From: Synechococcus sp. MU1617 | Lineage (GTDB): Bacteria > Cyanobacteriota > Cyanobacteriia > PCC-6307 > Cyanobiaceae | Reading direction: 5' to 3' | Length of the DNA: 64,000 nucleotides | Assembly (NCBI RefSeq): GCF_020514235.1 | Contig: NZ_VTLB01000004.1 | Span: 1-64,000, forward strand | Part shown: positions 1 to 64,000 of the stretch, piece after piece | Position numbering within the stretch: the first letter of the stretch is position 1 | Layout of the letters: each line of letters starts with the position of its first letter | Program-made: the position numbers and the translations under genes | The notes under the pieces: generated by a model | The model's database searches: none | What the model saw: the letters and a program-made list of their open reading frames with translations, nothing else | What the model was told of the DNA's origin: nothing

Positions 1-160
1 CGGGGATCGGGGTGGGCGTCACCGGCACGTAGTGACCGGAGAGCACCTGGCGGGGACGGTGGTCCTCCCCATCCGCTGTCGCCTCCGGATCAGGCGTGAG
101 GGATTCCAACAGGGAGTAGTCGGCCCGTTCGGCGAACTCAGCAAACGTGGCGGTGCTCAT
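1..160 (-). CDS. selO: SelO/YdiU family protein, N-terminal fragment (cut by window edge)
   Basis: Reading leftward from an ATG at 160, about 53 residues are visible before the window ends. The stretch HYVPVTPTPIP is the conserved start of the SelO (YdiU, UPF0061) family, where a tyrosine-valine followed by P-T-P-(I/L)-P precedes the pseudokinase fold. SelO proteins transfer AMP to protein hydroxyl groups and are linked to redox homeostasis. Only the N-terminus is here, so no nucleotide-binding residues can be checked. The identification rests on the family-typical N-terminus and is an inference from memory of the family. Confidence 0.75.
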   Translation of the reverse strand, partial: MSTATFAEFAERADYSLLESLTPDPEATADGEDHRPRQVLSGHYVPVTPTPIP

Positions 161-268
161 CGGGCCTTGACGCTGAACCCATCATCGCCAGAGCTGCGGC
201 CGGGTGTTTTGACCGATGGCCAATGCTGAACAGAGGCCCTACACCGAGGGAAGCATGCAAGAGGAACC

Positions 269-415
269 GTGGGCAAAGCCAAGAAACTTCGCTCGGACAA
301 CCGGCAGGAGGAGCTGATCACCAGCCTGATCGGCCTTACCGCGATTTTTGTGGCAACCGCCATCTGGTGGAGCGTGGCTCCCCAGTGGCTCACCAGCAGC
401 TGGCAGACCTTCTAG
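269..415 (+). CDS. Small single-span membrane protein, unknown function
   Basis: A 48-residue ORF with a GTG start behind AGAGGAA. It begins with a basic, polar segment (GKAKKLRSDNRQEE) followed by one hydrophobic helix (about residues 16-35) and a tryptophan-rich end, the usual shape of small cyanobacterial inner- or thylakoid-membrane proteins. It is divergent from the selO fragment. No function is recognised; the coding call rests on composition, a plausible ribosome site and the lack of a competing frame. Confidence 0.6.
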   Translation: MGKAKKLRSDNRQEELITSLIGLTAIFVATAIWWSVAPQWLTSSWQTF

Positions 416-423
416 TAGACGGG

Positions 424-600
424 CTAGTAGTCGGGCATCGACGCCTCATCCCGCAACGTGCACCAGGGCTCAAGCAGGGTGGGGCGACCGCAATGGGGGC
501 AATCCTGCCCCCGCTTCTCCACCTGCACGAAGGGGATCCAACGGGAGTTGGCCTGCCCCTCATAGCCGCAGTGCTTGCAGTGAATCCGGTACTCCGCCAT
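424..600 (-). CDS. Small zinc-ribbon protein
   Basis: A 58-residue ORF from ATG at 600. It has two cysteine pairs, HCKHCGYEG near residue 9 and DCPHCGRP near residue 37, the spacing of a zinc ribbon that binds one metal ion. Such proteins act in nucleic-acid or protein contacts, but nothing shows which. Its start lies 3 bases past the stop of the next upstream small gene (604-765), so the two are probably cotranscribed. Confidence 0.7.
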   Translation of the reverse strand: MAEYRIHCKHCGYEGQANSRWIPFVQVEKRGQDCPHCGRPTLLEPWCTLRDEASMPDY

Positions 601-603
601 GGC

Positions 604-765
604 TCAGAGCGCGGGCTTTTCCTGACGTTGCACAGCCTCATGGGCCTGGCGGAGGCCATGCACCATGAAGCAATAGGCCTGATTGCAGACCAGATATTTG
701 CCTTCGCCGATGGCGTCGATGGTGGACCCGCGCGAGGTGGCAAAAATGCGGCTTCTGAACTCCAT
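604..765 (-). CDS. Small conserved protein with a paralog at 34177-34341
   Basis: A 53-residue ORF; the internal ATG at 765 is preferred because homology to the second copy in this window starts there. Both copies share an R-I-x-A-T-S-(R/K)-G-(S/T)-TIDAIG-(E/Q)-G core near residues 6-22, then a tyrosine-x-V-C, and end with a helix ending in R-(R)-Q-E. The repeated core on its own supports a real protein family. Upstream of the zinc-ribbon gene and probably in one operon with it. Function unknown. Confidence 0.7.
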   Translation of the reverse strand: MEFRSRIFATSRGSTIDAIGEGKYLVCNQAYCFMVHGLRQAHEAVQRQEKPAL

Positions 766-848
766 CTCATCTCCAGTGCTCACCTCACTGTTGTGGGGGC
801 ATGAAGCAGCGGCAACCCGTGTAAACGCGCATTTTGCGCTGGGCTGAC

Positions 849-1001
849 TCAGTCGACGCGCTCGCAATGGTCGCCATCGCACTGCAGCCCGCATTGGGGT
901 TGCTTGGCGCCGTACTGCCAGGGACGACGCATGGCCCAGTACTCATCCACCAAACCGAGCAGGTAGGTGCCGATGCGCCGGAGCAAGGAAGCCTGTTTCA
1001 T
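849..1001 (-). CDS. Small hypothetical protein with C-terminal Cys/His cluster
   Basis: A 50-residue ORF; the ATG at 1001 follows a GAGGGG ribosome-binding sequence and was chosen over the longer alternative start. The first half is helical (SLLRRIGTYLLGLVDEYWAM), the end holds CGLQCDGDHCE, which could bind a metal. Not recognised. Confidence 0.5.
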   Translation of the reverse strand: MKQASLLRRIGTYLLGLVDEYWAMRRPWQYGAKQPQCGLQCDGDHCERVD

Positions 1002-1107
1002 CCCCTCAAGCTGGCAACAGCGCCGCAAGCCTGCAACCGGACGCGACGAAATTAATGTGGCAAAACACAGCCTGGGTGGGTTAGGCCCGGTGCAGTGCTG
1101 TCGACCC

Positions 1108-1269
1108 ATGACCACCACGCAACATTCAAACCAGCTGCTTGAAGAGCTGGTTGCTGAAGAGATCGGTATTCAGATCGATCAGATCGCTGAAAGCCTGCAG
1201 CGGGAAGGCTGGCCAATCTCCATGGTGAAGCGGTTCATGCATGTGGCCGTGGAGCGACTGCCGGAATAA
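1108..1269 (+). CDS. Small hypothetical protein
   Basis: A 53-residue acidic, helical ORF from ATG 1108 (start MTTTQHSN). No membrane segment or metal motif is visible. Codon use matches neighbours. Not recognised; it stands alone between the 849-1001 gene on the other strand and the TerB-like gene. Confidence 0.55.
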   Translation: MTTTQHSNQLLEELVAEEIGIQIDQIAESLQREGWPISMVKRFMHVAVERLPE

Positions 1270-1379
1270 CTCCAGGGGACGACTAGGTCAAACAACTCAT
1301 CTGCAACGGGCTGTTGCGCTTTTAACAACGGCGACCCAGACCATTCATCAACAGTTGGGCAACACTTGCGCCATTCCCG

Positions 1380-1808
1380 ATGAATGTCGTCACTGCTTTT
1401 GCAGCCGTTGGCCTTACCGCAGTGTCATGGGACGACACCCTCAGCCGAGCTGGGGCCAGGGCGTTCCGGCATGCCCTCGACTACCGCGAGCCCTACTGCC
1501 GGATGAGTGAGAACGAGGTAGTGCTGCTGATGGATGCGGTGCTGGCCATGCGGCTTGAGCGGGGGACCAAGGCGCTGATGCTGGAGGCCGCCAAGGTGCT
1601 CACAACCGATCAAGCGCTCACGGCCTACGCCATGGCCTCAGAACTGATGCGCTCCGATGGGCCCTATTCCGCCGAGGAGCGGCGGCGGCTCGACCTGCTG
1701 GCCTTGATGCTCTCGATTTCGCAAGTGGAGGCTGAGCGCATCGATTCCGTCTTTGAGTTGCTGCACGCCCCCCTGGAGCCAGCCCTCCTCGTCAACGGCG
1801 CGACCTAG
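1380..1808 (+). CDS. TerB-like (tellurite-resistance fold) protein
   Basis: A 142-residue all-helical protein. The segment LLMDAVLAMRLERG followed by a repeat of helices with SDGPYSAEERRRLDLL resembles the TerB/DjlA fold, in which an acidic S-D-G-x-(x)-S/A-x-E-E turn links helices. TerB-like proteins are found in stress responses; the role in picocyanobacteria is not established. The ATG at 1380 is used; an ATG at 1503 (MSENEV) is a possible shorter start. The 3' end overlaps the convergent gene at 1805 by 4 bases. Confidence 0.55.
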   Translation: MNVVTAFAAVGLTAVSWDDTLSRAGARAFRHALDYREPYCRMSENEVVLLMDAVLAMRLERGTKALMLEAAKVLTTDQALTAYAMASELMRSDGPYSAEERRRLDLLALMLSISQVEAERIDSVFELLHAPLEPALLVNGAT

Positions 1809-1954
1809 GCCGCACGCTTGTCATCACCGAACCAGATGCCCCGGCGGCTGTCGGGCAGGCGAACAACGGCGCGCTCATAGCGCTGGCGGCAGCTTCGGGC
1901 ACGAAGGTGCTCTTCTGCCTCTTGAAGCAACTGTTGCAGCCTGACGTCGTCCAT
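1805..1954 (-). CDS. Small hypothetical protein, basic/acidic helix
   Basis: A 49-residue ORF from ATG 1954 (an in-frame ATG at 1978 would add 8 residues). It starts with a strong amphipathic helix (DDVRLQQLLQEAEEHLRAR), has one Cys, and ends RRGIWFGDDKRAA. Convergent 4-base overlap with the TerB-like gene. Found by translating the gap; no function is known. Confidence 0.6.
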   Translation of the reverse strand: MDDVRLQQLLQEAEEHLRARSCRQRYERAVVRLPDSRRGIWFGDDKRAA

Positions 1955-2000
1955 GGCGTTGCCTTGATGCAGACCCATTCAGGCCACGATCCGAGCGGCG

Positions 2001-2183
2001 TCAATAGGCCACATTCAACTCGTCTGATCCGTAGCGGAGCAGGAAATCTGCTTCGGTTTGATCGGAGAGCAACAGACAGGTGCGGTCGTTGGCGCCCGTT
2101 CGGTAGCAGTAGACGTCGAGCTCCTCAGGGTTGCGGTTGGAGTGGATGACCTCCCCAGTCCGAAGCACGTAACGCGTTGCCAT
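2001..2183 (-). CDS. Small hypothetical protein
   Basis: A 60-residue ORF; ATG 2183 (MATRYVLRTG) is preferred over an upstream alternative. Mixed strand/helix composition with a tyrosine-rich centre (LDVYCYRTGAND), no membrane span. Unknown function. Confidence 0.55.
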   Translation of the reverse strand: MATRYVLRTGEVIHSNRNPEELDVYCYRTGANDRTCLLLSDQTEADFLLRYGSDELNVAY

Positions 2184-2264
2184 CACCTTCCACCAACGGA
2201 TTCCTTCCCAATAGCGCTGATTCAGCCCTACCAATCATCTCTGTGCTGAGCTGCAAACAGGAGG

Positions 2265-2435
2265 TTATTCGTTGTCGACGCGGATAAAAAAGCGACTTTC
2301 AACATCCATCTCGCCCTGCTCATCGACCTCCTCCGGATCACCCTCCACCAACTCAACGGCGAAATCCTTGTCGTCCAGTTCATGCACAACGCTCTGACCG
2401 TGCACCAGGTTGTGGACGAGCAGCAGTCGTTTCAT
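2265..2435 (-). CDS. Small acidic hypothetical protein
   Basis: A 56-residue ORF from ATG 2435 (MKRLLLVHNLVHG). Very acidic middle (EGDPEEVDEQGEMDVE). Part of a string of small minus-strand ORFs between 2001 and 2705. No domain recognised. Confidence 0.55.
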   Translation of the reverse strand: MKRLLLVHNLVHGQSVVHELDDKDFAVELVEGDPEEVDEQGEMDVESRFFIRVDNE

Positions 2436-2513
2436 TGTTGGAAGAAGACGCCATTCCACCGGTTGATAGCAACAGCTTGGTGGCAACGGGTTGCTCAGCC
2501 AGCCGCTTGACGT

Positions 2514-2705
2514 TCAGCGAAAGCCGAAACCATCACGGCTCGGCTGCTTGGCGGAATACTCCCGAGATAGAGCATCAAGCATCAGGGCGATGTAGCGGTC
2601 ATCCATGCCGATGTCATGCTTCAGCTGACGCATCAGGCTGTTGATGCTCTTGAACGCGTCTGGAATGTGATGGTCCAGATGCTCCTTGGTGGGTTGATAG
2701 GGCAT
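2514..2705 (-). CDS. Small hypothetical helical protein
   Basis: A 63-residue ORF from ATG 2705 (MPYQPTKEHLDHH). Helical with regularly spaced hydrophobics (INSLMRQLKHDIGMDD). It begins just past the terminator of the cyAbrB gene, so it has its own transcription start or depends on read-through. Confidence 0.6.
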   Translation of the reverse strand: MPYQPTKEHLDHHIPDAFKSINSLMRQLKHDIGMDDRYIALMLDALSREYSAKQPSRDGFGFR

Positions 2706-2712
2706 CGGAGCC

Positions 2713-2750
2713 AAAAAAAAATCCCCGTGGAACCTAAGGGAACCACGGGG
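2713..2750 (-). terminator. Rho-independent terminator after cyAbrB
   Basis: Read on the minus strand: an 8-base stem (CCCCGTGG with CCACGGGG), a 12-base loop, then a run of nine T. It lies 27 bases past the cyAbrB stop codon. Confidence 0.85.
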
Positions 2751-2777
2751 AACGTGATGTTTCTGCTGAACCGGTGA

Positions 2778-3143
2778 TCAATCCTCTTCTTCAGAGCCGC
2801 CAACTGGAATCAGGCGGATCTGCTTGCGTCCGAGCTTGATCTCATATTCATCACCGGGCTGCAGTTCCAAGAGGGCGGTGTAGGCCTTGCCGATCAACAG
2901 ATTGCCATTGCCCTGAACCACAGCTTTGTAGGAAAGCTTGCGACCACCTTTGCCCACACCGGATCCGCCGGTAGAGAACGACAGGCCCTTGGCTTCCAGC
3001 AAAGCCTCGTAGAACGCGGTGAATTTCACCTGTTCAGAGCCGTCTTTCTTTTTGACGACGTAGCCACAACCTTTGGCCAGATCTGTTTTGGCGCAATCGC
3101 CAAGTTCCTTGACACGGTTGAGCAATTCAGCTCCGGTAAGCAT
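2778..3143 (-). CDS. cyAbrB transition-state regulator
   Basis: A 121-residue protein; ATG 3143 (MLTGAELLNRVKELG) matches the usual start of cyanobacterial AbrB proteins, so the longer 138-residue reading is rejected. Conserved blocks: GCGYVVKKKDGSE, FTAFYEALLEAKG, GVGKGGRKLSYKA, GNGNLLIGKAYTALL, and a C-terminal AbrB-like swapped-hairpin segment (GDEYEIKLGRKQIRLIP). Members of the family are abundant DNA-binding regulators of carbon/nitrogen balance and redox response. Followed by a strong terminator, so it is probably a single-gene transcript with a promoter between 3144 and about 3220. Confidence 0.95.
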   Translation of the reverse strand: MLTGAELLNRVKELGDCAKTDLAKGCGYVVKKKDGSEQVKFTAFYEALLEAKGLSFSTGGSGVGKGGRKLSYKAVVQGNGNLLIGKAYTALLELQPGDEYEIKLGRKQIRLIPVGGSEEED

Positions 3144-3553
3144 GAGTCTTTGAGGTCGTGACCTCTCTATTAGAACAAATAATGTGCTGGTCACAAGGGG
3201 AAAAGAAACTGAATTCAGTTGATTGGCGGTGAAATCAAAAATCCAGCATGTGTGGATGGTTCGACACAGCCCTCAGCATCAAACAGTTGGCACCAAACAA
3301 TGCGTTGAGATGAGCCGCCGATGGTTGGTGAATACAAGCCAACAGCGGGTGGTGCATTTCAAGCCGAAACCCCCTCAGCCATCCCCGGGTTCTGCATCAG
3401 AGCACCATCGCCACTTGGAGTATGTGCTGATCGCTTTCGTTGTTGTTGCTACTGGATCGGCATTCAATGGCATCAATTACGCAGGAATGCCTCGATTGAG
3501 GCTTCAAAGCCAGATCACGATCGATAGGTTGCCGCTCAGGAACAGGTTCAGTT
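3144..3553. other. Intergenic stretch between cyAbrB and the lipocalin-like gene
   Basis: About 410 bases with no convincing gene. A + frame from ATG 3310 could encode a protein with one hydrophobic segment near 3420-3470 (YVLIAFVVVATGSAF), but it runs on into the 3554 gene in a different frame and its codon use is poor. The segment near 3150-3200 is AT-rich and should hold the cyAbrB promoter. Confidence 0.4.
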
Positions 3554-4009
3554 GTGAGCGTCAGTTCGGTTCAGCCCGCCCAAGCCATCCCCTCCACCAC
3601 CGTTCATGGCGCGTGGCAACTGTTGAGCTACGACGTTGAAGAAAAATCCAACAGCAAAACCTTCGCACCGATGGGCGAGAACCCCACGGGCTATGTGATC
3701 TTCACGCCGGAGGGCCGTCTCTCCTTCATGCTCTCGGCGGAAGGTCGCCAACCGGGCAGCACCGCTGAGGAGCGATCTGCCCTGCTGAGCAGCATGATCG
3801 CCTACACCGGCATCTACCGACTCGAGGGTGACCGCTGGATCACCCAGGTGGATGGGGCATGGAACCCGGAATGGGTGGGCACGGAACAGACCCGCTTTTT
3901 TGCGATCGACGGCGACCTGCTCACGGTGCACACCCCCTGGCGGGTGATGCCCAATTGGCCCGAGAAAGGCCTCACCCGCAGCATTGTTCGCTTTCAGCGC
4001 TGCCGCTGA
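3554..4009 (+). CDS. Lipocalin-like domain protein
   Basis: A 151-residue protein with a GTG start. Features of the Lipocalin_5 type: HGAWQLLSYDVEE at the first strand, GYVIFTPEGRLSFML, AYTGIYRLEGDRW, and a late VHTPWRVMPNW. These small beta-barrels bind hydrophobic ligands or act as heme/ester-binding proteins; the ligand here is unknown. No signal peptide, so cytoplasmic. The ORF is complete and has typical codon use. Confidence 0.75.
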   Translation: MSVSSVQPAQAIPSTTVHGAWQLLSYDVEEKSNSKTFAPMGENPTGYVIFTPEGRLSFMLSAEGRQPGSTAEERSALLSSMIAYTGIYRLEGDRWITQVDGAWNPEWVGTEQTRFFAIDGDLLTVHTPWRVMPNWPEKGLTRSIVRFQRCR

Positions 4010-4027
4010 ACTGGTTACGGCGAACGC

Positions 4028-4285
4028 TCAGGCGTCGGTCTCGCCCTTCTGGCCCCCACAGGCATGGCGGGGTTGGTAGCCCTGCTGCTCGGCCAGATAG
4101 CGGAGATAAACGATCTGATGACGATCCGGCATGCCCACGGCAGCAATCAGACCCAACGGCCCAAAGAGAAAACCCGCAACAGCCCAGCGGTTACTGTTGC
4201 GCGCCTTCTGGGCGGCAACGGTTTTCGACAAACCGGCGCTGATCAGATGAGCAACCAGCACCACAACCAGGGACTTGAGTTCCAC
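4028..4285 (-). CDS. Small membrane protein, GLSKxVA/FGPLGLIAAVGMPD type
   Basis: An 85-residue ORF from GTG 4285 (VELKSLVVVLVAHLI); a GTG at 4306 is an alternative. Two hydrophobic stretches: residues 4-16 and a block around FLFGPLGLIAAVGMPDR. The second block is a recurring cyanobacterial small-protein motif. The end is polar with a CGG. Convergent with the lipocalin-like gene. Confidence 0.65.
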   Translation of the reverse strand: MELKSLVVVLVAHLISAGLSKTVAAQKARNSNRWAVAGFLFGPLGLIAAVGMPDRHQIVYLRYLAEQQGYQPRHACGGQKGETDA

Positions 4286-4367
4286 AGAGAACGCGCAGCA
4301 CACCACTTGAGATAGCCAGCGCCTGAAGGACTGTCAGCCCTAGAACGGCAGCTCACGCCGAGCTGTG

Positions 4368-5606
4368 ATGGCCACCACCCCCCTCCCCAGCACGGGCGCC
4401 GTCAGCGGACTAGGGGAAACCCTGGCCTTCTTCACCCAGGCGGATTTCGCCCAACGGCGCTTCCACGCCCACGGCGATGTGTTCGAAACCAAGCTGCTGG
4501 CCCAACGGATGGTGTTCATCCGCGGCGAACGGGCCATCGGCGATCTGTTTGGGCAAAGCGACTCCCTCGAGGGCTGGTGGCCGGAGAGTGTGCGGCAACT
4601 GCTGGGCAGCCAATCGCTGGCCAACCGAACAGGCCCCGGCCACAAAGCACGGCGGCGAGTGGTGGGGCAACTGTTCTCCAGCGCAGCGCTGGTGCGCTAC
4701 ACCCCGTCGATTCAGCAGTTGGTGGAGGAGCTCTGCCAGGAGTTGATCAGCACAAACACACCGCTGCCACTGGCGGCGCGGATGCGGCGCTTCGCCTTTG
4801 CGGTGATCGCCAGCACGGTGCTGGGACTGGATGGTGTCAGCCGTGACGCCCTGTTCGCCGACTTTGAGATCTGGACCCGGGCGCTGTTCTCGATTCCGCT
4901 GGCGATTCCGGGCACCCCCTTCGCCAAGGCGATGGCGGCACGCCAACGGCTGCTGAACAGGATCAAAGGCGTTCTTAAAGCGGGAGGCAACCAGGGCGGG
5001 CTGGATCTGCTGAGCGGAGGCTTGGATGAAGCCGGCATTCCCCTGGACGATGACGACCTGGCCGAACAGCTGCTGCTGTTGCTGTTTGCCGGCTACGAGA
5101 CCACCGCCTCATCCTTGAGCTGCCTGTTCCGGGCCCTGCTGCTCAACCCGGAGGTGGAGAGCTGGTTGCGTGAGGGATTAGCGGACAACCCGGCATCACC
5201 ACGGTTGGATGCAACGGTGCTGGAGGTGATGCGGCTGACGCCTCCGGTGGGGGGATTCTTCCGGCGCAGCCTGGCGCCAATCGAGCTGGCTGGGGTGGCC
5301 GTTCCCGCAAGTAGCGTGATTCAAGTGGTGCTAAGCCCCACCTCGATCAGTGATGACGACGATCTGGAGACATTCCGGCCGCAACGTCACCTGGATGGGT
5401 CGTTCAAGCAAACGCTGCTGCCCTTCGGCGGCGGCGAACGGGTCTGCCTGGGCAAGGCCCTGGCGGAACTGGAGATTCGCCTGATGGCGGTGGGACTGCT
5501 GGAGGCGGTGGAGCTGCAGCTGCAGCCGGAACAAGACCTGACGCTGCAGCTGATCCCCAGCCCCACTCCTAAAGATGGACTGCTGGTTCAGGCTGCAGCG
5601 CGGTGA
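4368..5606 (+). CDS. Cytochrome P450 (CYP120-like)
   Basis: A 412-residue heme monooxygenase. All diagnostic P450 elements are present: the I-helix oxygen-activating motif AGYETT (about residues 241-246), the K-helix ExxR as EVMR (about 286-289), and the heme loop FGGGERVCLGKALAELE with the cysteine ligand near 360. Cyanobacterial CYP120 enzymes act on retinoids or other apocarotenoids; substrate specificity cannot be read here. No N-terminal membrane anchor, so probably soluble. ATG 4368 is preferred to the GTG just before it. The gene is free-standing and its 3' end overlaps the convergent 5588-5842 gene by 19 bases. Confidence 0.93.
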   Translation: MATTPLPSTGAVSGLGETLAFFTQADFAQRRFHAHGDVFETKLLAQRMVFIRGERAIGDLFGQSDSLEGWWPESVRQLLGSQSLANRTGPGHKARRRVVGQLFSSAALVRYTPSIQQLVEELCQELISTNTPLPLAARMRRFAFAVIASTVLGLDGVSRDALFADFEIWTRALFSIPLAIPGTPFAKAMAARQRLLNRIKGVLKAGGNQGGLDLLSGGLDEAGIPLDDDDLAEQLLLLLFAGYETTASSLSCLFRALLLNPEVESWLREGLADNPASPRLDATVLEVMRLTPPVGGFFRRSLAPIELAGVAVPASSVIQVVLSPTSISDDDDLETFRPQRHLDGSFKQTLLPFGGGERVCLGKALAELEIRLMAVGLLEAVELQLQPEQDLTLQLIPSPTPKDGLLVQAAAR

Positions 5607-5842
5607 CGGCGACGGCCCAGGGGTTCGATCCAGTCCACCAGCACCTCCTGGTGACGCAGCATCGGCTCCGGCAGGCGGCAGCCGAGGTTGATCTCGCCTT
5701 GGTCCATCAAGCGCCCCAGGCGGATGGCGGCCGCCTCCTCGGGCCGATCAAAGCTGGTCTGGTGCGAGGCCAACCAGCTCACCTCGTGCTCGGTGATCAC
5801 CCCTGTTGAGAGGCTTTCCAAAAAGATTTCTCCGACGGTCAT
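5588..5842 (-). CDS. Small protein of a three-copy family (with 45221 and 49462)
   Basis: An 84-residue ORF from ATG 5842. Its first 55 residues match two other genes in this window: a G-E-(I/L)-F-L-E start, STGVIT, a Q-x-x-F-x-R-x-E-E turn and a final RLGRL...G-x-I-x-LGCR. This copy has a 30-residue tail with PEPMLRHQEVLVDWIEP that the other two lack. Helical, no membrane span. Function unknown. Confidence 0.8.
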   Translation of the reverse strand: MTVGEIFLESLSTGVITEHEVSWLASHQTSFDRPEEAAAIRLGRLMDQGEINLGCRLPEPMLRHQEVLVDWIEPLGRRRHRAAA

Positions 5843-5907
5843 GAGAGGTTTGTAACGGATTCGTTACATCCTGGCGCGTGTGGCCGGTGGCCGTGGATCG
5901 ATGCCGC

Positions 5908-6132
5908 TCAAGCGAGCCACTGATCAGCGTCCATCACCTTCTTGATCAGCAGGCCGAGCCGCTTGAACTCCGCAAAGTTCACATCCTTCACCGCCTGATC
6001 CAGACCGCAATCCACCCAGGCACCATCACGCTTCTCCTCAATCGTGAAGTCCTGCTTCAGAGTGTCGCGGCGAATCCGGTAGGTGATGCCGTCGTCGTGG
6101 AGGTAATCAGCGGAAACCAGCTGCAGACCCAT
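5908..6132 (-). CDS. Hypothetical protein
   Basis: A 74-residue soluble protein from ATG 6132. Strand-rich first half (VSADYLHDDGITYRIRR) then a helix with FKRLGLLIKKVMDAD. Ten bases downstream of the 6145 gene, so likely cotranscribed with it. Not recognised. Confidence 0.65.
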   Translation of the reverse strand: MGLQLVSADYLHDDGITYRIRRDTLKQDFTIEEKRDGAWVDCGLDQAVKDVNFAEFKRLGLLIKKVMDADQWLA

Positions 6133-6144
6133 CAATCGCTCGCG

Positions 6145-6753
6145 TTAATCCAGCGATGGTGGCGTGAAGGTGTCGGCCACCGCAACAATCCAGCGAGCCG
6201 CCGCTGCCGTCACCTGTTCCTTGGTGACGTTGAACTCCAGATCGTGGCCCTGCTCGAGCAGGTCGGGAATGATCGTCTGCCAAGCCATGCCGGCGGCACT
6301 GGCATTGAGATCACCGATCAACACGAAGGCCTTGGCCGCTCCGGTGACGGCATCGGTGTATTCGGGATTGGCACTCACCTTGCTGCGGTACCAATCACCC
6401 ACCTGATCACGCTGGGCCTTGCTCAGGAACGGCGGGGCGCCAACGAGATAGGCATCGAGCACCAACATCGGACTGGGAACACTCTTGCCGGGGTGCTTGA
6501 GCTCGAACCAGGCCTGACCGATGGAGGCGGCATCGGGCCAGTTACAGAGGATCGCGGCGTCCTGACTGTCGAGGGAGCGCTGGCCGGTCAGCTGGTCGAT
6601 GCGCTCGAGCAGGGCCGATCCGGCGAGGGGCGGTTCACTGCGGGCGTGCTCGGCGCGAGCTTCATTGATTGCCTCGGCAACGGCCGCCTCGTTCTCGTTG
6701 AGCTGCTCGAGGGCCCGCTTGAGGTTGGCGTCGGCGTCGGCGGGGCTGGCCAC
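6145..6753 (-). CDS. Hypothetical protein, helical, about 200 aa
   Basis: A 202-residue ORF with GTG start at 6753. Acidic N-terminal helix (LKRALEQLNENEAAVAEAI), then a mixed region with ALLERIDQLTG, AILCNWPDAASIGQAWFELKHPG, and SPMLVLDAYLVGAPPFLSKAQRD. No signal peptide. The sequence is well composed and long enough to be secure as a gene, but no family was recognised. Confidence 0.75.
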   Translation of the reverse strand: MASPADADANLKRALEQLNENEAAVAEAINEARAEHARSEPPLAGSALLERIDQLTGQRSLDSQDAAILCNWPDAASIGQAWFELKHPGKSVPSPMLVLDAYLVGAPPFLSKAQRDQVGDWYRSKVSANPEYTDAVTGAAKAFVLIGDLNASAAGMAWQTIIPDLLEQGHDLEFNVTKEQVTAAAARWIVAVADTFTPPSLD

Positions 6754-6790
6754 GAAACATCAGGCGAGATCAACCCCAAGATGTCATGGG

Positions 6791-7030
6791 TTATTGGTAG
6801 TTCTCCACCTGCAGGTTGTAGCCCGACACCAACAGATTTTTATCCAGACAAATCTCATCAGGGAATTTTGGCGACGCCGATTTAATCAGACGTAGATGAA
6901 CATCAATTGGCTTGTATCCAGCTCTCAGACAGCATTCGAAAAACTTAGAGACCGCAACTTCAAGAAGCTCAGTGACAAAAAGCGGCGTCACTTTGCCGCT
7001 CTCGTGCACCAACATCCCGAAGTAATGCAT
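6791..7030 (-). CDS. Hypothetical protein
   Basis: A 79-residue ORF from ATG 7030. Composition is protein-like (TPLFVTELLEVAVSKFFECC, then DKNLLVSGYNLQVENYQ). An overlapping + frame of 63 residues exists but has poorer codon use and is rejected. AT content is higher than neighbours. Function unknown. Confidence 0.55.
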   Translation of the reverse strand: MHYFGMLVHESGKVTPLFVTELLEVAVSKFFECCLRAGYKPIDVHLRLIKSASPKFPDEICLDKNLLVSGYNLQVENYQ

Positions 7031-7097
7031 ACCCAAAACAAACAGTTTGCCGACCTTACGGGAATGGGGATCATTCTCAATGAGTAGGAATACTCAT

Positions 7098-7126
7098 GAA
7101 AAAGCAGGAAGGTTGCCCCTCCTGCC
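7098..7126 (-). terminator. Terminator after the phycobilisome linker gene
   Basis: On the minus strand GCAGGA and TCCTGC form a 6-base stem around a 9-10 base loop, followed by TTTTTC. It lies about 40 bases past the linker stop codon. The stem is short, so strength is uncertain. Confidence 0.6.
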
Positions 7127-7163
7127 GTTCACTGATCCGTTGGTTGCTGCCTGAGGCAGAGAA

Positions 7164-8033
7164 TCAATAGCTGCCGTAGTTGAACTTGCCGCCATACATG
7201 CGGCGGTGGGCGCTGTTACGGGCGTTCTTGACGGCGTTGGTGTACGAGAAGCCGCTGCCATCGCCGGAGAAGGCAGCGCCGCCAGCAGAGAATCCGCTGA
7301 GGTCTTTGGTGAGACGCTTCACCAGCAGAGGGCCGGTGTACATCACGTGCTCGGCACTGGCGTTGGCTGGGGTGATGTCAGCCATGCCCACGAAGGTGGA
7401 GCAGGCGGCCCGGGCTTCCGACTTGAAGCCGCGCAGGTAGGGAACCGTGTCGGTACCGAAGGTCTCGAGATATTCCTCGGAGTGGGTGAGGCTGTCGACG
7501 AAGGCATCGAAGCCCTGGTCAGCAATCAACTGGATGCCAGCGCTGATTTCCTGCTGACTCACAGGAGGACGACCAAGCAGGTGCTTGGTGGTGAGCTCAA
7601 TGCCGCGCATGGGCGACACGGCATGGAAGAACTTCTGCTTGTAGAGGTCGGACTTGACCAGGCCGCCCATGAAGCCCTGCACGTTGATGCGGCCATCACA
7701 GAGGAAGGCTTCCAAGGAGGTGAGACGCTGGCTATCGGAGATGCCGATGTTGCCGAACACCTGCTTGTAGGCCGAAGCGATGGCTGCTTCCAGGGCCGAA
7801 CTGCCGGTGGAGGCATAGGAGTGGTTCACCGCCGAGAAGGGGCAGACCTCATGGATCCGAGGACCCATGCCGATGCCCATCGAGGCGCATTGGTTCTGCT
7901 TGTATTCAGCAGTGCTGGATGCAGCTTTGCCGGCGTTGGAGCTGGCGCTCTTGGTGGCAGTCGCGGAGTTCGCAAAGGCGAAGGACACCCGTTGATCGTG
8001 GGTGAAATCCCGCTTGTACTTCAGAGCTGGCAT
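7164..8033 (-). CDS. Phycobilisome rod linker, phycoerythrin-associated type
   Basis: A 289-residue linker polypeptide; ATG 8033 (MPALKYKRDFTHDQRVSF) is used because the upstream reading needs a TTG. The PBS_linker_poly domain spans roughly residues 55-200, with AYKQVFGNIGISDSQRLTSLE, KSDLYKQKFF, GRPPVSQQEI and SEEYLETFG. An N-terminal extension with CASMGIGMGPRIHEVCPF precedes it, as in marine phycoerythrin-II linkers of the MpeC/MpeD/MpeE group, in which an N-terminal cysteine can carry a phycourobilin. The basic C-terminus (ARNSAHRRMYGGKFNYGSY) fits rod assembly. It is not beside other phycobilisome genes here. Which paralog it is cannot be decided by eye. Confidence 0.9.
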   Translation of the reverse strand: MPALKYKRDFTHDQRVSFAFANSATATKSASSNAGKAASSTAEYKQNQCASMGIGMGPRIHEVCPFSAVNHSYASTGSSALEAAIASAYKQVFGNIGISDSQRLTSLEAFLCDGRINVQGFMGGLVKSDLYKQKFFHAVSPMRGIELTTKHLLGRPPVSQQEISAGIQLIADQGFDAFVDSLTHSEEYLETFGTDTVPYLRGFKSEARAACSTFVGMADITPANASAEHVMYTGPLLVKRLTKDLSGFSAGGAAFSGDGSGFSYTNAVKNARNSAHRRMYGGKFNYGSY

Positions 8034-8207
8034 CCGAAAGACCAATGAAATTCAGTTCAAGTTATGGCGATGACTTCATGCGCGCTGATGAACTTATAAA
8101 TAGTTCAAAGTGAGCGTTACATGGCGCAATCAAAGCCACTGACTGCAGCGCGATCGTCACAACTTGAAACGGCTGAAAAGCCAGGTCTGAACTGAACTCT
8201 TGCGGAA

Positions 8208-8441
8208 TCAACCGCCGTTGCAGAAGCGAACGGCTTCAGCCTGGGAGCGGCCATCAGCCACAACGGTTTCAACGCAGCCGTTGAACAGGCGGCTCTCCTG
8301 CTTCACGGCGCAAAGGCCAACGGCGATGGCCGCCAACGACAAAGCCGACACCACGGTGGCGGAGATCTGAACCAGGCCATAGGCGAGCATCGCCCGCTTC
8401 TTGCCGCCGCAGGACTGCTGGTTGGTGGTTTCCTCGGACAT
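8208..8441 (-). CDS. Small membrane protein, Cys-rich end
   Basis: A 77-residue ORF from ATG 8441 (MSEETTNQQSCGGKKR). One long hydrophobic helix (residues 22-45, ISATVVSALSLAAIAVGLC) follows a basic segment; the periplasmic/lumenal end carries two more cysteines (GCVETV, RFCNGG) that could form a disulfide. Unknown function; SecE-like topology but no SecE motif. Confidence 0.65.
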   Translation of the reverse strand: MSEETTNQQSCGGKKRAMLAYGLVQISATVVSALSLAAIAVGLCAVKQESRLFNGCVETVVADGRSQAEAVRFCNGG

Positions 8442-8489
8442 AACAACAAAGCAACGCCGAGACCCTATGGATCGGGCGTTGGTCACCGA

Positions 8490-8548
8490 AGCACGATCAC
8501 GACCGTGATCACCGAACAGCCAATCACCAAACAGGCGATCACCGAACA
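8490..8548. repeat. Imperfect 15-base direct repeats
   Basis: Three consecutive units GATCACCGAACAGCC, AATCACCAAACAGGC and GATCACCGAACAACC lie just upstream of the 8208-8441 gene, preceded by related GGTCACCGAAGCACGATCAC. They fall between the start of that gene and the LuxR gene stop. May be an expansion artefact or binding sites. Confidence 0.6.
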
Positions 8549-8560
8549 ACCCCCCAGGAC

Positions 8561-9271
8561 TCAGCCGAGGGGATCGATCAGGCCGTAGAGCAACGCCATC
8601 ACAGCCAACTGGGTGCGATCAGCAGCACCCAACTTGTCTTTGGCATTCACCACGTGGGTCTTCACCGTTTCCACCGAGATACCGAGGCTGCTGCCGATGC
8701 CCTGGTTGGTGAGGCCGCGGGCGACGCCAGCCACCACCTCCAGTTCTCGCTCGGTGAGCTCTTCAATCAAGGGCGGCAGGTGCGGGTTCGGAGCCTCGGC
8801 CGCACCGAGCTTGCGAATCTCCTCAGGGAAATAGACGCCGCCTTCGGAAAGGGTGTGGAGAGCCTGGATGAAATCGCCCTTGCCGGTGCCCAGGCTTGAT
8901 TTGAAGATCACCGCATCGGCATAGGCCTGCATCGCCTCCTGCACCACGGCCTGGGTTTCACGCACCAGCACGATCAACAGCTGGCAGGTGGGCAGCTCCG
9001 CCTTGACCCGTCGCAGCAGGTTCATGCCGTAGCCGGTCTCCAGATCCGACGTGCAGATCAACAGGCTCGGCTTGTGGCGCAGCACCAGCTCAAACCCCTC
9101 CTCTTCGGTGGTGGCGGCACCCACCACGGCACGGCGAATCGGCTCCGCCAAGCAGAGGCAGGTGAGGGTGAGCCGATCACCGCAGCAGGCCACCACCCGC
9201 TGGGTCTTGAAAAACTCAGCCGTCGCTTCGATGGCTTCATGCAACGCGCGCGACTCGAGCCGCAGCTCCAT
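8561..9271 (-). CDS. LuxR/NarL-type transcriptional regulator with atypical receiver
   Basis: A 236-residue protein from ATG 9271; longer readings collide with the 9297-9482 gene. The C-terminal 60 residues are a clear LuxR helix-turn-helix (LTERELEVVAGVARGLTNQG, then GISVETVKTHVVNAKDKLG). The N-terminal 150 residues resemble a response-regulator receiver (KPSLLICTSDLETGYGMNLL), but spacing from the G-Y-G turn puts Thr/Ser, not Asp, at the usual phosphorylation site, and the N-terminal acidic pair is not evident. It may therefore not be controlled by a histidine kinase. Two palindromes at 9535-9582 lie upstream of this operon. Target genes unknown. Confidence 0.88.
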   Translation of the reverse strand: MELRLESRALHEAIEATAEFFKTQRVVACCGDRLTLTCLCLAEPIRRAVVGAATTEEEGFELVLRHKPSLLICTSDLETGYGMNLLRRVKAELPTCQLLIVLVRETQAVVQEAMQAYADAVIFKSSLGTGKGDFIQALHTLSEGGVYFPEEIRKLGAAEAPNPHLPPLIEELTERELEVVAGVARGLTNQGIGSSLGISVETVKTHVVNAKDKLGAADRTQLAVMALLYGLIDPLG

Positions 9272-9296
9272 CCCAAGCAATTCGGATGTCTTTCTT

Positions 9297-9482
9297 TTAG
9301 CGGCGTTTGGATGGCTCAGCCGTGGAGCCATCACGCCCAGCATCTCGACGGACAACACCGCGGATGCAGTGGGGATAGCGCTCACGCCCCAGGCGCCAGG
9401 CCTGGGCGGCATCGGTCACTTGGACCGTTTCGGTCTGCAGCTCGCCCTTGCGCTGAAGAATCAGGTCGTACAGAGGAGACAT
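9297..9482 (-). CDS. Small hypothetical protein upstream of the LuxR gene
   Basis: A 61-residue ORF from ATG 9482 (MSPLYDLILQRKGELQTE). The first 40 residues look like a compact alpha/beta protein with HCIRGVVRR; the tail is basic. It ends 25 bases before the LuxR-type gene, on the same strand, so the two probably share a promoter next to the palindromes. Function unknown. Confidence 0.65.
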   Translation of the reverse strand: MSPLYDLILQRKGELQTETVQVTDAAQAWRLGRERYPHCIRGVVRRDAGRDGSTAEPSKRR

Positions 9483-9534
9483 AACAACCCACGACGCGCT
9501 CTTTTATTCAGCAACAAGGAAATGGATTCCACAT

Positions 9535-9582
9535 CCCTCAGTTGGGGGAGGCATGCGGATGGTCATTTCCCTCAACTGAGGG
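9535..9582. promoter_or_regulatory. Pair of CCCTCA-N2-TGAGGG palindromes
   Basis: Two 14-base near-palindromes, CCCTCAGTTGGGGG at 9535-9548 and the perfect CCCTCAACTGAGGG at 9569-9582, sit 34 bases apart centre to centre between the divergent 9482 (minus) and 9681 (+) starts. Related sites occur at 21581 and 25676. They look like operators for a dimeric regulator; the adjacent LuxR-type protein is a natural candidate but that link is an inference. Confidence 0.55.
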
Positions 9583-9680
9583 ATTTAGAGCAACGAAAAA
9601 AAGTCCCAAACCACCTTCGTGTCATTTGGCACAACAGCATTGAGTTAGAGCCAGCACATTGATGCTGTTGCTTGAAAGCT

Positions 9681-9908
9681 GTGGCCAGCCGGCTGCGTCG
9701 ATCCCTGCTTCAACTTGGTGACCGAGTCACCCGCCGTGTGCCGCGCTGGCCGGAAGGATCCTGGCCCGATGCCATGCAACGCAGCCCCCGCCGGGTTCGC
9801 AGCACCGCCAAGGATCTGATCAAAAGCACCGCTCAAGCAGCGATCGGGCTTGGCCGCCAGGCGGCACGTCTGGGGATGGAATCAATCAAACGAGCCAGCA
9901 ACCGATGA
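9681..9908 (+). CDS. Small very basic protein
   Basis: A 75-residue ORF from GTG 9681 (a TTG at 9672 is an alternative). It is rich in Arg and Ser (MQRSPRRVRSTAKDLIKS) with amphipathic C-terminal helix (AAIGLGRQAARLGMESIKRA). It could bind nucleic acid or a membrane surface. Its stop overlaps the start of the next micro-ORF by ATGA. Confidence 0.55.
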   Translation: MASRLRRSLLQLGDRVTRRVPRWPEGSWPDAMQRSPRRVRSTAKDLIKSTAQAAIGLGRQAARLGMESIKRASNR

Positions 9909-9976
9909 ACAGTGGCTTGCTGGTGTTGTCTGTTCTGCTGTTTGTTGCAGGTGTCACCTTGGTGAGCCTGGGCTGA
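9905..9976 (+). CDS. 23-residue membrane peptide
   Basis: ATG at 9905 overlaps the previous stop (ATGA). The peptide is almost all one transmembrane helix (LLVLSVLLFVAGVTLVSLG) after MNSG. Size and form resemble the smallest photosystem or cytochrome complex subunits, but no known subunit matches. Translational coupling to the gene before it supports reality. Confidence 0.5.
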   Translation: MNSGLLVLSVLLFVAGVTLVSLG

Positions 9977-10102
9977 TTAAGCACAAACACTCAACAGGAT
10001 CAAACGGATCGATCGACAACCAAATTCAAAAAACACGACAGCCGTTGATACAGATATCGATTCGAATCCACACGAACGTGGCTTCAGCACCTTCTAAATC
10101 CC

Positions 10103-10204
10103 ATGGAATTCCTGATTGCCAGCTGCTTCATTTTTCCGCTCTCAGCCCTTTGGATTCAATCCCAGGAAGACGACACCAACGAAGATGAAATGGATTTCCT
10201 CTGA
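10103..10204 (+). CDS. 33-residue membrane peptide with acidic tail (paralog at 41028)
   Basis: From ATG 10103: MEFLIASCFIFPLSAL forms one hydrophobic helix, then an acidic tail ending in D-F-L. A second gene at 41028-41126 has the same layout, with PLSAL at the same position and an acidic tail ending DFDFL. The shared pattern in two unlinked places argues for a real micro-protein family. It faces the 10206-10376 gene tail to tail, 1 base apart. Confidence 0.65.
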   Translation: MEFLIASCFIFPLSALWIQSQEDDTNEDEMDFL

Positions 10205-10205
10205 A

Positions 10206-10376
10206 TCAAGCCCTGGAGGACGGCAAGGCCGAAGTCTTCAACTCATGGGTCAGAAGATCTGTCGCCAGCATGGTGAGAGCAACACCCATCAGCGCAAGAG
10301 CAATGCCCTGATTTTCGTCTGAAGCAACAGCTACATTCCGGGACAATTCCAGATGTTTTTCCCAGGAGAAATGCAT
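10206..10376 (-). CDS. Small membrane protein
   Basis: A 56-residue ORF from ATG 10376 (MHFSWEKHLELSRN). One hydrophobic helix (GIALALMGVALTMLAT) sits in the middle and the end is polar (HELKTSALPSSRA). Found by translating the gap; convergent with the 10103-10204 gene. Confidence 0.5.
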   Translation of the reverse strand: MHFSWEKHLELSRNVAVASDENQGIALALMGVALTMLATDLLTHELKTSALPSSRA

Positions 10377-10573
10377 CAGTTCCAGGCCTGTACATGCTTT
10401 CTAAGGCCATAAGCCTTTGCGATCCGAATGATCAGCGGCATTCAGAAATGTTCTGTAATGGAAGCAATGCATTGAGATGAGCATTCTTTCCTCAAATCGG
10501 TTGCAACTACTACGTTATTGATTTGCAGCAAAAAAAATTCTCGGGTACGTTCCGCTCACCAAGCCACAAGCCA

Positions 10574-10753
10574 ATGGAACCGATCGCGTTGACTCTGGGC
10601 CAGAAATTTGAAATCGAGAAATTCTCACGCGAGATCGACAGCTCAGATGATCTTGCGGCCCTGCGCAGCATTGCCAAAGAGCTGTTAGTGGCCTGGAAAC
10701 AACAGCAAGCCGCCTCAGCCTGGATCGTGCGCCAGCAATCCCAGGGCCTCTGA
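10574..10753 (+). CDS. Small helical protein of a three-copy family (with 37725 and 37934)
   Basis: A 59-residue ORF; ATG 10574 (MEPIALTLGQKF) matches the start of the second copy at 37725 exactly. The family pattern is L-x-x-Q-x-F-x-x-E, then R-x-I, a D-D-L turn, then a helix I-A-K-E-L-L-x-A-W with a final A-W-(I/V). In length and helical layout it recalls NblA-type adaptors, but the sequence match is not convincing. Followed 27 bases later by the 10781 gene. Confidence 0.75.
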   Translation: MEPIALTLGQKFEIEKFSREIDSSDDLAALRSIAKELLVAWKQQQAASAWIVRQQSQGL

Positions 10754-10780
10754 AGTCAGCTCATTTCGTTCACAACGACG

Positions 10781-10972
10781 ATGGAAGACAACCAAATGGT
10801 CACCACCATTTCGGTGGAGATAGATGCGTTGCGTGTCCTGCACCGGGCAGTATCAGAGGCCTACATCAACTGGCCCGGCGGTGACGCCAACGAACAGGCC
10901 TGCCTGTTGAACATGAAGACCCAGCTCTATGCAGCCTTGATGGACCATCTGCTCGAATCGGGTTCCATCTGA
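10781..10972 (+). CDS. Small protein with paralog at 51033
   Basis: A 63-residue ORF from ATG 10781 (an ATG at 10796 is an alternative). Pattern shared with 51033-51230: a strand (T-I-S-V-E-I-D), then LHR-(A/S)-V-S, W-P-G-G, E-Q-x-x-L, MKT-x-L-x-AAL. Soluble. Possibly cotranscribed with 10574-10753. Unknown function. Confidence 0.75.
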   Translation: MEDNQMVTTISVEIDALRVLHRAVSEAYINWPGGDANEQACLLNMKTQLYAALMDHLLESGSI

Positions 10973-11075
10973 GGTTTATTCGGTAGGAAAACAGTGTTTT
11001 TCCCCTAACCAGCAAAAAAACTCATGTTGAAGCATCAACAGCGGCAACAGACTTAGCCCGGCTGTGGAGTTCGCC

Positions 11076-11231
11076 ATGCAATCCGATCGCTCCCGCCTGC
11101 GTGAACTGGAGATTCGTGTCGCCAACCCACAGCACTGGAGTGCTGGCGAACACGAGATCAATGTTGAAAATCTGAGACAGCTGCGCTTTCAGCTCGCGGA
11201 TCAACTCAAGAAACTGCATCAACAGACGTAG
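11076..11231 (+). CDS. Small coiled-coil protein
   Basis: A 51-residue ORF from ATG 11076 (MQSDRSRLRELEIRVANPQ). Heptad-like leucines at both ends (VENLRQLRFQLADQLKKL) suggest a short coiled coil. A minus-strand frame of 66 residues covers the same bases but has poor codon use and is rejected. Confidence 0.6.
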   Translation: MQSDRSRLRELEIRVANPQHWSAGEHEINVENLRQLRFQLADQLKKLHQQT

Positions 11232-11370
11232 GCCGCCGCATCAAACCGACCAAAGAAGAAAAGAAAAGACCCGCATCGCTAACGGAACCATCAGCGGGCG
11301 AGGCACGTGGACAAAACCCTGCAGGGGCAAGAGCTCACTAACGAGCAGGGAACCGGACAGAGGGACCTTT

Positions 11371-11405
11371 TTACATAACGAAACATAGTGTTACAGTCTG
11401 TAAAC
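11371..11405 (+). promoter_or_regulatory. Promoter/operator region of ocp
   Basis: Just upstream of the ocp start are TTACATAA (11371-11378) and the perfect inverted repeat TTACA-GTC-TGTAA (11391-11403). TTACA-type half sites resemble the HLR1 element bound by RpaB at light-stress genes, which would suit ocp. This is an inference from sequence. Confidence 0.5.
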
Positions 11406-11422
11406 CCCTTGATCCGTCCTGG

Positions 11423-12379
11423 ATGTTCACGCTCGATAAAGCCCGCCAGATCTTCCCGGACACCCTCACCGCTGATGCCGTTCCGGCCATCACGGCACGC
11501 TTCAAGCTTTTGTCAGCAGAAGACCAGCTCGCCCTGATCTGGTTCGCCTACCTCGAGATGGGCCAGACCATCACCGTGGCAGCCCCCGGTGCTGCTCGGA
11601 TGCAACTGGCTCGCCCAATCCTCGAGCAGATCGTGGCCATGAGCTTCGACGAGCAGACCAAGGTCATGTGCGACTTGGCCTCCAAGATCAATAGCCCGAT
11701 CTCCAGCACCTACGCCTACTGGTCAGTAAACGTGAAGCTCTGCTTCTGGTACGAGCTGGGCGAATACATGCGTCAGGGCAAAGTCGCCCCCATCCCCCAG
11801 GGCTACAAGCTTTCCGCCAACGCCAACTCCGTGCTGGAAGCGGTGAAGAAGGTGGAGCAGGGCCAGCAAATCACCCTGCTGCGGAATTTCGTTGTCGACA
11901 TGGGATTCGATCCCAACATCGACGACGACAAGATCGTGACCGAGCCGATCGTCGCCCCGACCCCAGTGGAAGAGCGCGAGGAGATTTTCATCCCCGGCGT
12001 TCTGAACCAGACGATCCTCAGCTACATGCAGCTGTTGAATGCAAACGATTTTGATCAGCTGATCGATCTCTTCCTCAACGATGGGGCACTTCAGCCCCCC
12101 TTCCAACGTCCAATCGTGGGCCGCGAAGCCATCCTGAAGTTCTTCAAGCGCGACTGCCAGAACCTGAAGTTGATGCCCCAAGGCGGCTTCGGCGAACCGG
12201 CAGAAGGCGGCTTCAACCAGATCAAGGTCACCGGCAAGGTGCAGACCCCGTGGTTCGGCCGCGAAGTGGGCATGAACGTGGCCTGGCGTTTCCTGCTCGA
12301 TGAGAACGACAAAATCTATTTCGTTGCCATCGACCTGCTCGCCTCACCCGCTGAACTGCTCAAGCTTGGTGCCAAGTGA
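11423..12379 (+). CDS. ocp: Orange carotenoid protein (OCP)
   Basis: A 318-residue photoactive carotenoid protein that quenches phycobilisome excitation under strong blue-green light. The N-terminal helical domain (1-165) and the NTF2-like C-terminal domain (about 190-318) are both present. Tyr201 (ILSYMQLL) and Trp288 (VAWRFLL), which hydrogen-bond the keto group of the carotenoid, are conserved at their canonical numbers; Tyr43, Trp109 and Arg154 correspond to the Synechocystis residues 44, 110 and 155. The 24-residue linker is typical. It is the first gene of an ocp-crtW-frp cluster; crtW overlaps its end by 11 bases. Confidence 0.98.
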   Translation: MFTLDKARQIFPDTLTADAVPAITARFKLLSAEDQLALIWFAYLEMGQTITVAAPGAARMQLARPILEQIVAMSFDEQTKVMCDLASKINSPISSTYAYWSVNVKLCFWYELGEYMRQGKVAPIPQGYKLSANANSVLEAVKKVEQGQQITLLRNFVVDMGFDPNIDDDKIVTEPIVAPTPVEEREEIFIPGVLNQTILSYMQLLNANDFDQLIDLFLNDGALQPPFQRPIVGREAILKFFKRDCQNLKLMPQGGFGEPAEGGFNQIKVTGKVQTPWFGREVGMNVAWRFLLDENDKIYFVAIDLLASPAELLKLGAK

Positions 12380-13112
12380 CAGCCTGACGAGCAGCCCTCA
12401 ACGGGGTCTCCAGCTGGGAGCACTGATCGGAATCTCCTGGCTGGTGACGCTGGTCATCGGCCTGCGGTTTGACCTCGATCAGTGGCATCCCCTGGCAATC
12501 ACCACCTGGGTCCTGGTCCGCAGTTTTTTGCACACCGGCCTGTTCATCCTGGCCCACGACGCCATGCACGACAGCCTGGTGCCGGGGCATGGGTTGATCA
12601 ATCAACGCATCGGTCGGGTGTGTTTGTGGCTCTACGCCGGCCTCAATTACGACATCTGCAAACGGAACCACCATCGCCATCACCAGATGCCGGAATCAGA
12701 AGCCGATCCCGACTTCTGCCCCACCCACAACCGATCACTGCTGGCTTGGTTGGTTCGCTTCCTGCGCAACTATCTCAACCCAGCACAACTCAGCCGACTG
12801 ATCCTCGTTCTCACGGTTCTGCTGTTGGCAGCGCAACCCCATCAAAGCCAGCCACTTATCACAGTTTCTGTGATATTCCTGCTTCCTTTGCTGATCAGCA
12901 CCGCACAACTTTTCTTTGTTGGCACTTACCTGCCCCATCGCAAAGAATACAAACAAACAGGCCACGAAGTTTCAATTAAAAGCTTGAATCTTCATCCGTT
13001 TGTATCACTGCTCGCTTGTTACCATTTTGGCTACCATCTCGAGCACCACAACCATCCCAAGGCTCCCTGGTTCCTGCTGCCGGAACTACGCACTGGTCGA
13101 TTGGTTCTCTGA
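12369..13112 (+). CDS. crtW: Beta-carotene ketolase, CrtW type
   Basis: A 247-residue membrane di-iron oxygenase that adds keto groups to beta-carotene rings, giving echinenone or canthaxanthin, the pigments needed by OCP. Histidine clusters HDAMHDS, HHRHHQMP and FGYHLEHHNHP match the fatty-acid-desaturase-like CrtW family; the DPDF after the second cluster is also typical. Several hydrophobic spans (LGALIGISWLVTLVIGL, ITVSVIFLLPLLI). GTG 12369, inside the ocp 3' end, is the likely start; this overlap implies translational coupling. In the 3' half the GC falls compared with ocp. Confidence 0.95.
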   Translation: MPSDSLTSSPQRGLQLGALIGISWLVTLVIGLRFDLDQWHPLAITTWVLVRSFLHTGLFILAHDAMHDSLVPGHGLINQRIGRVCLWLYAGLNYDICKRNHHRHHQMPESEADPDFCPTHNRSLLAWLVRFLRNYLNPAQLSRLILVLTVLLLAAQPHQSQPLITVSVIFLLPLLISTAQLFFVGTYLPHRKEYKQTGHEVSIKSLNLHPFVSLLACYHFGYHLEHHNHPKAPWFLLPELRTGRLVL

Positions 13113-13161
13113 GTTCTGAATCAGAACCAGTTTCCCTACGCTCCCTCCCCCTCTCACCTCA

Positions 13162-13482
13162 ATGTCTGCAACCGATTGGACCTCTGAAGAAGAAGCGGTT
13201 GCCCGGCATGCTTTTGATCTGGGCAAGCAGCGATCCATCTTGACCCTGATTGGCAACCTCAAGGATCTGAGCACCAAACTGGACACACCCGAATCAATCT
13301 GGCAGTTCCACGACTATCTGAGCACAGAGCGCTATCAATACGAAGGACGAATGGAATTCGATTTCAGCAATATCCTGTTCACCTTGGCCGACATGATCAA
13401 GCAGAAGCTGATCAATTACGACGACCTGAACGGCCTCAATCAACTGAAGCTGAGCAAGATCAAAGCCATGTCGATGTTCTGA
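13162..13482 (+). CDS. frp: Fluorescence recovery protein (FRP)
   Basis: A 106-residue helical protein. The signature R-Q-R-S-I-L-T-L-I, TPESIWQFHDYLS and a C-terminal L-K-L-SKIKAMSMF match FRP, which binds activated OCP and speeds its return to the resting orange form, detaching it from the phycobilisome. Its position behind ocp and crtW is the arrangement seen in other OCP-containing cyanobacteria. ATG 13162 is 49 bases past crtW. Confidence 0.95.
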   Translation: MSATDWTSEEEAVARHAFDLGKQRSILTLIGNLKDLSTKLDTPESIWQFHDYLSTERYQYEGRMEFDFSNILFTLADMIKQKLINYDDLNGLNQLKLSKIKAMSMF

Positions 13483-13537
13483 TCAGCAGCAATGGGGAAT
13501 CACGTTGAGTGCCCAGCACCCTGGCGATTGCAAGAAA

Positions 13538-13562
13538 CCAAGGCTGAAGAGAAAAGCCTTGG
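13538..13562 (+). terminator. Stem-loop downstream of frp, possible terminator
   Basis: CCAAGGCT and AGCCTTGG form a perfect 8-base stem with a 9-base loop 55 bases past the frp stop. No T-run follows, so it may act as an mRNA end stabiliser rather than an intrinsic terminator. Confidence 0.4.
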
Positions 13563-13626
13563 CTCACCACACGAGCACAAAAACGCTCTTCGAGACGAAA
13601 GAAAGCAGAGATCAAGACTTGTTCTA

Positions 13627-13923
13627 CTAGTTGGAGTCCTCAGGCGGCCACGGAGGGAGACGGATCGAAGTGATCTTATGCACTTTCGTACGAATCGATT
13701 TCACAACTGAGCCAAACCCGCCCCGGCTGAGCACTTGTTTTGGGGCGTATTGAATCACTTTCAGACCCTTTTTATTTTGGTAAATCAATTCAGAGCTTTG
13801 GATGTAATCCTTGATTTCAGTGATTACAAAACATTCATCCACATCATGCTCGCGCATGATCACCGACAAGGTTGCATCAACCATGCTCCGGATTTCCTTG
13901 CGCGCTTGATCAGACAGCTGCAC
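13627..13923 (-). CDS. Hypothetical protein
   Basis: A 98-residue ORF; GTG 13923 is used, but an internal ATG at 13884 (MVDATLSVIMREHD) is possible. First half helical, with DVDECFVITEIKDYIQ, then a basic strand-rich end (KSIRTKVHKITSIRLPP). Low GC compared with neighbours. Faces the frp operon tail to tail. Not recognised. Confidence 0.6.
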   Translation of the reverse strand: MQLSDQARKEIRSMVDATLSVIMREHDVDECFVITEIKDYIQSSELIYQNKKGLKVIQYAPKQVLSRGGFGSVVKSIRTKVHKITSIRLPPWPPEDSN

Positions 13924-14002
13924 CAACCTTTGTGTATCGCCTGATACAGTTTAACCCGATCCCAACGGTTGTCGCGGGGATCTTTGCTTAAGGAACCTGA
14001 GC

Positions 14003-14143
14003 TCAACGACAGCGGCTGCCTTCAAGCTTCTGTTTGGCCTTGTCGGCTTTCCTGATCAGCTTCTGCGCAGAAGAGCGATCGACGCAAGCTCGAGCCTGGA
14101 GCTCAAGGCTGTGCAGCTTCAGAAATTGCTTTAGCGGATTCAT
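14003..14143 (-). CDS. Small basic protein with strong ribosome site
   Basis: A 46-residue ORF from ATG 14143. The Shine-Dalgarno sequence GGGAGG lies 5 bases upstream, unusually strong for this genome. The peptide is a basic amphipathic helix (RKADKAKQKLEG) with two cysteines. Unknown function. Confidence 0.6.
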   Translation of the reverse strand: MNPLKQFLKLHSLELQARACVDRSSAQKLIRKADKAKQKLEGSRCR

Positions 14144-14284
14144 AACGACCTCCCTTTAAACCATTCTTAACCTGTAGCACCTCAAGGCTCCAGGGCACTC
14201 ACGCCTATTCGGATTTCTTAATCAGCCTGCAATCAAGCCTTGACCTTTAAGCCGTAGACATTGCATTGATCAAGGTGAGCACCT

Positions 14285-14455
14285 GTGCAAGACCTGCTCT
14301 CGAAATCCCCCTTCTGGTCATGGCTGTTCGCAGCAGGAATCGTGTGGGGCCCGGGGTTGCTGGCCCTGCACCTGCAACAAAACGGCGTAGTGCCGGTTGC
14401 CTCTGATCAACCCTTAACGGCGAGCCAGAAAAGCCAGGACGTATCCGATCAGTAG
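14285..14455 (+). CDS. Small membrane protein
   Basis: A 56-residue ORF with GTG 14285. A hydrophobic segment FWSWLFAAGIVWGPGLLAL spans the membrane once; the end is polar. It overlaps the convergent 14414-14548 gene by 42 bases. Two Pho-box-like repeats at 14155-14173 lie upstream in the right orientation, but at more than 100 bases. Confidence 0.55.
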   Translation: MQDLLSKSPFWSWLFAAGIVWGPGLLALHLQQNGVVPVASDQPLTASQKSQDVSDQ

Positions 14456-14548
14456 GCCATTTCCGAACGTGAGCCAAAGGAACTGGTACTTGCTCAGTCC
14501 AAGCGCCTTCCTGAACTGCTTCGTGGCGCTCTTGTGCCAGCGGAACAT
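14414..14548 (-). CDS. 44-residue membrane protein
   Basis: From ATG 14548 (MFRWHKSATKQFRKALGL): basic N-terminus, one helix (FLWLTFGNGLLIGYVLAFL) and a final ARR. Positive residues at both ends. Overlaps the + gene above. Unknown. Confidence 0.55.
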   Translation of the reverse strand: MFRWHKSATKQFRKALGLSKYQFLWLTFGNGLLIGYVLAFLARR

Positions 14549-14926
14549 GTAATTCGTTATGCGAGGGCTTATCACCAATACACCAGGGTGATGCATGAAC
14601 ACCAGGCCTGGAAGGAGAGTGTTTTGGCTCCGGCCGGGCCCTGTTGGCTTACAAATCGACTTGCCTCACGCTGCTTGTTCTCCTCGCAGCGAACATGCCC
14701 ATCAACCATCAAGGAATTCTGACAAGAGCAGCTAATGGCGACTTTGTCGCCACACCAAATCAACGAGAAAGAAGAAGCGAAAAGTTATGAAATCAATAAC
14801 AGCAGGTCAACGATAATTATAAATTGAAAGGCGATAAGTAAAGCTCAACCAATTCTTATCCATTTGTTAATTAGTAGCGCCAGGCGAGGGTTAGATTTGA
14901 AAGCAAGGCCTTGGCAAAACATTGAA
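14549..14926. other. Intergenic region upstream of the phosphonate operon
   Basis: About 380 bases. From 14760 it becomes strongly AT-rich, unlike the flanks, and contains the Pho-box-like triple repeat at 14844-14873. A minus-strand frame 14572-14709 (45 residues) is possible but unconvincing. Confidence 0.6.
14844..14873 (+). promoter_or_regulatory. Candidate Pho box (three 8-base repeats, 11-base period)
   Basis: CTCAACCA, CTTATCCA and GTTAATTA are separated by 3-base spacers, an exact 11-base period. Each matches the cyanobacterial PhoB-box repeat (pyrimidine-TTAA-pyrimidine-pyrimidine-T/A) at 6 or 7 of 8 positions. It ends 53 bases before the phnC start. This predicts induction by phosphate limitation; binding is not shown. 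Confidence 0.65.
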
Positions 14927-16632
<1,706 letters not shown>

Positions 16633-16644
16633 ACACGTTCCTCT

Positions 16645-16677
16645 GTCCCGATGGTTCACACCATCGGGACCTTTTTT
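16645..16677 (+). terminator. Intrinsic terminator/attenuator between phnD and phnE
   Basis: GTCCCGATGG and CCATCGGGAC form a perfect 10-base stem with a 6-base loop, followed by CTTTTTTGTTTTT. It lies 13 bases after the phnD stop and 12 bases before phnE, inside the operon, so it should lower expression of the downstream genes relative to the binding protein. Confidence 0.9.
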
Positions 16678-16688
16678 GTTTTTCCTTT

Positions 16689-17498
16689 ATGAGTGCTTCC
16701 GTTGATTCCTATCGCGCCATTCTTCGGCGCCATGAGCTGCGATGGCGGCAGCAATTCCTCCGTGTTCTGGTGATTCTCACGGCGGTGGTTGGTTCCCTGG
16801 CCATTGTGGGCCTGTTTGATCCGAATCGAATCGCTACCGGGGTGCCGGCGATTTTGAACTTGCTGCCTGAAATGTTCCCACCGGATTTCGGGCGGTGGCA
16901 GTTCTGGATCAAGCCCTTGATCGACTCGATGGCCATGAGCATCGCGGGCACCTCAATCGCTGTTTTCTTCTCACTGTTGCTCTGTTTCTTCGCAGCAAGA
17001 AACACCAGCCCCAGCCGTGGCTTGTACGTCATGGCCACCGCAATACTCAACGTGACCCGAGCCGTTCCCGAGCTAATTCTCGGCATGATTCTTGTGGCCG
17101 CCGTGGGCTTCGGAGCACTGCCCGGAACGCTGGCCCTCGGTCTTCACTCCGTTGGCATGCTCGGCAAGTTCTACGCCGAGGCGATCGAGCTGTGTGATCA
17201 AGAACCGATCGAAGCCGCCCGCTCCTCAGGGGCATCTGAACTGCAGGTGATCGTTCACAGCATCCTTCCCCAGGTGTTCCCAGCCATGGCGGATGTCACG
17301 TTCTACCGCTGGGAATACAACTTCCGGGCTTCGATGGTGGTGGGCGCCGTGGGTGCCGGTGGCATTGGCTTGGAAATCATCAGTGCCCTGCGGATCATGG
17401 AGTACCAACAGGTCTCAGCCCTGCTGTTGGTGGTGCTCGTGGTGGTTACGGCGCTCGATTCAATGAGCAATGCCCTGCGCCATTGGATGGTGCAATGA
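16689..17498 (+). CDS. phnE: Phosphonate/phosphite ABC transporter permease
   Basis: A 269-residue inner-membrane permease with about six helices (VLVILTAVVGSLAIVGLF, SIAVFFSLLLCFFAA, VTRAVPELILGMILVAA, SALLLVVLVVVTAL). The cytoplasmic EAA-type loop is EAARSSGASELQVIVHSILPQ, which docks on the ATPase. N-VTRAVPELI is typical of PhnE. Its stop overlaps the ptxD start by ATGA, so the two are translationally coupled. Alternative name ptxC. Confidence 0.95.
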   Translation: MSASVDSYRAILRRHELRWRQQFLRVLVILTAVVGSLAIVGLFDPNRIATGVPAILNLLPEMFPPDFGRWQFWIKPLIDSMAMSIAGTSIAVFFSLLLCFFAARNTSPSRGLYVMATAILNVTRAVPELILGMILVAAVGFGALPGTLALGLHSVGMLGKFYAEAIELCDQEPIEAARSSGASELQVIVHSILPQVFPAMADVTFYRWEYNFRASMVVGAVGAGGIGLEIISALRIMEYQQVSALLLVVLVVVTALDSMSNALRHWMVQ

Positions 17499-18496
17499 CA
17501 ACCCTCGTGAGCCATCAACACCGGCCCCATCTGGTGGTCACGAACTATGTGCAAGAGGAGGTCATTGACTTCCTCTCCGAATTCGCACGGGTCACCGCCA
17601 ATCGCAGCCGGGAACCCTGGAGCCGTCGATCTTTGCTGGAGGCAGCAGCGGACGCCGACGGCCTGCTGATGTTCATGCCGGATTGCGTCGATGCCGACTT
17701 TCTTGATCACTGCCCGCGGCTGCGCTCGATTGCCGGAGCCCTGCGTGGTTTCGACAACTTTGATCTATCCGCCTGTGATGCACGGGAGATTCGCTATCAA
17801 TTCATCCCCAATTTGTTGGCGGCACCAACGGCAGAACTCACCGTTGCGATGCTGATCAGCCTGGCGCGATCCATCCCGGCAGGGGATGCCTTCGTGCGCA
17901 CAGGTCAGTTCCCTGGATGGCGGCCGAACTTCTACTCCAAAGGAGTGATTAACAGCACAGTTGGCATCGTGGGAATGGGGCAACTCGGCCTTGAATTCGC
18001 CGAGCGCATGCGGGGCTTCGGCGCAACGCTCCTCTACAGCGATCCCGTTCGTCTTGATCGCCAATCTGAGCAACGTCTTGAGCTGCAGCATGTGGAGTTC
18101 AACGACGTGATTGAACGCAGTGATCACCTGGTGCTGATGGTGCCGCTCACAAACGACACGCTGCATCTGATCAATGCGGATGTGTTGGCCCGATGCAAGC
18201 CGGGAGCGGTGCTGATCAATCCATGCCGCGGCTCGGTGGTGGATGAACAGGCTGTTGTGCGGGCACTGCAATCGGGCCAGCTGGGGGGCTACGGAGCAGA
18301 TGTTTTTGAGATGGAGGACTGGGCCCGACAGGACCACCCCAAATCCATTCCCCAGGCCTTGCTCGATCAACGCGATCGCACCGTGCTCACGCCGCACATC
18401 GGTTCGGCCGTTCAATCGATCCGCGATGACATCGCCATGACAGCGGCCCGCAATCTCAAGGCACTTGTTCAGACCACCTTGTTGCCGATCAAATGA
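17495..18496 (+). CDS. ptxD: Phosphite dehydrogenase
   Basis: A 333-residue D-2-hydroxyacid dehydrogenase family protein that oxidises phosphite to phosphate with NAD+. The match to characterised PtxD is close in the diagnostic regions: PTAEL, DAFVRTGQFPGW, NPCRGSVVDE (catalytic Arg245), GADVFEMEDWARQD (Glu274) and LTPHIGSAV (His301). The Rossmann motif GMGQLG is at 161-165 and an Asp (YSD, 183) suggests NAD+ preference. One deviation: the active-site Lys76 of the Pseudomonas enzyme is Arg84 here (ALRGFDNFD). Starts within the phnE stop and its own stop overlaps the phnY start. Confidence 0.95.
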   Translation: MTTLVSHQHRPHLVVTNYVQEEVIDFLSEFARVTANRSREPWSRRSLLEAAADADGLLMFMPDCVDADFLDHCPRLRSIAGALRGFDNFDLSACDAREIRYQFIPNLLAAPTAELTVAMLISLARSIPAGDAFVRTGQFPGWRPNFYSKGVINSTVGIVGMGQLGLEFAERMRGFGATLLYSDPVRLDRQSEQRLELQHVEFNDVIERSDHLVLMVPLTNDTLHLINADVLARCKPGAVLINPCRGSVVDEQAVVRALQSGQLGGYGADVFEMEDWARQDHPKSIPQALLDQRDRTVLTPHIGSAVQSIRDDIAMTAARNLKALVQTTLLPIK

Positions 18497-19257
18497 CCAA
18501 CATCACAACGCACTGGGATCCGAAGGATCTCCTTCAATTCAAAGGGCTTCATCAGCAAGACGGTGTCGTTCATGTGCCTGGCTTGGTGGCAAGCGACGCC
18601 ATGGCCGAGCTGTTGGCTTGGGTTGACGACATTTCCAACGCGTCAACCCTGGGGCGCCACTACTTCGAAAGCACAGCCCACGGCCGGGTCAAAGCGCGAA
18701 CCGAAGACTTCGCCAAGGATCACCCTCCCCTGCATCAGTTCCTAACCCAAGGGCGGGTGCACGACGTACTCGAAGCATTGTTTGGCGAGCCACCGGTGCT
18801 GTTCAAGGAAAAGATCAACTACAAGCACCCCGGTGCAGCCGGGTATGCCCCCCATCAGGATGCACCGGCCTATCCGTATGGCTCCCTGCACATCACGATG
18901 CTGCTGGCCTTGGATTCAGCTGATACCAACAATGGTTGCTTGGAATTCGCCAAGGGGGCCCATCACAACGGGGTGATTGGCGTGAATGCCGATGGATGTC
19001 TACCGATTGAGCAGGCATCCCAACTCGAATGGACGCCGATGCCTGTGGCTGCTGGCGACGCTGTGTTCTTCAACTCCTTTGCACCGCACCGCAGCGGCAC
19101 AAACCGCTCCGATCGTTCACGCCGCGCGCTGTACGTCACCTACAACGCCAGCTCCGAAGGCGATCTGAGATCGGAGTACTACGACCACAAAAAGCAGGCG
19201 CTGGCTGAAGGGCGCGTCAGCTTGATCAACCATTTTCTCGGGGAGGACGTCTCATGA
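18493..19257 (+). CDS. phnY: PhyH-family Fe(II)/2-oxoglutarate dioxygenase, PhnY-like
   Basis: A 254-residue phytanoyl-CoA dioxygenase family protein. The iron-binding facial triad is visible as H121-x-D123 (YAPHQDAP) and His199 (FAPHRSGTN); basic residues near 207-211 can hold 2-oxoglutarate. In oxidative phosphonate use, PhnY hydroxylates the alpha carbon of 2-aminoethylphosphonate or, in the PhnY* variant, methylphosphonate. The next gene is the PhnZ partner, with a 4-base ATGA overlap. Substrate cannot be settled from sequence. Confidence 0.9.
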   Translation: MTNITTHWDPKDLLQFKGLHQQDGVVHVPGLVASDAMAELLAWVDDISNASTLGRHYFESTAHGRVKARTEDFAKDHPPLHQFLTQGRVHDVLEALFGEPPVLFKEKINYKHPGAAGYAPHQDAPAYPYGSLHITMLLALDSADTNNGCLEFAKGAHHNGVIGVNADGCLPIEQASQLEWTPMPVAAGDAVFFNSFAPHRSGTNRSDRSRRALYVTYNASSEGDLRSEYYDHKKQALAEGRVSLINHFLGEDVS

Positions 19258-19856
19258 CCGCACTGGCCGACCACGCCATGGAATGGATGAAATCCATGCA
19301 AGCGGGGAGTCGCGAAGAGCGCGTTGATCTGCTCTTCGCCTATCTGCACACCCATGGGCAATCCAGCTACGACCCATCGGTGACGCAGCTGGAGCATGCT
19401 CTACAGACAGCGCATCTGGCCCAACAGGAGTCGCACCAGCCCCACATGGTGGTGGCATCACTGCTTCATGACATCGGCCATCTGATGATTGATGAACACG
19501 ATGAGCGGGGGGATTTCCTCGATCAAGACTGTGCCCATGAGGCCGTCGCAGCCCGAGCACTCTCAGTGTTCTTCCCCACGCAGGTCGTTGCCCCCGTACA
19601 GCGGCATGTCTCAGCCAAACGGCTGCTGTGCTCCCTGGATGAGACGTATTACGCGGGACTATCGGAAGCATCGAAACGCAGCTTTGCCGTGCAAGGCGGA
19701 GAGCTGAGCCGTTCTGAAGCAATGCGGCTGTTGGCCTTAGAGGGGATGGACGATGCCATGGCACTACGGCGCTGGGACGACCGTGCCAAGGTTGATGGGG
19801 TTGAAGTGCCCGACTTGGATGCCTACAGGCAGGTGGTCTTGGACCATCTGGTGTGA
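19254..19856 (+). CDS. phnZ: HD-domain oxygenase, PhnZ-like (C-P bond cleavage)
   Basis: A 200-residue HD-fold protein. Metal ligands in family order: His54 (LQTAH), His72-Asp73 (LLHDIGHL), His95 (CAHEA), His118 (QRHVSA) and Asp175/176 (RWDDRA). PhnZ uses a mixed-valence diiron centre and O2 to split the C-P bond of the hydroxylated phosphonate, giving phosphate plus glycine or formate. Glu47, seven residues before His54, sits where characterised PhnZ has a substrate-amine-contacting Glu, which would favour an aminophosphonate, but that reading is from memory. Last gene of the operon. Confidence 0.92.
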   Translation: MTALADHAMEWMKSMQAGSREERVDLLFAYLHTHGQSSYDPSVTQLEHALQTAHLAQQESHQPHMVVASLLHDIGHLMIDEHDERGDFLDQDCAHEAVAARALSVFFPTQVVAPVQRHVSAKRLLCSLDETYYAGLSEASKRSFAVQGGELSRSEAMRLLALEGMDDAMALRRWDDRAKVDGVEVPDLDAYRQVVLDHLV

Positions 19857-19914
19857 AGCAGAAACCGAACGTAATCAGAGCATCGCGATGCAAATCCGCA
19901 CCGCCTGGTTGATC

Positions 19915-20010
19915 TCAACGTCGCTTCGACAATCGCCAGGAGATCGAAGCAAGCCAAATCAGCAACACCAGCAGAGCCAGCATCGAAACATTTAAGTAAA
20001 AGGTGAACAT
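19915..20010 (-). CDS. 31-residue membrane peptide (second copy at 25605)
   Basis: From ATG 20010: a hydrophobic helix (LALLVLLIWLASISW) then a basic end (RLSKRR). The DNA for the last 10 residues is repeated at 25630-25660 with one mismatch in 31 bases, and that copy encodes the same LVIWLASISWRLSK sequence. Function unknown; a small membrane subunit is plausible. Confidence 0.6.
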   Translation of the reverse strand: MFTFYLNVSMLALLVLLIWLASISWRLSKRR

Positions 20011-20052
20011 CGGTTAGGGCAGAAAACCAAGGCTCCCGCCCAACACACCAGA

Positions 20053-21453
20053 TCAAGAAGCGACCAGAGCGGGGGTCGAACAGGAACGAACCCAACCCAG
20101 TTTTCGCTCCACTTCCTGAATCATTTGACCGGCGAGATCCTTACCCGTCGCCGTTTCAATTCCCTCGAGCCCAGGGCTGGAATTCACCTCCAGAAGCAAG
20201 GGCCCACGCTCCGAGCGGATGATGTCTACACCGGCCACGTCAAGGCCGAGCGCCCGTGTCGCCGCCACAGCCAGCTTGCGCTCCTCAGGCCGGATGCGCA
20301 CCGCTTGAGCTGAACCACCCTGGTGAATGTTGGAGCGAAAGTCGCCCACTGCAGCTGTCCGCTCAATGGCCGACACCACCTTGTTGCCAATCACGAAACA
20401 ACGCAGGTCCTTTCCACCGGCCTCCTTGATGAATTCCTGAACCAGCAAGTTGGCGTTCAGGCTCTTCATGGCATTGATCACACTCTCTGCAGCCTTCTGG
20501 GTTTCCGCCAAAACGACGCCACGCCCTTGGGCGCCCTCCAGAAGCTTGAGGATCAGCGGTGCGCCGCCCACCATCTTGATCAGATCCTTGGTGTCGAGCG
20601 GAGAACTGGCAAAACCGGTAACCGGCATGCTCAGCCCATGGCGCACAAACAGCTGTGACGCCAGAAGCTTGTCGCGGGATCGTTTGATCGGCTCAGCAGC
20701 ATTGAGAACACGAATGCCCATCGCCTCAAACTGACGGGTGATCGCGCATCCGTAGAAGGTGACGCTCGGACGAATGCGGGGGATCACCGCATCGATGCGC
20801 TCGAGCACATTGCCACCCCGGTAATGCATCTCGGGGTTCTGCGGATCGAGCCGCATGTAGCACTGCTTGACGTTGAGGAATTCCATGCGGTGTCCGCGCT
20901 CCTCACCCGCCTCCAGCAGTCGACGGTTGCTGTAAAGCTCTGGATCCGAGGCGAGCAGAGCAATGCGGAGGCCCGTGCGTTCGGTGCGCAAGGCCGCATA
21001 CATCCCTTCCAGGTGGGCCGGTTCAACGTCACCCAGTTGATGGCTCCCCTCAGGATCCACAAGCACGCGCCCCACCATTGCCTCGCGACCGAGCAACATC
21101 CGGTAGCCCATCGCATCCCTGTTCGTGAGGGTGAGTTCAATCGGCCAACGCTTCTCGCCGAGCACCAACTCTTCCCGAATCACATAGCGGGTTTCCGAGA
21201 TGCCACTGGTGTTGCGCACGCCGCGTTGCTCCAGCACCGGCGCCTCATGGCGCACCACCACACTGCGGTCGTTCTGGAGCGGATGCACCTCAAAACTGAT
21301 CCACAGCTCACCATCCCTCTGGAAGGGGACAATGTTGAAGGCATGCAACGACGACGTCGCCGCGCCGGAATCGACGCGTGCCTTAATCGCCGGCAATCCA
21401 AGCCCTGGCAGGGAGCACCACTCCTCACTGCCGACGATGAGTTTGTTGGTCAA
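20053..21453 (-). CDS. RimB-RimK fusion: aspartic-protease-like domain plus ATP-grasp ligase
   Basis: A 466-residue two-domain protein. Residues 1-140 match the so-called ATP-dependent zinc protease/RimB family, with the retropepsin-like Asp motif VDSGAATSS near residue 28. Residues 165-460 are a RimK-type ATP-grasp ligase with [35 protein letters not shown], and [15 protein letters not shown] as the Mg-ATP site. RimK adds glutamates to a protein C-terminus, classically ribosomal protein S6, and RimB trims them. The fusion therefore joins writing and processing functions in one chain; the target here is unknown. Confidence 0.9.
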
Positions 21454-21580
21454 GGCCGCTGTGGGTCCTTATCGAGAGAGCGCGAAATCATAGAACTCCT
21501 GTAGCCGTTTCAACCAACTGATTGGCACCAACGGATCCATCCCCATCCACCAAATGGGTGAACTTTCCGGGCTTGGCCCT

Positions 21581-21594
21581 CCCTCAAATGGGGA
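21581..21594. promoter_or_regulatory. CCCTCA-type palindrome
   Basis: CCCTCAAATGGGGA lies between the divergent rimK-like (minus) and acid phosphatase (+) genes. It is a weaker version of the palindromes at 9535-9582 and 25676-25689. Confidence 0.4.
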
Positions 21595-21726
21595 AATCAC
21601 CCAGGTTCACTATCCAACGTCTCAGAAAAAAGCTCGATGACCATCAAAAAGAGGTGAGATGAGCCGATTCGAACGGCATCCAGTCGTTTATATGGCTCTC
21701 ATGAAACGAAATAGCTATTTCTGAAG

Positions 21727-22599
21727 ATGCCAGGCTGGTGCCTCCTAATGCGTCGGATTGAACTGGGTCTTTTGGTGTTGGCGCTTTTCGGACTAGGAGG
21801 CATCACAGGTCTCCCGGCAGAAGCAGGACAACCCACCTACTGCGAATCCAACGTCGGATCACCAAGTGATCTGAAGGAGTTGAAACACGGTCTCCTGCAG
21901 GGCTACCTCGATCCGAAAACGCTTCCCGACTCCCTCAAACTGCTTGCTCCTCCACCGGTACCTGGATCAGCAGCACAGGCACTCGATGAAGAGATCGCCA
22001 AGGCCAATTTTTCACATGAAGGCACTGCACGCTGGAGCCAAGCAGCAACGGATGCCGATCTGAACTTTCCTGCCGCCGCATCGATCTTTTCCTGCAGTTT
22101 GGGCATCGAAATTTCAGAAGAACGCACACCGAGGCTTTACACGCTCCTGCGTCGATCACTCACCGATGCGGGATTGGCGTCTTACAAAGCCAAGAACCAC
22201 TACCAGCGATCAAGGCCGTTCATGAGCAATGGGGAGTCGATCTGCACCCCTGATGATGAGAATGCTCTGCGAACCGACGGCTCCTACCCATCTGGTCACA
22301 CCTCTGTGGGCTGGGCCTGGGCTCTGATCCTCAGTGAGATTGCCCCCAACCAACAGGATCAAATCCTCCAACGGGGAATGGATTACGGAAGGAGCCGAAA
22401 CATCTGCAACGTTCACTGGCACAGCGACGTTCAAGCGGGGCAGCTCATTGGCGCAGCAACGGTGGCACAACTGCATGCCAACCCCGTGTTCCGTGCTGAT
22501 CTGCGGGCAGCACGCAAAGAAGTGAAGGCGCAGCAAGCCGCCAACAACAGTGCGAACTCGATCAGCTGCAAGCGGGAGCAAGCGGCATTACAGCCCTAA
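21727..22599 (+). CDS. Class A acid phosphatase (PAP2 superfamily), secreted
   Basis: A 290-residue phosphatase with an N-terminal signal sequence (LGLLVLALFGLGGITGLPAEA), so likely periplasmic. The complete catalytic signature is present: K156-x6-R163-P164 (KNHYQRSRP), PSGH at 188-191 and S223-R224-x5-H230-x3-D234 (SRNICNVHWHSD); His230 is the nucleophile and His191 the acid. Enzymes of this PhoN type hydrolyse many phosphomonoesters. Its place 2 kb behind the phosphonate operon suggests phosphorus scavenging, but no Pho box is evident upstream. An ATG at 21748 is an alternative start. Confidence 0.95.
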   Translation: MPGWCLLMRRIELGLLVLALFGLGGITGLPAEAGQPTYCESNVGSPSDLKELKHGLLQGYLDPKTLPDSLKLLAPPPVPGSAAQALDEEIAKANFSHEGTARWSQAATDADLNFPAAASIFSCSLGIEISEERTPRLYTLLRRSLTDAGLASYKAKNHYQRSRPFMSNGESICTPDDENALRTDGSYPSGHTSVGWAWALILSEIAPNQQDQILQRGMDYGRSRNICNVHWHSDVQAGQLIGAATVAQLHANPVFRADLRAARKEVKAQQAANNSANSISCKREQAALQP

Positions 22600-22658
22600 C
22601 CAACCACGAAGAGACAACCAACAACAACACAGAGAGACAACATCTCCAAGGTTGAGCC

Positions 22659-23966
22659 ATGCCCTCCAACATTGTCTTGAATGCCGATCCAGATGTTTGC
22701 CCCGCCATGGGGACCTGGATCACCAATAACACCCAGCTGCTCTCGGGTTTTTCTCTTCTCATCGCCGAAGACGTGATCGAGGAGCTCACCCTGCGCCATG
22801 AATTAGGTGGGCTTTCGATCATTCCCTGTCGTGCCATTCGTGACGGTGGGGATATCAGCATGGCCGCCAAGGTCCTCGAAGGAGAGATCAGTGGCCTGAT
22901 CCATTTCCCTGCTCCACCTGAACAAATGAGCAGGGATGTGCTCGCCGAACCACTGGTACGAGCGGCCCTGCTCTGCGACTTACCGATCGCACTGAATCCA
23001 GCCACGGCATCCGCCCTGTTGCAGGGCGTGAAACGGAGTCGGCGGGGTTATCTGATTTTCAATCCAATCGCCGGACAAGGGGATCCTGAGGTAGAACTCG
23101 CAGAGATTCGTAGCTATCTCGAACCGCAGTTCATGCTGCAGGTTTGGAAAACCCAGCCTGACCTTGATCCTGCAGACCAAGCCAAAGAATTGATCAAGGA
23201 GATCAAAGCATTCGAGAAAGAAGGAGAGGGCGAGTCGATCATCATTGCCTCGGGAGGGGACGGAACCGTTGGAGCTGTTGCCAGTGCCCTGCAGGGCAGT
23301 GATATTCCACTGGGCATCATTCCCCGCGGCACAGCCAACGCATTTTCCGTTGCCCTGGGTATCCCCACAGGAGTGAAGGCCGCCTGCACCAATTTGCTTC
23401 TGGGCAATCTGCGACGTGTCGATGTCGCCGTTTGCAACGACCGACCCATGATCCTTCTCGCTGGCCTTGGCTTTGAAGCGGGGATGGTGGATAAAGCCAG
23501 TCGTGAACTGAAAAACATCCTTGGCCCCATGGCCTACATCTTTTCTGGTGCCAGGCAGCTGGTGGACCAACAACCATTCCAAGCCACCATGCAAATCGAT
23601 GGCAACGAATACCAGCTGGATACGAGCGCCATCACCGTGGCCAATGCTGCACCAGCCACCTCCGTGATGGCCCAGGGGTTCGGGGAAGTGATTCCCGATG
23701 ATGGGCTTCTTGAAGTGATTGTGGCCACCCCCAAAGACCGCATTGGTGGTTTTTCGGTGCTATCCAGCCTCGCCTGGTCGGCTATTAAAAGCAGCAATGC
23801 CAACCACAGCAACATTGCCTGTTTTCGAACCAAGCAGATTCAAATCAAGTTGAATGACGTTCAGAAACTGGTGATTGATGGCGAAGTGCTTGATGCACAA
23901 ACGGTCACGGTGAGCGTGAACCCTCAAGCCTTGCAAGTGGTGGCACCCATCCCACTGAAATTTTGA
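22659..23966 (+). CDS. Methylglyoxal-synthase-like domain fused to diacylglycerol/lipid kinase
   Basis: A 435-residue fusion. Residues 1-122 resemble methylglyoxal synthase: GGDISMAAKVLEGEISGLI aligns with the GGDQQ loop and LCDLPIALNPATASALL with its C-terminal helix. The GGD Asp (65) is kept, but the catalytic His before the second Asp appears replaced (SRDV). Residues 130-435 are a YegS/DgkB-type lipid kinase with FNPIAGQG, SGGDGTVGA (199-207) and PRGTANAFSVALG (222-234). The protein may sense or use a phosphate-linked metabolite while phosphorylating a lipid. The next gene overlaps its stop by 4 bases. Confidence 0.85.
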   Translation: MPSNIVLNADPDVCPAMGTWITNNTQLLSGFSLLIAEDVIEELTLRHELGGLSIIPCRAIRDGGDISMAAKVLEGEISGLIHFPAPPEQMSRDVLAEPLVRAALLCDLPIALNPATASALLQGVKRSRRGYLIFNPIAGQGDPEVELAEIRSYLEPQFMLQVWKTQPDLDPADQAKELIKEIKAFEKEGEGESIIIASGGDGTVGAVASALQGSDIPLGIIPRGTANAFSVALGIPTGVKAACTNLLLGNLRRVDVAVCNDRPMILLAGLGFEAGMVDKASRELKNILGPMAYIFSGARQLVDQQPFQATMQIDGNEYQLDTSAITVANAAPATSVMAQGFGEVIPDDGLLEVIVATPKDRIGGFSVLSSLAWSAIKSSNANHSNIACFRTKQIQIKLNDVQKLVIDGEVLDAQTVTVSVNPQALQVVAPIPLKF

Positions 23967-25501
23967 ATTTCGCCAGCGATCCTTCCCTTCAACGCAAGAT
24001 CAGCCAGATGCGCAAGCGCGTGCGCTGGCAGCATCCGGAACTGATGCGTCGCGGGATCGATCAAACCCGACTCGTGATTAACAACGCCAATGGCAACCCC
24101 GCTGCGCACGATGCCTTTCACTTCCTCGTGCTTGGCGACAGTGGCACGGGTCGTCATCGGCACCACAGCCCACCCCGTCGCATTGCCGAACGTCTTCTGC
24201 CCCACAAAACAGACGCTGCCTTTCTGCTTCACACCGGAGACGTGGTGTATCTGATTGGGGCTGCTGATCAGTACCGCGACAACTTTCTGAAGCCCTACAG
24301 GGAATGGCTCCAGCACAGTGAGAAATGGCAAACCATCAGCCACGAGGGACTGGTCTTCAATCAACCCTTCCTTCCGGTTCCGGGAAATCACGACTACTAC
24401 GACCTCTCAATTCCCGTGGCATTGCTCGCAGGTCTCACCCTGCCATTGCGACGGCATCTGCAATGGATGCACGACATCGACGCTGGTTGGCGCGGCTCAC
24501 GGCAGGGTGAAACCTATGCCCGCGCCTTCCTTGATGTTCTCGCTGACATCCCCTTAGCCCATCTCGGCGATCACCTGGATAAGCACTACGACGTTTCGTG
24601 GAACGGGAAGCGATGCCTGCGCTACCAACCCGGCATCAACACTCGACTACCCAACCGCTACTACCGCTTCCGGCATGCCGGTGTTGACGTGTTTGCAATC
24701 GATTCGAACACACTGTTGACAACATCCAACCCGTCAACAAATAGCGTTAAGTGTCGGCAAGAGCTTCGCAGTCTTGAACAACAACAGGCCACTCTCTACA
24801 GAGATTTGGCGAACAGCAATCTCAGTGAAGAGAAGCGCGATGCGCTCCTCGATGAACTTGAAACGCTGCAGGAGGAATGCTTCGATCTTCAACGCCATTT
24901 CAGGCCCAGTGCGTCGGTTGATCACGAGCAACTGACCTGGCTTAAGGAAGGGCTGATCGCATCGCATCGTGATCCCGATGCACGCGGACGCATCTTGACG
25001 ATGCATCACCCCGCTTATGTCACAGAAAAAACCAAATGGAATCAGGCCGATACACAGGCGGTTCGCAACCACCTAAGGGATGTCTTCGACGAGGTTGCGT
25101 CATCTCTTGGGGACAGCCTCAGTTCGCCACTTGTGGATCTTGTACTCAGTGGCCATGCCCACTGTTTGGAGGTGCTGCGCACCCATGAAACCGGACATGC
25201 TGATCGCGAGATCAACTGGGTGATCTGCGGAGGAAGCGGCTATGGGCTCCGCATGCAACGGCGTGAGGGGGCTGAGCTGATCGAAGAGGACAACGCAGGA
25301 AACAGCAGCGTGATCGCCAGCAACAATCTCTTCATCGGACGCAACTGGAATGGCTGCGCTGAAGGAGATGCCTACAGCGGCATGCGCGTTGACATTGCTG
25401 AAGGGAGGCCACTCACCATGACCTTGAGACCGTTGGTGTCATCCCGAACCAGCAAAGGATGGGTTGATGCAGAACCTGGACCAATCACTCTGGGGCGATA
25501 A
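23963..25501 (+). CDS. Calcineurin-type metallophosphoesterase
   Basis: A 512-residue phosphoesterase with all five metallophosphatase blocks: GDSGTG (near residue 58), LLHTGDVVY, VPGNHDYYD, TMHHPAY and LSGHAHC. It binds two metal ions and hydrolyses phosphoesters; substrate unknown. No signal peptide is seen from the TTG start at 23963, which overlaps the upstream stop; ATG 24008 is an alternative start. A helical insert around residues 265-310 (LEQQQATLYRDLANSNLSEE) is unusual. Coupled to the lipid-kinase fusion gene. Confidence 0.88.
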   Translation: MNFASDPSLQRKISQMRKRVRWQHPELMRRGIDQTRLVINNANGNPAAHDAFHFLVLGDSGTGRHRHHSPPRRIAERLLPHKTDAAFLLHTGDVVYLIGAADQYRDNFLKPYREWLQHSEKWQTISHEGLVFNQPFLPVPGNHDYYDLSIPVALLAGLTLPLRRHLQWMHDIDAGWRGSRQGETYARAFLDVLADIPLAHLGDHLDKHYDVSWNGKRCLRYQPGINTRLPNRYYRFRHAGVDVFAIDSNTLLTTSNPSTNSVKCRQELRSLEQQQATLYRDLANSNLSEEKRDALLDELETLQEECFDLQRHFRPSASVDHEQLTWLKEGLIASHRDPDARGRILTMHHPAYVTEKTKWNQADTQAVRNHLRDVFDEVASSLGDSLSSPLVDLVLSGHAHCLEVLRTHETGHADREINWVICGGSGYGLRMQRREGAELIEEDNAGNSSVIASNNLFIGRNWNGCAEGDAYSGMRVDIAEGRPLTMTLRPLVSSRTSKGWVDAEPGPITLGR

Positions 25502-25604
25502 ATCAAGGGGGAGAACCAACATTTAGAGGCACCACCCCCGACGCAAAAGAGCACCAAGGCAATGACGATCCCAGGCAGACAACAAGCGTACTGAAACTGC
25601 TATC

Positions 25605-25661
25605 TCAACACCTCTTCGACAAACGCCATGAGATCGAAGCAAGCCAAATCACCAACACCAT
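25605..25661 (-). CDS. Short copy of the membrane peptide at 19915
   Basis: From ATG 25661 only 18 residues (MVLVIWLASISWRLSKRC); an in-frame TTG at 25664 or 25682 would lengthen it. The nucleotide identity with 19930-19970 is almost complete over 31 bases. It may be a decayed or truncated paralog. The 25676 palindrome lies directly upstream. Confidence 0.4.
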   Translation of the reverse strand: MVLVIWLASISWRLSKRC

Positions 25662-25675
25662 CAACGCAAAACTGT

Positions 25676-25689
25676 CCCTCAATGGAGGG
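25676..25689. promoter_or_regulatory. CCCTCA-AT-GGAGGG palindrome
   Basis: CCCTCAATGGAGGG, a near-perfect palindrome of the class seen at 9535-9582, lies 15 bases upstream of the 25661 start and downstream of the 25736-25909 gene. Confidence 0.5.
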
Positions 25690-25735
25690 AGTGTTCAGAC
25701 CATCTCCATTCCTGCAATGGGGGTAAAAGGCCAGT

Positions 25736-25909
25736 TCAGCGACGATTGGGTCGCTTGGAGTGGCTGTGTTTCGACGACAAATGCAACAAGCTCGATGCCT
25801 TGTCTTGTTCTTCCACCTTGGTGAGCCTTTTCACCAGATTCCAGGTGTCTTGCGCAGACATTTCCCCATCTTGCTCCCATTTGATGCTCGACAATTCGGC
25901 AGGAGACAT
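25736..25909 (-). CDS. Small soluble protein
   Basis: A 57-residue ORF from ATG 25909 (MSPAELSSIKWEQDGEMS). Hydrophilic and helical (DTWNLVKRLTKVEEQDKASS) with a basic, His-rich end. Good codon use; a competing 91-residue frame on the same strand is poor. Unknown. Confidence 0.55.
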   Translation of the reverse strand: MSPAELSSIKWEQDGEMSAQDTWNLVKRLTKVEEQDKASSLLHLSSKHSHSKRPNRR

Positions 25910-26005
25910 CAAGGGATGACGAGGTGATCCAACTTAAGGAACGCGGTATCGATGTGGCCGTTGCAACCAAGCGATGTCACTTAAGACAATCGGAATATGG
26001 TTTGC

Positions 26006-26164
26006 ATGGATACAACATCTTGCGATGAGGCAATAAAAAAGCTCCAGCCGCACGGGCTGAAGCCAGGTGATGGGGAACAAGCGAAACATATCGGCCCTAC
26101 AGCCACAATCAAGGGCTTTGGACACCACATCTGGTGGCTGATACAGCCTTGCCCGGGCAGCTGA
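26006..26164 (+). CDS. Small soluble protein
   Basis: A 52-residue ORF from ATG 26006 (MDTTSCDEAIKKLQPHGLKP), ending with IKGFGHHIWWLIQPCPGS. Composition and ordered motifs suggest a real compact protein with two Cys and a His-His-Ile-Trp-Trp core. The hairpin inside it (26034-26063) looks terminator-like but is coding. Confidence 0.5.
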   Translation: MDTTSCDEAIKKLQPHGLKPGDGEQAKHIGPTATIKGFGHHIWWLIQPCPGS

Positions 26165-26197
26165 CACCATTGACCACCAGCTGCAAAACCGAAAAGG

Positions 26198-26344
26198 TCA
26201 GTGCGAACCGAACCAGGAGCAACAGGTGCCGAGACGGATCGCCAACAACGCCAGAACGCCAAGCGCCGCAGACACAAACGAAAGTCCCATCAGCTGCTGA
26301 CGGCGCTTCTCACTCTTGGCCTCGACCGATTGGCTGCCGTTCAA
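26198..26344 (-). CDS. Small membrane protein
   Basis: A 48-residue ORF with TTG 26344 (an internal ATG at 26290 would give 30 residues). Polar start (SQSVEAKSEKRRQQLMG), then a hydrophobic helix (SFVSAALGVLALLAIRL) and a C-C-S-W-F end. Found by translating the gap. Confidence 0.5.
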   Translation of the reverse strand: MNGSQSVEAKSEKRRQQLMGLSFVSAALGVLALLAIRLGTCCSWFGSH

Positions 26345-26482
26345 CGAAAAAATCCAGACGGCTCAACTTACGCGTTTTCTGTAGCTTGCGCTACTAAGGC
26401 TGGAGCGCTGCCAGCGATTCGGAGGCTGCGTGCACTGAGTTGCGTGCGCGCTCTGAGATGACGGTGGCGGCGACAGGGCCTT

Positions 26483-26650
26483 TCATACAAATCGGCGCTG
26501 TTTTTCCACGACCGTGGGTAGGGCCAGCTGCGTTTGACTGCAGGCGAATTGGTTGTTCTGCAACACCACCAGGCGTGGAGCCACAGGGCGGTCATGCCAC
26601 AGATCAAACCAGTCATGGCTGCATGATGAAACCCATCGGGGCAGCGTCAA
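26483..26650 (-). CDS. Small hypothetical protein
   Basis: A 55-residue ORF; the start is TTG 26650 or a later GTG. The sequence DWFDLWHDRPVAPRLVVLQ followed by FACSQTQLALPTVVEKQ looks folded rather than random. The only candidate gene between 26345 and 26771. Weak start codon lowers confidence. Confidence 0.42.
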   Translation of the reverse strand: MTLPRWVSSCSHDWFDLWHDRPVAPRLVVLQNNQFACSQTQLALPTVVEKQRRFV

Positions 26651-26771
26651 GCGCAGGACAGCAACCTAAGCAACGCTGAGGCATCCCCCGCAGCTCTGCA
26701 TGAATGAGTGATACGGCCAGTTGCCAAGTGCCCTTAGGCCGATGCAGAACGGGTGCATCGGATCAGCAGCC

Positions 26772-26954
26772 ATGACCAAGCGTCGCTTTCTCGAAAAGCA
26801 ACCGCTCACCGAAGCGGAAGGACTGACCGCCCTCATCATGATGGGGGTGGGGCTAACCCTGGGCGGCATCAGCGTGACGATCTTGATGGCGCTGAATGCC
26901 TCAGCCGCGGGGTCTTGGCAGGAACTCTGGCTCTCAGGCCACCTTAATTTCTGA
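26772..26954 (+). CDS. Small membrane protein
   Basis: A 60-residue ORF from ATG 26772 (MTKRRFLEKQPLTEAEGL). One hydrophobic span (IMMGVGLTLGGISVTILMAL) and a polar tail with SWQELWLSGHL. Convergent with the FAD oxidoreductase, 2 bases apart. Unknown. Confidence 0.6.
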   Translation: MTKRRFLEKQPLTEAEGLTALIMMGVGLTLGGISVTILMALNASAAGSWQELWLSGHLNF

Positions 26955-26956
26955 GC

Positions 26957-28591
26957 TCAGGCCAACCAAGGCCAACGGAGTCCCAAAGCCTCCAAGGGAT
27001 CCATCACGAGCTTGTTGAGGGCCCGGCCCAAAAGCACCTGGGGCTCTTCGGGACGGATCGGACGCACCGGATGCTCATGACGGGGCGATGCATTCGCCCC
27101 CCTCACCAGCCCACTGCGCAGCAGGGCATTGGCCGCCTCAAGACCGCAGACGTAGGCCCGTTCCTGGCACAGCCCCTTGGCACCATGCTCGCGTTCGCCC
27201 ATCCGCACCCAATCGCCAGCGCAGACCACCGACGGAAGTGCTGTTTTCAGCGGCGGCCGTTGGTTGAAACTCCCGGGGGAGAACAACGACACAGAGCCCG
27301 GGTAACGCCGCACTTCAAACTCCAGCACCTGGGCGAACCGAAAGCCCGGCACCGCCTCGGGCAACAGCTCATCCAGCAGGGTTTCGACGATCTCTTGATC
27401 ACTCAGCGCTGCGATCGCCGTGGCGTTGTAGAAGTCGCTGGCCACCACTGAGCCCTGGGGCTCACCACCACCCCAGAGTGCATCTTGATCCGCGTTCTGC
27501 AGCTGGTCCAGCATGAAAAAAGTGGCGCCAGCACCCTGCAAGGCGCCAAAGCGCGAGAAGACATTGGCGGGGTCGGCGACCGCTACGTAGCGATCCATCC
27601 ACAACCGCACCGACACCACATCGATCGCGCCCAAGCTGCCAGCGGCCACCAGCTCCGGCAGCACATCCCTGCAGCCCGGCGACTGTGCCATCAGGGCATT
27701 CATGCCCTTGGCACCTACCGCCAGCACAACCGCATCAACGTCATCGATAACGCTGGAGCGTCCAGTTGCTTGGGAGCGGACCTCCACCGACTGGGTCGCT
27801 TCACTGGAGTGATCAAGATTGAGGCGCGTAGCCAACGTTCCTGCCAAGACAGTGAGCAGGCCAGAGTCCAGCAAGCGTTCAGCCAGGGGAGCGATCAACT
27901 GCTCGGCGATGCTGCCGGAACGCATCCACCGCACATCAAAGGAGTCTTGATGCGCCAGGGCGTAGTAGTAGAGCAGCTCCATGGTGACGGCTGCCGATAA
28001 TTCCTCCGGTGGCTTGAACAGCCCCACCAGGAGAATCGGACGCAAAAACTCGTCGATCATCCGCTCACTGATTCCCAGTTGGCGGAACAGGGTCAACGCA
28101 TCGATGGCGTCGTAACGCCGGAATGTCGCCTCGTTTCGATTCAGATCAAGCATCGCCACCAGTAGGCCGGCAATGCTCAAGCGATCGGCAACAGGCAGGC
28201 GCTTGAAGTTCTTGATCGTCGCCATGGCCTGCCCCAGGGGGCTGGGGAGCTGCAGCCCATCACCGAACACCGGCGCAGTGGCCTCCAGACCGGCGGGGGA
28301 CCAGAAGGCGCTGGTGGTGAATTCAGTGAACACATCAGTGAGCCCAAGCTCATCTGTCAGCGCATTGATGTTGGGGTAATCCCTCCAAAAGCCCCGGGTG
28401 CCGGCTTCAAAGGGTTTGCCAGTGGCGGTGCGCATCGCCGTCCTCCCCGTGGGATCCGACATCCCATCGATCAGGGTGACGCAAACGCCTGCTTCACAGA
28501 GAGCTTTGGCGGCACCCCAGCCGGCCCAGCCAGCGCCGATCACCACCACATGGGAGGCCTCAGCGTTCATGGCCTTGGGTTGCTCAGGCAT
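26957..28591 (-). CDS. FAD-dependent oxidoreductase of the carotenoid desaturase/amine oxidase type
   Basis: A 544-residue flavoprotein. The N-terminal dinucleotide fold is VVVIGAGWAGWGAAKAL (about residues 14-31) with the E/D of the second strand in TLIDGMSD; GRTAMRTATGKPFEAGTRGFW is the conserved substrate/FAD segment of phytoene-desaturase-like proteins. Near the C-terminus, VVCAGDWVRMGEREHGAKGL resembles the FAD-closing motif of zeta-carotene desaturase relatives. Many cyanobacteria have such uncharacterised paralogs. ATG 28591 preferred over the GTG just upstream. Substrate unknown; carotenoid or quinone is possible. Confidence 0.88.
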   Translation of the reverse strand: MPEQPKAMNAEASHVVVIGAGWAGWGAAKALCEAGVCVTLIDGMSDPTGRTAMRTATGKPFEAGTRGFWRDYPNINALTDELGLTDVFTEFTTSAFWSPAGLEATAPVFGDGLQLPSPLGQAMATIKNFKRLPVADRLSIAGLLVAMLDLNRNEATFRRYDAIDALTLFRQLGISERMIDEFLRPILLVGLFKPPEELSAAVTMELLYYYALAHQDSFDVRWMRSGSIAEQLIAPLAERLLDSGLLTVLAGTLATRLNLDHSSEATQSVEVRSQATGRSSVIDDVDAVVLAVGAKGMNALMAQSPGCRDVLPELVAAGSLGAIDVVSVRLWMDRYVAVADPANVFSRFGALQGAGATFFMLDQLQNADQDALWGGGEPQGSVVASDFYNATAIAALSDQEIVETLLDELLPEAVPGFRFAQVLEFEVRRYPGSVSLFSPGSFNQRPPLKTALPSVVCAGDWVRMGEREHGAKGLCQERAYVCGLEAANALLRSGLVRGANASPRHEHPVRPIRPEEPQVLLGRALNKLVMDPLEALGLRWPWLA

Positions 28592-28645
28592 CACCCTTTG
28601 AAAGTTCCGTGAATGATCAATGCATCATGAAGCTCTAGTGCTCAA

Positions 28646-28855
28646 TCAGAGCAAGTTCAGAGCCTCAAGCACTTGGACCCGAATGCCACCGAGACGGGCC
28701 CATGCCCGCAAGGCATCAGTTTGGGAGCGGTAAGGCCGCCAGTCGTCTTCATCAATGCGCCGTTGAATGTGACGCATCACCCGTTCAGCGACGACACGGT
28801 CACTGGATGCTTTCAGAACGATCTGCCGACCATTCAACTCAAACGTGTCAGTCAT
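28646..28855 (-). CDS. Small hypothetical protein
   Basis: A 69-residue soluble protein from ATG 28855 (MTDTFELNGRQIVLKASSD): a strand pair, then helices (VVAERVMRHIQRRIDEDDW). It overlaps the stop of the 28848-29000 gene by 8 bases and is probably translated after it. Unknown. Confidence 0.65.
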   Translation of the reverse strand: MTDTFELNGRQIVLKASSDRVVAERVMRHIQRRIDEDDWRPYRSQTDALRAWARLGGIRVQVLEALNLL

Positions 28856-29000
28856 TTTTGGGTGGTTTGATCAGCTCACCGGTCTGCAACGACACCACAG
28901 CGAAGCTGCCCACAAAGACAACCGCAACCAGGACGAGGAAGGCCGCTGTGAGATTGCTGATCTCAAGCTGCCCGAGCATGAAGGCAAGCAATGGCATCAT
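28848..29000 (-). CDS. Small membrane protein
   Basis: A 50-residue ORF from a double ATG at 29000. One hydrophobic segment (LTAAFLVLVAVVFVGSFAVV) then a polar end (TGELIKPPKND). Upstream of and overlapping the 28646-28855 gene. Third in a minus-strand string starting at 29111. Confidence 0.6.
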   Translation of the reverse strand: MMPLLAFMLGQLEISNLTAAFLVLVAVVFVGSFAVVSLQTGELIKPPKND

Positions 29001-29024
29001 CCAAAGCAGCAACCGCTTTTGAAC

Positions 29025-29111
29025 TTAAACGGACTGGTCGTTGTTCAGATTGCCAAGAACCATGCCGGCCATCGACAAACCGATGGCAAGCATCACAACC
29101 GCTTCGATCAT
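29025..29111 (-). CDS. 28-residue membrane peptide
   Basis: From ATG 29111: MIEAVVMLAIGLSMAGMVLG is one hydrophobic helix, followed by NLNNDQSV. It begins 24 bases before the 29000 gene on the same strand. Typical small-subunit form; function unknown. Confidence 0.5.
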   Translation of the reverse strand: MIEAVVMLAIGLSMAGMVLGNLNNDQSV

Positions 29112-29213
29112 GCGGCTTTATTGGAGACGCTTGGCTTCTTGAGCAGAACAGCCGCGGTGGAGGGCTTCACCGTGACCTGGCCAGAAAGAGCAGATTGAGA
29201 TTGGGGCTGCCAG

Positions 29214-29345
29214 GTGGATGCTGCTGAACAACGGGTGGGATTTTTCAACCAAGAACTGCGTCCCATCAACCTTCAATCAGCTGTGACCAGGATTACGGAT
29301 GAAGCGCAGAAGATCTGTCTGATTGGCGACCGACGCCGGAAGTGA
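29214..29345 (+). CDS. Small soluble protein
   Basis: A 43-residue ORF with GTG 29214. The sequence QRVGFFNQELRPINLQSAVT then DEAQKICLIGDRRRK is protein-like and lacks alternatives on either strand. No clear ribosome site. Unknown. Confidence 0.4.
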   Translation: MDAAEQRVGFFNQELRPINLQSAVTRITDEAQKICLIGDRRRK

Positions 29346-29357
29346 GGTGTTTCTTGA

Positions 29358-30005
29358 TCAAGCACTAATCGCGTCAGGCATTGCTGCCGTCAAGCGATCA
29401 CGGATCTGAACAGCTGCCTGGCGATAGGCCGCCCAGCCCCCCATGCGCCGTAGATCGGCACGACCACGATCATCCACAGCATTCGATACGCATACACCCT
29501 CCACCTCAGCTTTTTCAAACGCCGCTAACAAGGGGATTTCCGCCTGCATCACATCCACATCAAAACCCTCCAAAATCTGGCGTGCTTCCTGCGCAACCCG
29601 TTGTTTTCGGCTGTCCACCTTCACCAACAACGCGGCATGCATGGTGTCCATCTGTCTGAGGATTGAAGAGAGTTCAACGGTGAGCTCCACTGATCTCGCC
29701 TGCGGCGTGGTTGGCAGCAAAACAAGATCTGCTCCCGCCGAAAGATTTTTGAGTTCATCCTCGTGGCTGCTGGCCTGCCCGTCGGTGATGATCACCTGGG
29801 CGTGGCGGGTGGCTTTCGCTGCAGCCTCCACCGGCACCACCTCAAACGGAAGCATCCCCCGGGCGGCATAAGCGGTTGCTGACCGATTGCGGTCCGCATC
29901 AACAACACACACCGACAGACCCTGCTGGGCCCAGACACAAGCCAAATGAATGCTGGTGCAGGTTTTTGCCACACCACCCTTCTGGCCAAAGACAGTCAAA
30001 AACAT
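29358..30005 (-). CDS. ParA/MinD-family ATPase (orphan)
   Basis: A 215-residue deviant-Walker ATPase. FGQKGGVAKTCTSIHLA carries the signature lysine (KGGxxKT, with Ala in place of the usual Gly), VCVVDADRN is switch I/A' and VIITDGQ the Walker B strand. These proteins move plasmids, chromosomes or protein clusters such as carboxysomes by patterning on the nucleoid. No parB or parS is recognised nearby; the upstream 63-residue gene is the best partner candidate. Confidence 0.9.
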   Translation of the reverse strand: MFLTVFGQKGGVAKTCTSIHLACVWAQQGLSVCVVDADRNRSATAYAARGMLPFEVVPVEAAAKATRHAQVIITDGQASSHEDELKNLSAGADLVLLPTTPQARSVELTVELSSILRQMDTMHAALLVKVDSRKQRVAQEARQILEGFDVDVMQAEIPLLAAFEKAEVEGVCVSNAVDDRGRADLRRMGGWAAYRQAAVQIRDRLTAAMPDAISA

Positions 30006-30014
30006 GGCGAAGGT

Positions 30015-30206
30015 TTAAATGCGCGGAATGATCGCGTCATTCGGGAAAAACTCTTCAAACACACAAATGCGGTCGGCCCAACGGGCCTCCACTTCCAAAC
30101 GCATCAAGCGATTGCGCACCCACATCAAGGTGTCCACATCAATAGGTTTATGGAACTTGTGCTGCTGAGCCTTCACCCAATCATCCTTGCTCTGAGCGCT
30201 GTTCAT
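30015..30206 (-). CDS. Small protein paired with ParA
   Basis: A 63-residue ORF from ATG 30206 (MNSAQSKDDWVKAQQHKFHK). Helical, with DTLMWVRNRLMRLEVEARW and an aromatic end (CVFEEFFPNDAIIPRI). It lies 9 bases upstream of parA on the same strand, a position often held by the adaptor or cargo-linking partner. That role is an inference. Confidence 0.6.
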   Translation of the reverse strand: MNSAQSKDDWVKAQQHKFHKPIDVDTLMWVRNRLMRLEVEARWADRICVFEEFFPNDAIIPRI

Positions 30207-30329
30207 GACCGCCAAAACTGATCTGCACTTACCGTACGGATGGCGTCTATGGGCGCCATTAGCTTCACACTGAGTAAGCATCAAAGATCACCCAATCGCA
30301 GACGAACTGTTCAGCAGAACAACGAATTA

Positions 30330-30527
30330 ATGGAAGCTTTGAGTCCGGGCCAGAAGGTTCAGAGCTTGAGCCTCGAGATCGGTAGCCGATCCATCATTTC
30401 CACCAGTCAAGCGGCGACAGAATCGATTCAATTCTCCTTCAGCCGTAATGACTCAAAAAACACCAGAACTCAAGCCGCGTCCGGTGCATACACCTCCCAA
30501 ACGTGCTTGAAGCCTTTGAAGGCCTGA
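30330..30527 (+). CDS. Possible small Ser-rich protein
   Basis: A 65-residue ORF from ATG 30330 (MEALSPGQKVQSLSLEIGSR). Low complexity in Ser/Thr, no motif. Codon use is fair but not strong; a different frame near 30450 also looks coding for 20 codons, so a frameshifted small gene is possible. Confidence 0.3.
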   Translation: MEALSPGQKVQSLSLEIGSRSIISTSQAATESIQFSFSRNDSKNTRTQAASGAYTSQTCLKPLKA

Positions 30528-30697
30528 GCCGAACAAAATTCTTGTTCTGTAACAGCGCGAACGACACGTGGGATTGCACCACTCCTATAAAGGATCTGTA
30601 GCAACTGCTACGCATTCACGTTCACCTCGTCTTCGGCGAGGCGCAGTTCGATTCAGGCCATGGAACGGGGACCTGAGCTTGCTTCGAGGAACTCATC

Positions 30698-30802
30698 ATG
30701 ACCCTGACCTATCGCGGCCAGAAGTACAACCAGAACAACGCTGCCGCATCCAACGCCCAGCGTCCTGTTCTTGTTTATCGCGGTCAGAAAGTATCCCGCT
30801 GA
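30698..30802 (+). CDS. DUF4278-like small protein
   Basis: A 34-residue ORF from ATG 30698: it begins M-T-L-TYRGQKY and ends with VYRGQKVSR, the repeated Y-R-G-(Q/x)-x-Y box that marks DUF4278 proteins. It is preceded by a GAGGAA ribosome site and a GC-rich leader with a small hairpin near 30625-30641, and followed by a strong terminator, so it is a one-gene transcript. Function unknown. Confidence 0.75.
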   Translation: MTLTYRGQKYNQNNAAASNAQRPVLVYRGQKVSR

Positions 30803-30822
30803 CAACAGCACAACCTCTTTCA

Positions 30823-30849
30823 AGCCCCGCCTCGGCGGGGCTTTTTTTA
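30823..30849 (+). terminator. Rho-independent terminator
   Basis: AGCCCCGC and GCGGGGCT form an 8-base stem with a short CTC-G loop, followed by seven T. It ends the 30698-30802 transcript. Confidence 0.9.
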
Positions 30850-30853
30850 TGGC

Positions 30854-30973
30854 TCATTCGCCTTCAGGATCTGGCTGCTTTGCCTTCCAACGTTCAAACC
30901 AAACCGCGACGGCGAGGGACACACCCACGGCAAATCCAGCACCAATCAGCACCACCCCAACTTCGACCGGCAT
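30854..30973 (-). CDS. 39-residue membrane protein
   Basis: From ATG 30973: MPVEVGVVLIGAGFAVGVSL forms one helix, then a basic, charged end (WFERWKAKQPDPEGE). A + frame over the same bases is rejected on codon use. Convergent with the DUF4278-like gene; the terminator separates them. Confidence 0.6.
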   Translation of the reverse strand: MPVEVGVVLIGAGFAVGVSLAVAVWFERWKAKQPDPEGE

Positions 30974-31052
30974 CAACGCGACCTGATTACTGCCTCAAAT
31001 CATCGGACAACACCCATCAAAACGATCAGGGCTGCGCTATCGAACCAACGCG

Positions 31053-31838
31053 TTATTGAACCAACGACTGGTAGGCCTCATTGACGCGTCGAAAAGCTTC
31101 CGCCGAACCACCGAGATCGGGATGATGCTGCTTCACCAGTTTTCGATGCGCCTGCTTGATCTCCGCCAGAGACGCATTGGCGTCCAAGCCCAACACCCTT
31201 AAAGCTGCACGGCGTGGATCACGGGCATCGCCATCGTCCTGACGATCCGTTTGACGTTGATCCGTTCGGGTGCGGCGACCCTGCCTTCTGGAACCTGATC
31301 GGTCCTGGCGCTGACGCAGCTGCTCCACCACCCGCCGTGGATCCTCATCCAGCCATTCACTGGCGCGAACTCCAAACAACGCAAACGCCGCCAAAACTGC
31401 CGTTGTTTGCTTGTTTGGTTTGGCTCCCACCGCTGCAAGGAGATCTGTTCCCAGGCCAGGAACCAGTCGGTCCAGTCGCTGATCAAGAGTTAAGTGGGCA
31501 GGGAAACTACTGCGGTTGAGCTGATCAACCAAGACCTCCAACCCGCTCTGACGCAGTGCCGTCCATCCCGGCTGCTGGGCGAGGGCCTGCCCCCATACCC
31601 GCACCTGTTGGCTGCTGATGCGCGGTTGAGCTTGCGCCGATGGCTCGCTCCAAGGGCGATGGGATCTGGGTTCCGTACGAATGCGTTGGCGTTGCGGACG
31701 TTGCAGTCGCTCCAACTCACGGTTAAGCCGCGACAGCTCGCGGCGTAAGGCGTCGTTCTCCGCCAGCAACGCCTCAACATTGCTGGTGACCCGTTGTTCA
31801 GGGCGTCCGCCTGACCAATGACGCGGATCAAATCCCAA
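31053..31838 (-). CDS. J-domain protein with coiled-coil N-terminus
   Basis: A 261-residue protein (TTG start at 31838). Residues 20-50 form a heptad coiled coil (ALLAENDALRRELSRLNREL). The last 65 residues are a J-domain: ALRVLGLDANASLAEIKQAH, then VKQHHPDLGG with the HPD that stimulates Hsp70, and FRRVNEAYQSL. The middle is Arg/Gln/Asp-rich and probably disordered (RQRQDRSGSRRQGRRTR). It lacks the G/F and zinc regions of DnaJ, so it is a specialised Hsp70 co-chaperone; client unknown. Confidence 0.88.
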   Translation of the reverse strand: MGFDPRHWSGGRPEQRVTSNVEALLAENDALRRELSRLNRELERLQRPQRQRIRTEPRSHRPWSEPSAQAQPRISSQQVRVWGQALAQQPGWTALRQSGLEVLVDQLNRSSFPAHLTLDQRLDRLVPGLGTDLLAAVGAKPNKQTTAVLAAFALFGVRASEWLDEDPRRVVEQLRQRQDRSGSRRQGRRTRTDQRQTDRQDDGDARDPRRAALRVLGLDANASLAEIKQAHRKLVKQHHPDLGGSAEAFRRVNEAYQSLVQ

Positions 31839-31853
31839 AGCATGTCTCCCGTC

Positions 31854-32519
31854 TCACCACGGCAACAAGTCACCATTGGCATGCCAGAAGCTGCCGCTGG
31901 TGGCCAGCGTCAAGCCATCAATCCGGGCCAACAGCCCCTTCACCGACTGCTCGGGCGGAATCCCGCTTGGATTGAAACGAATCATGCGGGTGCGCACCAA
32001 TCCGGGATGCAAAATCGCCACAGCGATGCCCCGCGGTTCCAGATCAATCGCCAACGATTTTCCAGCCATGTTGAGGGCCACCTTCGACATCCGATAGCCA
32101 TAGGAGCCTCCCGAGCTGTTGTCGTCGATGGACCCCATGCGGCTAGTCATCAGCACCAACTTGGCTCCGCTGGGCATCTGATCCACCAAAGCCCTGGCCA
32201 GCAGCAAAGGAGCAAGGGCATTCACCTCAAACTGTCGACGAATGCCATCGGGATCCAAATCCATTAGGCCCATCGACTGCAAAATCCCGGCATTGAGGAT
32301 GACGCCATCGAGGGGCAAGCCATCCAGACGCTGCTCCAAGTCATCAATGGCTTGGCTATCGCTCAACTCAAGGCCGGCTTCCACCCTCACCCCCAGGCCC
32401 TCCAGTTCATCACTGGCTTGCCGGCAAACCGCCACCACATCATCGCCTCGGGCCTTGAGCTGGCGGCAGTATTCCAAGCCGATCCCACGGTTTGCGCCGG
32501 TCACCAGAAACGTCGCCAT
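31854..32519 (-). CDS. Short-chain dehydrogenase/reductase (SDR)
   Basis: A 221-residue classical SDR. Cofactor motif TGANRGIGLEY (residues 7-17), LILNAG-type motif as VILNAGI, the catalytic Ser region (LVLMTSRMGSI) and Y-G-Y-R-M-S-K with the Y-x3-K pair. NAD(P)-dependent reduction or oxidation of an unidentified carbonyl/alcohol. Fifteen bases upstream of the J-domain gene and likely cotranscribed. Confidence 0.92.
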   Translation of the reverse strand: MATFLVTGANRGIGLEYCRQLKARGDDVVAVCRQASDELEGLGVRVEAGLELSDSQAIDDLEQRLDGLPLDGVILNAGILQSMGLMDLDPDGIRRQFEVNALAPLLLARALVDQMPSGAKLVLMTSRMGSIDDNSSGGSYGYRMSKVALNMAGKSLAIDLEPRGIAVAILHPGLVRTRMIRFNPSGIPPEQSVKGLLARIDGLTLATSGSFWHANGDLLPW

Positions 32520-32575
32520 TGGGAGGTTTCAGCAACCGCCATCCTGCCGGCTCTTGCGTCACACCACCGAATGAA

Positions 32576-32788
32576 TCACGCCAAAAAATCTCCATCGATG
32601 CCGTACTGGTGCAAACACTGCTTCACCGTGAGCACCGAAACCGTGCTGCCGGTCTCTGAATCCACCAGAAGGTAAGGACAGCCTCGGAGCACGCAGCACC
32701 GCCGTGCATCGATGTAGGCATCAAAAGCATTGGCATGGGAACACTCCTCCACCCAACCTTCACTGCTGAGATACCGCGTGAGGATCAT
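32576..32788 (-). CDS. Small protein with four Cys
   Basis: A 70-residue ORF from ATG 32788 (MILTRYLSSEGWVEECSH). Cysteines at E-C-S, R-R-C-C and R-G-C plus K-Q-C-L, with strand-forming LLVDSETGSTVSVL. No clear zinc spacing. Unknown. Confidence 0.6.
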   Translation of the reverse strand: MILTRYLSSEGWVEECSHANAFDAYIDARRCCVLRGCPYLLVDSETGSTVSVLTVKQCLHQYGIDGDFLA

Positions 32789-32896
32789 GTCCAAGACGCC
32801 TGGGCCACTGGTTATGGCTCAGAACTTTCCGCATCCCAGGAAGTGCCTTGAAGTCTTCGGGATCGCAACGGCCCGAGAAGGCCGAAGCAAGGCTGA

Positions 32897-33133
32897 TCAA
32901 TGGGATTCAGCTGCCCCCTGCACAACGGTGACCACCTGATTCCAGGTGGCATGCACCACGCGATAGGTCTTCAAAGTGGCGCGTGATTTGGTGCGGGCGT
33001 TCACAAAGGCTTTGAACTCCGTTTTGAAGCAGATCTCCTGGATCCACTGACCTCCCGTATCAAGCCTCTCGATGCAATACATCAGAGATAAAGCAGTTAA
33101 AAACATCACAACCGCAAACCATTTGCTGAGCAC
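32897..33133 (-). CDS. Small membrane-anchored protein
   Basis: A 78-residue ORF with GTG 33133. N-terminal signal-anchor (WFAVVMFLTALSLMYCI) followed by a soluble part with TGGQWIQEICFKTEFKAFV. Possibly an exported protein. Unknown. Confidence 0.6.
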   Translation of the reverse strand: MLSKWFAVVMFLTALSLMYCIERLDTGGQWIQEICFKTEFKAFVNARTKSRATLKTYRVVHATWNQVVTVVQGAAESH

Positions 33134-33162
33134 AAAATCAAAAGGTGCTGTTCGGGATCAAT

Positions 33163-33192
33163 CAAAAAAAAGCCCCCGCGATTTGCGGAGGC
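33163..33192 (-). terminator. Terminator after the 33291 gene
   Basis: On the minus strand GCCTCCGC and GCGGGGGC pair (one G-T wobble) around a short AAATC loop, followed by eight T. Confidence 0.8.
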
Positions 33193-33290
33193 TCGGGTGG
33201 TGTGAGGAGTCGACGATTTTGCAACTGCCGACCCTGATTTCATAGCCCGATTTCAGATCAGCAGCGGGCCCAGCCACAAAGCTTTATCCA

Positions 33291-33590
33291 CTACAGATAA
33301 AGAACACTGGCGCGACAGCGACGGAGCGCATCACGCACAGCTTCCAGCCTCGTCTCGTCCGGCCGCTGCAGCCCGGCAGGCACCACCATCACATCATCCG
33401 CATCCAGATGAACCCGTGCCGAGAACCAGGTGCCAGGTCCTGGCACAGACGCACGGCAGATCGGATCCTGGTTTTCGTCCAAACGTCGCTCGATCAACCA
33501 ACTCTCCACCCGATCCAAGGGCTGAAAGGCCGTTGAGGCAGAAGCCACAGGCGCCATCAGGGTGAGCAGCAACAAACGCAAGGCCTGCAT
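33291..33590 (-). CDS. Small exported protein
   Basis: A 99-residue ORF from ATG 33590 with a clear signal peptide (MQALRLLLLTLMAPVASAS, cleavage likely after ASA). The mature part has DRVESWLIERRLDENQDPIC and RCRASVLYL with two Cys. Followed by a good terminator. Unknown periplasmic function. Confidence 0.72.
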   Translation of the reverse strand: MQALRLLLLTLMAPVASASTAFQPLDRVESWLIERRLDENQDPICRASVPGPGTWFSARVHLDADDVMVVPAGLQRPDETRLEAVRDALRRCRASVLYL

Positions 33591-33685
33591 CACAAGGCTT
33601 GGGCGAGCGAAGCGCACCCATCGTCACAGAGAACACCTGTTCAGCCGCACCGTTGCGTTAGAAGAGCATCCTCGCGAAGCCGCCG

Positions 33686-33871
33686 ATGCCGTTATTTCGC
33701 TGTGAGGGATGCTCCATGCGCATCGAACGCTCGATGGCGGCTTACTGGCGCAACAAGGGAAAATTGCTGTGTTCATCATGTCTCGACCGCCAGGAGATGC
33801 CTCTGAAAACGACCGAGAACGGCCAAAAGCAAGGCTCTTCCGAATTCCGTGCCAACAGCAACAAAAGCTGA
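33686..33871 (+). CDS. Small zinc-binding-like protein
   Basis: A 61-residue ORF from ATG 33686. Cys pairs R-C-E-G-C-S near the start and L-C-S-S-C-L about 22 residues later look like a zinc knuckle. The end is polar (TENGQKQGSSEFRANSNKS). Divergent from the exported protein gene. Unknown. Confidence 0.65.
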   Translation: MPLFRCEGCSMRIERSMAAYWRNKGKLLCSSCLDRQEMPLKTTENGQKQGSSEFRANSNKS

Positions 33872-33918
33872 CGCCAGCTGTGGGAATGATGCCTTTGTCA
33901 TTCCCTCCCCCTTGATCC

Positions 33919-34002
33919 ATGGGTTTCCTCGCCGTCGCCGGATGCGTGCTCCTGGCTTCCGCCATGTCTGCTGCACTCACCACCAAGCCTTCGAAAGCCT
34001 GA
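33919..34002 (+). CDS. 27-residue membrane peptide
   Basis: From ATG 33919: MGFLAVAGCVLLASAMSAAL, one hydrophobic helix, then TTKPSKA. Followed within 35 bases by a terminator, so it has its own transcript end. Unknown. Confidence 0.5.
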   Translation: MGFLAVAGCVLLASAMSAALTTKPSKA

Positions 34003-34035
34003 GCGTTTGAAACGCCGGTGCAAATCTGAACAAAA

Positions 34036-34058
34036 ACCGGGCCAGCCCCGGTTTTTTT
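34036..34058 (+). terminator. Rho-independent terminator
   Basis: ACCGGG and CCCGGT with a 5-base loop, then seven T, after the 33919-34002 micro-gene. Confidence 0.8.
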
Positions 34059-34176
34059 GTGGCGGTGAACCTTTAGCCATGGATCTTTTCTCCCACCAAA
34101 GAGATTTAGAACTGCAAATCAGATGTGCAAGCCGCCCCCTTGCGGCTTTAGATCCTTGATCCACTGAGCGATACCC

Positions 34177-34341
34177 ATGGAGAGCATCAGTCGCATCTGC
34201 GCCACGTCCAAGGGCACAACCATTGATGCCATCGGCCAGGGCCGCTACCGCGTCTGCAGTCGCCATGCGGTGTGCTCTGACGTTGAAGGTCTTTGGCAGG
34301 CCTATGAAATCCTGCGGCGTCAGGAACAATCCCTAAGTTGA
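34177..34341 (+). CDS. Small conserved protein, paralog of 604-765
   Basis: A 54-residue ORF from ATG 34177 (MESISRICATSKGTTIDAIG). It aligns over its length with the 604-765 product, including the TIDAIG core and a terminal R-R-Q-E-Q helix. A terminator-like hairpin lies about 100 bases downstream. Function unknown. Confidence 0.72.
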   Translation: MESISRICATSKGTTIDAIGQGRYRVCSRHAVCSDVEGLWQAYEILRRQEQSLS

Positions 34342-34437
34342 TTGCTGAGGCCAGGAATAAGTATCAACACTTACAGCGCTTGAGTGTTCAGCACGTAACA
34401 ATTGGCGCACCCCGGTGAGGGGTAATGCGTCGACTCC

Positions 34438-34466
34438 GGGAGGGCCTAGGGAACCCTCCTTTTTTA
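34438..34466 (+). terminator. Rho-independent terminator
   Basis: GGAGGG and CCCTCC form the stem, CTAGGGAA-like loop, then TTTTTTAT. It ends the + transcript that includes 34177-34341 or an untranslated RNA between 34342 and 34438. Confidence 0.7.
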
Positions 34467-34476
34467 TGGGGCGTTT

Positions 34477-34650
34477 TTAGAAATTCAGAGTTCCTGCACT
34501 GTCTTCCCCGAACTCCAGGTAAAGGCAGCGGGCATCTTCAGCACGACCGCAATCAATCAGGTGCTGGACCCGCTCACGCCACCACTGCGACACACCAGAA
34601 CCCAACTCCTTGTTGGGCAGACCACCGAAGGATTCACTCACAGAAATCAT
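34477..34650 (-). CDS. Small hypothetical protein
   Basis: A 57-residue ORF from ATG 34650 (MISVSESFGGLPNKELGSG). Helix with WWRERVQHLIDCGRAEDARC. Ends near the terminator on the other strand. Unknown. Confidence 0.6.
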   Translation of the reverse strand: MISVSESFGGLPNKELGSGVSQWWRERVQHLIDCGRAEDARCLYLEFGEDSAGTLNF

Positions 34651-34723
34651 CCGTGCTGGGAAAACGCTAAGCAAGGTGATCGAGGGCGTGACTTGGCTTG
34701 TTACGTGCTGTTAGCAGCTGTTG

Positions 34724-35062
34724 TTACCCAAAGGTGGTGCCGTTCCACCCCCAACAGCTCGCCTGCACATCCTCAAAACCGATGTACACCCGGTTGGCAG
34801 GAATTCCGGTGCGTGCATGAATCAGCTCACAGAACGCAGCTGTCATCGCAGGCGGACGCAGGGCACCGATCGACTTCACCTCCACATAGGCACAGGGCTC
34901 GAGGCTGCCGGCGAAGGTCATCGGCACGCCTGTCTCCAGGAGCGTCATCACGTAGGCCTCCGGCTTGCCCGTCTGGTTGGCCAACTCGGACGAAAGGGCC
35001 TGCAATAACGCTGATCCATCCTTCAACGCTGGCAGCGACGTGCGCACATTGATCAGAGGCAT
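34724..35062 (-). CDS. MIF/tautomerase-superfamily protein
   Basis: A 112-residue protein whose second residue is the catalytic proline (MPLINVRTSLP). The body SSELANQTGKPEAYVMTLLE, FAGSLEPCAYVEVKSIGAL and the C-terminal TGIPANRVYIGFEDVQASCW match the macrophage migration inhibitory factor / phenylpyruvate tautomerase fold, a trimeric enzyme. The natural substrate is unknown. Confidence 0.93.
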   Translation of the reverse strand: MPLINVRTSLPALKDGSALLQALSSELANQTGKPEAYVMTLLETGVPMTFAGSLEPCAYVEVKSIGALRPPAMTAAFCELIHARTGIPANRVYIGFEDVQASCWGWNGTTFG

Positions 35063-35196
35063 CGGCTCAAGAATGCTGGCAGAAGCTTGGCACTCTCAAG
35101 CCATGAGTGCCAAGACCTAGCTGTTGATCAAATTGAAATATTTCCAAAAGCAAAGACCATCAACCTGAACAATTCGAACAGAGAAAGGCTCATAAA

Positions 35197-35562
35197 TTGC
35201 ACACAAAAGTGATCAGCTCAATGATCCTTCTTCACTTTTTTGGCCTCGGAGACGTTCTGCGTCGCTATGAACTCGAGCAGATTACCGGCCTGGCAATCCA
35301 AGGTTTCAGGCCACTCAGCCTGGATGAATTGATGCACTGGTCGCAAAACATGGCCGACCAGAACCAATGGGATGGCGAGGCAATTCGCCACGACGTGCTG
35401 AGCACTTGGCTTGATCAAGCCGAAGACATCACCCGCTGGAGGAATTGTTTGAGTCAGGCACCTGCTGAGGTTGAACTGTTGGCCGGCATTGGCGATCAGC
35501 ACACTTGGCGTGATCATTGGGAAGGCTTGCTGCGCCAAACACCGCGCGCCGGCTGGTCATAA
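35197..35562 (+). CDS. Hypothetical protein
   Basis: A 121-residue protein. The TTG 35197 gives the longest form; GTG 35209 or ATG 35221 are alternatives. Helical (DVLRRYELEQITGLAIQGF, DVLSTWLDQAEDITRW) without membrane segments. It ends 13 bases before the GH57-like gene and is likely cotranscribed. Not recognised. Confidence 0.65.
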   Translation: MHTKVISSMILLHFFGLGDVLRRYELEQITGLAIQGFRPLSLDELMHWSQNMADQNQWDGEAIRHDVLSTWLDQAEDITRWRNCLSQAPAEVELLAGIGDQHTWRDHWEGLLRQTPRAGWS

Positions 35563-35575
35563 CGAGCGGAGTGCA

Positions 35576-37051
35576 ATGACAGGCTGTCCACCGATCAGCG
35601 GACGAGAAGCGGACGTCGCCGCTGTGATGCTCAAACCACGGCAGGTCTGGTCGAACAGCGGGATCGAGCTTGAACAAGTGCGTTCCGGCTTTGCCTGCGC
35701 TCTCCACATGCACCAACCGACGGTGCCGGCGGGAGTGAACAACAACTTGATCTCCCATCTTCAACACATGCTGGATCACCCCAATGAGGGTGATAACCAC
35801 AACGCAGAACCATTCGCCCACTGCTACCGGCGTCTTGCTGAACTGCTGCCTGAACTGATCAACGAGGGCTGCAGCCCAAGAATCATGCTCGACTACTCGG
35901 GCAATCTGCTCTGGGGGATCGAGCAGATGGGGCGTCACGACATTGGCGATGCACTCCACTACCTCGCCTGTGATCCTTTGATGCAGAGGCACGTGGAGTG
36001 GCTTGGAACTTTCTGGAGCCATGCCGTAGCTCCATCCACACCCATCCCAGACCTGAAACTGCAAATCAGCGCCTGGCAACAACAGTTCGTGGCCTGTTTT
36101 GGCAGCGCTGCACTGGAACGGGTCAAGGGTTTCTCTCCACCGGAGATGGCGCTACCCAACCATCCCGACACCCTGTTCGAATTCGTCAAAGCCCTCAAAG
36201 AAGCGGGGTATCAGTGGCTCCTGGTTCAAGAGCACAGCGTTGAGTGCATGGACGGCAGTCCACTGCGGCGCAGCCAATGCTTTGTGCCGAATCGGCTTCT
36301 TGCCAGGAACAGCCAAGGCGAGGAGATCAGCATCACTGCGCTGATCAAAACCCAGGGATCTGACACCAAACTTGTAGGCCAGATGCAACCTTATTACGAG
36401 GCATTGGGTTGCGAACGGCAACGCTTGGATGACGTCGAGGTGCCAACACTGGTGAGCCAAATTGCCGATGGAGAAAACGGTGGGGTGATGATGAATGAAT
36501 TCCCTGAAGCCTTCCGGCAGGCCAACCGCCACATCCGTGACAACCCCAACGGCACCGTGGCCATCAACGGCAGTGAATACATCGAAGCCCTAGAGCGCAT
36601 CGGAGTGAATGCCGACCAGTTCCCCACCATCCAGGCGGTACAGCAACACCGCCTTTGGAATCAAATTGGCCTCAACGCCTCTGCAGAAGGCGTTGAGGAG
36701 GCCATCAGCAGACTGAGTGCTGACGATTCCAGCTTCAGCATGGAGGGTGCGTCCTGGACCAACAACCTGAGCTGGGTCGAGGGCTACACCAATGTGCTGG
36801 GCCCGATGAATCAGCTCAGTGCTCAGTTCCATGCGCTGTTCGATCCATCAGTCGCAGCAGACCCCACAACAACCAGCACCAAGGAATATCAGGAGTCGTT
36901 ACTGCATGTGCTGCTGCTGGAAACCAGTTGTTTTCGGTACTGGGGGCAAGGTGCCTGGACCGACTACGCCCAGGAAATCCACCGTCGCGGCAAGGAGCTG
37001 CTGAGTCAGCCGGATTTCACGAATCCCCCCCAGCCAGGGAGATTAAACTGA
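35576..37051 (+). CDS. Glycoside hydrolase family 57-like protein
   Basis: A 491-residue protein from ATG 35576. H-M-H-Q-P near residue 40 is the His-x-His-(x)-P start of GH57 barrels, and ALHYLACDPLMQRHVEWLG, IMLDYSGNLL and the later PYYEALGCERQRLDD fit a divergent alpha-glucan hydrolase-like fold. GH57 members include amylases, branching enzymes and galactosidases. Catalytic residues cannot be assigned confidently by eye. Free of signal peptide, so cytoplasmic. Confidence 0.75.
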   Translation: MTGCPPISGREADVAAVMLKPRQVWSNSGIELEQVRSGFACALHMHQPTVPAGVNNNLISHLQHMLDHPNEGDNHNAEPFAHCYRRLAELLPELINEGCSPRIMLDYSGNLLWGIEQMGRHDIGDALHYLACDPLMQRHVEWLGTFWSHAVAPSTPIPDLKLQISAWQQQFVACFGSAALERVKGFSPPEMALPNHPDTLFEFVKALKEAGYQWLLVQEHSVECMDGSPLRRSQCFVPNRLLARNSQGEEISITALIKTQGSDTKLVGQMQPYYEALGCERQRLDDVEVPTLVSQIADGENGGVMMNEFPEAFRQANRHIRDNPNGTVAINGSEYIEALERIGVNADQFPTIQAVQQHRLWNQIGLNASAEGVEEAISRLSADDSSFSMEGASWTNNLSWVEGYTNVLGPMNQLSAQFHALFDPSVAADPTTTSTKEYQESLLHVLLLETSCFRYWGQGAWTDYAQEIHRRGKELLSQPDFTNPPQPGRLN

Positions 37052-37107
37052 GAAGCGCTTTACAGAGCGTTACATTCGTGTAACGTGAGCCTGTTCGGGC
37101 TGACGGG

Positions 37108-37230
37108 ATGGGCGATTACACAACTGCAATCATTGCCACGCTGGGCATTGGCATCGTGATGACGGCTGCTGTGGTGTTTGCCCTGATGCGACCCAGCGAC
37201 ATGCCACCCATCGGTGAAAATCGCAACTGA
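37108..37230 (+). CDS. 40-residue membrane protein
   Basis: From ATG 37108: hydrophobic helix IIATLGIGIVMTAAVVFAL, then a polar end (PSDMPPIGENRN). Preceded by a T-rich region with two TTACA-type repeats (37060-37083), possibly its promoter. First of two adjacent micro-genes. Confidence 0.6.
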   Translation: MGDYTTAIIATLGIGIVMTAAVVFALMRPSDMPPIGENRN

Positions 37231-37232
37231 CC

Positions 37233-37328
37233 ATGGGAATCGCTACTGAACTACTGATTGCCGCCACCGAAATCGGAATTGCTCTGTTGGTGGCCGTTTC
37301 CCTCCCCGTTGCTGAATCCCAAAACTAA
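37233..37328 (+). CDS. 31-residue membrane protein
   Basis: From ATG 37233, 2 bases after the previous stop: MGIATELLIAATEIGIALLV is a single helix with an acidic centre, ending LPVAESQN. Tandem arrangement with 37108-37230 suggests a common membrane complex. Unknown. Confidence 0.55.
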   Translation: MGIATELLIAATEIGIALLVAVSLPVAESQN

Positions 37329-37335
37329 TTTCGAA

Positions 37336-37560
37336 TCAGGCCACGCCTTTTAAACGGAACTCCGTGTAAATCGAGGCGGCATCGCGCTCACGATCCAGAT
37401 CTTCGAGGTCGCTGCATCGCGTTTGCATCCAATAAACCGTTTCCCTCCAAATCTCCAGGCGATAACGGCGCTCGAGGTTTTGTCCGGAACCGTCCAAAGT
37501 TTTACAAGCGTCTTCCGTTAAATCTAGGAAGTACAGATTGAGATCGTTGGGGATGTCAAC
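37336..37560 (-). CDS. Small helical protein lacking a canonical start codon
   Basis: The frame from 37560 to the stop at 37336 reads as a convincing protein: IPNDLNLYFLDLTEDACKTL, then RRYRLEIWRETVYWMQTRC and DLDRERDAASIYTEFRLKG. But no ATG, GTG or TTG lies between the upstream stop and the first good residues; the nearest ATG (ATGTTGACATCC) is in another frame by one base. Either one base is missing near 37563 (mutation or sequencing error) or translation starts at TTG 37497. Confidence 0.55.
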   Translation of the reverse strand, partial: VDIPNDLNLYFLDLTEDACKTLDGSGQNLERRYRLEIWRETVYWMQTRCSDLEDLDRERDAASIYTEFRLKGVA

Positions 37561-37724
37561 ATTTAACGATCAGCGCTTGATCAAAATCAATCTATAAATA
37601 ACGAGACGCAATGTTTTTCGTCAAAACCAAGTATGCGACAGCTCACATCGGAGACAAAACGTACCCGTTGTTACGACATCAGAGAATCAAGCCAATACCT
37701 TGAGTTGAGCCTGTCGAAGTCACC

Positions 37725-37898
37725 ATGGAGCCCATCGCTCTGACACTTGGCCAACAGTTCGACATCGAACAGCGCAGTCGCGATATCAGTGCGATCACCG
37801 ATGTCAAACAGCTGCAGAAGATCAGCAAAGATCTTCTTTTGGCTTGGCAAGAAGAGATCGCTCGTTCACGCGCAGCAGCCAGCCCACACCTGAAATAA
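37725..37898 (+). CDS. Small helical protein, family with 10574 and 37934
   Basis: A 57-residue ORF from ATG 37725. The first ten residues are identical to the 10574 product (MEPIALTLGQ); later residues keep the pattern (FDIEQRSRDI, KDLLLAW). The C-terminus is Ala-rich and lacks the A-W-(I/V) ending of the other two. Followed 35 bases later by a third member. Confidence 0.72.
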   Translation: MEPIALTLGQQFDIEQRSRDISAITDVKQLQKISKDLLLAWQEEIARSRAAASPHLK

Positions 37899-37933
37899 CG
37901 CTTCGTTACAGTTGGTTGACTCGCTTATGAGTT

Positions 37934-38092
37934 GTGAATCTGAGCCTGCCTCAGCAATTCGAAGCTGAATCGATCAAACGGTCCATCGACGACACGGACG
38001 ATCTCGATACGTTGAAAGCTCTGGCACGGGAACTTGCTGATCTCTACATCCGCCAGAGGGCTGCAACAGCCTGGGTGATCGCCGAGAAATAA
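37934..38092 (+). CDS. Small helical protein, family with 10574 and 37725
   Basis: A 52-residue ORF with GTG 37934. Pattern L-P-Q-Q-F-E-A-E, R-S-I, DDTDDLDTLKALARELADLY, ending ATAWVIAEK. Tandem with 37725-37898. All members look like two-helix proteins. Function unknown. Confidence 0.7.
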   Translation: MNLSLPQQFEAESIKRSIDDTDDLDTLKALARELADLYIRQRAATAWVIAEK

Positions 38093-38095
38093 GCG

Positions 38096-38272
38096 TCACA
38101 CTTTGCTGTCGTTTCGCCAACGACGTTCCAAGCGCTGACGGGCCTCATCAACCGTTTGCGCACTGGGCATTGTGGATTTGTCTCGATAAGGGCGCGTAAT
38201 CGACCAAAACTTGAAGGCAGAAGCGAGCGCCACCACCATCCATGCGAGCACAATCCAGCCCGGATTCGTCAT
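38096..38272 (-). CDS. Small membrane protein
   Basis: A 58-residue ORF from ATG 38272 (MTNPGWIVLAWMVVALASAF): one N-terminal helix, then a basic tail with DEARQRLERRWRNDSKV. Convergent with 37934-38092, 3 bases apart. Unknown. Confidence 0.6.
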   Translation of the reverse strand: MTNPGWIVLAWMVVALASAFKFWSITRPYRDKSTMPSAQTVDEARQRLERRWRNDSKV

Positions 38273-38347
38273 CGTTGCCCAGCAATGCATTCCATGATGG
38301 CGAACGAACAGCGAATTGGGCCTGCATGACCTGCCAACAGTGCAACC

Positions 38348-38473
38348 GTGGATGCTGAGGTGCGGCAGTTCGTGATCAGCCAGCTGGTGGTAATCGCACT
38401 ACCGGTCGGGACTCTGTTCGGCCTCTGGCTTTGGATGCTCAACTGGAGCGGTCGTTCCCGCAGAGACCAGTGA
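38348..38473 (+). CDS. 41-residue membrane protein
   Basis: From GTG 38348: VDAEVRQFVISQLVVIALPV begins a helix that continues to LWLWML; the end is basic (NWSGRSRRDQ). The stop overlaps the start of the DUF1499 gene (GTGA), so the two are coupled. Confidence 0.6.
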   Translation: MDAEVRQFVISQLVVIALPVGTLFGLWLWMLNWSGRSRRDQ

Positions 38474-38871
38474 CCTTTCTTGCCGGCCTACTGGCGCCCG
38501 TCTTGATGCTGTTCCATCTTGTTGGGCCCGTCCCTGCTGATCTTGGCGTGAGCAACGGGGCATTACGCAACTGCCCGACAACAGCTCACTGCACCAGCCA
38601 AACGTGGGAAAGCACCAACCCGATGGCTGAACTCAACAGGCTGAGTGAACTGGTGCAGGAATCGCCGCGGACGGTTGTCGTGGATCAAACCGAGACGTAC
38701 CTCCATGCCGAAGCCAGCAGCGCTTTCTTTGGCTTTGTGGATGACCTCGAACTGTTCGCTGATCGCGACAACAGCCAGATCCAGGCACGGTCCGAGTCGC
38801 GCCTCGGCGACTCGGATCTTGGTGTGAACGCCGCAAGACTGGCAGCGCTGCGGTCCGGGCTGGAAGGCTGA
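38470..38871 (+). CDS. DUF1499 protein, membrane-anchored
   Basis: A 133-residue protein with GTG 38470 inside the stop of the previous gene. A signal-anchor (FLAGLLAPVLMLFHLVG) precedes the DUF1499 domain: LRNCPTTAHCTSQTW, then TVVVDQTETYLHAEASSAFF, DDLELFADRDNSQIQARSES and RLGDSDLGVNAARLAALR. Widely conserved in bacteria and plant plastids; function unknown. Confidence 0.88.
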   Translation: MTFLAGLLAPVLMLFHLVGPVPADLGVSNGALRNCPTTAHCTSQTWESTNPMAELNRLSELVQESPRTVVVDQTETYLHAEASSAFFGFVDDLELFADRDNSQIQARSESRLGDSDLGVNAARLAALRSGLEG

Positions 38872-38878
38872 AGCCTGC

Positions 38879-39019
38879 TTAAACCTTGGCGCGACGCAGT
38901 TTGCTCAGATCGGTGATCATTTCCTTGATGCCAACCACGAATCCGATGGCGGCCAGGGCCACGATGCTCAAGATGATCACCGTATCGAGCATTGAGCGTG
39001 GATCGATCCAATCGGGCAT
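38879..39019 (-). CDS. 46-residue membrane protein
   Basis: From ATG 39019 (MPDWIDPRSMLDTVIILSIV): one helix (TVIILSIVALAAIGFVVGI), then a basic end (DLSKLRRAKV). Convergent with the DUF1499 gene. Unknown. Confidence 0.6.
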   Translation of the reverse strand: MPDWIDPRSMLDTVIILSIVALAAIGFVVGIKEMITDLSKLRRAKV

Positions 39020-39106
39020 GGCATGAAGCGTGGGCTGATCTCGTATTAGCCAGAGCCGGATAAAATCCCAGCACGTAGCGCGAACGTTCAACACAAATCG
39101 TCAGAC

Positions 39107-40483
39107 ATGCACGACATCATCTGCCCTCACTGCAACACAGCCTTCAAGGTGGATGAAGCAGGGTATGCCGACATCCTCAAACAGGTGAGGGATCGAGATT
39201 TTGAGCAGCAACTGAATAAGCGACTAGCCCTGGCAGAACAAGACAAACGCAATGCCATCGAGTTGGCCATTGCCAAAAAAGACAGGGAGATGCAAACACT
39301 TGAGGGCCAACTCAAGCAAAGTGCACTGCATCAGGAACTTGCGATTAAAGATGCCGTCAACAAAGCGGAGAAGCAGCGGGATCGTATTGCCACTGAACTC
39401 CAGCAAATGCGTGAGCAGCAGGCAACAGAACTGCGCCTAGCAGAAACCAAATTCGCCAAAGAAATGCAGGCGATAACGCTGCAAAAAGACAATGACGTGA
39501 GGGATTTGCAAGCGCAGCTCCAGGCTGGGGCCATGCAGCGCCAGCTAGCCGTGAATGAAGCGGTGAGCTCCATAGAGAAACAACGGGATGCACTACAGAG
39601 CGGCTTAAAAGAAGCGGAACTGAAGCATCAACTGGAATCACAATCACTGAAGGACCGCTACGAAGCACAGCTCAGTGACCGGGATCAGGCCATTGAACGC
39701 TTGCGCGACATGAAAGCGCGGCTCTCCACCAAAATGGTGGGAGAAACCCTTGAACAACACTGCGAAACCGAATTCAACAGGATTCGTGCAGCTGCTTTTC
39801 CGAAAGCCTATTTCGAAAAAGACAACGACGCGCGCAGTGGAAGCAAGGGTGATTACATTTTTCGCGACCAAGACGACCTCAACAACGAAATCATCTCAAT
39901 CATGTTTGAGATGAAAAATGAGGCCGACACAACGGCCACAAAGAAGAAGAATGAAGATTTTCTCAAAGAGCTGAACAAAGACAGAAACGAAAAAAATTGC
40001 GAGTATGCGGTACTCGTCTCCCTCCTGGAGCCTGAAAACGAGCTTTACAACTCAGGCATCGTCGATATGTCTCATCGCTTCCCGAAGACCTATATCATTC
40101 GCCCACAATTCTTTATTCCATTCATCACATTGCTCCGCAATGCTGCTTTGAGATCCTTGGAATACAAGGCAGAGCTTGCTCTGGTGAAAGCCCAGAACAT
40201 TGATGTAACCAACTTCGAGAACGACCTCGAAACCTTCAAAACATCCTTCTCACGCAACTACGACCTCGCTTCGAGACGCTTTCAAACGGCAATTGATGAA
40301 ATCGATAAGTCGATTGATCACCTTCAAAAAACCAAGGACGCCCTGTTGGGCGCTGACCGAAACCTGCGGCTCGCCAATGACAAGGCACAGGATGTGACCG
40401 TTAAAAAGTTGACCAGACGCAACCCAACGATGGCTGCCAAGTTCGCCGATTTGGACAACGCCGCTGATCAGAAATCCGCCTGA
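39107..40483 (+). CDS. DUF2130 protein: zinc knuckle, long coiled coil, nuclease-like domain
   Basis: A 458-residue protein. The N-terminus has a zinc-type pair ([10 protein letters not shown]), then about 190 residues of coiled coil (repeating E/Q/K heptads), then the DUF2130 domain with [33 protein letters not shown] and [17 protein letters not shown], which resembles a restriction-endonuclease-like fold (D-x-x-x-(E/K) acidic core). Such proteins are found with phage-defence and DNA-repair loci. The next gene, also metal-binding, follows 3 bases later. Confidence 0.85.
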
Positions 40484-40486
40484 GCA

Positions 40487-40984
40487 ATGCCCTCCAGTCC
40501 ACGCAACCGAATCGGCGAGGTTTACGGCAAACTCACCGTGGTGCGCTCATCCGAACGGCGAACCAAAGCAGGAAACGCCTTTTGGTGGTGCCGCTGCAGC
40601 TGTGGGGCCGAGCGAGAAGTGCCCAGCGACAAGTTGTCGCTGAACACTGCCCGCCGCAAGCCCACCGTGAATGCCTGTGAAACCTGTGCTCGCGAACTTC
40701 AAATTGAAGGGGTGTATCGCAAAAACGATCGTGAGGAAAAACAACGGCGACAGGCGGCACTCGAAGCCAGATCAAAGCTGACAGGTCAGGTGCCTAAACG
40801 CTGGCTTTCTCTACCGCTTACCGATGCCCACGCACGAGAGCTGGGACAAAAACTCTTTTTCCGTGGCACCACTTGTCTGCGTGGACACTTAGCGCCATAC
40901 CGCATTAACGGCGGTTGCCAGGCTTGCTCCGGTCAGACTCCATCAGCGGCAAATTCGCGATCAACCAAGCCCATAGGGTCATGA
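40487..40984 (+). CDS. Zinc-binding protein with AP2/HNH-associated N-terminal domain
   Basis: A 165-residue protein. GEVYGKLTVVRSSERRTKAG then W-W-C-R-C-S-CGAEREVPSDKL matches the small domain found in many phage and HNH-linked proteins; later NACETCAREL and the C-terminal CLRGHLAPYRINGGCQAC give further Cys clusters. It probably binds DNA or RNA. Immediately downstream of the DUF2130 gene, so a functional pair. The 3' end overlaps a convergent micro-gene by 80 bases. Confidence 0.75.
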   Translation: MPSSPRNRIGEVYGKLTVVRSSERRTKAGNAFWWCRCSCGAEREVPSDKLSLNTARRKPTVNACETCARELQIEGVYRKNDREEKQRRQAALEARSKLTGQVPKRWLSLPLTDAHARELGQKLFFRGTTCLRGHLAPYRINGGCQACSGQTPSAANSRSTKPIGS

Positions 40985-41027
40985 CGGCGGCGCCAAAGGC
41001 CAACATTGCCAGGAGCTTGGCTTCCAT
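40905..41027 (-). CDS. 40-residue membrane protein
   Basis: From ATG 41027 (MEAKLLAMLAFGAAVMTLWA): one helix, then a polar end (ESDRSKPGNRR). Its start directly follows the stop of the 41028-41126 gene (TAAATG). It overlaps the + strand gene by 80 bases, so one of the two 3' ends may be shorter in reality. Confidence 0.55.
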   Translation of the reverse strand: MEAKLLAMLAFGAAVMTLWAWLIANLPLMESDRSKPGNRR

Positions 41028-41126
41028 TTAGAGGAAATCGAAATCGTCTTCCGAATCGCCGGAAAATGCATTCATCACGAGAGCAGATAAGGGCACAAAT
41101 ACGGCTGCCAGCACAAGTATTTCCAC
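41028..41126 (-). CDS. 32-residue membrane peptide with acidic tail (paralog of 10103)
   Basis: From GTG 41126: EILVLAAVFVPLSALVMNAF then an acidic tail ending DDFDFL. Position of P-L-S-A-L and the D-F-L terminus match the 10103-10204 product. It is immediately upstream of the 40905-41027 gene, forming a two-gene unit of membrane peptides. Confidence 0.62.
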   Translation of the reverse strand: MEILVLAAVFVPLSALVMNAFSGDSEDDFDFL

Positions 41127-41297
41127 GGTATTGAGATCAGATGACTGAACCTAACGGATTTGACTTTACAAAAAGTCATGAGCAATACCGTTCAATTGGA
41201 GTGAGTTCAAATACTCATTTCGGATCCAGGCATAGGCATTTCACTCCGTTGTCAGCCCAGACGACCGAATCAGACTGAACTGAGTCGGACAACGACG

Positions 41298-41615
41298 ATG
41301 CCAAAGGTACTGAGGGCAGCCTCACAAACGATTCGCAATCTGCTCAAGCCAGCAGTTCTACACAGCCTGTCGGAAGACAGGCTCCGCAACGACCGTCAGA
41401 GCTACTTCGCCATGACGCGGGCGCTGGTGGATGCCCAACTCGAGTGGCGTGATGCGGAGCTGAGCTCACGCCTCTGGAAAGAAGTTGTTGAGCGTGGCAT
41501 GGATCGCGGCCGGCTGCTTCACCTCTTGTACAGCGTTGAAGCTCATCACGATGAGGAGGCCATGCAGAACGCCGACATGGCCTATCTGCAGCTAGTTGAT
41601 CCGAAGGATCCCTGA
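41298..41615 (+). CDS. Hypothetical helical protein
   Basis: A 105-residue ORF from ATG 41298. Basic N-terminus (TIRNLLKPAVLHSLSEDRL), then helices (ALVDAQLEWRDAELSSRLWK) and a His-rich turn (SVEAHHDEEAMQ). No membrane span. Not recognised. Confidence 0.65.
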   Translation: MPKVLRAASQTIRNLLKPAVLHSLSEDRLRNDRQSYFAMTRALVDAQLEWRDAELSSRLWKEVVERGMDRGRLLHLLYSVEAHHDEEAMQNADMAYLQLVDPKDP

Positions 41616-41627
41616 CGCGGAACTCCC

Positions 41628-41783
41628 TCAGAGCTCAAACAGAGTTCCCAACAGCATGGCGGGATGGGTCGACTCACCTGCCGTGCCGCGTTCAAGCTGA
41701 ACGGCCATAACGCAGTGGGCCATGAAACGAACGGCCGAAAGAACAGCCAGACCAATGCACAGGGGGCAGTGCGTGAGGGTCAA
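41628..41783 (-). CDS. Small membrane-type protein with C-x-x-C
   Basis: A 51-residue ORF with TTG 41783 (an ATG at 41723 gives 31 residues). T-H-CPLC-IGLAVLSAVRFMAHC begins with a C-x-x-C and is hydrophobic, with a second Cys; the end ESTHPAMLLGTLFEL is polar. Weak start codon; moderately convincing. Confidence 0.45.
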   Translation of the reverse strand: MTLTHCPLCIGLAVLSAVRFMAHCVMAVQLERGTAGESTHPAMLLGTLFEL

Positions 41784-41953
41784 GACGGGTGCCTACCGGA
41801 GTGATGGACCCATCCCAAAGCAGAAGCTGGGATGCGCCACGATCTCTTCAACAAGCGTCATGCAAGACGCTCAGCCCACAGCAGGCGGGCGGCGGTGCTC
41901 GGGTAGAGGGCGGCTGGTAAGGTTGTTGTTTATTGCTCTGTTTCGGGGAACGG

Positions 41954-42130
41954 ATGAGTCAGGTCACAGTCGGCGAAAACGAAGGTATTGAATCCGCGTT
42001 GCGGCGCTTCAAACGCTCCGTCGCCAAAGCCGGCATCTTTTCTGATCTGCGTCGGATCCGTCACCATGAGACCCCCGTTGAGAAATACAAGCGCAAGCTG
42101 AAGCAGCGTTCCCGCAACCGTCGTCGCTGA
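41954..42130 (+). CDS. rpsU: 30S ribosomal protein S21
   Basis: A 58-residue basic protein from ATG 41954. [20 protein letters not shown] and R-Q-R-S-R-N-RR-R ends match bacterial S21, which helps 16S rRNA pair with mRNA start sites. In-frame longer readings are not needed. Followed by a strong terminator, so monocistronic. Confidence 0.96.
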
Positions 42131-42150
42131 TCGAGCACTTCATTCAAGAA

Positions 42151-42176
42151 ACGGGCCACTGGGCCCGTTTTTTTTT
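42151..42176 (+). terminator. Rho-independent terminator of rpsU
   Basis: ACGGGCC and GGCCCGT form a 7-base stem (loop ACTG) followed by nine T. Confidence 0.92.
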
Positions 42177-42239
42177 GCTCACGGTGTGCCCTTGTTTTCG
42201 CCAGACTTCAGAAACGCTTAAGACGACCTAGAGCAGTCG

Positions 42240-42479
42240 ATGGTGTTGATCAATCCTTTTTGTCCCATCAGTGCTGCAAAGATCGCTGGCCTGAAGACCA
42301 CCGTGGTCTTGCTGTTGGTGATGTTGATGAAGTCGAAATTGCTGCGAATCAAGATGTCCCTCCTGGGTTCTGTTCTTGGATTCGCCATGTTGGTTGGCTT
42401 TCTGTTGACCACAGGCCTTCTCACCGTGATCGCTGGCGGAGCCGTTGCTTACGCCGCAACGCAAAACGGGAGCAACTGA
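42240..42479 (+). CDS. Small membrane protein (start uncertain)
   Basis: Up to 79 residues from ATG 42240; ATG 42327 or 42354 give shorter forms. The C-terminal helix GFAMLVGFLLTTGLLTVIAG is the secure part. It lies 3 bases before the duplicated-domain membrane protein, so the two are coupled. Confidence 0.5.
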   Translation: MVLINPFCPISAAKIAGLKTTVVLLLVMLMKSKLLRIKMSLLGSVLGFAMLVGFLLTTGLLTVIAGGAVAYAATQNGSN

Positions 42480-42482
42480 GTC

Positions 42483-43166
42483 ATGCGCAATCGTTTGCCC
42501 TTCTTGAGCGGACTTGCACTGGCAACCCTCGGGGTTTCAGGTCTTGCTGGCGGAGGTTTGCTTTGGAATTTTCAGGGCCGCACCCTGGGGCTCGGCAGCA
42601 CCGTCACGGCATTGGTTCTGCTGGGAATCAGTTTTGTTCTGCTTCGGCCTGAACCGCGACTCGCGCCCCTTGAAGTCCCTGAAGCCAGCCAGCCACTCAA
42701 GGTCAAAGCACCACAGGCATCCATCCTCGGCCTGATGCTGGCCGCCCTGGGCACCTTCGGAATGGCGGGTTCGGGATTGCTGTGGAACTTTCAGGGTCTG
42801 GCGTTAGGACTCACCGGAACCCTCACGGCCACCGTTGCTTTTCTGCTGAGCTTCGTTTTTCTGTGGCCCCTCGGCGCAGCCAAGCCCGCCAAGCAAAATG
42901 CTTTCCCCGCTGCTGCCAGCAGCACTTTGCAAGCAGAACAGGTTGAATCAATCGAAACCGTCTCGCAAACCGCTTCCCCACAAACCACGGCAGAAGCGAT
43001 CGCCGAACTGTTGGCGGCCGAACAGAAGGACCGTCCTGAAACACAATTGGTGAATTTCGCTCCGTTGCATCTTTTGCCTGGCCAACGTTTGTCCACAAGA
43101 ACTCGACGCGGCGGACGTTCCCTTGGCCGATACCGCTCGATGGCTAACGACCTATTTAAGAGCTGA
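42483..43166 (+). CDS. Membrane protein with internal duplication
   Basis: A 227-residue protein. Two hydrophobic repeats are evident: residues about 9-55 (LALATLGVSGLAGGGLLWNF...) and 80-126 (LMLAALGTFGMAGSGLLWNF...); each holds GLLWNFQG followed by L-G-L and ends in F-V-(L/F)-L. Each repeat forms two helices, so four spans in all. The last 100 residues are Ala/Gln/Glu-rich and polar, ending in a basic RTRRGGRSLGRYR. Unknown function. Its 3' end overlaps the convergent gene by 11 bases. Confidence 0.75.
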   Translation: MRNRLPFLSGLALATLGVSGLAGGGLLWNFQGRTLGLGSTVTALVLLGISFVLLRPEPRLAPLEVPEASQPLKVKAPQASILGLMLAALGTFGMAGSGLLWNFQGLALGLTGTLTATVAFLLSFVFLWPLGAAKPAKQNAFPAAASSTLQAEQVESIETVSQTASPQTTAEAIAELLAAEQKDRPETQLVNFAPLHLLPGQRLSTRTRRGGRSLGRYRSMANDLFKS

Positions 43167-43452
43167 AATCTCTCCAGATATTGCGAAGCTGTCGGTGCCA
43201 GGGAGTGATATTGAGATCACGGCGCTGATTAGACCTCCAGGGTTCGTCAACGTTGTATCCAGCTTTTTCCATGTCCCGTCTCAGACGACGGGTGACAGGG
43301 ATGAGTGCGATTGAAAGCACCAACGCTGCGAGGAGCAGAAAGGGAAGCAACGACAGCAGCCAAATGGTGGCCATGACGGTGATTAGCCCCGCCGTGACCG
43401 ACTTCAGCCATCGCGGCAGGGTTCTGCTCCGTTGACCTGGAAGTTGCTTCAT
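43156..43452 (-). CDS. Small membrane protein
   Basis: A 98-residue ORF from ATG 43452. Basic start (KQLPGQRSRTLPRWLKS), two helices or one long hairpin (AGLITVMATIWLLSLLPFLL), then a polar cytosolic end (RLRRDMEKAGYNVDEPW). Last gene of a three-gene minus-strand group (43803 to 43156). Unknown. Confidence 0.65.
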   Translation of the reverse strand: MKQLPGQRSRTLPRWLKSVTAGLITVMATIWLLSLLPFLLLAALVLSIALIPVTRRLRRDMEKAGYNVDEPWRSNQRRDLNITPWHRQLRNIWRDFSS

Positions 43453-43455
43453 GGC

Positions 43456-43641
43456 TCAGGACAACCCATTCGCTCTTGAAAAAATCCGCTGGAGTTCACG
43501 TTGAAACGCTATTGCGCTGAGAGGTTCTCCCAGACGCCTGCGTTGGTTGCGCCGCAGCGCAGCTCCAATCCAACAAACCTGAACAGCAATCAGCAGCGAA
43601 GCGACGAGCAGGAATGGTGATTCAGCATCATTCCACTGCAT
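43456..43641 (-). CDS. Small membrane protein
   Basis: A 61-residue ORF from ATG 43641 (MQWNDAESPFLLVASLLIAV): N-terminal helix, then a basic helix (LRRNQRRRLGEPLSAIAFQ). It ends 3 bases before the 43452 start. Unknown. Confidence 0.62.
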   Translation of the reverse strand: MQWNDAESPFLLVASLLIAVQVCWIGAALRRNQRRRLGEPLSAIAFQRELQRIFSRANGLS

Positions 43642-43647
43642 CTCAGC

Positions 43648-43803
43648 TCAATAACTGGATTGAGGCAGGGTAAAGCCCGACTGCATATGGCCAAAATCCA
43701 GCATCACGTAGGTCAACCAGATCAACACTGCTGCAACACCAGCGCCTGCGGCAACCTTCGCCAATGAGCGGCCAATCATCTCGAGCAGGCTGACCTCTTT
43801 CAT
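43648..43803 (-). CDS. Small membrane protein
   Basis: A 51-residue ORF from ATG 43803 (MKEVSLLEMIGRSLAK), one helix (VAAGAGVAAVLIWLTYVML), then a polar end (HMQSGFTLPQSSY). First of three cotranscribed small membrane genes. Confidence 0.6.
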   Translation of the reverse strand: MKEVSLLEMIGRSLAKVAAGAGVAAVLIWLTYVMLDFGHMQSGFTLPQSSY

Positions 43804-43863
43804 CGCGTTAAACCAACTTTGACGATTCTGACGCGTCTTCACCCCGCACCGTCGGCAACCATG

Positions 43864-43889
43864 AAAAAAGCCCCGCAGTTGCGGGGCTT
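43864..43889 (-). terminator. Rho-independent terminator of doxX
   Basis: On the minus strand GCCCCGC and GCGGGGC form a 7-base stem (loop AACT) followed by TTTTTT. Confidence 0.85.
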
Positions 43890-43911
43890 TCGCAAATGAT
43901 CACGCTGAGGT

Positions 43912-44427
43912 TCAGCGGCTGGCCACGGCCTCTTCAAGAACAGCAGCCTCGCCATTGGCGAAATCTGTGTCTTGCTCAGCAGAGAATTGCATGTCGGGCT
44001 CGAGGCGGCGAGCAATGAGCTCATCGATGGAGAAGACGCCAGGGCCACAGGCGAGAACAGCCACAGCAGCCGCGAAATAAAGCCCAAGCAGCTCAAGCAG
44101 GTAGATGTTGAAGCCGGCGGTAACGATGGCGTGATAGATGGCGACGGAGATCGTCCCCGCTACTGCCAACGCTCCCATCCGCGTCAACAATCCAGTGATC
44201 AGCAACCAGCTTCCGATCACCTCCGAGAAGGCAGCGACGTAGGAGAGCAAGATCGGAAAGGGGAGATGCAACGGACGAACGAATGCATCGGCAAAATTTT
44301 CGATATTGGCGAGCTTCTCGTAGCCGTGGTGAATCAGCAGAGCCCCCGTGAACACCCGAAGCACAAGCAGACCAAGGTCGCCTGCAATGGGACGGGAAAG
44401 GATGGCGCGAATCACTGCAGAACACAT
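43912..44427 (-). CDS. DoxX-family membrane protein
   Basis: A 171-residue integral membrane protein with four helices. The DoxX pattern is clear: LLVLRVFTGALLIHHGYEKL, PFPILLSYVAAFSEVIGSWL with the conserved E, LLTRMGALAVAGTISVA and NIYLLELLGLYFAAAVAVL. The C-terminal 40 residues are acidic and extra to the family. DoxX-like proteins act in membrane redox or thiosulfate metabolism in some organisms. A perfect 11-base inverted repeat sits 5 bases before the ATG, so it is probably under tight repressor control. Confidence 0.92.
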   Translation of the reverse strand: MCSAVIRAILSRPIAGDLGLLVLRVFTGALLIHHGYEKLANIENFADAFVRPLHLPFPILLSYVAAFSEVIGSWLLITGLLTRMGALAVAGTISVAIYHAIVTAGFNIYLLELLGLYFAAAVAVLACGPGVFSIDELIARRLEPDMQFSAEQDTDFANGEAAVLEEAVASR

Positions 44428-44432
44428 CGACT

Positions 44433-44458
44433 ACACACAACTTAAATAAGTTGTGTGT
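44433..44458 (-). promoter_or_regulatory. Perfect inverted repeat before doxX (candidate operator)
   Basis: ACACACAACTT and AAGTTGTGTGT flank AAAT, giving a 26-base palindrome with 11-base arms, 5 bases upstream of the doxX ATG. Length and symmetry suit a TetR-, MarR- or Rrf2-type repressor dimer; it would cover the ribosome site and the start of transcription. Confidence 0.7.
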
Positions 44459-44479
44459 TGAGGCGCGGCATCGCGCCTC
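44459..44479 (-). terminator. GC-rich stem-loop after the CP12-like gene
   Basis: GAGGCGCG and CGCGCCTC form a perfect 8-base stem with loop GCAT, 28 bases past the CP12-like stop. No T-run follows; termination or mRNA stabilisation are both possible. Confidence 0.5.
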
Positions 44480-44506
44480 GTCAAAGCCAGGAATGGGTAC
44501 TTCTAC

Positions 44507-44725
44507 TCAGTCGTCGTACACCAGGCACTCAGGCTCATCGGGGTTCTGCTCGCAGAACAGCTCAAGGGGGGAAGGGTCATGGGGATCATCAGGAAATTCC
44601 TTCTTGTGATCCAACAGCCACTGGAGCTCTTCTGTGAGATGACGCACCTTGCCATCGTTGTGCTCAGACAGGGCCTTGAGAAACTCCTCTTGGTCCTTCT
44701 GGATGTGCTCGTCAATCGTTTTCAT
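44507..44725 (-). CDS. CP12-domain protein with divergent N-terminus
   Basis: A 72-residue protein; ATG 44725 fits the usual CP12 length. The C-terminal half is a standard CP12 end (SPLELFCEQNPDEPECLVYDD) with the Cys pair and terminal Y-D-D that bind GAPDH. The N-terminal Cys pair, which in full CP12 binds phosphoribulokinase, is absent; that region is helical (TIDEHIQKDQEEFLKAL). It may therefore bind GAPDH only, or regulate another partner. CP12 shuts down the Calvin cycle in the dark. Confidence 0.85.
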   Translation of the reverse strand: MKTIDEHIQKDQEEFLKALSEHNDGKVRHLTEELQWLLDHKKEFPDDPHDPSPLELFCEQNPDEPECLVYDD

Positions 44726-44913
44726 CACTGAAACTGTCATCTGGCTGACATTCGGTTGTTAGCGAAGACAAGCCCGATCGATCAGTCGGTAGATCTACCT
44801 TTATGGCCAAAACCACACAACAGATCCGCTCCGGCGCCCATCACGTCCTGTGACACCGCAGTGGCCATTTGACGTTGGCCGAAGGAAAGTCAGGTTGGCT
44901 GATCATTGAGTGG

Positions 44914-45072
44914 ATGCCATTTTCAGAACGCAGTGTTCTCACGGGACTGCTCGTCTTTGCCATAGGAGTTGTGGTTGGAATCGGGATTGGCTCAGCCAGT
45001 GCTGTTGCCGCCCTTACCCAGGGCGCACCCGATGTTCTCCAGACCTGGTCGGGAGTTGTTGCCCTGCCTTGA
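44914..45072 (+). CDS. Small membrane protein
   Basis: A 52-residue ORF from ATG 44914 (MPFSERSVLTGLLVFAIGV): one helix (GLLVFAIGVVVGIGIGSAS) with a glycine zipper-like repeat. An upstream in-frame start at 44869 exists. Unknown. Confidence 0.5.
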   Translation: MPFSERSVLTGLLVFAIGVVVGIGIGSASAVAALTQGAPDVLQTWSGVVALP

Positions 45073-45076
45073 AAAC

Positions 45077-45220
45077 TTGACTTCGCCTCAATTCCTGTCT
45101 ATCAGGGTCACAGATCGGGTGAGTCGCACGATGCTGACACGTGATCGAATGATCTTCAGTCGTGACAGAAGAACGATGCGGCAATTCCTCAATCGGCTTC
45201 AACGTTTTCTGTTCGGATAA
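45077..45220 (+). CDS. Small very basic protein
   Basis: A 47-residue ORF from TTG 45077 (GTG 45119 is an alternative). Arg-rich (RMIFSRDRRTMRQFLNRLQR). Only 5 bases after the previous gene. Composition suggests nucleic-acid contact. Start uncertain. Confidence 0.42.
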   Translation: MTSPQFLSIRVTDRVSRTMLTRDRMIFSRDRRTMRQFLNRLQRFLFG

Positions 45221-45391
45221 TTAGCGTGTTCCGACACTGATATTGCCAGCGCCAATCAGATGTGCGAGGCGTGCAGTGAGTTTCAGTTCGGTTCGATCAA
45301 ATTGATCCTGATTGCCGGCAACGTAGGCAAGCTCTTCATCCGTGATCACCTGGTGGGTGACGGCATCAAGGTAGATCTGAACCAAGGACAT
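45221..45391 (-). CDS. Small protein of the three-copy family (with 5588 and 49462)
   Basis: A 56-residue ORF from ATG 45391 (MSLVQIYLDAVTHQVITDEE). It aligns with the other two throughout, keeping V-I-T, N-Q-D-Q-F-D-R-T-E, R-L-x-x-L-I and G-x-I-x-x-G-x-R, but is the most diverged: the L-G-C-R end is V-G-T-R and the STG is THQ. Convergent with the 45077-45220 gene. Confidence 0.72.
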   Translation of the reverse strand: MSLVQIYLDAVTHQVITDEELAYVAGNQDQFDRTELKLTARLAHLIGAGNISVGTR

Positions 45392-45468
45392 CCAAACCGG
45401 CACCAACCGACGGCCATCCTGGCAACACTGGAGTGCAAACGGTGAATCGGGCCGCGCGGAACTGAGTC

Positions 45469-45966
45469 ATGGATCGAGAAACCATTCAGAGCCTGATGAA
45501 GCAATGCAGTTTGGGGTTGTTCGATCTGGCCTGTGCCGTCAGCGGACACCCCAGCTGGGACCTCAACCTGCCAGTGGGGGTGATTGATGCACGACGCTCC
45601 AAACCGAAGCTGATGGTGAGCGCCATCGGCACCATCAACTCAACGTTGAAAGCCTCATCCACCATTGCCCACCCGTTGATGGTTCGCCTGTTCGAACGTT
45701 TCGAAGACGTGGGCCTGGAAGAGGCGCTGACGGAAATGAAACGTGGTGAAGATGGAGAGGCGTTCTGCGAGGTCTGGCAGGCCTACAGGGATGAACGCCG
45801 TTGCGGTGATGCCCCGATGTGGAGCATCGAGGACGCGACGGCCTTTGTGGTGCAATCCCGCGACGCCCACGCTGATCGTGAAGTGGCCTGCGTCGCCATT
45901 CTTCCGGGGGAGCCCCATCGCATCCTCACGTTTTCGGTGCCCATCGCCTTCCTGACACGAGATTGA
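45469..45966 (+). CDS. Hypothetical protein
   Basis: A 165-residue soluble protein from ATG 45469. Alpha/beta composition (LGLFDLACAVSGHPSWDLNL, LMVSAIGTINSTLKASSTI, ACVAILPGEPHRILTFSVP). No motif recognised. Its stop overlaps the start region of the TauE/SafE-type gene, which suggests cotranscription. Confidence 0.7.
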   Translation: MDRETIQSLMKQCSLGLFDLACAVSGHPSWDLNLPVGVIDARRSKPKLMVSAIGTINSTLKASSTIAHPLMVRLFERFEDVGLEEALTEMKRGEDGEAFCEVWQAYRDERRCGDAPMWSIEDATAFVVQSRDAHADREVACVAILPGEPHRILTFSVPIAFLTRD

Positions 45967-45968
45967 GT

Positions 45969-46733
45969 GTGTCCGAACTGCTGATGCAAATCGCCCTGCT
46001 GGGCATCGCCATTGGCGCCAATGCCCTTTCAGCTCTGGCGGGAGGTGGGGCGGGACTGGTTCAACTGCCCGCACTAATCCTTCTCGGCCTGCCCTTTGCC
46101 ATGGCACTGGCCACCCACAAAGTGGCCAGCGTTGCCCTGGGGCTGGGGGCTACAGGGCGTCATTGGCGTGCCAGCAGCCTTGACCTAAGACGCTCGGCGC
46201 TGGTATTGGCCGCCGGTCTTCCAGGAGTGTTTGTGGGGGCCAGCATGGTTCTTGCGCTGCCCGATCAAGCGGCCACCGCCAGCCTTGGGCTGCTGACCCT
46301 GGGGCTTGGGCTTTACTCGGCTCGGAAACCGGATCTGGGAACGACAGACCAGCCCCGCCCGCTGACAGCCCGCACCATCGGGCTTGGCAGCTGCGGGCTG
46401 TTCATCATCGGCATTCTCAACGGCTCACTCACCTCAGGCACGGGGTTGTTCGTCACCCTTTGGCTGGTGCGCTGGTTCGGGCTGAGTTACTCCAGAGCCG
46501 TCGCCCACACCCTGGTGCTGGTGGGCCTGGGATGGAATGGCACCGGTGCGCTGGTGCTGGGTCTGAGCGGAGAAATCCGTTGGGACTGGCTTCCTGCCCT
46601 GGTTCTCGGATCGTTGGTCGGAGGCTTCCTGGGAGCCCACTATTCCCTGGTGAAAGGCAGCCGCGTGGTCAAACGATCCTTTGAGATCTTGGCGCTGCTC
46701 ATGGGCGGATCACTCCTGATCCGCAGTTTCTGA
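45969..46733 (+). CDS. TauE/SafE-family anion exporter
   Basis: A 254-residue membrane protein with about 7-8 helices; GTG 45969, or TTG 45963. Typical blocks: IGANALSALAGGGAGLVQLP near the start, LPFAMALATHKVASVALGL, and the second half repeat GILNGSLTSGTGLFVTLWLV with SRAVAHTLVLVG. The two G-rich loops (SALAGGGAGL, NGSLTSGTGL) are the family signature. Substrates include sulfite, sulfonates or organic acids; not decidable here. Confidence 0.92.
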   Translation: MSELLMQIALLGIAIGANALSALAGGGAGLVQLPALILLGLPFAMALATHKVASVALGLGATGRHWRASSLDLRRSALVLAAGLPGVFVGASMVLALPDQAATASLGLLTLGLGLYSARKPDLGTTDQPRPLTARTIGLGSCGLFIIGILNGSLTSGTGLFVTLWLVRWFGLSYSRAVAHTLVLVGLGWNGTGALVLGLSGEIRWDWLPALVLGSLVGGFLGAHYSLVKGSRVVKRSFEILALLMGGSLLIRSF

Positions 46734-46940
46734 ATCGGCGTCTGCAAGAAAACGCCCCGAGAACCGTGTGGCCAAAACCACTGTTGCGGCCCCGTAGGCG
46801 ATGAACGTCACCGCCTGTCCAGAGCTGGCCGTTTCGTAGACCTCACCCGTCAGCAGCATCCAGTCCATCAAGGACGCCACCGTTCCCCAGATCACCACCC
46901 AGACGGACACGTAAGCAACACCGCGAAAGGTCCGATTCAC
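46710..46940 (-). CDS. Small membrane protein
   Basis: A 76-residue ORF with GTG 46940 (VNRTFRGVAYVSVWVVIWGT). Two helices (AYVSVWVVIWGTVASLMDWM and AVTFIAYGAATVVLATRF) and an acidic tail. Its 3' end overlaps the TauE-type gene by 24 bases. Unknown. Confidence 0.65.
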   Translation of the reverse strand: MNRTFRGVAYVSVWVVIWGTVASLMDWMLLTGEVYETASSGQAVTFIAYGAATVVLATRFSGRFLADADSETADQE

Positions 46941-47010
46941 AAAGCCATGGGTCGAGCGAACCCGACGCTAGGGGAAGCCGCTCGAACGAGGAAGGCCGTC
47001 GGCTCCCGTA

Positions 47011-47307
47011 ATGTCGGTGATTGATCCGATTGAGGGGATGCCGAAGAAACGCCGCAAGCTCAACAAGGACATGGAAGCGGAAATGGCCGCTGCCAAGCGA
47101 AAGATTGAGCTAGTGGGCGCGCTGATCAACGACATCCGGAATGAAGACATCCAGGCTGAGTACCTCGGCGCCTTCACGCAGATCCGAAGCGCCGTGGTGA
47201 ATCTCATCGCCAAATACACCACCGACGGATTCTGCGAAGAGACAGAAGGCCTGCTCGCGCTTTACAAGGGGCTGATCCAGCAATTTGAAGAGGAGTACGA
47301 GCTCTAG
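47011..47307 (+). CDS. Hypothetical helical protein
   Basis: A 98-residue ORF from ATG 47011. Basic stretch near the start (GMPKKRRKLNKDMEAEMAAA), then helices (YLGAFTQIRSAVVNLIAKY) and an acidic end (LIQQFEEEYEL). A perfect 11-base inverted repeat overlaps its stop codon. Not recognised. Confidence 0.68.
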   Translation: MSVIDPIEGMPKKRRKLNKDMEAEMAAAKRKIELVGALINDIRNEDIQAEYLGAFTQIRSAVVNLIAKYTTDGFCEETEGLLALYKGLIQQFEEEYEL

Positions 47308-47321
47308 GAGGAGCTCGTACT
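47294..47321 (+). other. Perfect hairpin spanning the stop codon of 47011-47307
   Basis: AGTACGAGCTC and GAGCTCGTACT form an 11-base perfect stem with loop TAGGAG, placing the UAG in the loop. No T-run follows. It could stall ribosomes at the stop, stabilise the mRNA or be an inverted-repeat recognition site. Confidence 0.7.
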
Positions 47322-47386
47322 GGTTGGCATGGGAACAGGCGCCGGCGCAGCACAGCGTTTAAGTTCACTTGCCTTTGTGCCTTGCC

Positions 47387-47512
47387 ATGGCTCTTCGAGA
47401 GACCAAACCTCAGGTGTCGCCACTGCGCCTGAAGATCACCGTGTTGATCGCCGGCTTCGGGCCACTGCTCGCCATCGGCCTGTGGCTTCAGTCCAAGGGT
47501 TTTTTCAGCTGA
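47387..47512 (+). CDS. 41-residue membrane protein
   Basis: From ATG 47387 (MALRETKPQVSPLRLK): basic N-terminus then a helix (ITVLIAGFGPLLAIGLWL) and QSKGFFS. Four bases before the DUF481 gene, so cotranscribed with it. Unknown. Confidence 0.62.
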   Translation: MALRETKPQVSPLRLKITVLIAGFGPLLAIGLWLQSKGFFS

Positions 47513-47516
47513 CGCT

Positions 47517-48416
47517 ATGCACCGTTCCCTCGCCACGGCTGGACTTCTGAGCCTTTGCCTGGTTCCCAGCGTGAGCTGGGCCGAGACCATCACCTTGACC
47601 CTGCGCAACGGCGACAGCCTGCACGGGGAATTGATTGAGCGAAATCCAAACAACGGAACCACGGTGCTGAACCATCCCCAGCTGGGACGGTTGGAAGTCA
47701 CTGCAGAGCAACTCAAACCAGCCACCACCAAGCCCCTTTGGGTCAGCTCGATGTCCGCCGGTGTGATCGGCAATGAAAAGGACGGCGACACCTCCCTTTC
47801 GGTCAGCTTCACCGGAAAAACGCGCTACAAGGACGAACAACAGAAGCTGTCATTGAGCGGCAGCTTCAACGCAAGCAAGTCGAAGGATGCAGGAGAGGCA
47901 CTCTCCATCGATACGGAGAAAGGGTCTGCGGAACTCCGCTACGACAAACCGATCGGTTCCAACCTCGATCTGTTTGCTCTGAGCAGTTACCAATACAACG
48001 GCACCAATGATTCCGGGGTGAACACCGTTCTGGGGAACATCGGTGTGGCATTCCCGCTATTGAAGTCAGACACAACTGAACTCACCGTCTCCATTGGTCC
48101 GTCGTTGCAGTGGAGCGGGGGAGGCATCACCTGTTTCAGTGACACGTTTTGCGGCAACAGCTATGGCGGCGCAACGCTGACGGCCGATCTCAGCTGGAAA
48201 CCCTGGCCTTCGCTCCAGTTCGGGCTTCAAAACCAGTTCACGACGGTCTGGGCGAATGAGGTTCAACCGGCCAACACCCTGACCGCTGAGGTGCGCTACT
48301 ACCCCGCAGAAAACAGCAAGTTGTTCACAACATTGCGGGTGCAATCGATTTACCAAAGCATGAACACACCCGAGTTGAACAACACCATCACCGCTCAGGT
48401 GGGCGCCGACTTCTGA
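47517..48416 (+). CDS. DUF481 outer-membrane beta-barrel protein
   Basis: A 299-residue exported protein. Signal peptide (LATAGLLSLCLVPSVSWA, cleavage after Ala22), then TITLTLRNGDSLHGELIERN, a small domain common before DUF481 barrels, and amphipathic strands (LFALSSYQYNG, LTVSIGPSLQW) ending in the outer-membrane C-terminal Phe (ITAQVGADF). YdiY relatives have no settled function. The next gene overlaps by ATGA-type junction. Confidence 0.85.
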   Translation: MHRSLATAGLLSLCLVPSVSWAETITLTLRNGDSLHGELIERNPNNGTTVLNHPQLGRLEVTAEQLKPATTKPLWVSSMSAGVIGNEKDGDTSLSVSFTGKTRYKDEQQKLSLSGSFNASKSKDAGEALSIDTEKGSAELRYDKPIGSNLDLFALSSYQYNGTNDSGVNTVLGNIGVAFPLLKSDTTELTVSIGPSLQWSGGGITCFSDTFCGNSYGGATLTADLSWKPWPSLQFGLQNQFTTVWANEVQPANTLTAEVRYYPAENSKLFTTLRVQSIYQSMNTPELNNTITAQVGADF

Positions 48417-48862
48417 TGACAACACCCATACTTCACCCCCCGCTGGATGCAGAACAGATCCGTGCCCTGTTCACCAAGCCTTACGGCAAGCCCGGCCCCA
48501 CAGCAGCGCAATGGAAGGCGGTCTACGCCAACGACGTGCATTTCACCGATCCGACCCAGGAACGGCAGGGAATTGACGCCTACATCCTTGCCCAGGATGG
48601 TCTGATGCAGCGCTGTGATGACGTTTTCCTGGAAACAGAATCAGTGGTGGTGAATGGTGAAACAGCCTTTGTTGAATGGCGCATGGGCCTCAAAATCAAA
48701 GGGATTGAATTCATCTACCCCGGCGCAACCCGACTCAGCTTCAATCCGGATGGAAAGATCGGGGATCACCGTGATTATTTTGATTTTGTCGGCCCCACGT
48801 TCGCTCCGGTGCCCGTGATTGGTGGACTGGTGCGGTGGCTCTACAAACGGTTCGTTGCCTGA
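48416..48862 (+). CDS. SnoaL/NTF2-like protein
   Basis: A 148-residue alpha+beta protein from ATG 48416. Typical NTF2-like order: helix (AAQWKAVYANDVHFTDPTQE), Y-I-L-A, then strands with AFVEWRMGLKIKG and YPGATRLSFNPDGKIGDHRD. SnoaL members are isomerases, hydrolases or ligand carriers. No catalytic Asp set can be assigned. Downstream gene overlaps by 8 bases. Confidence 0.82.
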   Translation: MTTPILHPPLDAEQIRALFTKPYGKPGPTAAQWKAVYANDVHFTDPTQERQGIDAYILAQDGLMQRCDDVFLETESVVVNGETAFVEWRMGLKIKGIEFIYPGATRLSFNPDGKIGDHRDYFDFVGPTFAPVPVIGGLVRWLYKRFVA

Positions 48863-49394
48863 ACCACGGCCACAGGGCCATCTGTTGATCGGCCCACCGG
48901 GCAGCGGAAAGTCCACCCTCACCGCGATCCTCGCTCCGCTTCTCCCTGCACGGGTGATCAGCAATGACGCTCTGAGGGAACAGTTATGGGGGGACCCGAA
49001 GGTGCAGGGCCCTTGGTCTGAATTGGAGCCCCATCTTCATGGCGCCATCGACAGCGCCGTCGCCCATGGCGACAACGTGCTTGTGGATGCGACCCATGCG
49101 CAACTCAACTGGCGCCAACGGTTGATGCACCGAAGCCAGGGGGCTGGACACATTCAATGGACCGGCTGGTGGCTGCAAACACCCTTGGATCAGTGTCTTG
49201 TCTGGAACCGGTCCCGCCAACGATCCGTTCCAGAGTCCGTGATTCATGCAATGCACTGCAGGCTGAGCAGCCCACCTGACAGGCCAGAACTCAGCGAAGG
49301 ATTCACAAGCTTGATCCGCCTCAATCCCGCCGGCTCACACCTCAACGAAGAGATCAGCCGTGCGATCCAAGCCATCCATCATCGGTCGCCATGA
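48855..49394 (+). CDS. P-loop kinase (AAA_33/zeta-toxin-like)
   Basis: A 179-residue nucleotide kinase; TTG 48855 lies inside the previous gene's end. Walker A GPPGSGKSTL near residue 14, then RVISNDALREQLWGD, VLVDATHAQLNWRQRL with the DAT-type Walker B, and WNRSRQRSVPESVI as the arginine-rich lid. The family phosphorylates small molecules or nucleotides. Substrate unknown. Confidence 0.85.
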   Translation: MPEPRPQGHLLIGPPGSGKSTLTAILAPLLPARVISNDALREQLWGDPKVQGPWSELEPHLHGAIDSAVAHGDNVLVDATHAQLNWRQRLMHRSQGAGHIQWTGWWLQTPLDQCLVWNRSRQRSVPESVIHAMHCRLSSPPDRPELSEGFTSLIRLNPAGSHLNEEISRAIQAIHHRSP

Positions 49395-49461
49395 AGAAAG
49401 GTGAGCAGGTCATGCACCCCCTATGGAGTCCCATCAACGTGATTCCAACCGCATCCGTGTC

Positions 49462-49644
49462 ATGAAGCTCGGCGAGCTCTTTCTCGAAGCCATGTCCACC
49501 GGCGTGATCACAAACGGAGAGATGGCATGGGTAACCGCCCGACAAGATCAATTCACACGAACTGAGGAAGCTGTTGCGCAACGGCTCGGCCGGTTGATCG
49601 ATGAAGGCACGATTCAGCTGGGTTGTCGCATGCCTGTGGCCTGA
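49462..49644 (+). CDS. Small protein of the three-copy family (with 5588 and 45221)
   Basis: A 60-residue ORF from ATG 49462 (MKLGELFLEAMSTGVITNGE). Full match to the family core, ending RLGRLIDEGTIQLGCR-MPVA. It is closest to the 5588 copy (STGVIT and LGCR both kept). Located just before an OsmC gene. Function unknown. Confidence 0.78.
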   Translation: MKLGELFLEAMSTGVITNGEMAWVTARQDQFTRTEEAVAQRLGRLIDEGTIQLGCRMPVA

Positions 49645-49661
49645 TTGATGGCAGGGCTCTG

Positions 49662-50063
49662 ATGACGCGCATGTCCTGCCGCTACACCGGCGATCTGCAC
49701 TGTTCAGCCGAACATGGGCCCTCCGGTGTGTCGTTGAGCACCGATGCTCCGCCCGATCATGAGGGTCGGGGGGAAAGCTTTTCACCAACAGATTTATTGG
49801 CCACCGCCCTGGGCACTTGCATCTTGACCGTGATGGGAATCACGGCCAAACGCCGAAACTGGTCTGTCACCGGCGCAGAAGCATCTGTCGAGAAGATCAT
49901 GACCCAAACGGGGCCCCGCAAGATCGAAACACTTCGGGTGTGGATCACCCTGCCCCAAGGCTTATCGGAGGATCAAATTCAGTTGTTCAGGCGTGTTGCG
50001 AATGACTGCCCGGTGAAACGCAATTTGGAGTCATCCATGACGATTGATTTGATCTGGTGCTGA
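49662..50063 (+). CDS. OsmC/Ohr-family protein
   Basis: A 133-residue protein from ATG 49662. Hallmarks of the OsmC fold: SPTDLLATALGTCILTVMG with the catalytic Cys on the long helix, and PVKRNLESS at the second Cys position replaced by the DCPVKR motif (Cys present). OsmC proteins reduce organic or fatty-acid hydroperoxides. The DCPV arrangement is the YhfA-type subgroup. Stop at 50063; next gene starts 60 bases later. Confidence 0.9.
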   Translation: MTRMSCRYTGDLHCSAEHGPSGVSLSTDAPPDHEGRGESFSPTDLLATALGTCILTVMGITAKRRNWSVTGAEASVEKIMTQTGPRKIETLRVWITLPQGLSEDQIQLFRRVANDCPVKRNLESSMTIDLIWC

Positions 50064-50122
50064 TCCATCAGGTTTTCTCGCAGGACGGATTTAAAGCAGA
50101 AAGAAGAAGAACAAGAGGAGGC

Positions 50123-50620
50123 ATGGTGAGACTTCACTTCATACCAATTCATGTCTTCCGAGAAACCCCATCGGTGACATTCTTTGATGCTGGGGTTCCA
50201 GGAAGCAATGGTACTGACGTGGTCGCACACCATGGCGCCGCGACGTCACCCCCCGACCAAAACGGTTCAGAGCAGTACTACGTGCACCGACATCAGGTAG
50301 ACAACAACCTTGTACTTGAGGGTTCTCGAACCTTCACGTTGCTCAATCCGGCTTGGGATCACCCACATCACATCATTCATTTGATCCGAGCGATGGGTGC
50401 TCTCCAAATCCCTATCGGCACCTATCACCGCTCAGTTTCCAGCGACGAAGGAAGCCTGGTTCTGAACCAGTCCATGCGTGATCAGGGATTTGATTACAGA
50501 ACAGAATTCATTCCAGTAAGGCTTGAAGAACGAGAGGATCTCCTTAAGGCAAAAGCAACAATTCCATGGATTTGGAGCTGGAAAGATGGGCACATCTGCA
50601 GAGACCACGACGCTCAGTGA
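50123..50620 (+). CDS. Cupin-like hypothetical protein
   Basis: A 165-residue protein from ATG 50123. Segment YYVHRHQVDNNLVLEGSRTF followed by WDHPHHIIHL and G-A-L-Q-IPIGTYHRSVS resembles a cupin barrel with metal-binding His residues, similar to sugar-epimerase-like cupins. A role in small-molecule or sugar metabolism is possible. Low GC in the start region compared with neighbours. Convergent overlap of 7 bases with the next small gene. Confidence 0.65.
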   Translation: MVRLHFIPIHVFRETPSVTFFDAGVPGSNGTDVVAHHGAATSPPDQNGSEQYYVHRHQVDNNLVLEGSRTFTLLNPAWDHPHHIIHLIRAMGALQIPIGTYHRSVSSDEGSLVLNQSMRDQGFDYRTEFIPVRLEEREDLLKAKATIPWIWSWKDGHICRDHDAQ

Positions 50621-50766
50621 TGGTGCTTACGTCGCCGTGAATGACGATGCATGCGCTTCACCAAGCGGCCGCTGACGGAACGATCTTCAGCACACTCGAA
50701 CCGATTCCAACGCCATCCCAGCCAGGACAGCGCCACGACGATGGCAATGGCGATCAACCAACCCAC
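50614..50766 (-). CDS. Small membrane protein with basic tail
   Basis: A 50-residue ORF with GTG 50766: GWLIAIAIVVALSWLGWRWN helix, then a Cys-bearing, strongly basic end (RLVKRMHRHSRRRKHHH). Found by translating the gap; the + frames over the same bases are poor. Unknown. Confidence 0.55.
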   Translation of the reverse strand: MGWLIAIAIVVALSWLGWRWNRFECAEDRSVSGRLVKRMHRHSRRRKHHH

Positions 50767-50791
50767 AAGGACAACGGCTCAAGAGAACAAC

Positions 50792-50947
50792 TCAGAGGCA
50801 AAGACTGCTGGACCACAGCTCTTCCTCATCACCAAGATGCGTCCGAACGCAGGTGGTGACGCACTCGCCATCATCGATCGAACAGGTGGTGATGCACTCC
50901 AGGCATGCCTCAACCGAATCCCAGGTTCCAGCCTGTTGTTGCTCCAT
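50792..50947 (-). CDS. Small Cys-rich protein
   Basis: A 51-residue ORF from ATG 50947. Cysteines are arranged as EACLECITTC then GECVTTC, i.e. C-x2-C-x3-C-x6-C-x3-C, followed by an acidic helix and a final L-C-L. The spacing suggests metal binding or paired disulfides in a helical hairpin. A new reading of a gap; not recognised. Confidence 0.6.
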   Translation of the reverse strand: MEQQQAGTWDSVEACLECITTCSIDDGECVTTCVRTHLGDEEELWSSSLCL

Positions 50948-51032
50948 AGCCTTCTCAACCGACTAAGTGCGTTGTAGGCCGCCAATCGGTCGCTGTCGCT
51001 GCTTCCGTAAAGAGGAGTGAAGGCGACGGGTT

Positions 51033-51230
51033 TCAGCGCTGACCATCCTGATCGAGGCTGAACTCGAGCAATGCTGCCGTGAGCAAGGTCTTCATCGACT
51101 GCAGCGCCTCCTGCTCCCTGGGATCAGGCCCCCCCGGCCATTTCTCAAGGTGAAAGCTCACCGAGCGGTGGAGCAGGCGAACAGCTTCAAGGTCCAGATC
51201 GAACTGGAGGGTGGGGCGGGGCTCACTCAT
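51033..51230 (-). CDS. Small protein, paralog of 10781
   Basis: A 65-residue ORF from ATG 51230 (MSEPRPTLQFDLDLEAVRLL). It shares with 10781-10972 the L-HRSVS, W-P-G-G, R-E-Q-E-A-L, MKT-x-L-x-AAL pattern. Function unknown; the pair brackets most of the window. Confidence 0.75.
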   Translation of the reverse strand: MSEPRPTLQFDLDLEAVRLLHRSVSFHLEKWPGGPDPREQEALQSMKTLLTAALLEFSLDQDGQR

Positions 51231-51303
51231 CTCCCCATTCTCCCCAACAACACGCTGACAGCAGGGAAGGAAATGCATAGTACATAAATACTAAAAGCAA
51301 AAG

Positions 51304-51558
51304 ATGGGCATCGTTAACGCTCCGCCGGCAAGCACCTGGCCGCCGATGGGCTCGATTCAGCTAAGACCCAGCCGGTCGCTCATGGTGTGCCTGACCTGCC
51401 AGCACTTTCAGCACACCCTCACTGAGGGAGGAGTCACCCAGCCAGCTTGCGCTCACCACCAACAGCGCCTCCCCCAAGGAGCACACCTCACGCACCGCTG
51501 CCACCAATGGATGCAACGGCTAGAGAAAGAGATCGGCTGGTGTCCTGAAGGGACCTGA
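51304..51558 (+). CDS. Small Cys/His-rich protein
   Basis: An 84-residue ORF from ATG 51304; an internal start at 51382 (MVCLTCQHFQHTLTEGG) is also plausible. C-x-x-C-x-x-F, PACAHHQQRLPQGAHLTHRC and GWCPEG give a zinc-finger-like set. Convergent with psbA. Confidence 0.65.
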   Translation: MGIVNAPPASTWPPMGSIQLRPSRSLMVCLTCQHFQHTLTEGGVTQPACAHHQQRLPQGAHLTHRCHQWMQRLEKEIGWCPEGT

Positions 51559-51592
51559 TTCGCCGCCCATCCTTCACAGCCAACACACCAAC

Positions 51593-51620
51593 AAAAAAGC
51601 CCCCTCCGAGGAGGGGGGCT
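51593..51620 (-). terminator. Rho-independent terminator of psbA
   Basis: On the minus strand AGCCCCC and GGGGGCT pair with a small mismatch, loop near CTCGG, followed by TTTTTTG. Confidence 0.85.
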
Positions 51621-51680
51621 TTCCGATTCAGTTGATCTGAATCGTTTGGTCTGTTCCAGAAGGAACAGGTTGATTCCAGA

Positions 51681-52757
51681 TCAACCGATGGCAGGAGCCT
51701 GCAGAGCCACAGGAGTGGACTCAACAGCAGCCAGGTCGAGGGGGAAGTTGTGAGCGTTGCGCTCGTGCTGCACTTCCATGCCGAGGTTGGCGCGGTTCAG
51801 CACATCAGCCCAGGTGTTCAGGACGCGGCCCTGACTATCCAGGATGGACTGGTTGAAGTTGAAGCCGTTCAGGTTGAAGGCCATGGTGCTGATGCCCATG
51901 GACGTGAACCAAATGCCGACAACAGGCCAGGCGCCCAGGAAGAAGTGAAGGCTACGGCTGTTGTTGAAGGAGGCGTATTGGAAGATCAGGCGACCGAAGT
52001 AACCGTGGGCAGCCACGATGTTGTAGGTCTCTTCCTCTTGGCCAAACTTGTAGCCGTAGTTCTGGGACTCGCTCTCGGTGGTTTCACGCACCAGGGAGGA
52101 GGTCACCAGGGAGCCGTGCATGGCGGAGAACAAGCTGCCGCCGAAAACACCTGCGACGCCCAGCATGTGGAAGGGGTGCATCAGGATGTTGTGCTCGGCC
52201 TGGAACACCAACATGAAGTTGAAGGTGCCAGAGATGCCCAGGGGCATGCCATCAGAGAAGGAGCCCTGACCGAAGGGGTAAACCAAGAAAACAGCCATCG
52301 CTGCAGACAGCGGAGCGCTGTAGGCAACGCAGATCCAGGGGCGCATGCCCAGGCGGTAGGAGAGCTCCCACTGGCGACCCATGTAGGCGGAAATGCCGAT
52401 GAGGAAGTGGAAGCAGACCAACTGATAAGGGCCGCCGTTGTACAGCCACTCATCGAGGGAAGCAGCTTCCCAGATGGGATAGAAGTGCAGGCCGATGGCG
52501 TTGGAAGACGGAATAACAGCACCGGAGATGATGTTGTTGCCGTAGATCAGGGAGCCAGCGACAGGCTCGCGGATGCCATCGATATCAACCGGGGGAGCGG
52601 CGATAAAAGCAATGGTGAAGCAGATGGTGGCCGCCAGGAGGCAGGGAATCATCAGCACGCCGAACCAACCCACATAGATGCGGTTGTTGGTGTCGGTCAC
52701 CCACTGACAAAAGGCTCCCCAATTGCTCTGGCGTCCGCTGCGAATTGCGGTGGACAT
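51681..52757 (-). CDS. psbA: Photosystem II D1 protein, low-light form (D1:1 type)
   Basis: A 358-residue D1; ATG 52757 ([16 protein letters not shown]) is used, the longer reading being a leader artefact. All landmark segments are present, including [38 protein letters not shown] and the C-terminal processing site (LDLA before [15 protein letters not shown]). The residue equivalent to position 130 is Gln (YMGRQWELS), the D1:1 variant, rather than the Glu of D1:2 used under strong light. Upstream 52758-52898 should hold its promoter. Followed by a terminator, so monocistronic. Confidence 0.98.
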
Positions 52758-52898
52758 GGAAGAAAAGAAGACGGATAAACCTCTCCCAAAAAAATGGGAC
52801 AGGTGAAACAAGTTTATGGAGAGAACCTTCCGTTACATGGCAACTCAATAATCGGAATCAGCTCTCAAAAAAACTTCATTAAGCGCTTTACGAAGCAT

Positions 52899-54182
52899 TC
52901 ATGAAGTTGCATGAAGCAGCCAGTCACGGGATTGCTGAACGAAGCCGTTCCAGTTCATCCGTTCCTCCTCAGCAGCCCGAGCCACCAACAACGGCGCTTG
53001 CTGCTTCAACGCCACAAGATCGAGCTCATCAACACCGGCATTGATCGCCAGCCAATCCGCCATGGATCGGCCCACCACACGGGTGAGGTAAGCCGCACTG
53101 AGGGCCTGCATCGAACCAGCGATCAGCCAACTCCCCCCGTCCAGCTTGGCCAGTCCAAGCAAGGTCTGACCGGTCCACTCCACCACGCCCTGGGCGAGCG
53201 CCACCCGAGCCAGCTGTGCCGCCGCTTCCCTGAGCACATCGGGCTGCAGCGACGCCCCCCAGATCTCACCCATCTCCTTGATCATCAAACCGTTGGCCAC
53301 AGTGACGGCCAGAAGATCAAGGCTGGCGATGGGGGATGCCATCACAGACCCAGCCACCACCCACTGGGTGCGTTGCTGGATCTGCAGAAAGCGCTCACGC
53401 CGAAGCGATTCGAGGTCACGCTGCCAACGGCGATGCAGTTCCGCCAGCAGCCGCGGCCGCGTCTCGATCGCAGCCTGTTTCAGCGAACTGCGCAACGGTG
53501 CCAGGGCAGCCCTCAGCTTCATCGAAGGCTCCTGAACCAGGATCCGCTCGCGCCAGCGCTCGGGAAGGTCATCCCGAACTGAATCGATGGCATCGGTCGA
53601 CGCGTCCTGCACTTCTGTCGCCACGAGCAGCCAAGCCGGCTGATCGTCCGGCACCTGCTGAAGCCAGAGCAGATCTGAGGCCAGCAGTGGCGCCTGCAGG
53701 CTAAACAGGATCAGATCTTGATCCAGCAGGCCGCGGGGCCAGCAACGGCTGCCGTCATCGGTGGTCAGGGGATGGCAGAGCGACAGCGTCAATGGCACCG
53801 GGCCAGCCAGAGAGCTGCTGAGGTCTGCTTCATTCGGTCCCTGAGAAGCTCCCAAGGCGACCATTGCCATGCGCACAGGACCGCTGCGGTCCAGCACTGA
53901 CTTGAGTTCAGCGCGACGGGCCAGATCCGCGGAGGGTTGCTGCTCAAAACCCGCGAACTGATCCAACACTTCCTGGCATCGAGCCATCCATCCATTCAGC
54001 GATACCGGTGCTGTGAAACGCGGTTGGCTTGGCTTGCGCCCAAGCCAGATCACAACGCCACCGGCGGCCAGCAGCCCCAGCCCCCCGCCGGGAATGTGCA
54101 TCACATCACTGACCAGCCACTGTCCAGCAAGCAGACCAGCCCCAGCCAGAGCCAGCGGCCGCAGCAGCGACGACGGTGGCAT
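52899..54182 (-). CDS. DUF697 (YcjF-like) membrane protein
   Basis: A 427-residue protein from ATG 54182; TTG 54215 is an alternative. Two N-terminal hydrophobic segments (LALAGAGLLAGQWLVSDV, GLLAAGGVVIWLG), a large middle region without P-loop, and a C-terminal DUF697 domain (SPIASLDLLAVTVANGLMIK, DVLREAAAQLARVALAQG, WLIAGSMQALSAAYLTRVVG). DUF697 proteins usually pair with Era-type GTPases in membrane stress. No GTPase motif is in this gene; the partner is elsewhere. Confidence 0.8.
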   Translation of the reverse strand: MPPSSLLRPLALAGAGLLAGQWLVSDVMHIPGGGLGLLAAGGVVIWLGRKPSQPRFTAPVSLNGWMARCQEVLDQFAGFEQQPSADLARRAELKSVLDRSGPVRMAMVALGASQGPNEADLSSSLAGPVPLTLSLCHPLTTDDGSRCWPRGLLDQDLILFSLQAPLLASDLLWLQQVPDDQPAWLLVATEVQDASTDAIDSVRDDLPERWRERILVQEPSMKLRAALAPLRSSLKQAAIETRPRLLAELHRRWQRDLESLRRERFLQIQQRTQWVVAGSVMASPIASLDLLAVTVANGLMIKEMGEIWGASLQPDVLREAAAQLARVALAQGVVEWTGQTLLGLAKLDGGSWLIAGSMQALSAAYLTRVVGRSMADWLAINAGVDELDLVALKQQAPLLVARAAEEERMNWNGFVQQSRDWLLHATS

Positions 54183-54327
54183 CACCAGGTCTGGCCATGA
54201 AGCCGGGAGTTTCAACAGTAAGGCTGCTGTAGCAGTGGCCCTTCTTAGCTCAACCCACCACCTGACACCAGAACTTCAGGCCAGAAGGACGACTTCTCCA
54301 TAAGTTGGGAACAGGCCGGAGTCAGCC

Positions 54328-55254
54328 GTGACACACAGTCATCCCATCGCGATGGTCGACAACCGCCGGGGGGTGCGCAGGGTTCTCATGGTGGCCCTGG
54401 GCCTGAACATCACCATGTCGCTGCTGAAGCTTCTGGTGGGGGCCATGAGTGGCTCCCTGGCGGTGATCGCTGACGGCATGCACAGCGCCACCGATGCGCT
54501 GTCCAGCCTCACGGGACTGGTCACCAACAAACTTTCCGATCCACGGCCCGACCGGGATCACCCCTATGGCCACCGTAAATACGAGGCTGTAGGAGCCCTC
54601 GGTATCGCTGGGTTCATCCTCTTCACAGCAATCGAAATCCTGCTGCGTTCAGGGGAGAGGCTCCTCGAGGGCCTGCCACCCATCCGTGTGACAAGCCAGG
54701 AGCTCGTGCTGCTAACGCTCGTGCTGGGATTCAATCTCCTGCTGGCGGGATATGAGCTTCGAGAAGGTCGGCGACTGAACAGCAACCTGCTCAAAGCAGA
54801 TGCCCAGCATGCGGCGAGCGACGTTTGGACCACCGTGGTGGTGCTGGTGGGCATGGCGGGGGCGGTCTGGCTGCAGGTGAGCTGGCTCGACGTCGCGCTG
54901 GCCATCCCGATGGCGCTCCTGCTGATCCGTGTGTGCTGGCAGGTGCTGCGCGGCACCCTGCCCTGGTTGGTGGACCACATGGCGGTTGCCCCTGAAGCCA
55001 TCTATGCCGAAGCTATGGCCACAGCCGGAGTGATGAACTGCCACGACATCGCCAGCCGGGGCGTTCTGGGCCAGCAGGTGTTCATCGAAATGCATATGGT
55101 TGTCGACGCAGACGACCTCACCAAGGCGCACAGGATCACCGAGGAGGTGGAAGAGCGCTTGGACGAAAGCTTCGGGCCGGTGCGGTGCACCATCCATCTG
55201 GAACCCAAGGACTACGTGGAGGACGGGATCACCTACACCGGCGCCCATGGCTGA
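54328..55254 (+). CDS. Cation diffusion facilitator (metal efflux) transporter
   Basis: A 308-residue CDF protein (GTG start). Six helices; the zinc-site motifs are H-S-x-T-D in DGMHSATDALSS and H-A-x-S-D in ADAQHAASDVW, and the HPYGHRKYE loop between helices is typical. The C-terminal metal-binding domain begins near MNCHDIASRGVLG and ends CTIHLEPKDY. Exports Zn, Fe, Mn or Co in exchange for protons. Overlaps the next gene by 8 bases. Confidence 0.93.
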   Translation: MTHSHPIAMVDNRRGVRRVLMVALGLNITMSLLKLLVGAMSGSLAVIADGMHSATDALSSLTGLVTNKLSDPRPDRDHPYGHRKYEAVGALGIAGFILFTAIEILLRSGERLLEGLPPIRVTSQELVLLTLVLGFNLLLAGYELREGRRLNSNLLKADAQHAASDVWTTVVVLVGMAGAVWLQVSWLDVALAIPMALLLIRVCWQVLRGTLPWLVDHMAVAPEAIYAEAMATAGVMNCHDIASRGVLGQQVFIEMHMVVDADDLTKAHRITEEVEERLDESFGPVRCTIHLEPKDYVEDGITYTGAHG

Positions 55255-55774
55255 TGTCGACACCGCAACACATGAGCTCGCTGGACTGACCGTGCGTCAG
55301 CAGCGGGGGCTGATTGAGGTGCTCGATGAAGTTCGCCGTGCCGAAGGCTGGTCTTGGCAACTTCCGGTGTTGCTGCGGGAACGATGCTGGCTGCGGCTAT
55401 CTCGCACTCCCCTGACCGAGCTGCACCGCTTGCTCCCTCCGGATGGACGCGATGAGGCGCCAGAACTGATGCAGTACCGGCGGTTGCTGCGGCAGGGAAT
55501 GGATCCACTGATGGCCCAACAAAACTGCTGGCATGACTTCGGCATCGAGGACTGCCAGAGAGCGCTGCGGGACTACTGGAACAGTCGTGACACTGCCATC
55601 CACGGTTGGACAGCCGAGCGGTACCGACAACTGGTGAGCAGCTATCGCGAACGGATTGATCGGGGAATCACAGCGGTTCCGATGCTCGTGCTGGCTCGGA
55701 AGAACAGCGTTGAATGCCACCAGCTGCTCTGGATCACCGAAAACACCCCGGTGATGCGTCACACTTGCGCCTGA
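55247..55774 (+). CDS. Hypothetical protein
   Basis: A 175-residue soluble protein from ATG 55247, inside the end of the CDF gene. Helical, with VRRAEGWSWQLPVLLRERCW, DEAPELMQYRRLLRQGMDPL and YRQLVSSYRERIDRGITAVP. No metal or catalytic motif recognised. Coupled translation with the transporter suggests a related role. Confidence 0.7.
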   Translation: MADVDTATHELAGLTVRQQRGLIEVLDEVRRAEGWSWQLPVLLRERCWLRLSRTPLTELHRLLPPDGRDEAPELMQYRRLLRQGMDPLMAQQNCWHDFGIEDCQRALRDYWNSRDTAIHGWTAERYRQLVSSYRERIDRGITAVPMLVLARKNSVECHQLLWITENTPVMRHTCA

Positions 55775-55790
55775 TTCCAGGCCATGGGCC

Positions 55791-56333
55791 ATGAGTGATT
55801 CCTACAGCGATCCCCAACAACAGGCGGGACAGGGAGACGGCGGCCGAGACGGTCAGCGCAGTCGTGGCAACCGTGGCGGCGGCCGTGAAGGCGGCCGTGA
55901 AGGCGGAGGCTTCCGGATTCGCCTGAGTGACAACGAAATGCGCTCGGCAAGGGCACTGCAGGAGGCCTTCAATCTCCGCTCAACCGTTGCCGTTCTGGGT
56001 TTCGCAGTCCGCAGCCTCGGCCAAATGCTGGAAGAAGGCCAACTCGACGCCCTGATCGAGCAGCAACGCAATCAGCCTGCCCGGGGTGGCCGGCGTGATG
56101 GTGGTAGCCGCGATGGTGGAGGTCGCGATGGTGGAGGTCGCGGGCGCCGTTTTGACGACGAGCGCGGCAGCCGCGGATCCCGCCCGAACCCCTTCGCCCG
56201 ACCTTCCAAACCTCAGCCGGAAGTCCAGGCTGAACCGGTTGACGAGCAAGAGGTGGAACCGGTGGTGGAGCCGGTGGTGGAGTCAGAAGTAGCCCCCAGC
56301 GACGACACCAAAACCGAAGCAACCGAGGTCTGA
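55791..56333 (+). CDS. Hypothetical protein with RGG-type repeats
   Basis: A 180-residue protein. A folded helical core (MRSARALQEAFNLRSTVAVL, GQLDALIEQQRNQ) is flanked by low-complexity parts: Arg-Gly-Gly repeats before it (SRGNRGGGREGGREGGGFR) and after it (GGSRDGGGRDGGGRGRR), and a Glu-Pro-Val repeat tail. RGG segments often bind RNA. The repeats arise from short tandem DNA units, so length may vary among strains. Ends 3 bases before trpS. Confidence 0.72.
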   Translation: MSDSYSDPQQQAGQGDGGRDGQRSRGNRGGGREGGREGGGFRIRLSDNEMRSARALQEAFNLRSTVAVLGFAVRSLGQMLEEGQLDALIEQQRNQPARGGRRDGGSRDGGGRDGGGRGRRFDDERGSRGSRPNPFARPSKPQPEVQAEPVDEQEVEPVVEPVVESEVAPSDDTKTEATEV

Positions 56334-56336
56334 TTG

Positions 56337-57350
56337 ATGAGCCGGCCAAGGGTTCTTTCCGGGGTGCAACCGACCGGAGCACTGCACCTCGGCAATTGGC
56401 TGGGTGCCATCCGCAATTGGGTTGACCTGCAGGAGACCCACGACACCTTTGTTTGTGTTGTGGATCTCCATGCCATCACCGTTCCCCATGACCCCAGCCG
56501 CCTGGCTGAGAACACCCGTTCCACAGCAGCGCTCTACCTGGCCTGTGGCATGGACCCCAAGCGCTGCGCAGTGTTTGTGCAGAGCCAGGTGGCAGCCCAC
56601 AGTGAACTGTGCTGGTTGCTGAATTGCGTCACGCCACTCAACTGGCTTGAGCGGATGATTCAGTTCAAGGAGAAAGCGGTGAAGCAGGGGGACAACGTCT
56701 CCCTGGGCCTGCTGGACTATCCGGTACTGATGGCCGCCGACATCCTTCTCTACGACGCTGACCTGGTGCCCGTCGGCGAAGATCAGAAGCAGCACCTGGA
56801 GCTGGCGCGTGACATCGCGCAACAGCGCATTAATGCCCGCTTCGGTGGCAAGGACACCCCGGTGCTCAAAGTGCCCAAACCGATGATCCTCAAGGAAGGG
56901 GCACGGGTCATGAGCCTGACGGATGGCCGCAGCAAGATGAGCAAGAGCGACCCCAACGAAGGGAGTCGCATCACCCTTCTGGACCCTCCTGAGCTGATCA
57001 CCAAAAAGATCAAACGCGCCAAAACCGATCCAGAGCGTGGTCTCGAATTCGGCAACCCTGATCGGCCAGAAACCGACAACCTCTTAGGGCTTTACGCGAT
57101 CCTGAGCGGTAAGGGGCGTGAGCAGGCCGCCAACGAGTGCGCCGAGATGGGTTGGGGACAGTTCAAGCCGCTGCTGGCCGAAGCCACCGTGAACGCGCTG
57201 GAACCCATCCAAGCCCGCTACCGCGAGCTGATGGATGACCCCACGGAGCTCGATCAGGTGCTCAGCACAGGCCGCGAGAAAGCCGAAAACGTGGCCAACG
57301 CCACGCTCGAACGGGTTCGGGACGCCTTGGGCTTCGCCCGACCAGCCTGA
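56337..57350 (+). CDS. trpS: Tryptophanyl-tRNA synthetase
   Basis: A 337-residue class I synthetase that charges tRNA-Trp. The HIGH-type motif is GALHLGNWLGA near residue 15, the KMSKS loop is SKMSKSDP near 203, and DYPVLMAADILLYDADLVPV is the tryptophan pocket region. Length is typical of bacterial TrpS. ATG 56337 follows the RGG-protein gene by 3 bases. Confidence 0.98.
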   Translation: MSRPRVLSGVQPTGALHLGNWLGAIRNWVDLQETHDTFVCVVDLHAITVPHDPSRLAENTRSTAALYLACGMDPKRCAVFVQSQVAAHSELCWLLNCVTPLNWLERMIQFKEKAVKQGDNVSLGLLDYPVLMAADILLYDADLVPVGEDQKQHLELARDIAQQRINARFGGKDTPVLKVPKPMILKEGARVMSLTDGRSKMSKSDPNEGSRITLLDPPELITKKIKRAKTDPERGLEFGNPDRPETDNLLGLYAILSGKGREQAANECAEMGWGQFKPLLAEATVNALEPIQARYRELMDDPTELDQVLSTGREKAENVANATLERVRDALGFARPA

Positions 57351-57575
57351 TCGCCGCCAAAGAAAAGCATTAACTGCTCTTATCAATACGGCCGATTTCG
57401 TTTTGAGCGACACCCCCTAAGACTTGACGGAGACAACCTCAGTCGCAGCAGCGAGTCTCGCAAGACTCTCACCCTTCTCTCAGTTGCATATACACAGCGC
57501 AGACTGCGCGTCAACCCCTCAAGCACCGATCTCGCGCGCAGGCCTCGTGGGCCAGCACTGTGACCGTCCACCTGA

Positions 57576-58259
57576 TTGCTCTTTGTGCGTCGTCTTTTTT
57601 CTGCGTTCAGCCCAGTCACGCATTGGAACCGACCTGTCGTCGGTGCTGCCCTGACCGCAGGATTGGTGCTGTCCGCAGGAGCCACACAGCTACCCCAGAA
57701 AACAGACACGCCTTCAGACCATGCCGCGCATGGCGAAACCAGCAGCCGCGCCCATCTGGCCACCGGCAACGAAGGTGGGCGTTATGAGCTGACGCCTGAG
57801 CGCCGCGCCCTGCTCAACACCATTCGCTTCGCCGAGGGGACCTGGAAGGACGGTGAAGATAAGGGCTACCAAATCACGTATGGCGGCGGGCAGTTTCAGG
57901 ACCTCTCGCGTCATCCCGAGCGGGTGATCGTGAAGCGCTACACCAGCGCTGCAGCTGGGGCCTATCAATTCCTGCCGAAGACCTGGAAAGGAGTGGCCAA
58001 GGAGCTGAAGCTGACCAGCTTCGAGCCAAGGCACCAGGACCAAGCCGCTCTGCACCTTGTTGAGCGTCGGGGTGCTCTCAAAGAAATTGACCGGCAAGGT
58101 CTGACCAAGAACGCCATGGCGAAGTTGGCTCCCGAATGGGCATCCTTCCCCACCTGGACTGGCCGCTCCGCCTACGGGCAACCGGTGAAGAGCCATCAGG
58201 AACTGGCGAGCTTTTACAGCAGCAACCTGCGCCAGCTGCGCAATCAGCTGGGGGCCTGA
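57576..58259 (+). CDS. Lambda-endolysin-type lysozyme (GH104-like), exported
   Basis: A 227-residue protein; TTG 57576 or GTG 57585 as start. A signal-anchor (VGAALTAGLVLSAGATQ) precedes the domain. From residue 72, ERRALLNTIRFAEGTW, ITYGGGQFQDLSRHPERV, SAAAGAYQFLPKTWKGV, FEPRHQDQAALHLVERRGAL and ASFPTWTGRSAYGQ follow the lambda gpR lytic transglycosylase in order, with the catalytic Glu in FAEGT. It would cut peptidoglycan. A phage-derived gene domesticated for wall remodelling, or a secreted antibacterial enzyme, are both possible. The 58244 gene overlaps its end. Confidence 0.85.
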   Translation: MLFVRRLFSAFSPVTHWNRPVVGAALTAGLVLSAGATQLPQKTDTPSDHAAHGETSSRAHLATGNEGGRYELTPERRALLNTIRFAEGTWKDGEDKGYQITYGGGQFQDLSRHPERVIVKRYTSAAAGAYQFLPKTWKGVAKELKLTSFEPRHQDQAALHLVERRGALKEIDRQGLTKNAMAKLAPEWASFPTWTGRSAYGQPVKSHQELASFYSSNLRQLRNQLGA

Positions 58260-58600
58260 GACGAACGGGTCGAACCCAACTTCGCGGCCAAGGCCCACAC
58301 CTCCGTGACCAAGCCATGCCACGGGTTCATCACCTCCATCGAGACCGCCATGGGCTGCGTTGATGCAGCCACAAGAGAGCGCGTTGCAGCAATTGCCTTC
58401 TTGCCGTCCTGCAGCCGCTCCTCCATGCGCTGACGCTCCTCTGATGGCATCACCTCCTCCGGACAGGCCTGCAGAAGCTCCTCCCCGCGCTGAAACCAGT
58501 GCTCGAAGTCATCGAGAAGGGATGCCAGCAATTCATCCAACAGTGCGCCAGCATCGCGATTAATTGACTCACCCACGTGTTGCCCTCGGGTCTCGCCCAT
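58244..58600 (-). CDS. DUF2605-like protein
   Basis: A 118-residue helical protein from ATG 58600. NRDAGALLDELLASLLDDFE, FQRGEELLQACPEEVMPSEE and MEVMNPWHGLVTEVWALAAK match a small cyanobacterial family (DUF2605, from memory). Its 3' end overlaps the lysozyme gene by 16 bases and its start lies next to the divergent thrS start. Confidence 0.7.
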   Translation of the reverse strand: MGETRGQHVGESINRDAGALLDELLASLLDDFEHWFQRGEELLQACPEEVMPSEERQRMEERLQDGKKAIAATRSLVAASTQPMAVSMEVMNPWHGLVTEVWALAAKLGSTRSSQAPS

Positions 58601-58603
58601 AGG

Positions 58604-60439
58604 ATGGCGGGCCCCGAACCTGAACCGGTGAGCAGCGCTGCAGCAACCACCCCAGCCCCTTCAGCACCAGTGGTTCTGCCCAAGACCAGCGAAAGCGATC
58701 AACTGCTCAAGATTCGCCACTCGATGAGCCATGTGATGGCCATGGCTGTGCAGCAGTTGTTCCCCAAGGCACGCGTCACCATCGGCCCCTGGACCGAAGC
58801 CGGTTTCTATTACGACTTCGACAATCCCGATCCCTTCACCGAGGCCGACCTGAAGGCCATCAAGAAAGGGATGATCAAGATCATCAACAAGAAGCTGCCC
58901 CTGGAGCGGGTCGAGGTGAGCCGCAGCGAGGCCGAAGCAAAAATCAAGGCCCAGAACGAGCCCTACAAACTCGAGATCCTTGAAGGACTGCAGGAGCCGA
59001 TCACCCTCTACACCCTTGGCGAGGACTGGTGGGACCTCTGTGCTGGCCCCCACGTGGATCACACCGGCCAACTCAACGCCAAGGCCTTCGAGCTGGAAAG
59101 CGTGGCAGGCGCCTACTGGCGTGGTGATGAGACCAAAGCGCAGCTGCAACGCATCTACGGCACGGCCTGGGAAACCTCGGAACAGCTGGCGGAGCACAAA
59201 CATCGCAAGGAAGAAGCTCTCCGCCGCGACCATCGCCGGATCGGCAAAGATCTCGACCTGTTCTCCATCGAGGACGAGGCCGGGGCTGGCCTGGTGTTCT
59301 GGCACCCCCGCGGTGCCCGCATGCGTCTTCTGATCGAAGAGTTCTGGCGGCAGGCCCACTTCGAGGGCGGATACGAGCTCCTCTACACCCCCCACGTGGC
59401 GGACATCAGCCTCTGGAAGACCTCAGGCCACCTCGACTTCTACGCCGAGAGCATGTTCGGCCCGATGGAGGTGGACGAGCGGGAGTACCAGCTCAAGCCG
59501 ATGAACTGCCCGTTCCATGTGCTCACCTACGCCAGCAAACTGCGCAGCTACCGGGAACTGCCAATCCGCTGGGCGGAGCTTGGAACGGTGTATCGCTACG
59601 AGCGCCCCGGTGTGATGCACGGTCTGATGCGGGTCCGGGGCTTCACCCAGGACGATGCCCACGTGTTCTGCCTGCCCGAGCAGATCAGCGACGAGATCCT
59701 GAAAATCCTCGATCTCACCGAGCGGATCCTCTCCGCCTTCGATTTCAGCAACTACGAGATCAACCTCTCCACCCGCCCTGAGAAGTCCATCGGCGATGAC
59801 GCCGTCTGGGACCTGGCCACCAAGGGACTGATTGAAGCCCTGGAGCGCAAGGGTTGGGCCTACAAAATCGATGAGGGCGGCGGCGCCTTCTACGGCCCGA
59901 AAATTGATCTCAAGATCGAAGATGCCATTGGCCGGATGTGGCAGTGCTCCACCATCCAGTTGGACTTCAACCTGCCGGAACGGTTTGAGCTCGACTACAT
60001 CGCCGCCGACGGCAGCAAGCAGCGGCCGATCATGATCCACCGCGCCATCTTCGGTTCGCTGGAGCGATTCTTCGGGATCATGACCGAGAACTACGCAGGC
60101 GATTACCCCTTCTGGCTGGCTCCGGAACAGGTGCGCCTGTTGCCCGTCACCGACGAGGTGCAGCCCTACGCGGAACAGTTGCTGAACCAGCTCACCCAAG
60201 CTGGTGTGCGCGCCACCATCGACCGCAGCGGCGACCGTCTGGGCAAGTTGATCCGCACCGGCGAACAGATGAAGATCCCCGTGTTGGCGGTCATCGGTGC
60301 CAAGGAAGCTGAGCAGAACGCCGTAAGCCTGCGCAGCCGACGAGACGGTGACATCGGGGTCACATCGGTGGCCGACCTGCTCAGTGCTGCTCAAATGGCC
60401 AACAGCCAGCGCGCCGCAGGCCTGGAGCTGAACCGATGA
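58604..60439 (+). CDS. thrS: Threonyl-tRNA synthetase without TGS domain
   Basis: A 611-residue class II synthetase; ATG 58604 (a GTG at 58628 is possible). After a short Pro/Ala-rich leader the tRNA_SAD editing-like domain starts (LLKIRHSMSHVMAMAVQQLF). Class II motifs 2 and 3 are ELGTVYRYERPGVMHGLMRV and the late SLERFFGIMTENYAG; zinc ligands are in PMNCPFH and the later His. The usual N-terminal TGS domain is missing. Anticodon-binding domain at the end (VRLLPVTDEVQPYAEQLL). Its stop overlaps the next gene start by ATGA. Confidence 0.97.
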   Translation: MAGPEPEPVSSAAATTPAPSAPVVLPKTSESDQLLKIRHSMSHVMAMAVQQLFPKARVTIGPWTEAGFYYDFDNPDPFTEADLKAIKKGMIKIINKKLPLERVEVSRSEAEAKIKAQNEPYKLEILEGLQEPITLYTLGEDWWDLCAGPHVDHTGQLNAKAFELESVAGAYWRGDETKAQLQRIYGTAWETSEQLAEHKHRKEEALRRDHRRIGKDLDLFSIEDEAGAGLVFWHPRGARMRLLIEEFWRQAHFEGGYELLYTPHVADISLWKTSGHLDFYAESMFGPMEVDEREYQLKPMNCPFHVLTYASKLRSYRELPIRWAELGTVYRYERPGVMHGLMRVRGFTQDDAHVFCLPEQISDEILKILDLTERILSAFDFSNYEINLSTRPEKSIGDDAVWDLATKGLIEALERKGWAYKIDEGGGAFYGPKIDLKIEDAIGRMWQCSTIQLDFNLPERFELDYIAADGSKQRPIMIHRAIFGSLERFFGIMTENYAGDYPFWLAPEQVRLLPVTDEVQPYAEQLLNQLTQAGVRATIDRSGDRLGKLIRTGEQMKIPVLAVIGAKEAEQNAVSLRSRRDGDIGVTSVADLLSAAQMANSQRAAGLELNR

Positions 60440-60831
60440 CGGACTCCCCCGTGCAGAAGCTTGCCGATCTCGCGCATCTGCGCGGAGCACCGGACCTGCT
60501 TCCCCAGATCAGAAACGAACTGCGCGGAGAACTCGATCAGGCGATGGCCAACGTCAGCTGGTTCACCATCGGCGTCATGGCCCCGTCCATGGAGCAGGCC
60601 CTCACAGCGCTGCGCAGCCTCGAGCAAAGCCAACAGTGGGAGCCCCTCCAGCTCGTCGACAGCCCAGAGGAGCCGGGCCCTGTTTTTCTGAAAGCCAATC
60701 AGAAGGGGGGCACGATCCGCATTCGGATCGAGCACGGCCTCGGCGAGGGAATTCTGATCAGTGGCCACGGCGACGACGACACCACGCCAAGCACCACCTG
60801 GGGACCGCTTCCTCTGGACTTCTTCTCCTGA
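60436..60831 (+). CDS. DUF1824-like protein
   Basis: A 131-residue soluble protein from ATG 60436, overlapping the thrS stop. VSWFTIGVMAPSMEQALTAL, GPVFLKANQKGGTIRIRIE and LGEGILISGHGDD match a small cyanobacterial family (DUF1824, from memory). Coupled to thrS and followed by glk. Function unknown. Confidence 0.75.
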   Translation: MTDSPVQKLADLAHLRGAPDLLPQIRNELRGELDQAMANVSWFTIGVMAPSMEQALTALRSLEQSQQWEPLQLVDSPEEPGPVFLKANQKGGTIRIRIEHGLGEGILISGHGDDDTTPSTTWGPLPLDFFS

Positions 60832-60866
60832 GCGAACCACGCTGTTAGGAGATGCTGAGGCCATGG

Positions 60867-61901
60867 ATGGCCACCACCACACTCCTGGCGGGGGACATGG
60901 GAGGCACCAAGACCCTGCTCGCTCTCTATGGGAGTGAGTCGGGTCAAATGCGCCTGCTGCATCAAGAACGCTTCCGCTCGGGAGAATGGTCATCCCTTGA
61001 GCCGATGCTCGAGGCCTTCCTCAACAATCGCCCAGCTGATCTCCCGGCTCCAGCGCATGCCTGCATCGCCGTTGCCGGCCCGGTGCGTCATAAGGAGGCC
61101 CGGATCACGAATCTTCCCTGGCGGTTACGGGAGGCCGACCTGGCGAGGGCAGCAGGTACTGAACGCCTCGAGCTGGTGAATGATTTCGGCGTTCTGATTT
61201 ACGGGCTGCCCCATTTCGACGGCAACCAGCAGGTAATCCTTCAGAACGGCCACCAAGACGCGGGCCCTCTGGCAATTCTTGGTGCCGGCACCGGTCTCGG
61301 TATGGCACGAGGACTGCAGAGCGAGCAGGGACTGGTAGCCCTGGCGAGCGAAGGAGGGCACCGCGAATTTGCCCCGCGCAATGAAGCGGAATGGGAGCTG
61401 GCCTGCTGGCTCAAACAAGACCTCAGCGTCAGCCGGCTGTCGATTGAACGCATCGTGAGTGGAACCGGCCTTGGGCATGTGGCCCACTGGCTGCTTCAGA
61501 AACCCGATGCCGCCATGCACCCCCTACGCAGCGTGGCTGAGGCGTGGCGGCGCAACAGTTCCAACGATCTTCCTGCTCAGGTGAGCGTCGCGGCTGAAGG
61601 GGGTGATCCATTAATGCAACGCGCTTTACAGCTGTGGCTGGAGGCCTATGGCGCAGCGGCAGGCGATCTAGCCCTTCAAGAACTCTGCACAGGAGGCCTC
61701 TGGGTTGGTGGTGGCACAGCATCAAAACAATTGAAGGGACTGCAATCCGCCAGCTTTCTCAACGCGATGCGCGATAAGGGACGCTTCCGCGAACTGATCG
61801 AAGGGATGCAGGTCACAGCGGTGATTGATCCCGATGCCGGACTGTTCAGTGCAGCCTGTCGCGCCAGGATGCTGGCAGAGTCAGGTGGGACACTGGCCTG
61901 A
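60867..61901 (+). CDS. glk: Glucokinase
   Basis: A 344-residue ROK/Glk-type hexokinase from ATG 60867. Phosphate-binding LLAGDMGGTKTLLALYG at the N-terminus, AVAGPVR, the substrate loop with LVNDFGVLIYGLP (catalytic Asp in the NDF), GAGTGLGMA, and EGGHREFAPRNEAEW match bacterial Glk, which phosphorylates glucose with ATP. It feeds glucose from glycogen or sucrose breakdown into metabolism. Fourteen bases before thrB. Confidence 0.95.
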   Translation: MATTTLLAGDMGGTKTLLALYGSESGQMRLLHQERFRSGEWSSLEPMLEAFLNNRPADLPAPAHACIAVAGPVRHKEARITNLPWRLREADLARAAGTERLELVNDFGVLIYGLPHFDGNQQVILQNGHQDAGPLAILGAGTGLGMARGLQSEQGLVALASEGGHREFAPRNEAEWELACWLKQDLSVSRLSIERIVSGTGLGHVAHWLLQKPDAAMHPLRSVAEAWRRNSSNDLPAQVSVAAEGGDPLMQRALQLWLEAYGAAAGDLALQELCTGGLWVGGGTASKQLKGLQSASFLNAMRDKGRFRELIEGMQVTAVIDPDAGLFSAACRARMLAESGGTLA

Positions 61902-61915
61902 GAAGAGGATCAGCG

Positions 61916-62863
61916 ATGGCGCAGCCGCGCATCGGTCAGAAAGTGGTCGTGGACGTCCCGGCAACCACCGCCAATCTCGGCCCCGGATTTGACTGCCTGG
62001 GTGCAGCCCTCGACCTGAACAACCGATTCGCGATGCGGCGGATCGAAGGGGGCGGTGAACGGTTTGAGCTGATTATTGAGGGATCGGAGGGGAGCCACCT
62101 CCGCGGTGGTCCAGAAAACCTCGTCTACCGCGCGGCCCAACGGGTGTGGAAAGCGGCTGGCCTGGAACCCGTTGCCCTTGAGGCACGGGTGCGTCTTGCC
62201 GTGCCGCCGGCACGGGGGCTGGGCAGCAGTGCCACGGCCATCGTGGCGGGATTAATGGGAGCCAATGCCCTCGTCGGTGAGCCCCTCTCCAAGGAGAAGC
62301 TGCTCGAGCTGGCCATCGACATCGAAGGGCACCCCGACAATGTTGTTCCCTCCCTTCTGGGGGGCCTCTGCATGACCGCAAAGGCCGCCTCTCAGCGCTG
62401 GCGCGTGGTGCGTTGCGAATGGGCGCCAAGCGTGAAGGCCGTCGTGGCGATTCCATCGATTCGCCTGAGCACCAGCGAAGCCCGCCGGGCCATGCCCAAG
62501 GCCATTCCCGTTGGCGATGCTGTTGTCAACCTGGGTGCCTTGACGCTTCTGCTGCAGGGACTGCGCACCGGAAATGGTGATCTGATCTCCGACGGCATGC
62601 ACGATCGTTTGCACGAGCCTTACCGCTGGCGGCTGATCAAAGGCGGTGACGAGGTCAAACAGGCGGCCATGGACGCGGGAGCCTGGGGCTGCGCCATCAG
62701 CGGAGCCGGACCAAGCGTCCTGGCTCTTTGTGAGGAAGACAAGGGCCCAGCCGTCAGTCGCGCCATGGTCAAAGCCTGGGAAGCGGCAGGAGTCGCCAGC
62801 CGCGCACCGGTGCTGAATTTGCAGACGTCAGGCAGCCACTGGCAACCGGCCGAGGATGAGTAG
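61916..62863 (+). CDS. thrB: Homoserine kinase
   Basis: A 315-residue GHMP kinase that phosphorylates homoserine in threonine synthesis. ATTANLGPGFDCLGAALDL is the conserved start; the GHMP ATP loop is PPARGLGSSATAIVAGLMGA and the C-terminal motif is GCAISGAGPSVLAL. Length is typical. Follows glk closely. Confidence 0.97.
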   Translation: MAQPRIGQKVVVDVPATTANLGPGFDCLGAALDLNNRFAMRRIEGGGERFELIIEGSEGSHLRGGPENLVYRAAQRVWKAAGLEPVALEARVRLAVPPARGLGSSATAIVAGLMGANALVGEPLSKEKLLELAIDIEGHPDNVVPSLLGGLCMTAKAASQRWRVVRCEWAPSVKAVVAIPSIRLSTSEARRAMPKAIPVGDAVVNLGALTLLLQGLRTGNGDLISDGMHDRLHEPYRWRLIKGGDEVKQAAMDAGAWGCAISGAGPSVLALCEEDKGPAVSRAMVKAWEAAGVASRAPVLNLQTSGSHWQPAEDE

Positions 62864-62872
62864 ATCCACCTA

Positions 62873-62893
62873 AACAGGGCATTCAGCCCTGTT
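62873..62893 (+). terminator. Stem-loop after thrB
   Basis: AACAGGGC and GCCCTGTT form an 8-base stem with loop ATTCA, 10 bases past the thrB stop, followed by AGCTTTGTT, a weak T-rich tract. Confidence 0.6.
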
Positions 62894-62920
62894 AGCTTTG
62901 TTAAAGATTGCGGACATGGA

Positions 62921-64000
62921 ATGGATGCTGGGTTAGCAGAGCTTGCTGTCTCGGGCAGTCCCTTCCCCTGGTTGTCATTGATTGTGCTGTTGCCGGCGGC
63001 AGCAGCGTTGGTGTTGCCACTGGTTCCGAGCAGCGAAGAAAATCCATCCCCCGCCCCGAAAATCATCACCCTGGTCGTCCTGCTGGTCGATCTCCTGTTG
63101 ATGATGGGGGTGTTGGCCACCCGCTTCGACCCCAGCACTGAAGGGCTCCAGCTGGTGGAGCGGGTGAGCTGGCTCCCAGCACTCGGCCTCGAATGGTCCC
63201 TTGGTGTTGATGGTCTTTCAGCACCTCTTGTGGTGCTCAGCGGGCTGGTCACTTTTCTGTCTGTGGCTGCCAGTTGGTCGGTGCAGCGCAAATCACGGCT
63301 GTACTTCGCCCTGATGCTGGTTCAGGCCTCGGCCCAGGGCCTGGTCTTTCTCTCGCAGGATTTCCTGCTGTTCTTCCTGGCATGGGAGCTGGAACTTGTT
63401 CCCGTCTACCTACTGATCGCTATCTGGGGCGGACAAAACCGCCAGTACGCCGCGACCAAATTCATCCTCTACACAGCCCTGGCCTCTTTGCTGATCCTGA
63501 TCAGCGGCCTGGCGCTGGCTCTTTCTGGTGACACCTTCACCTTCAACCTCACCGAACTTGCATCTCGCTCCCCCGGCGGCAGCTTTGGCTTGTTGTGTTA
63601 CGTGGGCTTCCTGATTGGCTTCGGCGTGAAACTGCCGATGTTCCCGCTCCACACCTGGCTGCCCGATGCCCACGGCGAGGCGAACGCGCCGGTGTCGATG
63701 CTGCTGGCCGGGGTACTCCTGAAAATGGGCGGCTACGCACTGCTGCGCTTCAACGTGCAGATGTTGCCGGAAGCGCACGCCACCTTGGCGCCGGCACTGG
63801 TGATCCTTGGGATCGTGAACATCGTTTATGGCGCCCTCAACGCCTTCGCCCAAGACAACGTCAAACGCAGGATCGCCTGCAGTTCCGTCAGCCACATGGG
63901 CTTTGTCCTGGTCGGTATCGGTGCCGTTGATGCCCTGGGAATCAGCGGAGCCATGCTCCAGATGGTGAGCCATGGTCTGATCGCTGCAGCAATGTTCTTC
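62921..64000 (+). CDS. ndhD: NAD(P)H dehydrogenase subunit 4 (3' end beyond the window)
   Basis: The first 360 residues of an NDH-1 membrane subunit of the NuoM type. ATG 62921 is the first good start; an earlier ATG in another frame stops at once. Family landmarks: [38 protein letters not shown] with the key Glu, [57 protein letters not shown] and [16 protein letters not shown]. It is a proton-pumping subunit of thylakoid NDH-1, which serves respiration, cyclic electron flow or CO2 uptake depending on the ndhD paralog; which one this is cannot be told. Confidence 0.96.

Follow-up and report, generated by a model that had tools for sequence, protein, structure and literature searches.

A paired NarL-type palindrome as the putative operator of a LuxR-type regulator in Synechococcus sp. 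MU1617 and related Cyanobiaceae

A short palindrome recurs in the window, the whole 64,000-nucleotide stretch of Synechococcus sp. MU1617 DNA that was analysed, and two of its copies stand in front of a minus-strand operon that encodes a LuxR-type regulator. The first-pass annotation had described a 14-base palindrome, CCCTCA-N2-TGAGGG, at positions 9535, 9569, 21581 and 25676, and all four copies are present there. The repeat is real; the actual unit is larger, a pair of 16-bp palindromes of the form TCCCYCA-NN-TGRGGGA (a 7-2-7 inverted repeat) with starts 34 bp apart. Each of the three clusters in the window is one such two-part element, at 9534/9568, 21546/21580 and 25675/25709, the last partner being degenerate; the partner 14-mers at 21547 and 25710 had been overlooked. 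The pair placed in the promoter region of the LuxR gene does lie upstream of it, but the first gene of the operon encodes a 61-residue protein (9297–9482), with the LuxR gene behind. The features are as follows.

9534–9549, no strand: palindrome A of the first element, TCCCTCAGTTGGGGGA (7-2-7), promoter-proximal for the minus-strand operon
9568–9583, no strand: palindrome B of the first element, TCCCTCAACTGAGGGA, perfect, start 34 bp after that of palindrome A
9506–9511, minus strand: −10-like box CTGAAT of a putative promoter, exactly 22 bp from palindrome A
9297–9482, minus strand: first operon gene, for a 61-residue protein that begins MSPLYDLILQRKGEL; the element lies about 50 bp from its start codon
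8561–9271, minus strand: NarL/LuxR-type regulator of 236 residues, behind the 61-residue gene; candidate binder
21546–21561, no strand: palindrome A of the second element, TCCACCAAATGGGTGA, two mismatches, new to this analysis
21580–21595, no strand: palindrome B of the second element, TCCCTCAAATGGGGAA, between the RimK-type and PAP2 phosphatase genes
20053–21453, minus strand: RimK-type gene flanking the second element
21748–22599, plus strand: PAP2 phosphatase gene flanking the second element
25675–25690, no strand: palindrome A of the third element, TCCCTCAATGGAGGGA
25709–25724, no strand: degenerate palindrome B of the third element, TTCCTGCAATGGGGGT

Elsewhere in the window lie a Glutamine-II riboswitch (30616–30677, plus strand, 72 bits) and a phosphonate/phosphite cluster (14864–19856, plus strand). 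The cluster comprises ABC transporter genes (PhnC, PhnD-type and PhnE), a relative of 2-hydroxyacid dehydrogenases that is a candidate phosphite dehydrogenase by position, and PhnY- and PhnZ-like oxygenases with scores under the curated cut-offs.

The geometry of the element is strict. Across 48 elements the two heptamers of TCCCYCA-NN-TGRGGGA are inverted with 2 bp between them, and the arms are complementary in 37–48 of the 48 at each of the seven arm positions. A simple consensus applied to 914,784 bp of fetched loci yields 46 pairs at 33–35 bp, with a spacing of 34 bp in 41 of them, 35 bp in four and 33 bp in one; a few pairs stand at other distances (38, 43, 44, 61 and 95 bp). Five pairs, in two genomes of the sister genus, are 43–45 bp apart, one helical turn more, as expected if the protein binds one face of the DNA. 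The spacer between the palindromes is mostly not conserved, and single palindromes also exist besides the pairs.

Counting the motif gives different answers at different scales. In the window the 14-mer is not enriched: against an expectation of 4.28 there are six matches with at most two mismatches, a number that 25 of 100 shuffles also attained. In the MU1617 genome as a whole (G000; 2.32 Mb, 10 contigs) the motif occurs at 123 places and its reversed form at 60; the first 50 of the 123 include at least five pairs starting exactly 34 bp apart. These genomic pairs are the unbiased part of the spacing evidence, the fetched loci having been picked for holding elements. Eight paired elements were found in this genome, and a profile built from them recovers its eight training elements at E ≤ 1.3e-7 (by construction), the next new place following at E 0.088 among the best 150 of 290 first-look candidates scored. 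Scanning with a score matrix finds 41 elements in 804,764 bp of fetched loci, which were chosen for containing elements and used to train the matrix, against none in the same DNA reversed; the simple consensus finds 145 single palindromes in the 914,784 bp against 11 for the reversed control.

Within the genus, 27 of 34 genomes contain one or more matches at E ≤ 0.02 among 150 scored candidates (the positive in G035 is marginal, at 0.0195), and G029 is the genome with the most matches of all. In a family sample of 300 genomes at least 29 have a match at E ≤ 1e-4, confined to two of 59 genera; the sister-genus calls were made at this threshold with stricter filters and 19 candidates scored per genome, and element counts per genome are lower bounds throughout. 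The first profile, at E ≤ 1, gave a weak match in 8 of 11 genomes outside the genus (best 0.063). The element is a real and conserved two-site putative operator of the NarL type, found in two genera of the family.

The regulator encoded at 8561–9271 has a GerE helix-turn-helix at residues 171–226 (PF00196, E 1.2e-16), and its matches among solved structures include VraR (4gvp, E 1.6e-17) and NarL (1a04, E 2.4e-10), which are among the best by sequence. It may bind DNA like NarL. It departs from these relatives in its receiver, which scores 29.6 bits against PF00072, just under the Pfam cut-off of 30.2. In the VraR alignment, which covers residues 49–232, a Thr takes the position of the VraR Asp that we take to be the phospho-acceptor; the acceptor Asp is absent, and phosphorylation at this position probably does not switch the protein. 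In a search of named genomes the close matches of the regulator were four Synechococcus records, including strain MU1642. The 61-residue protein encoded ahead of it found nothing significant beyond itself in its own genome (next E 0.07); its apparent kinship with other small proteins beginning like MxPxYDL rests on the N-terminus, compared by eye.

The link between regulator and element is visible first at the regulator gene itself. Conservation of the motif upstream of orthologous LuxR genes holds at 22 of 25 loci in two genera, with a palindrome scoring at least 15 within 800 bp upstream; these palindromes belong to one inherited locus, so the 22 cases are not independent. They comprise 11 of the 14 unbroken genes of the own genus (identity at least 63%) and all 11 genes of the sister genus (identity at least 67%; one with an internal stop), where the site is mostly one palindrome with a weak partner. 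The gene is present and an upstream site scoring 15 absent in G032, G017 and G031. The palindrome lies 264–328 bp before the gene in 19 of the 22 cases and 497–630 bp before it in G007, G039 and G030, there without a box at 22 bp (see below). Only two of 18 more distant LuxR relatives examined have an upstream site, a set from which L269, L276–L278 and L189–L194, for example, were left out; a second LuxR-like copy in G292 (64%), which has no site, was counted with these relatives and would make the figure 22 of 26 if included. The reversed control contains one such half-site in 836,482 bp.

Eight LuxR loci of the own genus are broken, truncated or partial. The fetched flanks contain an element or half-element at six of them; the two exceptions are G016 and G040, and the match in G040 extends to the end of its contig. 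The truncated gene of G013 has the element directly next to it. In G029 (C1:1414084–1414736) a frameshift separates the receiver-like part of LuxR from the DNA-binding part, whose frame is open, and G042 likewise retains the DNA-binding part in one open piece.

Across whole genomes of both genera, LuxR and the elements tend to be present or absent together. In the own genus, elements occur in 22 of 22 genomes with LuxR versus 5 of 12 without (Fisher p 1.5e-4, kinship ignored), and the five exceptions (G034, G035, G015, G012 and G010) are all incomplete; complete genomes alone give 16 of 16 versus 0 of 3. In the sister genus the figures are 9 of 10 versus 1 of 13 (Fisher p 1.1e-4, kinship ignored). 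This second table is approximate, because G117 and G228 were scored as element-less and a direct scan of their LuxR-like loci shows the site; it also leaves out 8 of 31 genomes (handles above G320), taken as outside the 300-genome sample. Broken and partial LuxR genes were scored as present in both tables, with an author-set cut-off of about 60% identity; G317 (57%), a 61% fragment in G302, G037 (50%, with stops) and G034 (44%) were scored as LuxR-absent.

A part of the sites stands in fixed register with a promoter-like box. The patterns CTSAATR and GATGGTG, both picked after viewing alignments of LuxR orthologues and leader genes, occur 41 times in 293 outward flanks of 80 bases each, and 31 of the 41 lie exactly 22 bp out. 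These 31 cases are 18 LuxR loci, 11 genes with a shared homologous leader and two other small-protein genes; one of these last two is at C1:5909 of the MU1617 genome, beside what looks like a lone palindrome. Neither box accompanies most of the elements, and a TANNNT box gave no peak at a fixed distance outside the element. The distance of about 50 bp from element to start codon of the 61-residue gene is the same in G001, G005 and G009. If the box is a −10 hexamer, the two palindromes would centre near −42.5 and −76.5.

The genes with the shared leader are found in G000, G003, G005, G009, G010 and G015, and several of their products look secreted. Small genes downstream of elements (L080, L086, L095, L096, L099, L101, L105 and others) have a common leader like CTGGAACGGNGATGGTGTGTTCACGGGGCGAGAGCCCC, at which Rfam gave no match. 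Downstream of leader genes lies a conserved stretch of about 70–105 bases (L016 from about 2550, L099, L160 and L096; in the MU1617 genome, G009 and G015), which begins GTCGGGAAGCCTGA in three of the four loci and likewise has no Rfam match. In the sister genus, the elements of L281, L288, L290 and L294 stand about 100–210 bp (400 bp in L290) before genes that partly resemble toxin-antitoxin pairs, as named by eye from their sequence.

This arrangement is close to one in Escherichia coli. According to the abstract of PMC7419079, NarL activates ogt from tandem 7-2-7 sites centred at −44.5 and −77.5, a position at odds with the introduction of the same paper, where the upstream site lies 43 bp upstream. 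By the abstract's figures the centres of the two inverted repeats are 33 bp apart at ogt and 34 bp here, and the nearer repeat abuts the −35 element at ogt, to be compared here with a predicted transcript start. One NarL site suffices at yeaR-yoaG (PMC7419079), and the mostly single palindromes at the LuxR loci of the sister genus might suffice likewise. The differences from ogt are the heptamer TCCCYCA, a regulator without the phospho-acceptor Asp, and the many copies between convergent genes. Paired GC-rich palindromes are also bound by DevR/DosR of Mycobacterium, a LuxR-family regulator; its box sequence and spacing are unlike those of the element. REP/BIME sequences and DNA uptake repeats are short intergenic palindromes too. 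The present element differs from them in its small copy number (eight in the MU1617 genome), in a spacer that mostly varies and in the promoter register, which is fixed at part of the sites.

The explanation we favour, with a probability of roughly 0.65, is a new putative operator and regulon of the NarL/LuxR type, with the LuxR protein of 8561–9271 as likely binder and probable autoregulation. Co-occurrence and site architecture make this protein the most likely binder. The element would be a double-stranded-DNA operator for a regulator of the NarL/FixJ type (LuxR family), in which each 16-bp 7-2-7 palindrome is the site for one dimer. Two dimers would sit 34 bp apart, upstream of a promoter with a −10-like box 22 bp from the nearer palindrome; near −42.5 and −76.5 they would occupy an activator position, comparable to that of NarL at ogt. 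The protein would in this way control its own operon and a small regulon, composed of small proteins beginning like MxPxYDL and of small genes, several secreted-looking, behind the shared leader. The sequences show the paired sites, their conservation, the 22-bp register and the association with LuxR; binding and activation by the LuxR protein and the position of the transcription start are what we infer. The kind of system is already known; no title listed from the open-licence literature searched names the motif, and neither the operator nor the regulon came up there.

The first-pass annotation had already suggested a regulon operator, possibly autoregulated, and co-occurrence and conservation make this the best explanation, but one part of the distribution sits badly with it. 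The motif is, as anticipated, much more frequent in intergenic than in coding DNA: of 46 paired sites, 40 fall outside genes, in loci where a simple codon-based gene caller marks 75% as coding. Not every copy is intergenic; the element at C2:44756 of the MU1617 genome, for one, overlaps the end of a pseudouridine-synthase reading frame. For 51 elements (eight from the MU1617 genome and 43 from relatives, a set that counts orthologues and a few weak or one-sided matches) the flanking genes are convergent in 17 cases, divergent in 13 and tandem in 15, with 6 unclassed; the same caller misses small genes, so these contexts are approximate. A simple operator does not fit the copies between convergent genes. 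Two such positions are conserved. One is bchM|pseudouridine synthase, with an overlap between the element and the last part of the synthase frame in several genomes; the other is GH57|lycopene cyclase, which is kept in the sister genus too (L280; genes recognised from their first residues).

The binder could also be another protein, either a different NarL-type regulator or an unrecognised one, with LuxR merely among the targets. Elements do persist in G001, G029, G041 and G042, complete genomes with good elements in which LuxR is broken or split, and they occur without a close LuxR in the complete genome G287 (12 matches, the closest LuxR being a 41% relative only) and in the incomplete G034, G015, G012 and G010. 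This reading is nevertheless unlikely, given that LuxR and elements track each other in two genera and that the DNA-binding part of LuxR is still open, in one piece, in two of the genomes with a damaged gene, G029 and G042.

Autotransporter genes bring a second kind of explanation into view. Copies of such genes (PF03797) with near-identical ends adjoin an element by their 3′ end at four core loci, three in G005 and one in G000. Among close copies of the autotransporter beta-domain, 7 of 10 (six genomes) have an element no more than about 180 bp from the 3′ end of the gene; the copies without one are G000:C3 and those of the element-less genomes G006 and G014. At G005:C9:45634–55500 (L084/L108/L109) there is a tandem array of bchM, element, chitinase, element, autotransporter, element and autotransporter, followed by the pseudouridine synthase gene; the chitinase is of family GH18. 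In G029 the stretch that separates the element from the normal flank seems to retain just the end of an autotransporter gene. Two elements of G000, at C1:631377 and C1:93305, are near-identical over about 53 bp and have unrelated flanks; elements have therefore been copied.

It is conceivable, though distinctly improbable, that the element is an operator and at the same time a landing site where surface-protein and chitinase genes repeatedly insert, copy and vanish. Still less credible is the idea that the element serves as an attachment or boundary site for the insertion or exchange of gene cassettes (autotransporters, chitinase). The 7 of 10 autotransporter copies that adjoin an element, at three different core loci in G005, the autotransporter-like remnant in G029 and the copying between C1:631377 and C1:93305 would all suit it. 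However, two G005 insertions checked at both ends (GH57|crtL and c67|TG) have one element each and not two, which argues against plain site-specific recombination. PF00589, the one recombinase profile searched, occurs in 34 of 34 genomes, element-bearing and element-less alike; many elements lie at core loci without cargo genes, and the 22-bp register with the −10-like box would be left unaccounted for.

A structured terminator or pair of RNA hairpins at gene ends is highly improbable: the palindromic form, the 17 of 51 copies between convergent genes (some 7 bp past the stop codon), the few flanks that extend the stem, as at GH57|crtL, and second-palindrome flanks that pair slightly above control (18–26 of 48 versus 9–23 of 48) are set against first-palindrome and long-range flanks that pair as the control does, the lack of an obvious T-run by eye in the flanks viewed, a spacing held at 34 or 43–45 bp and the 13 of 51 elements between divergent genes. 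An extended hairpin with covarying flanks, hinted at by a few GH57|crtL copies, fails over the 48 elements, and Rfam gave no match at the window elements, at L016–L020 or at 11 loci of relatives.

Marine Synechococcus is a major phototroph of the ocean, and a defined operator is known for few of its regulons. The LuxR-type putative operator offers a concrete candidate, with sequence, spacing and register, together with a candidate regulator and a short list of targets, all testable in laboratory strains. Several of the targets are small proteins of unknown role, and the element is a handle on what may be a lineage-specific response. If the element is also a landing site, newly gained cell-surface genes would arrive beside a site belonging to a LuxR-type regulator already resident; should the connection with variable surface genes be functional, it would show how resident control captures new genes.
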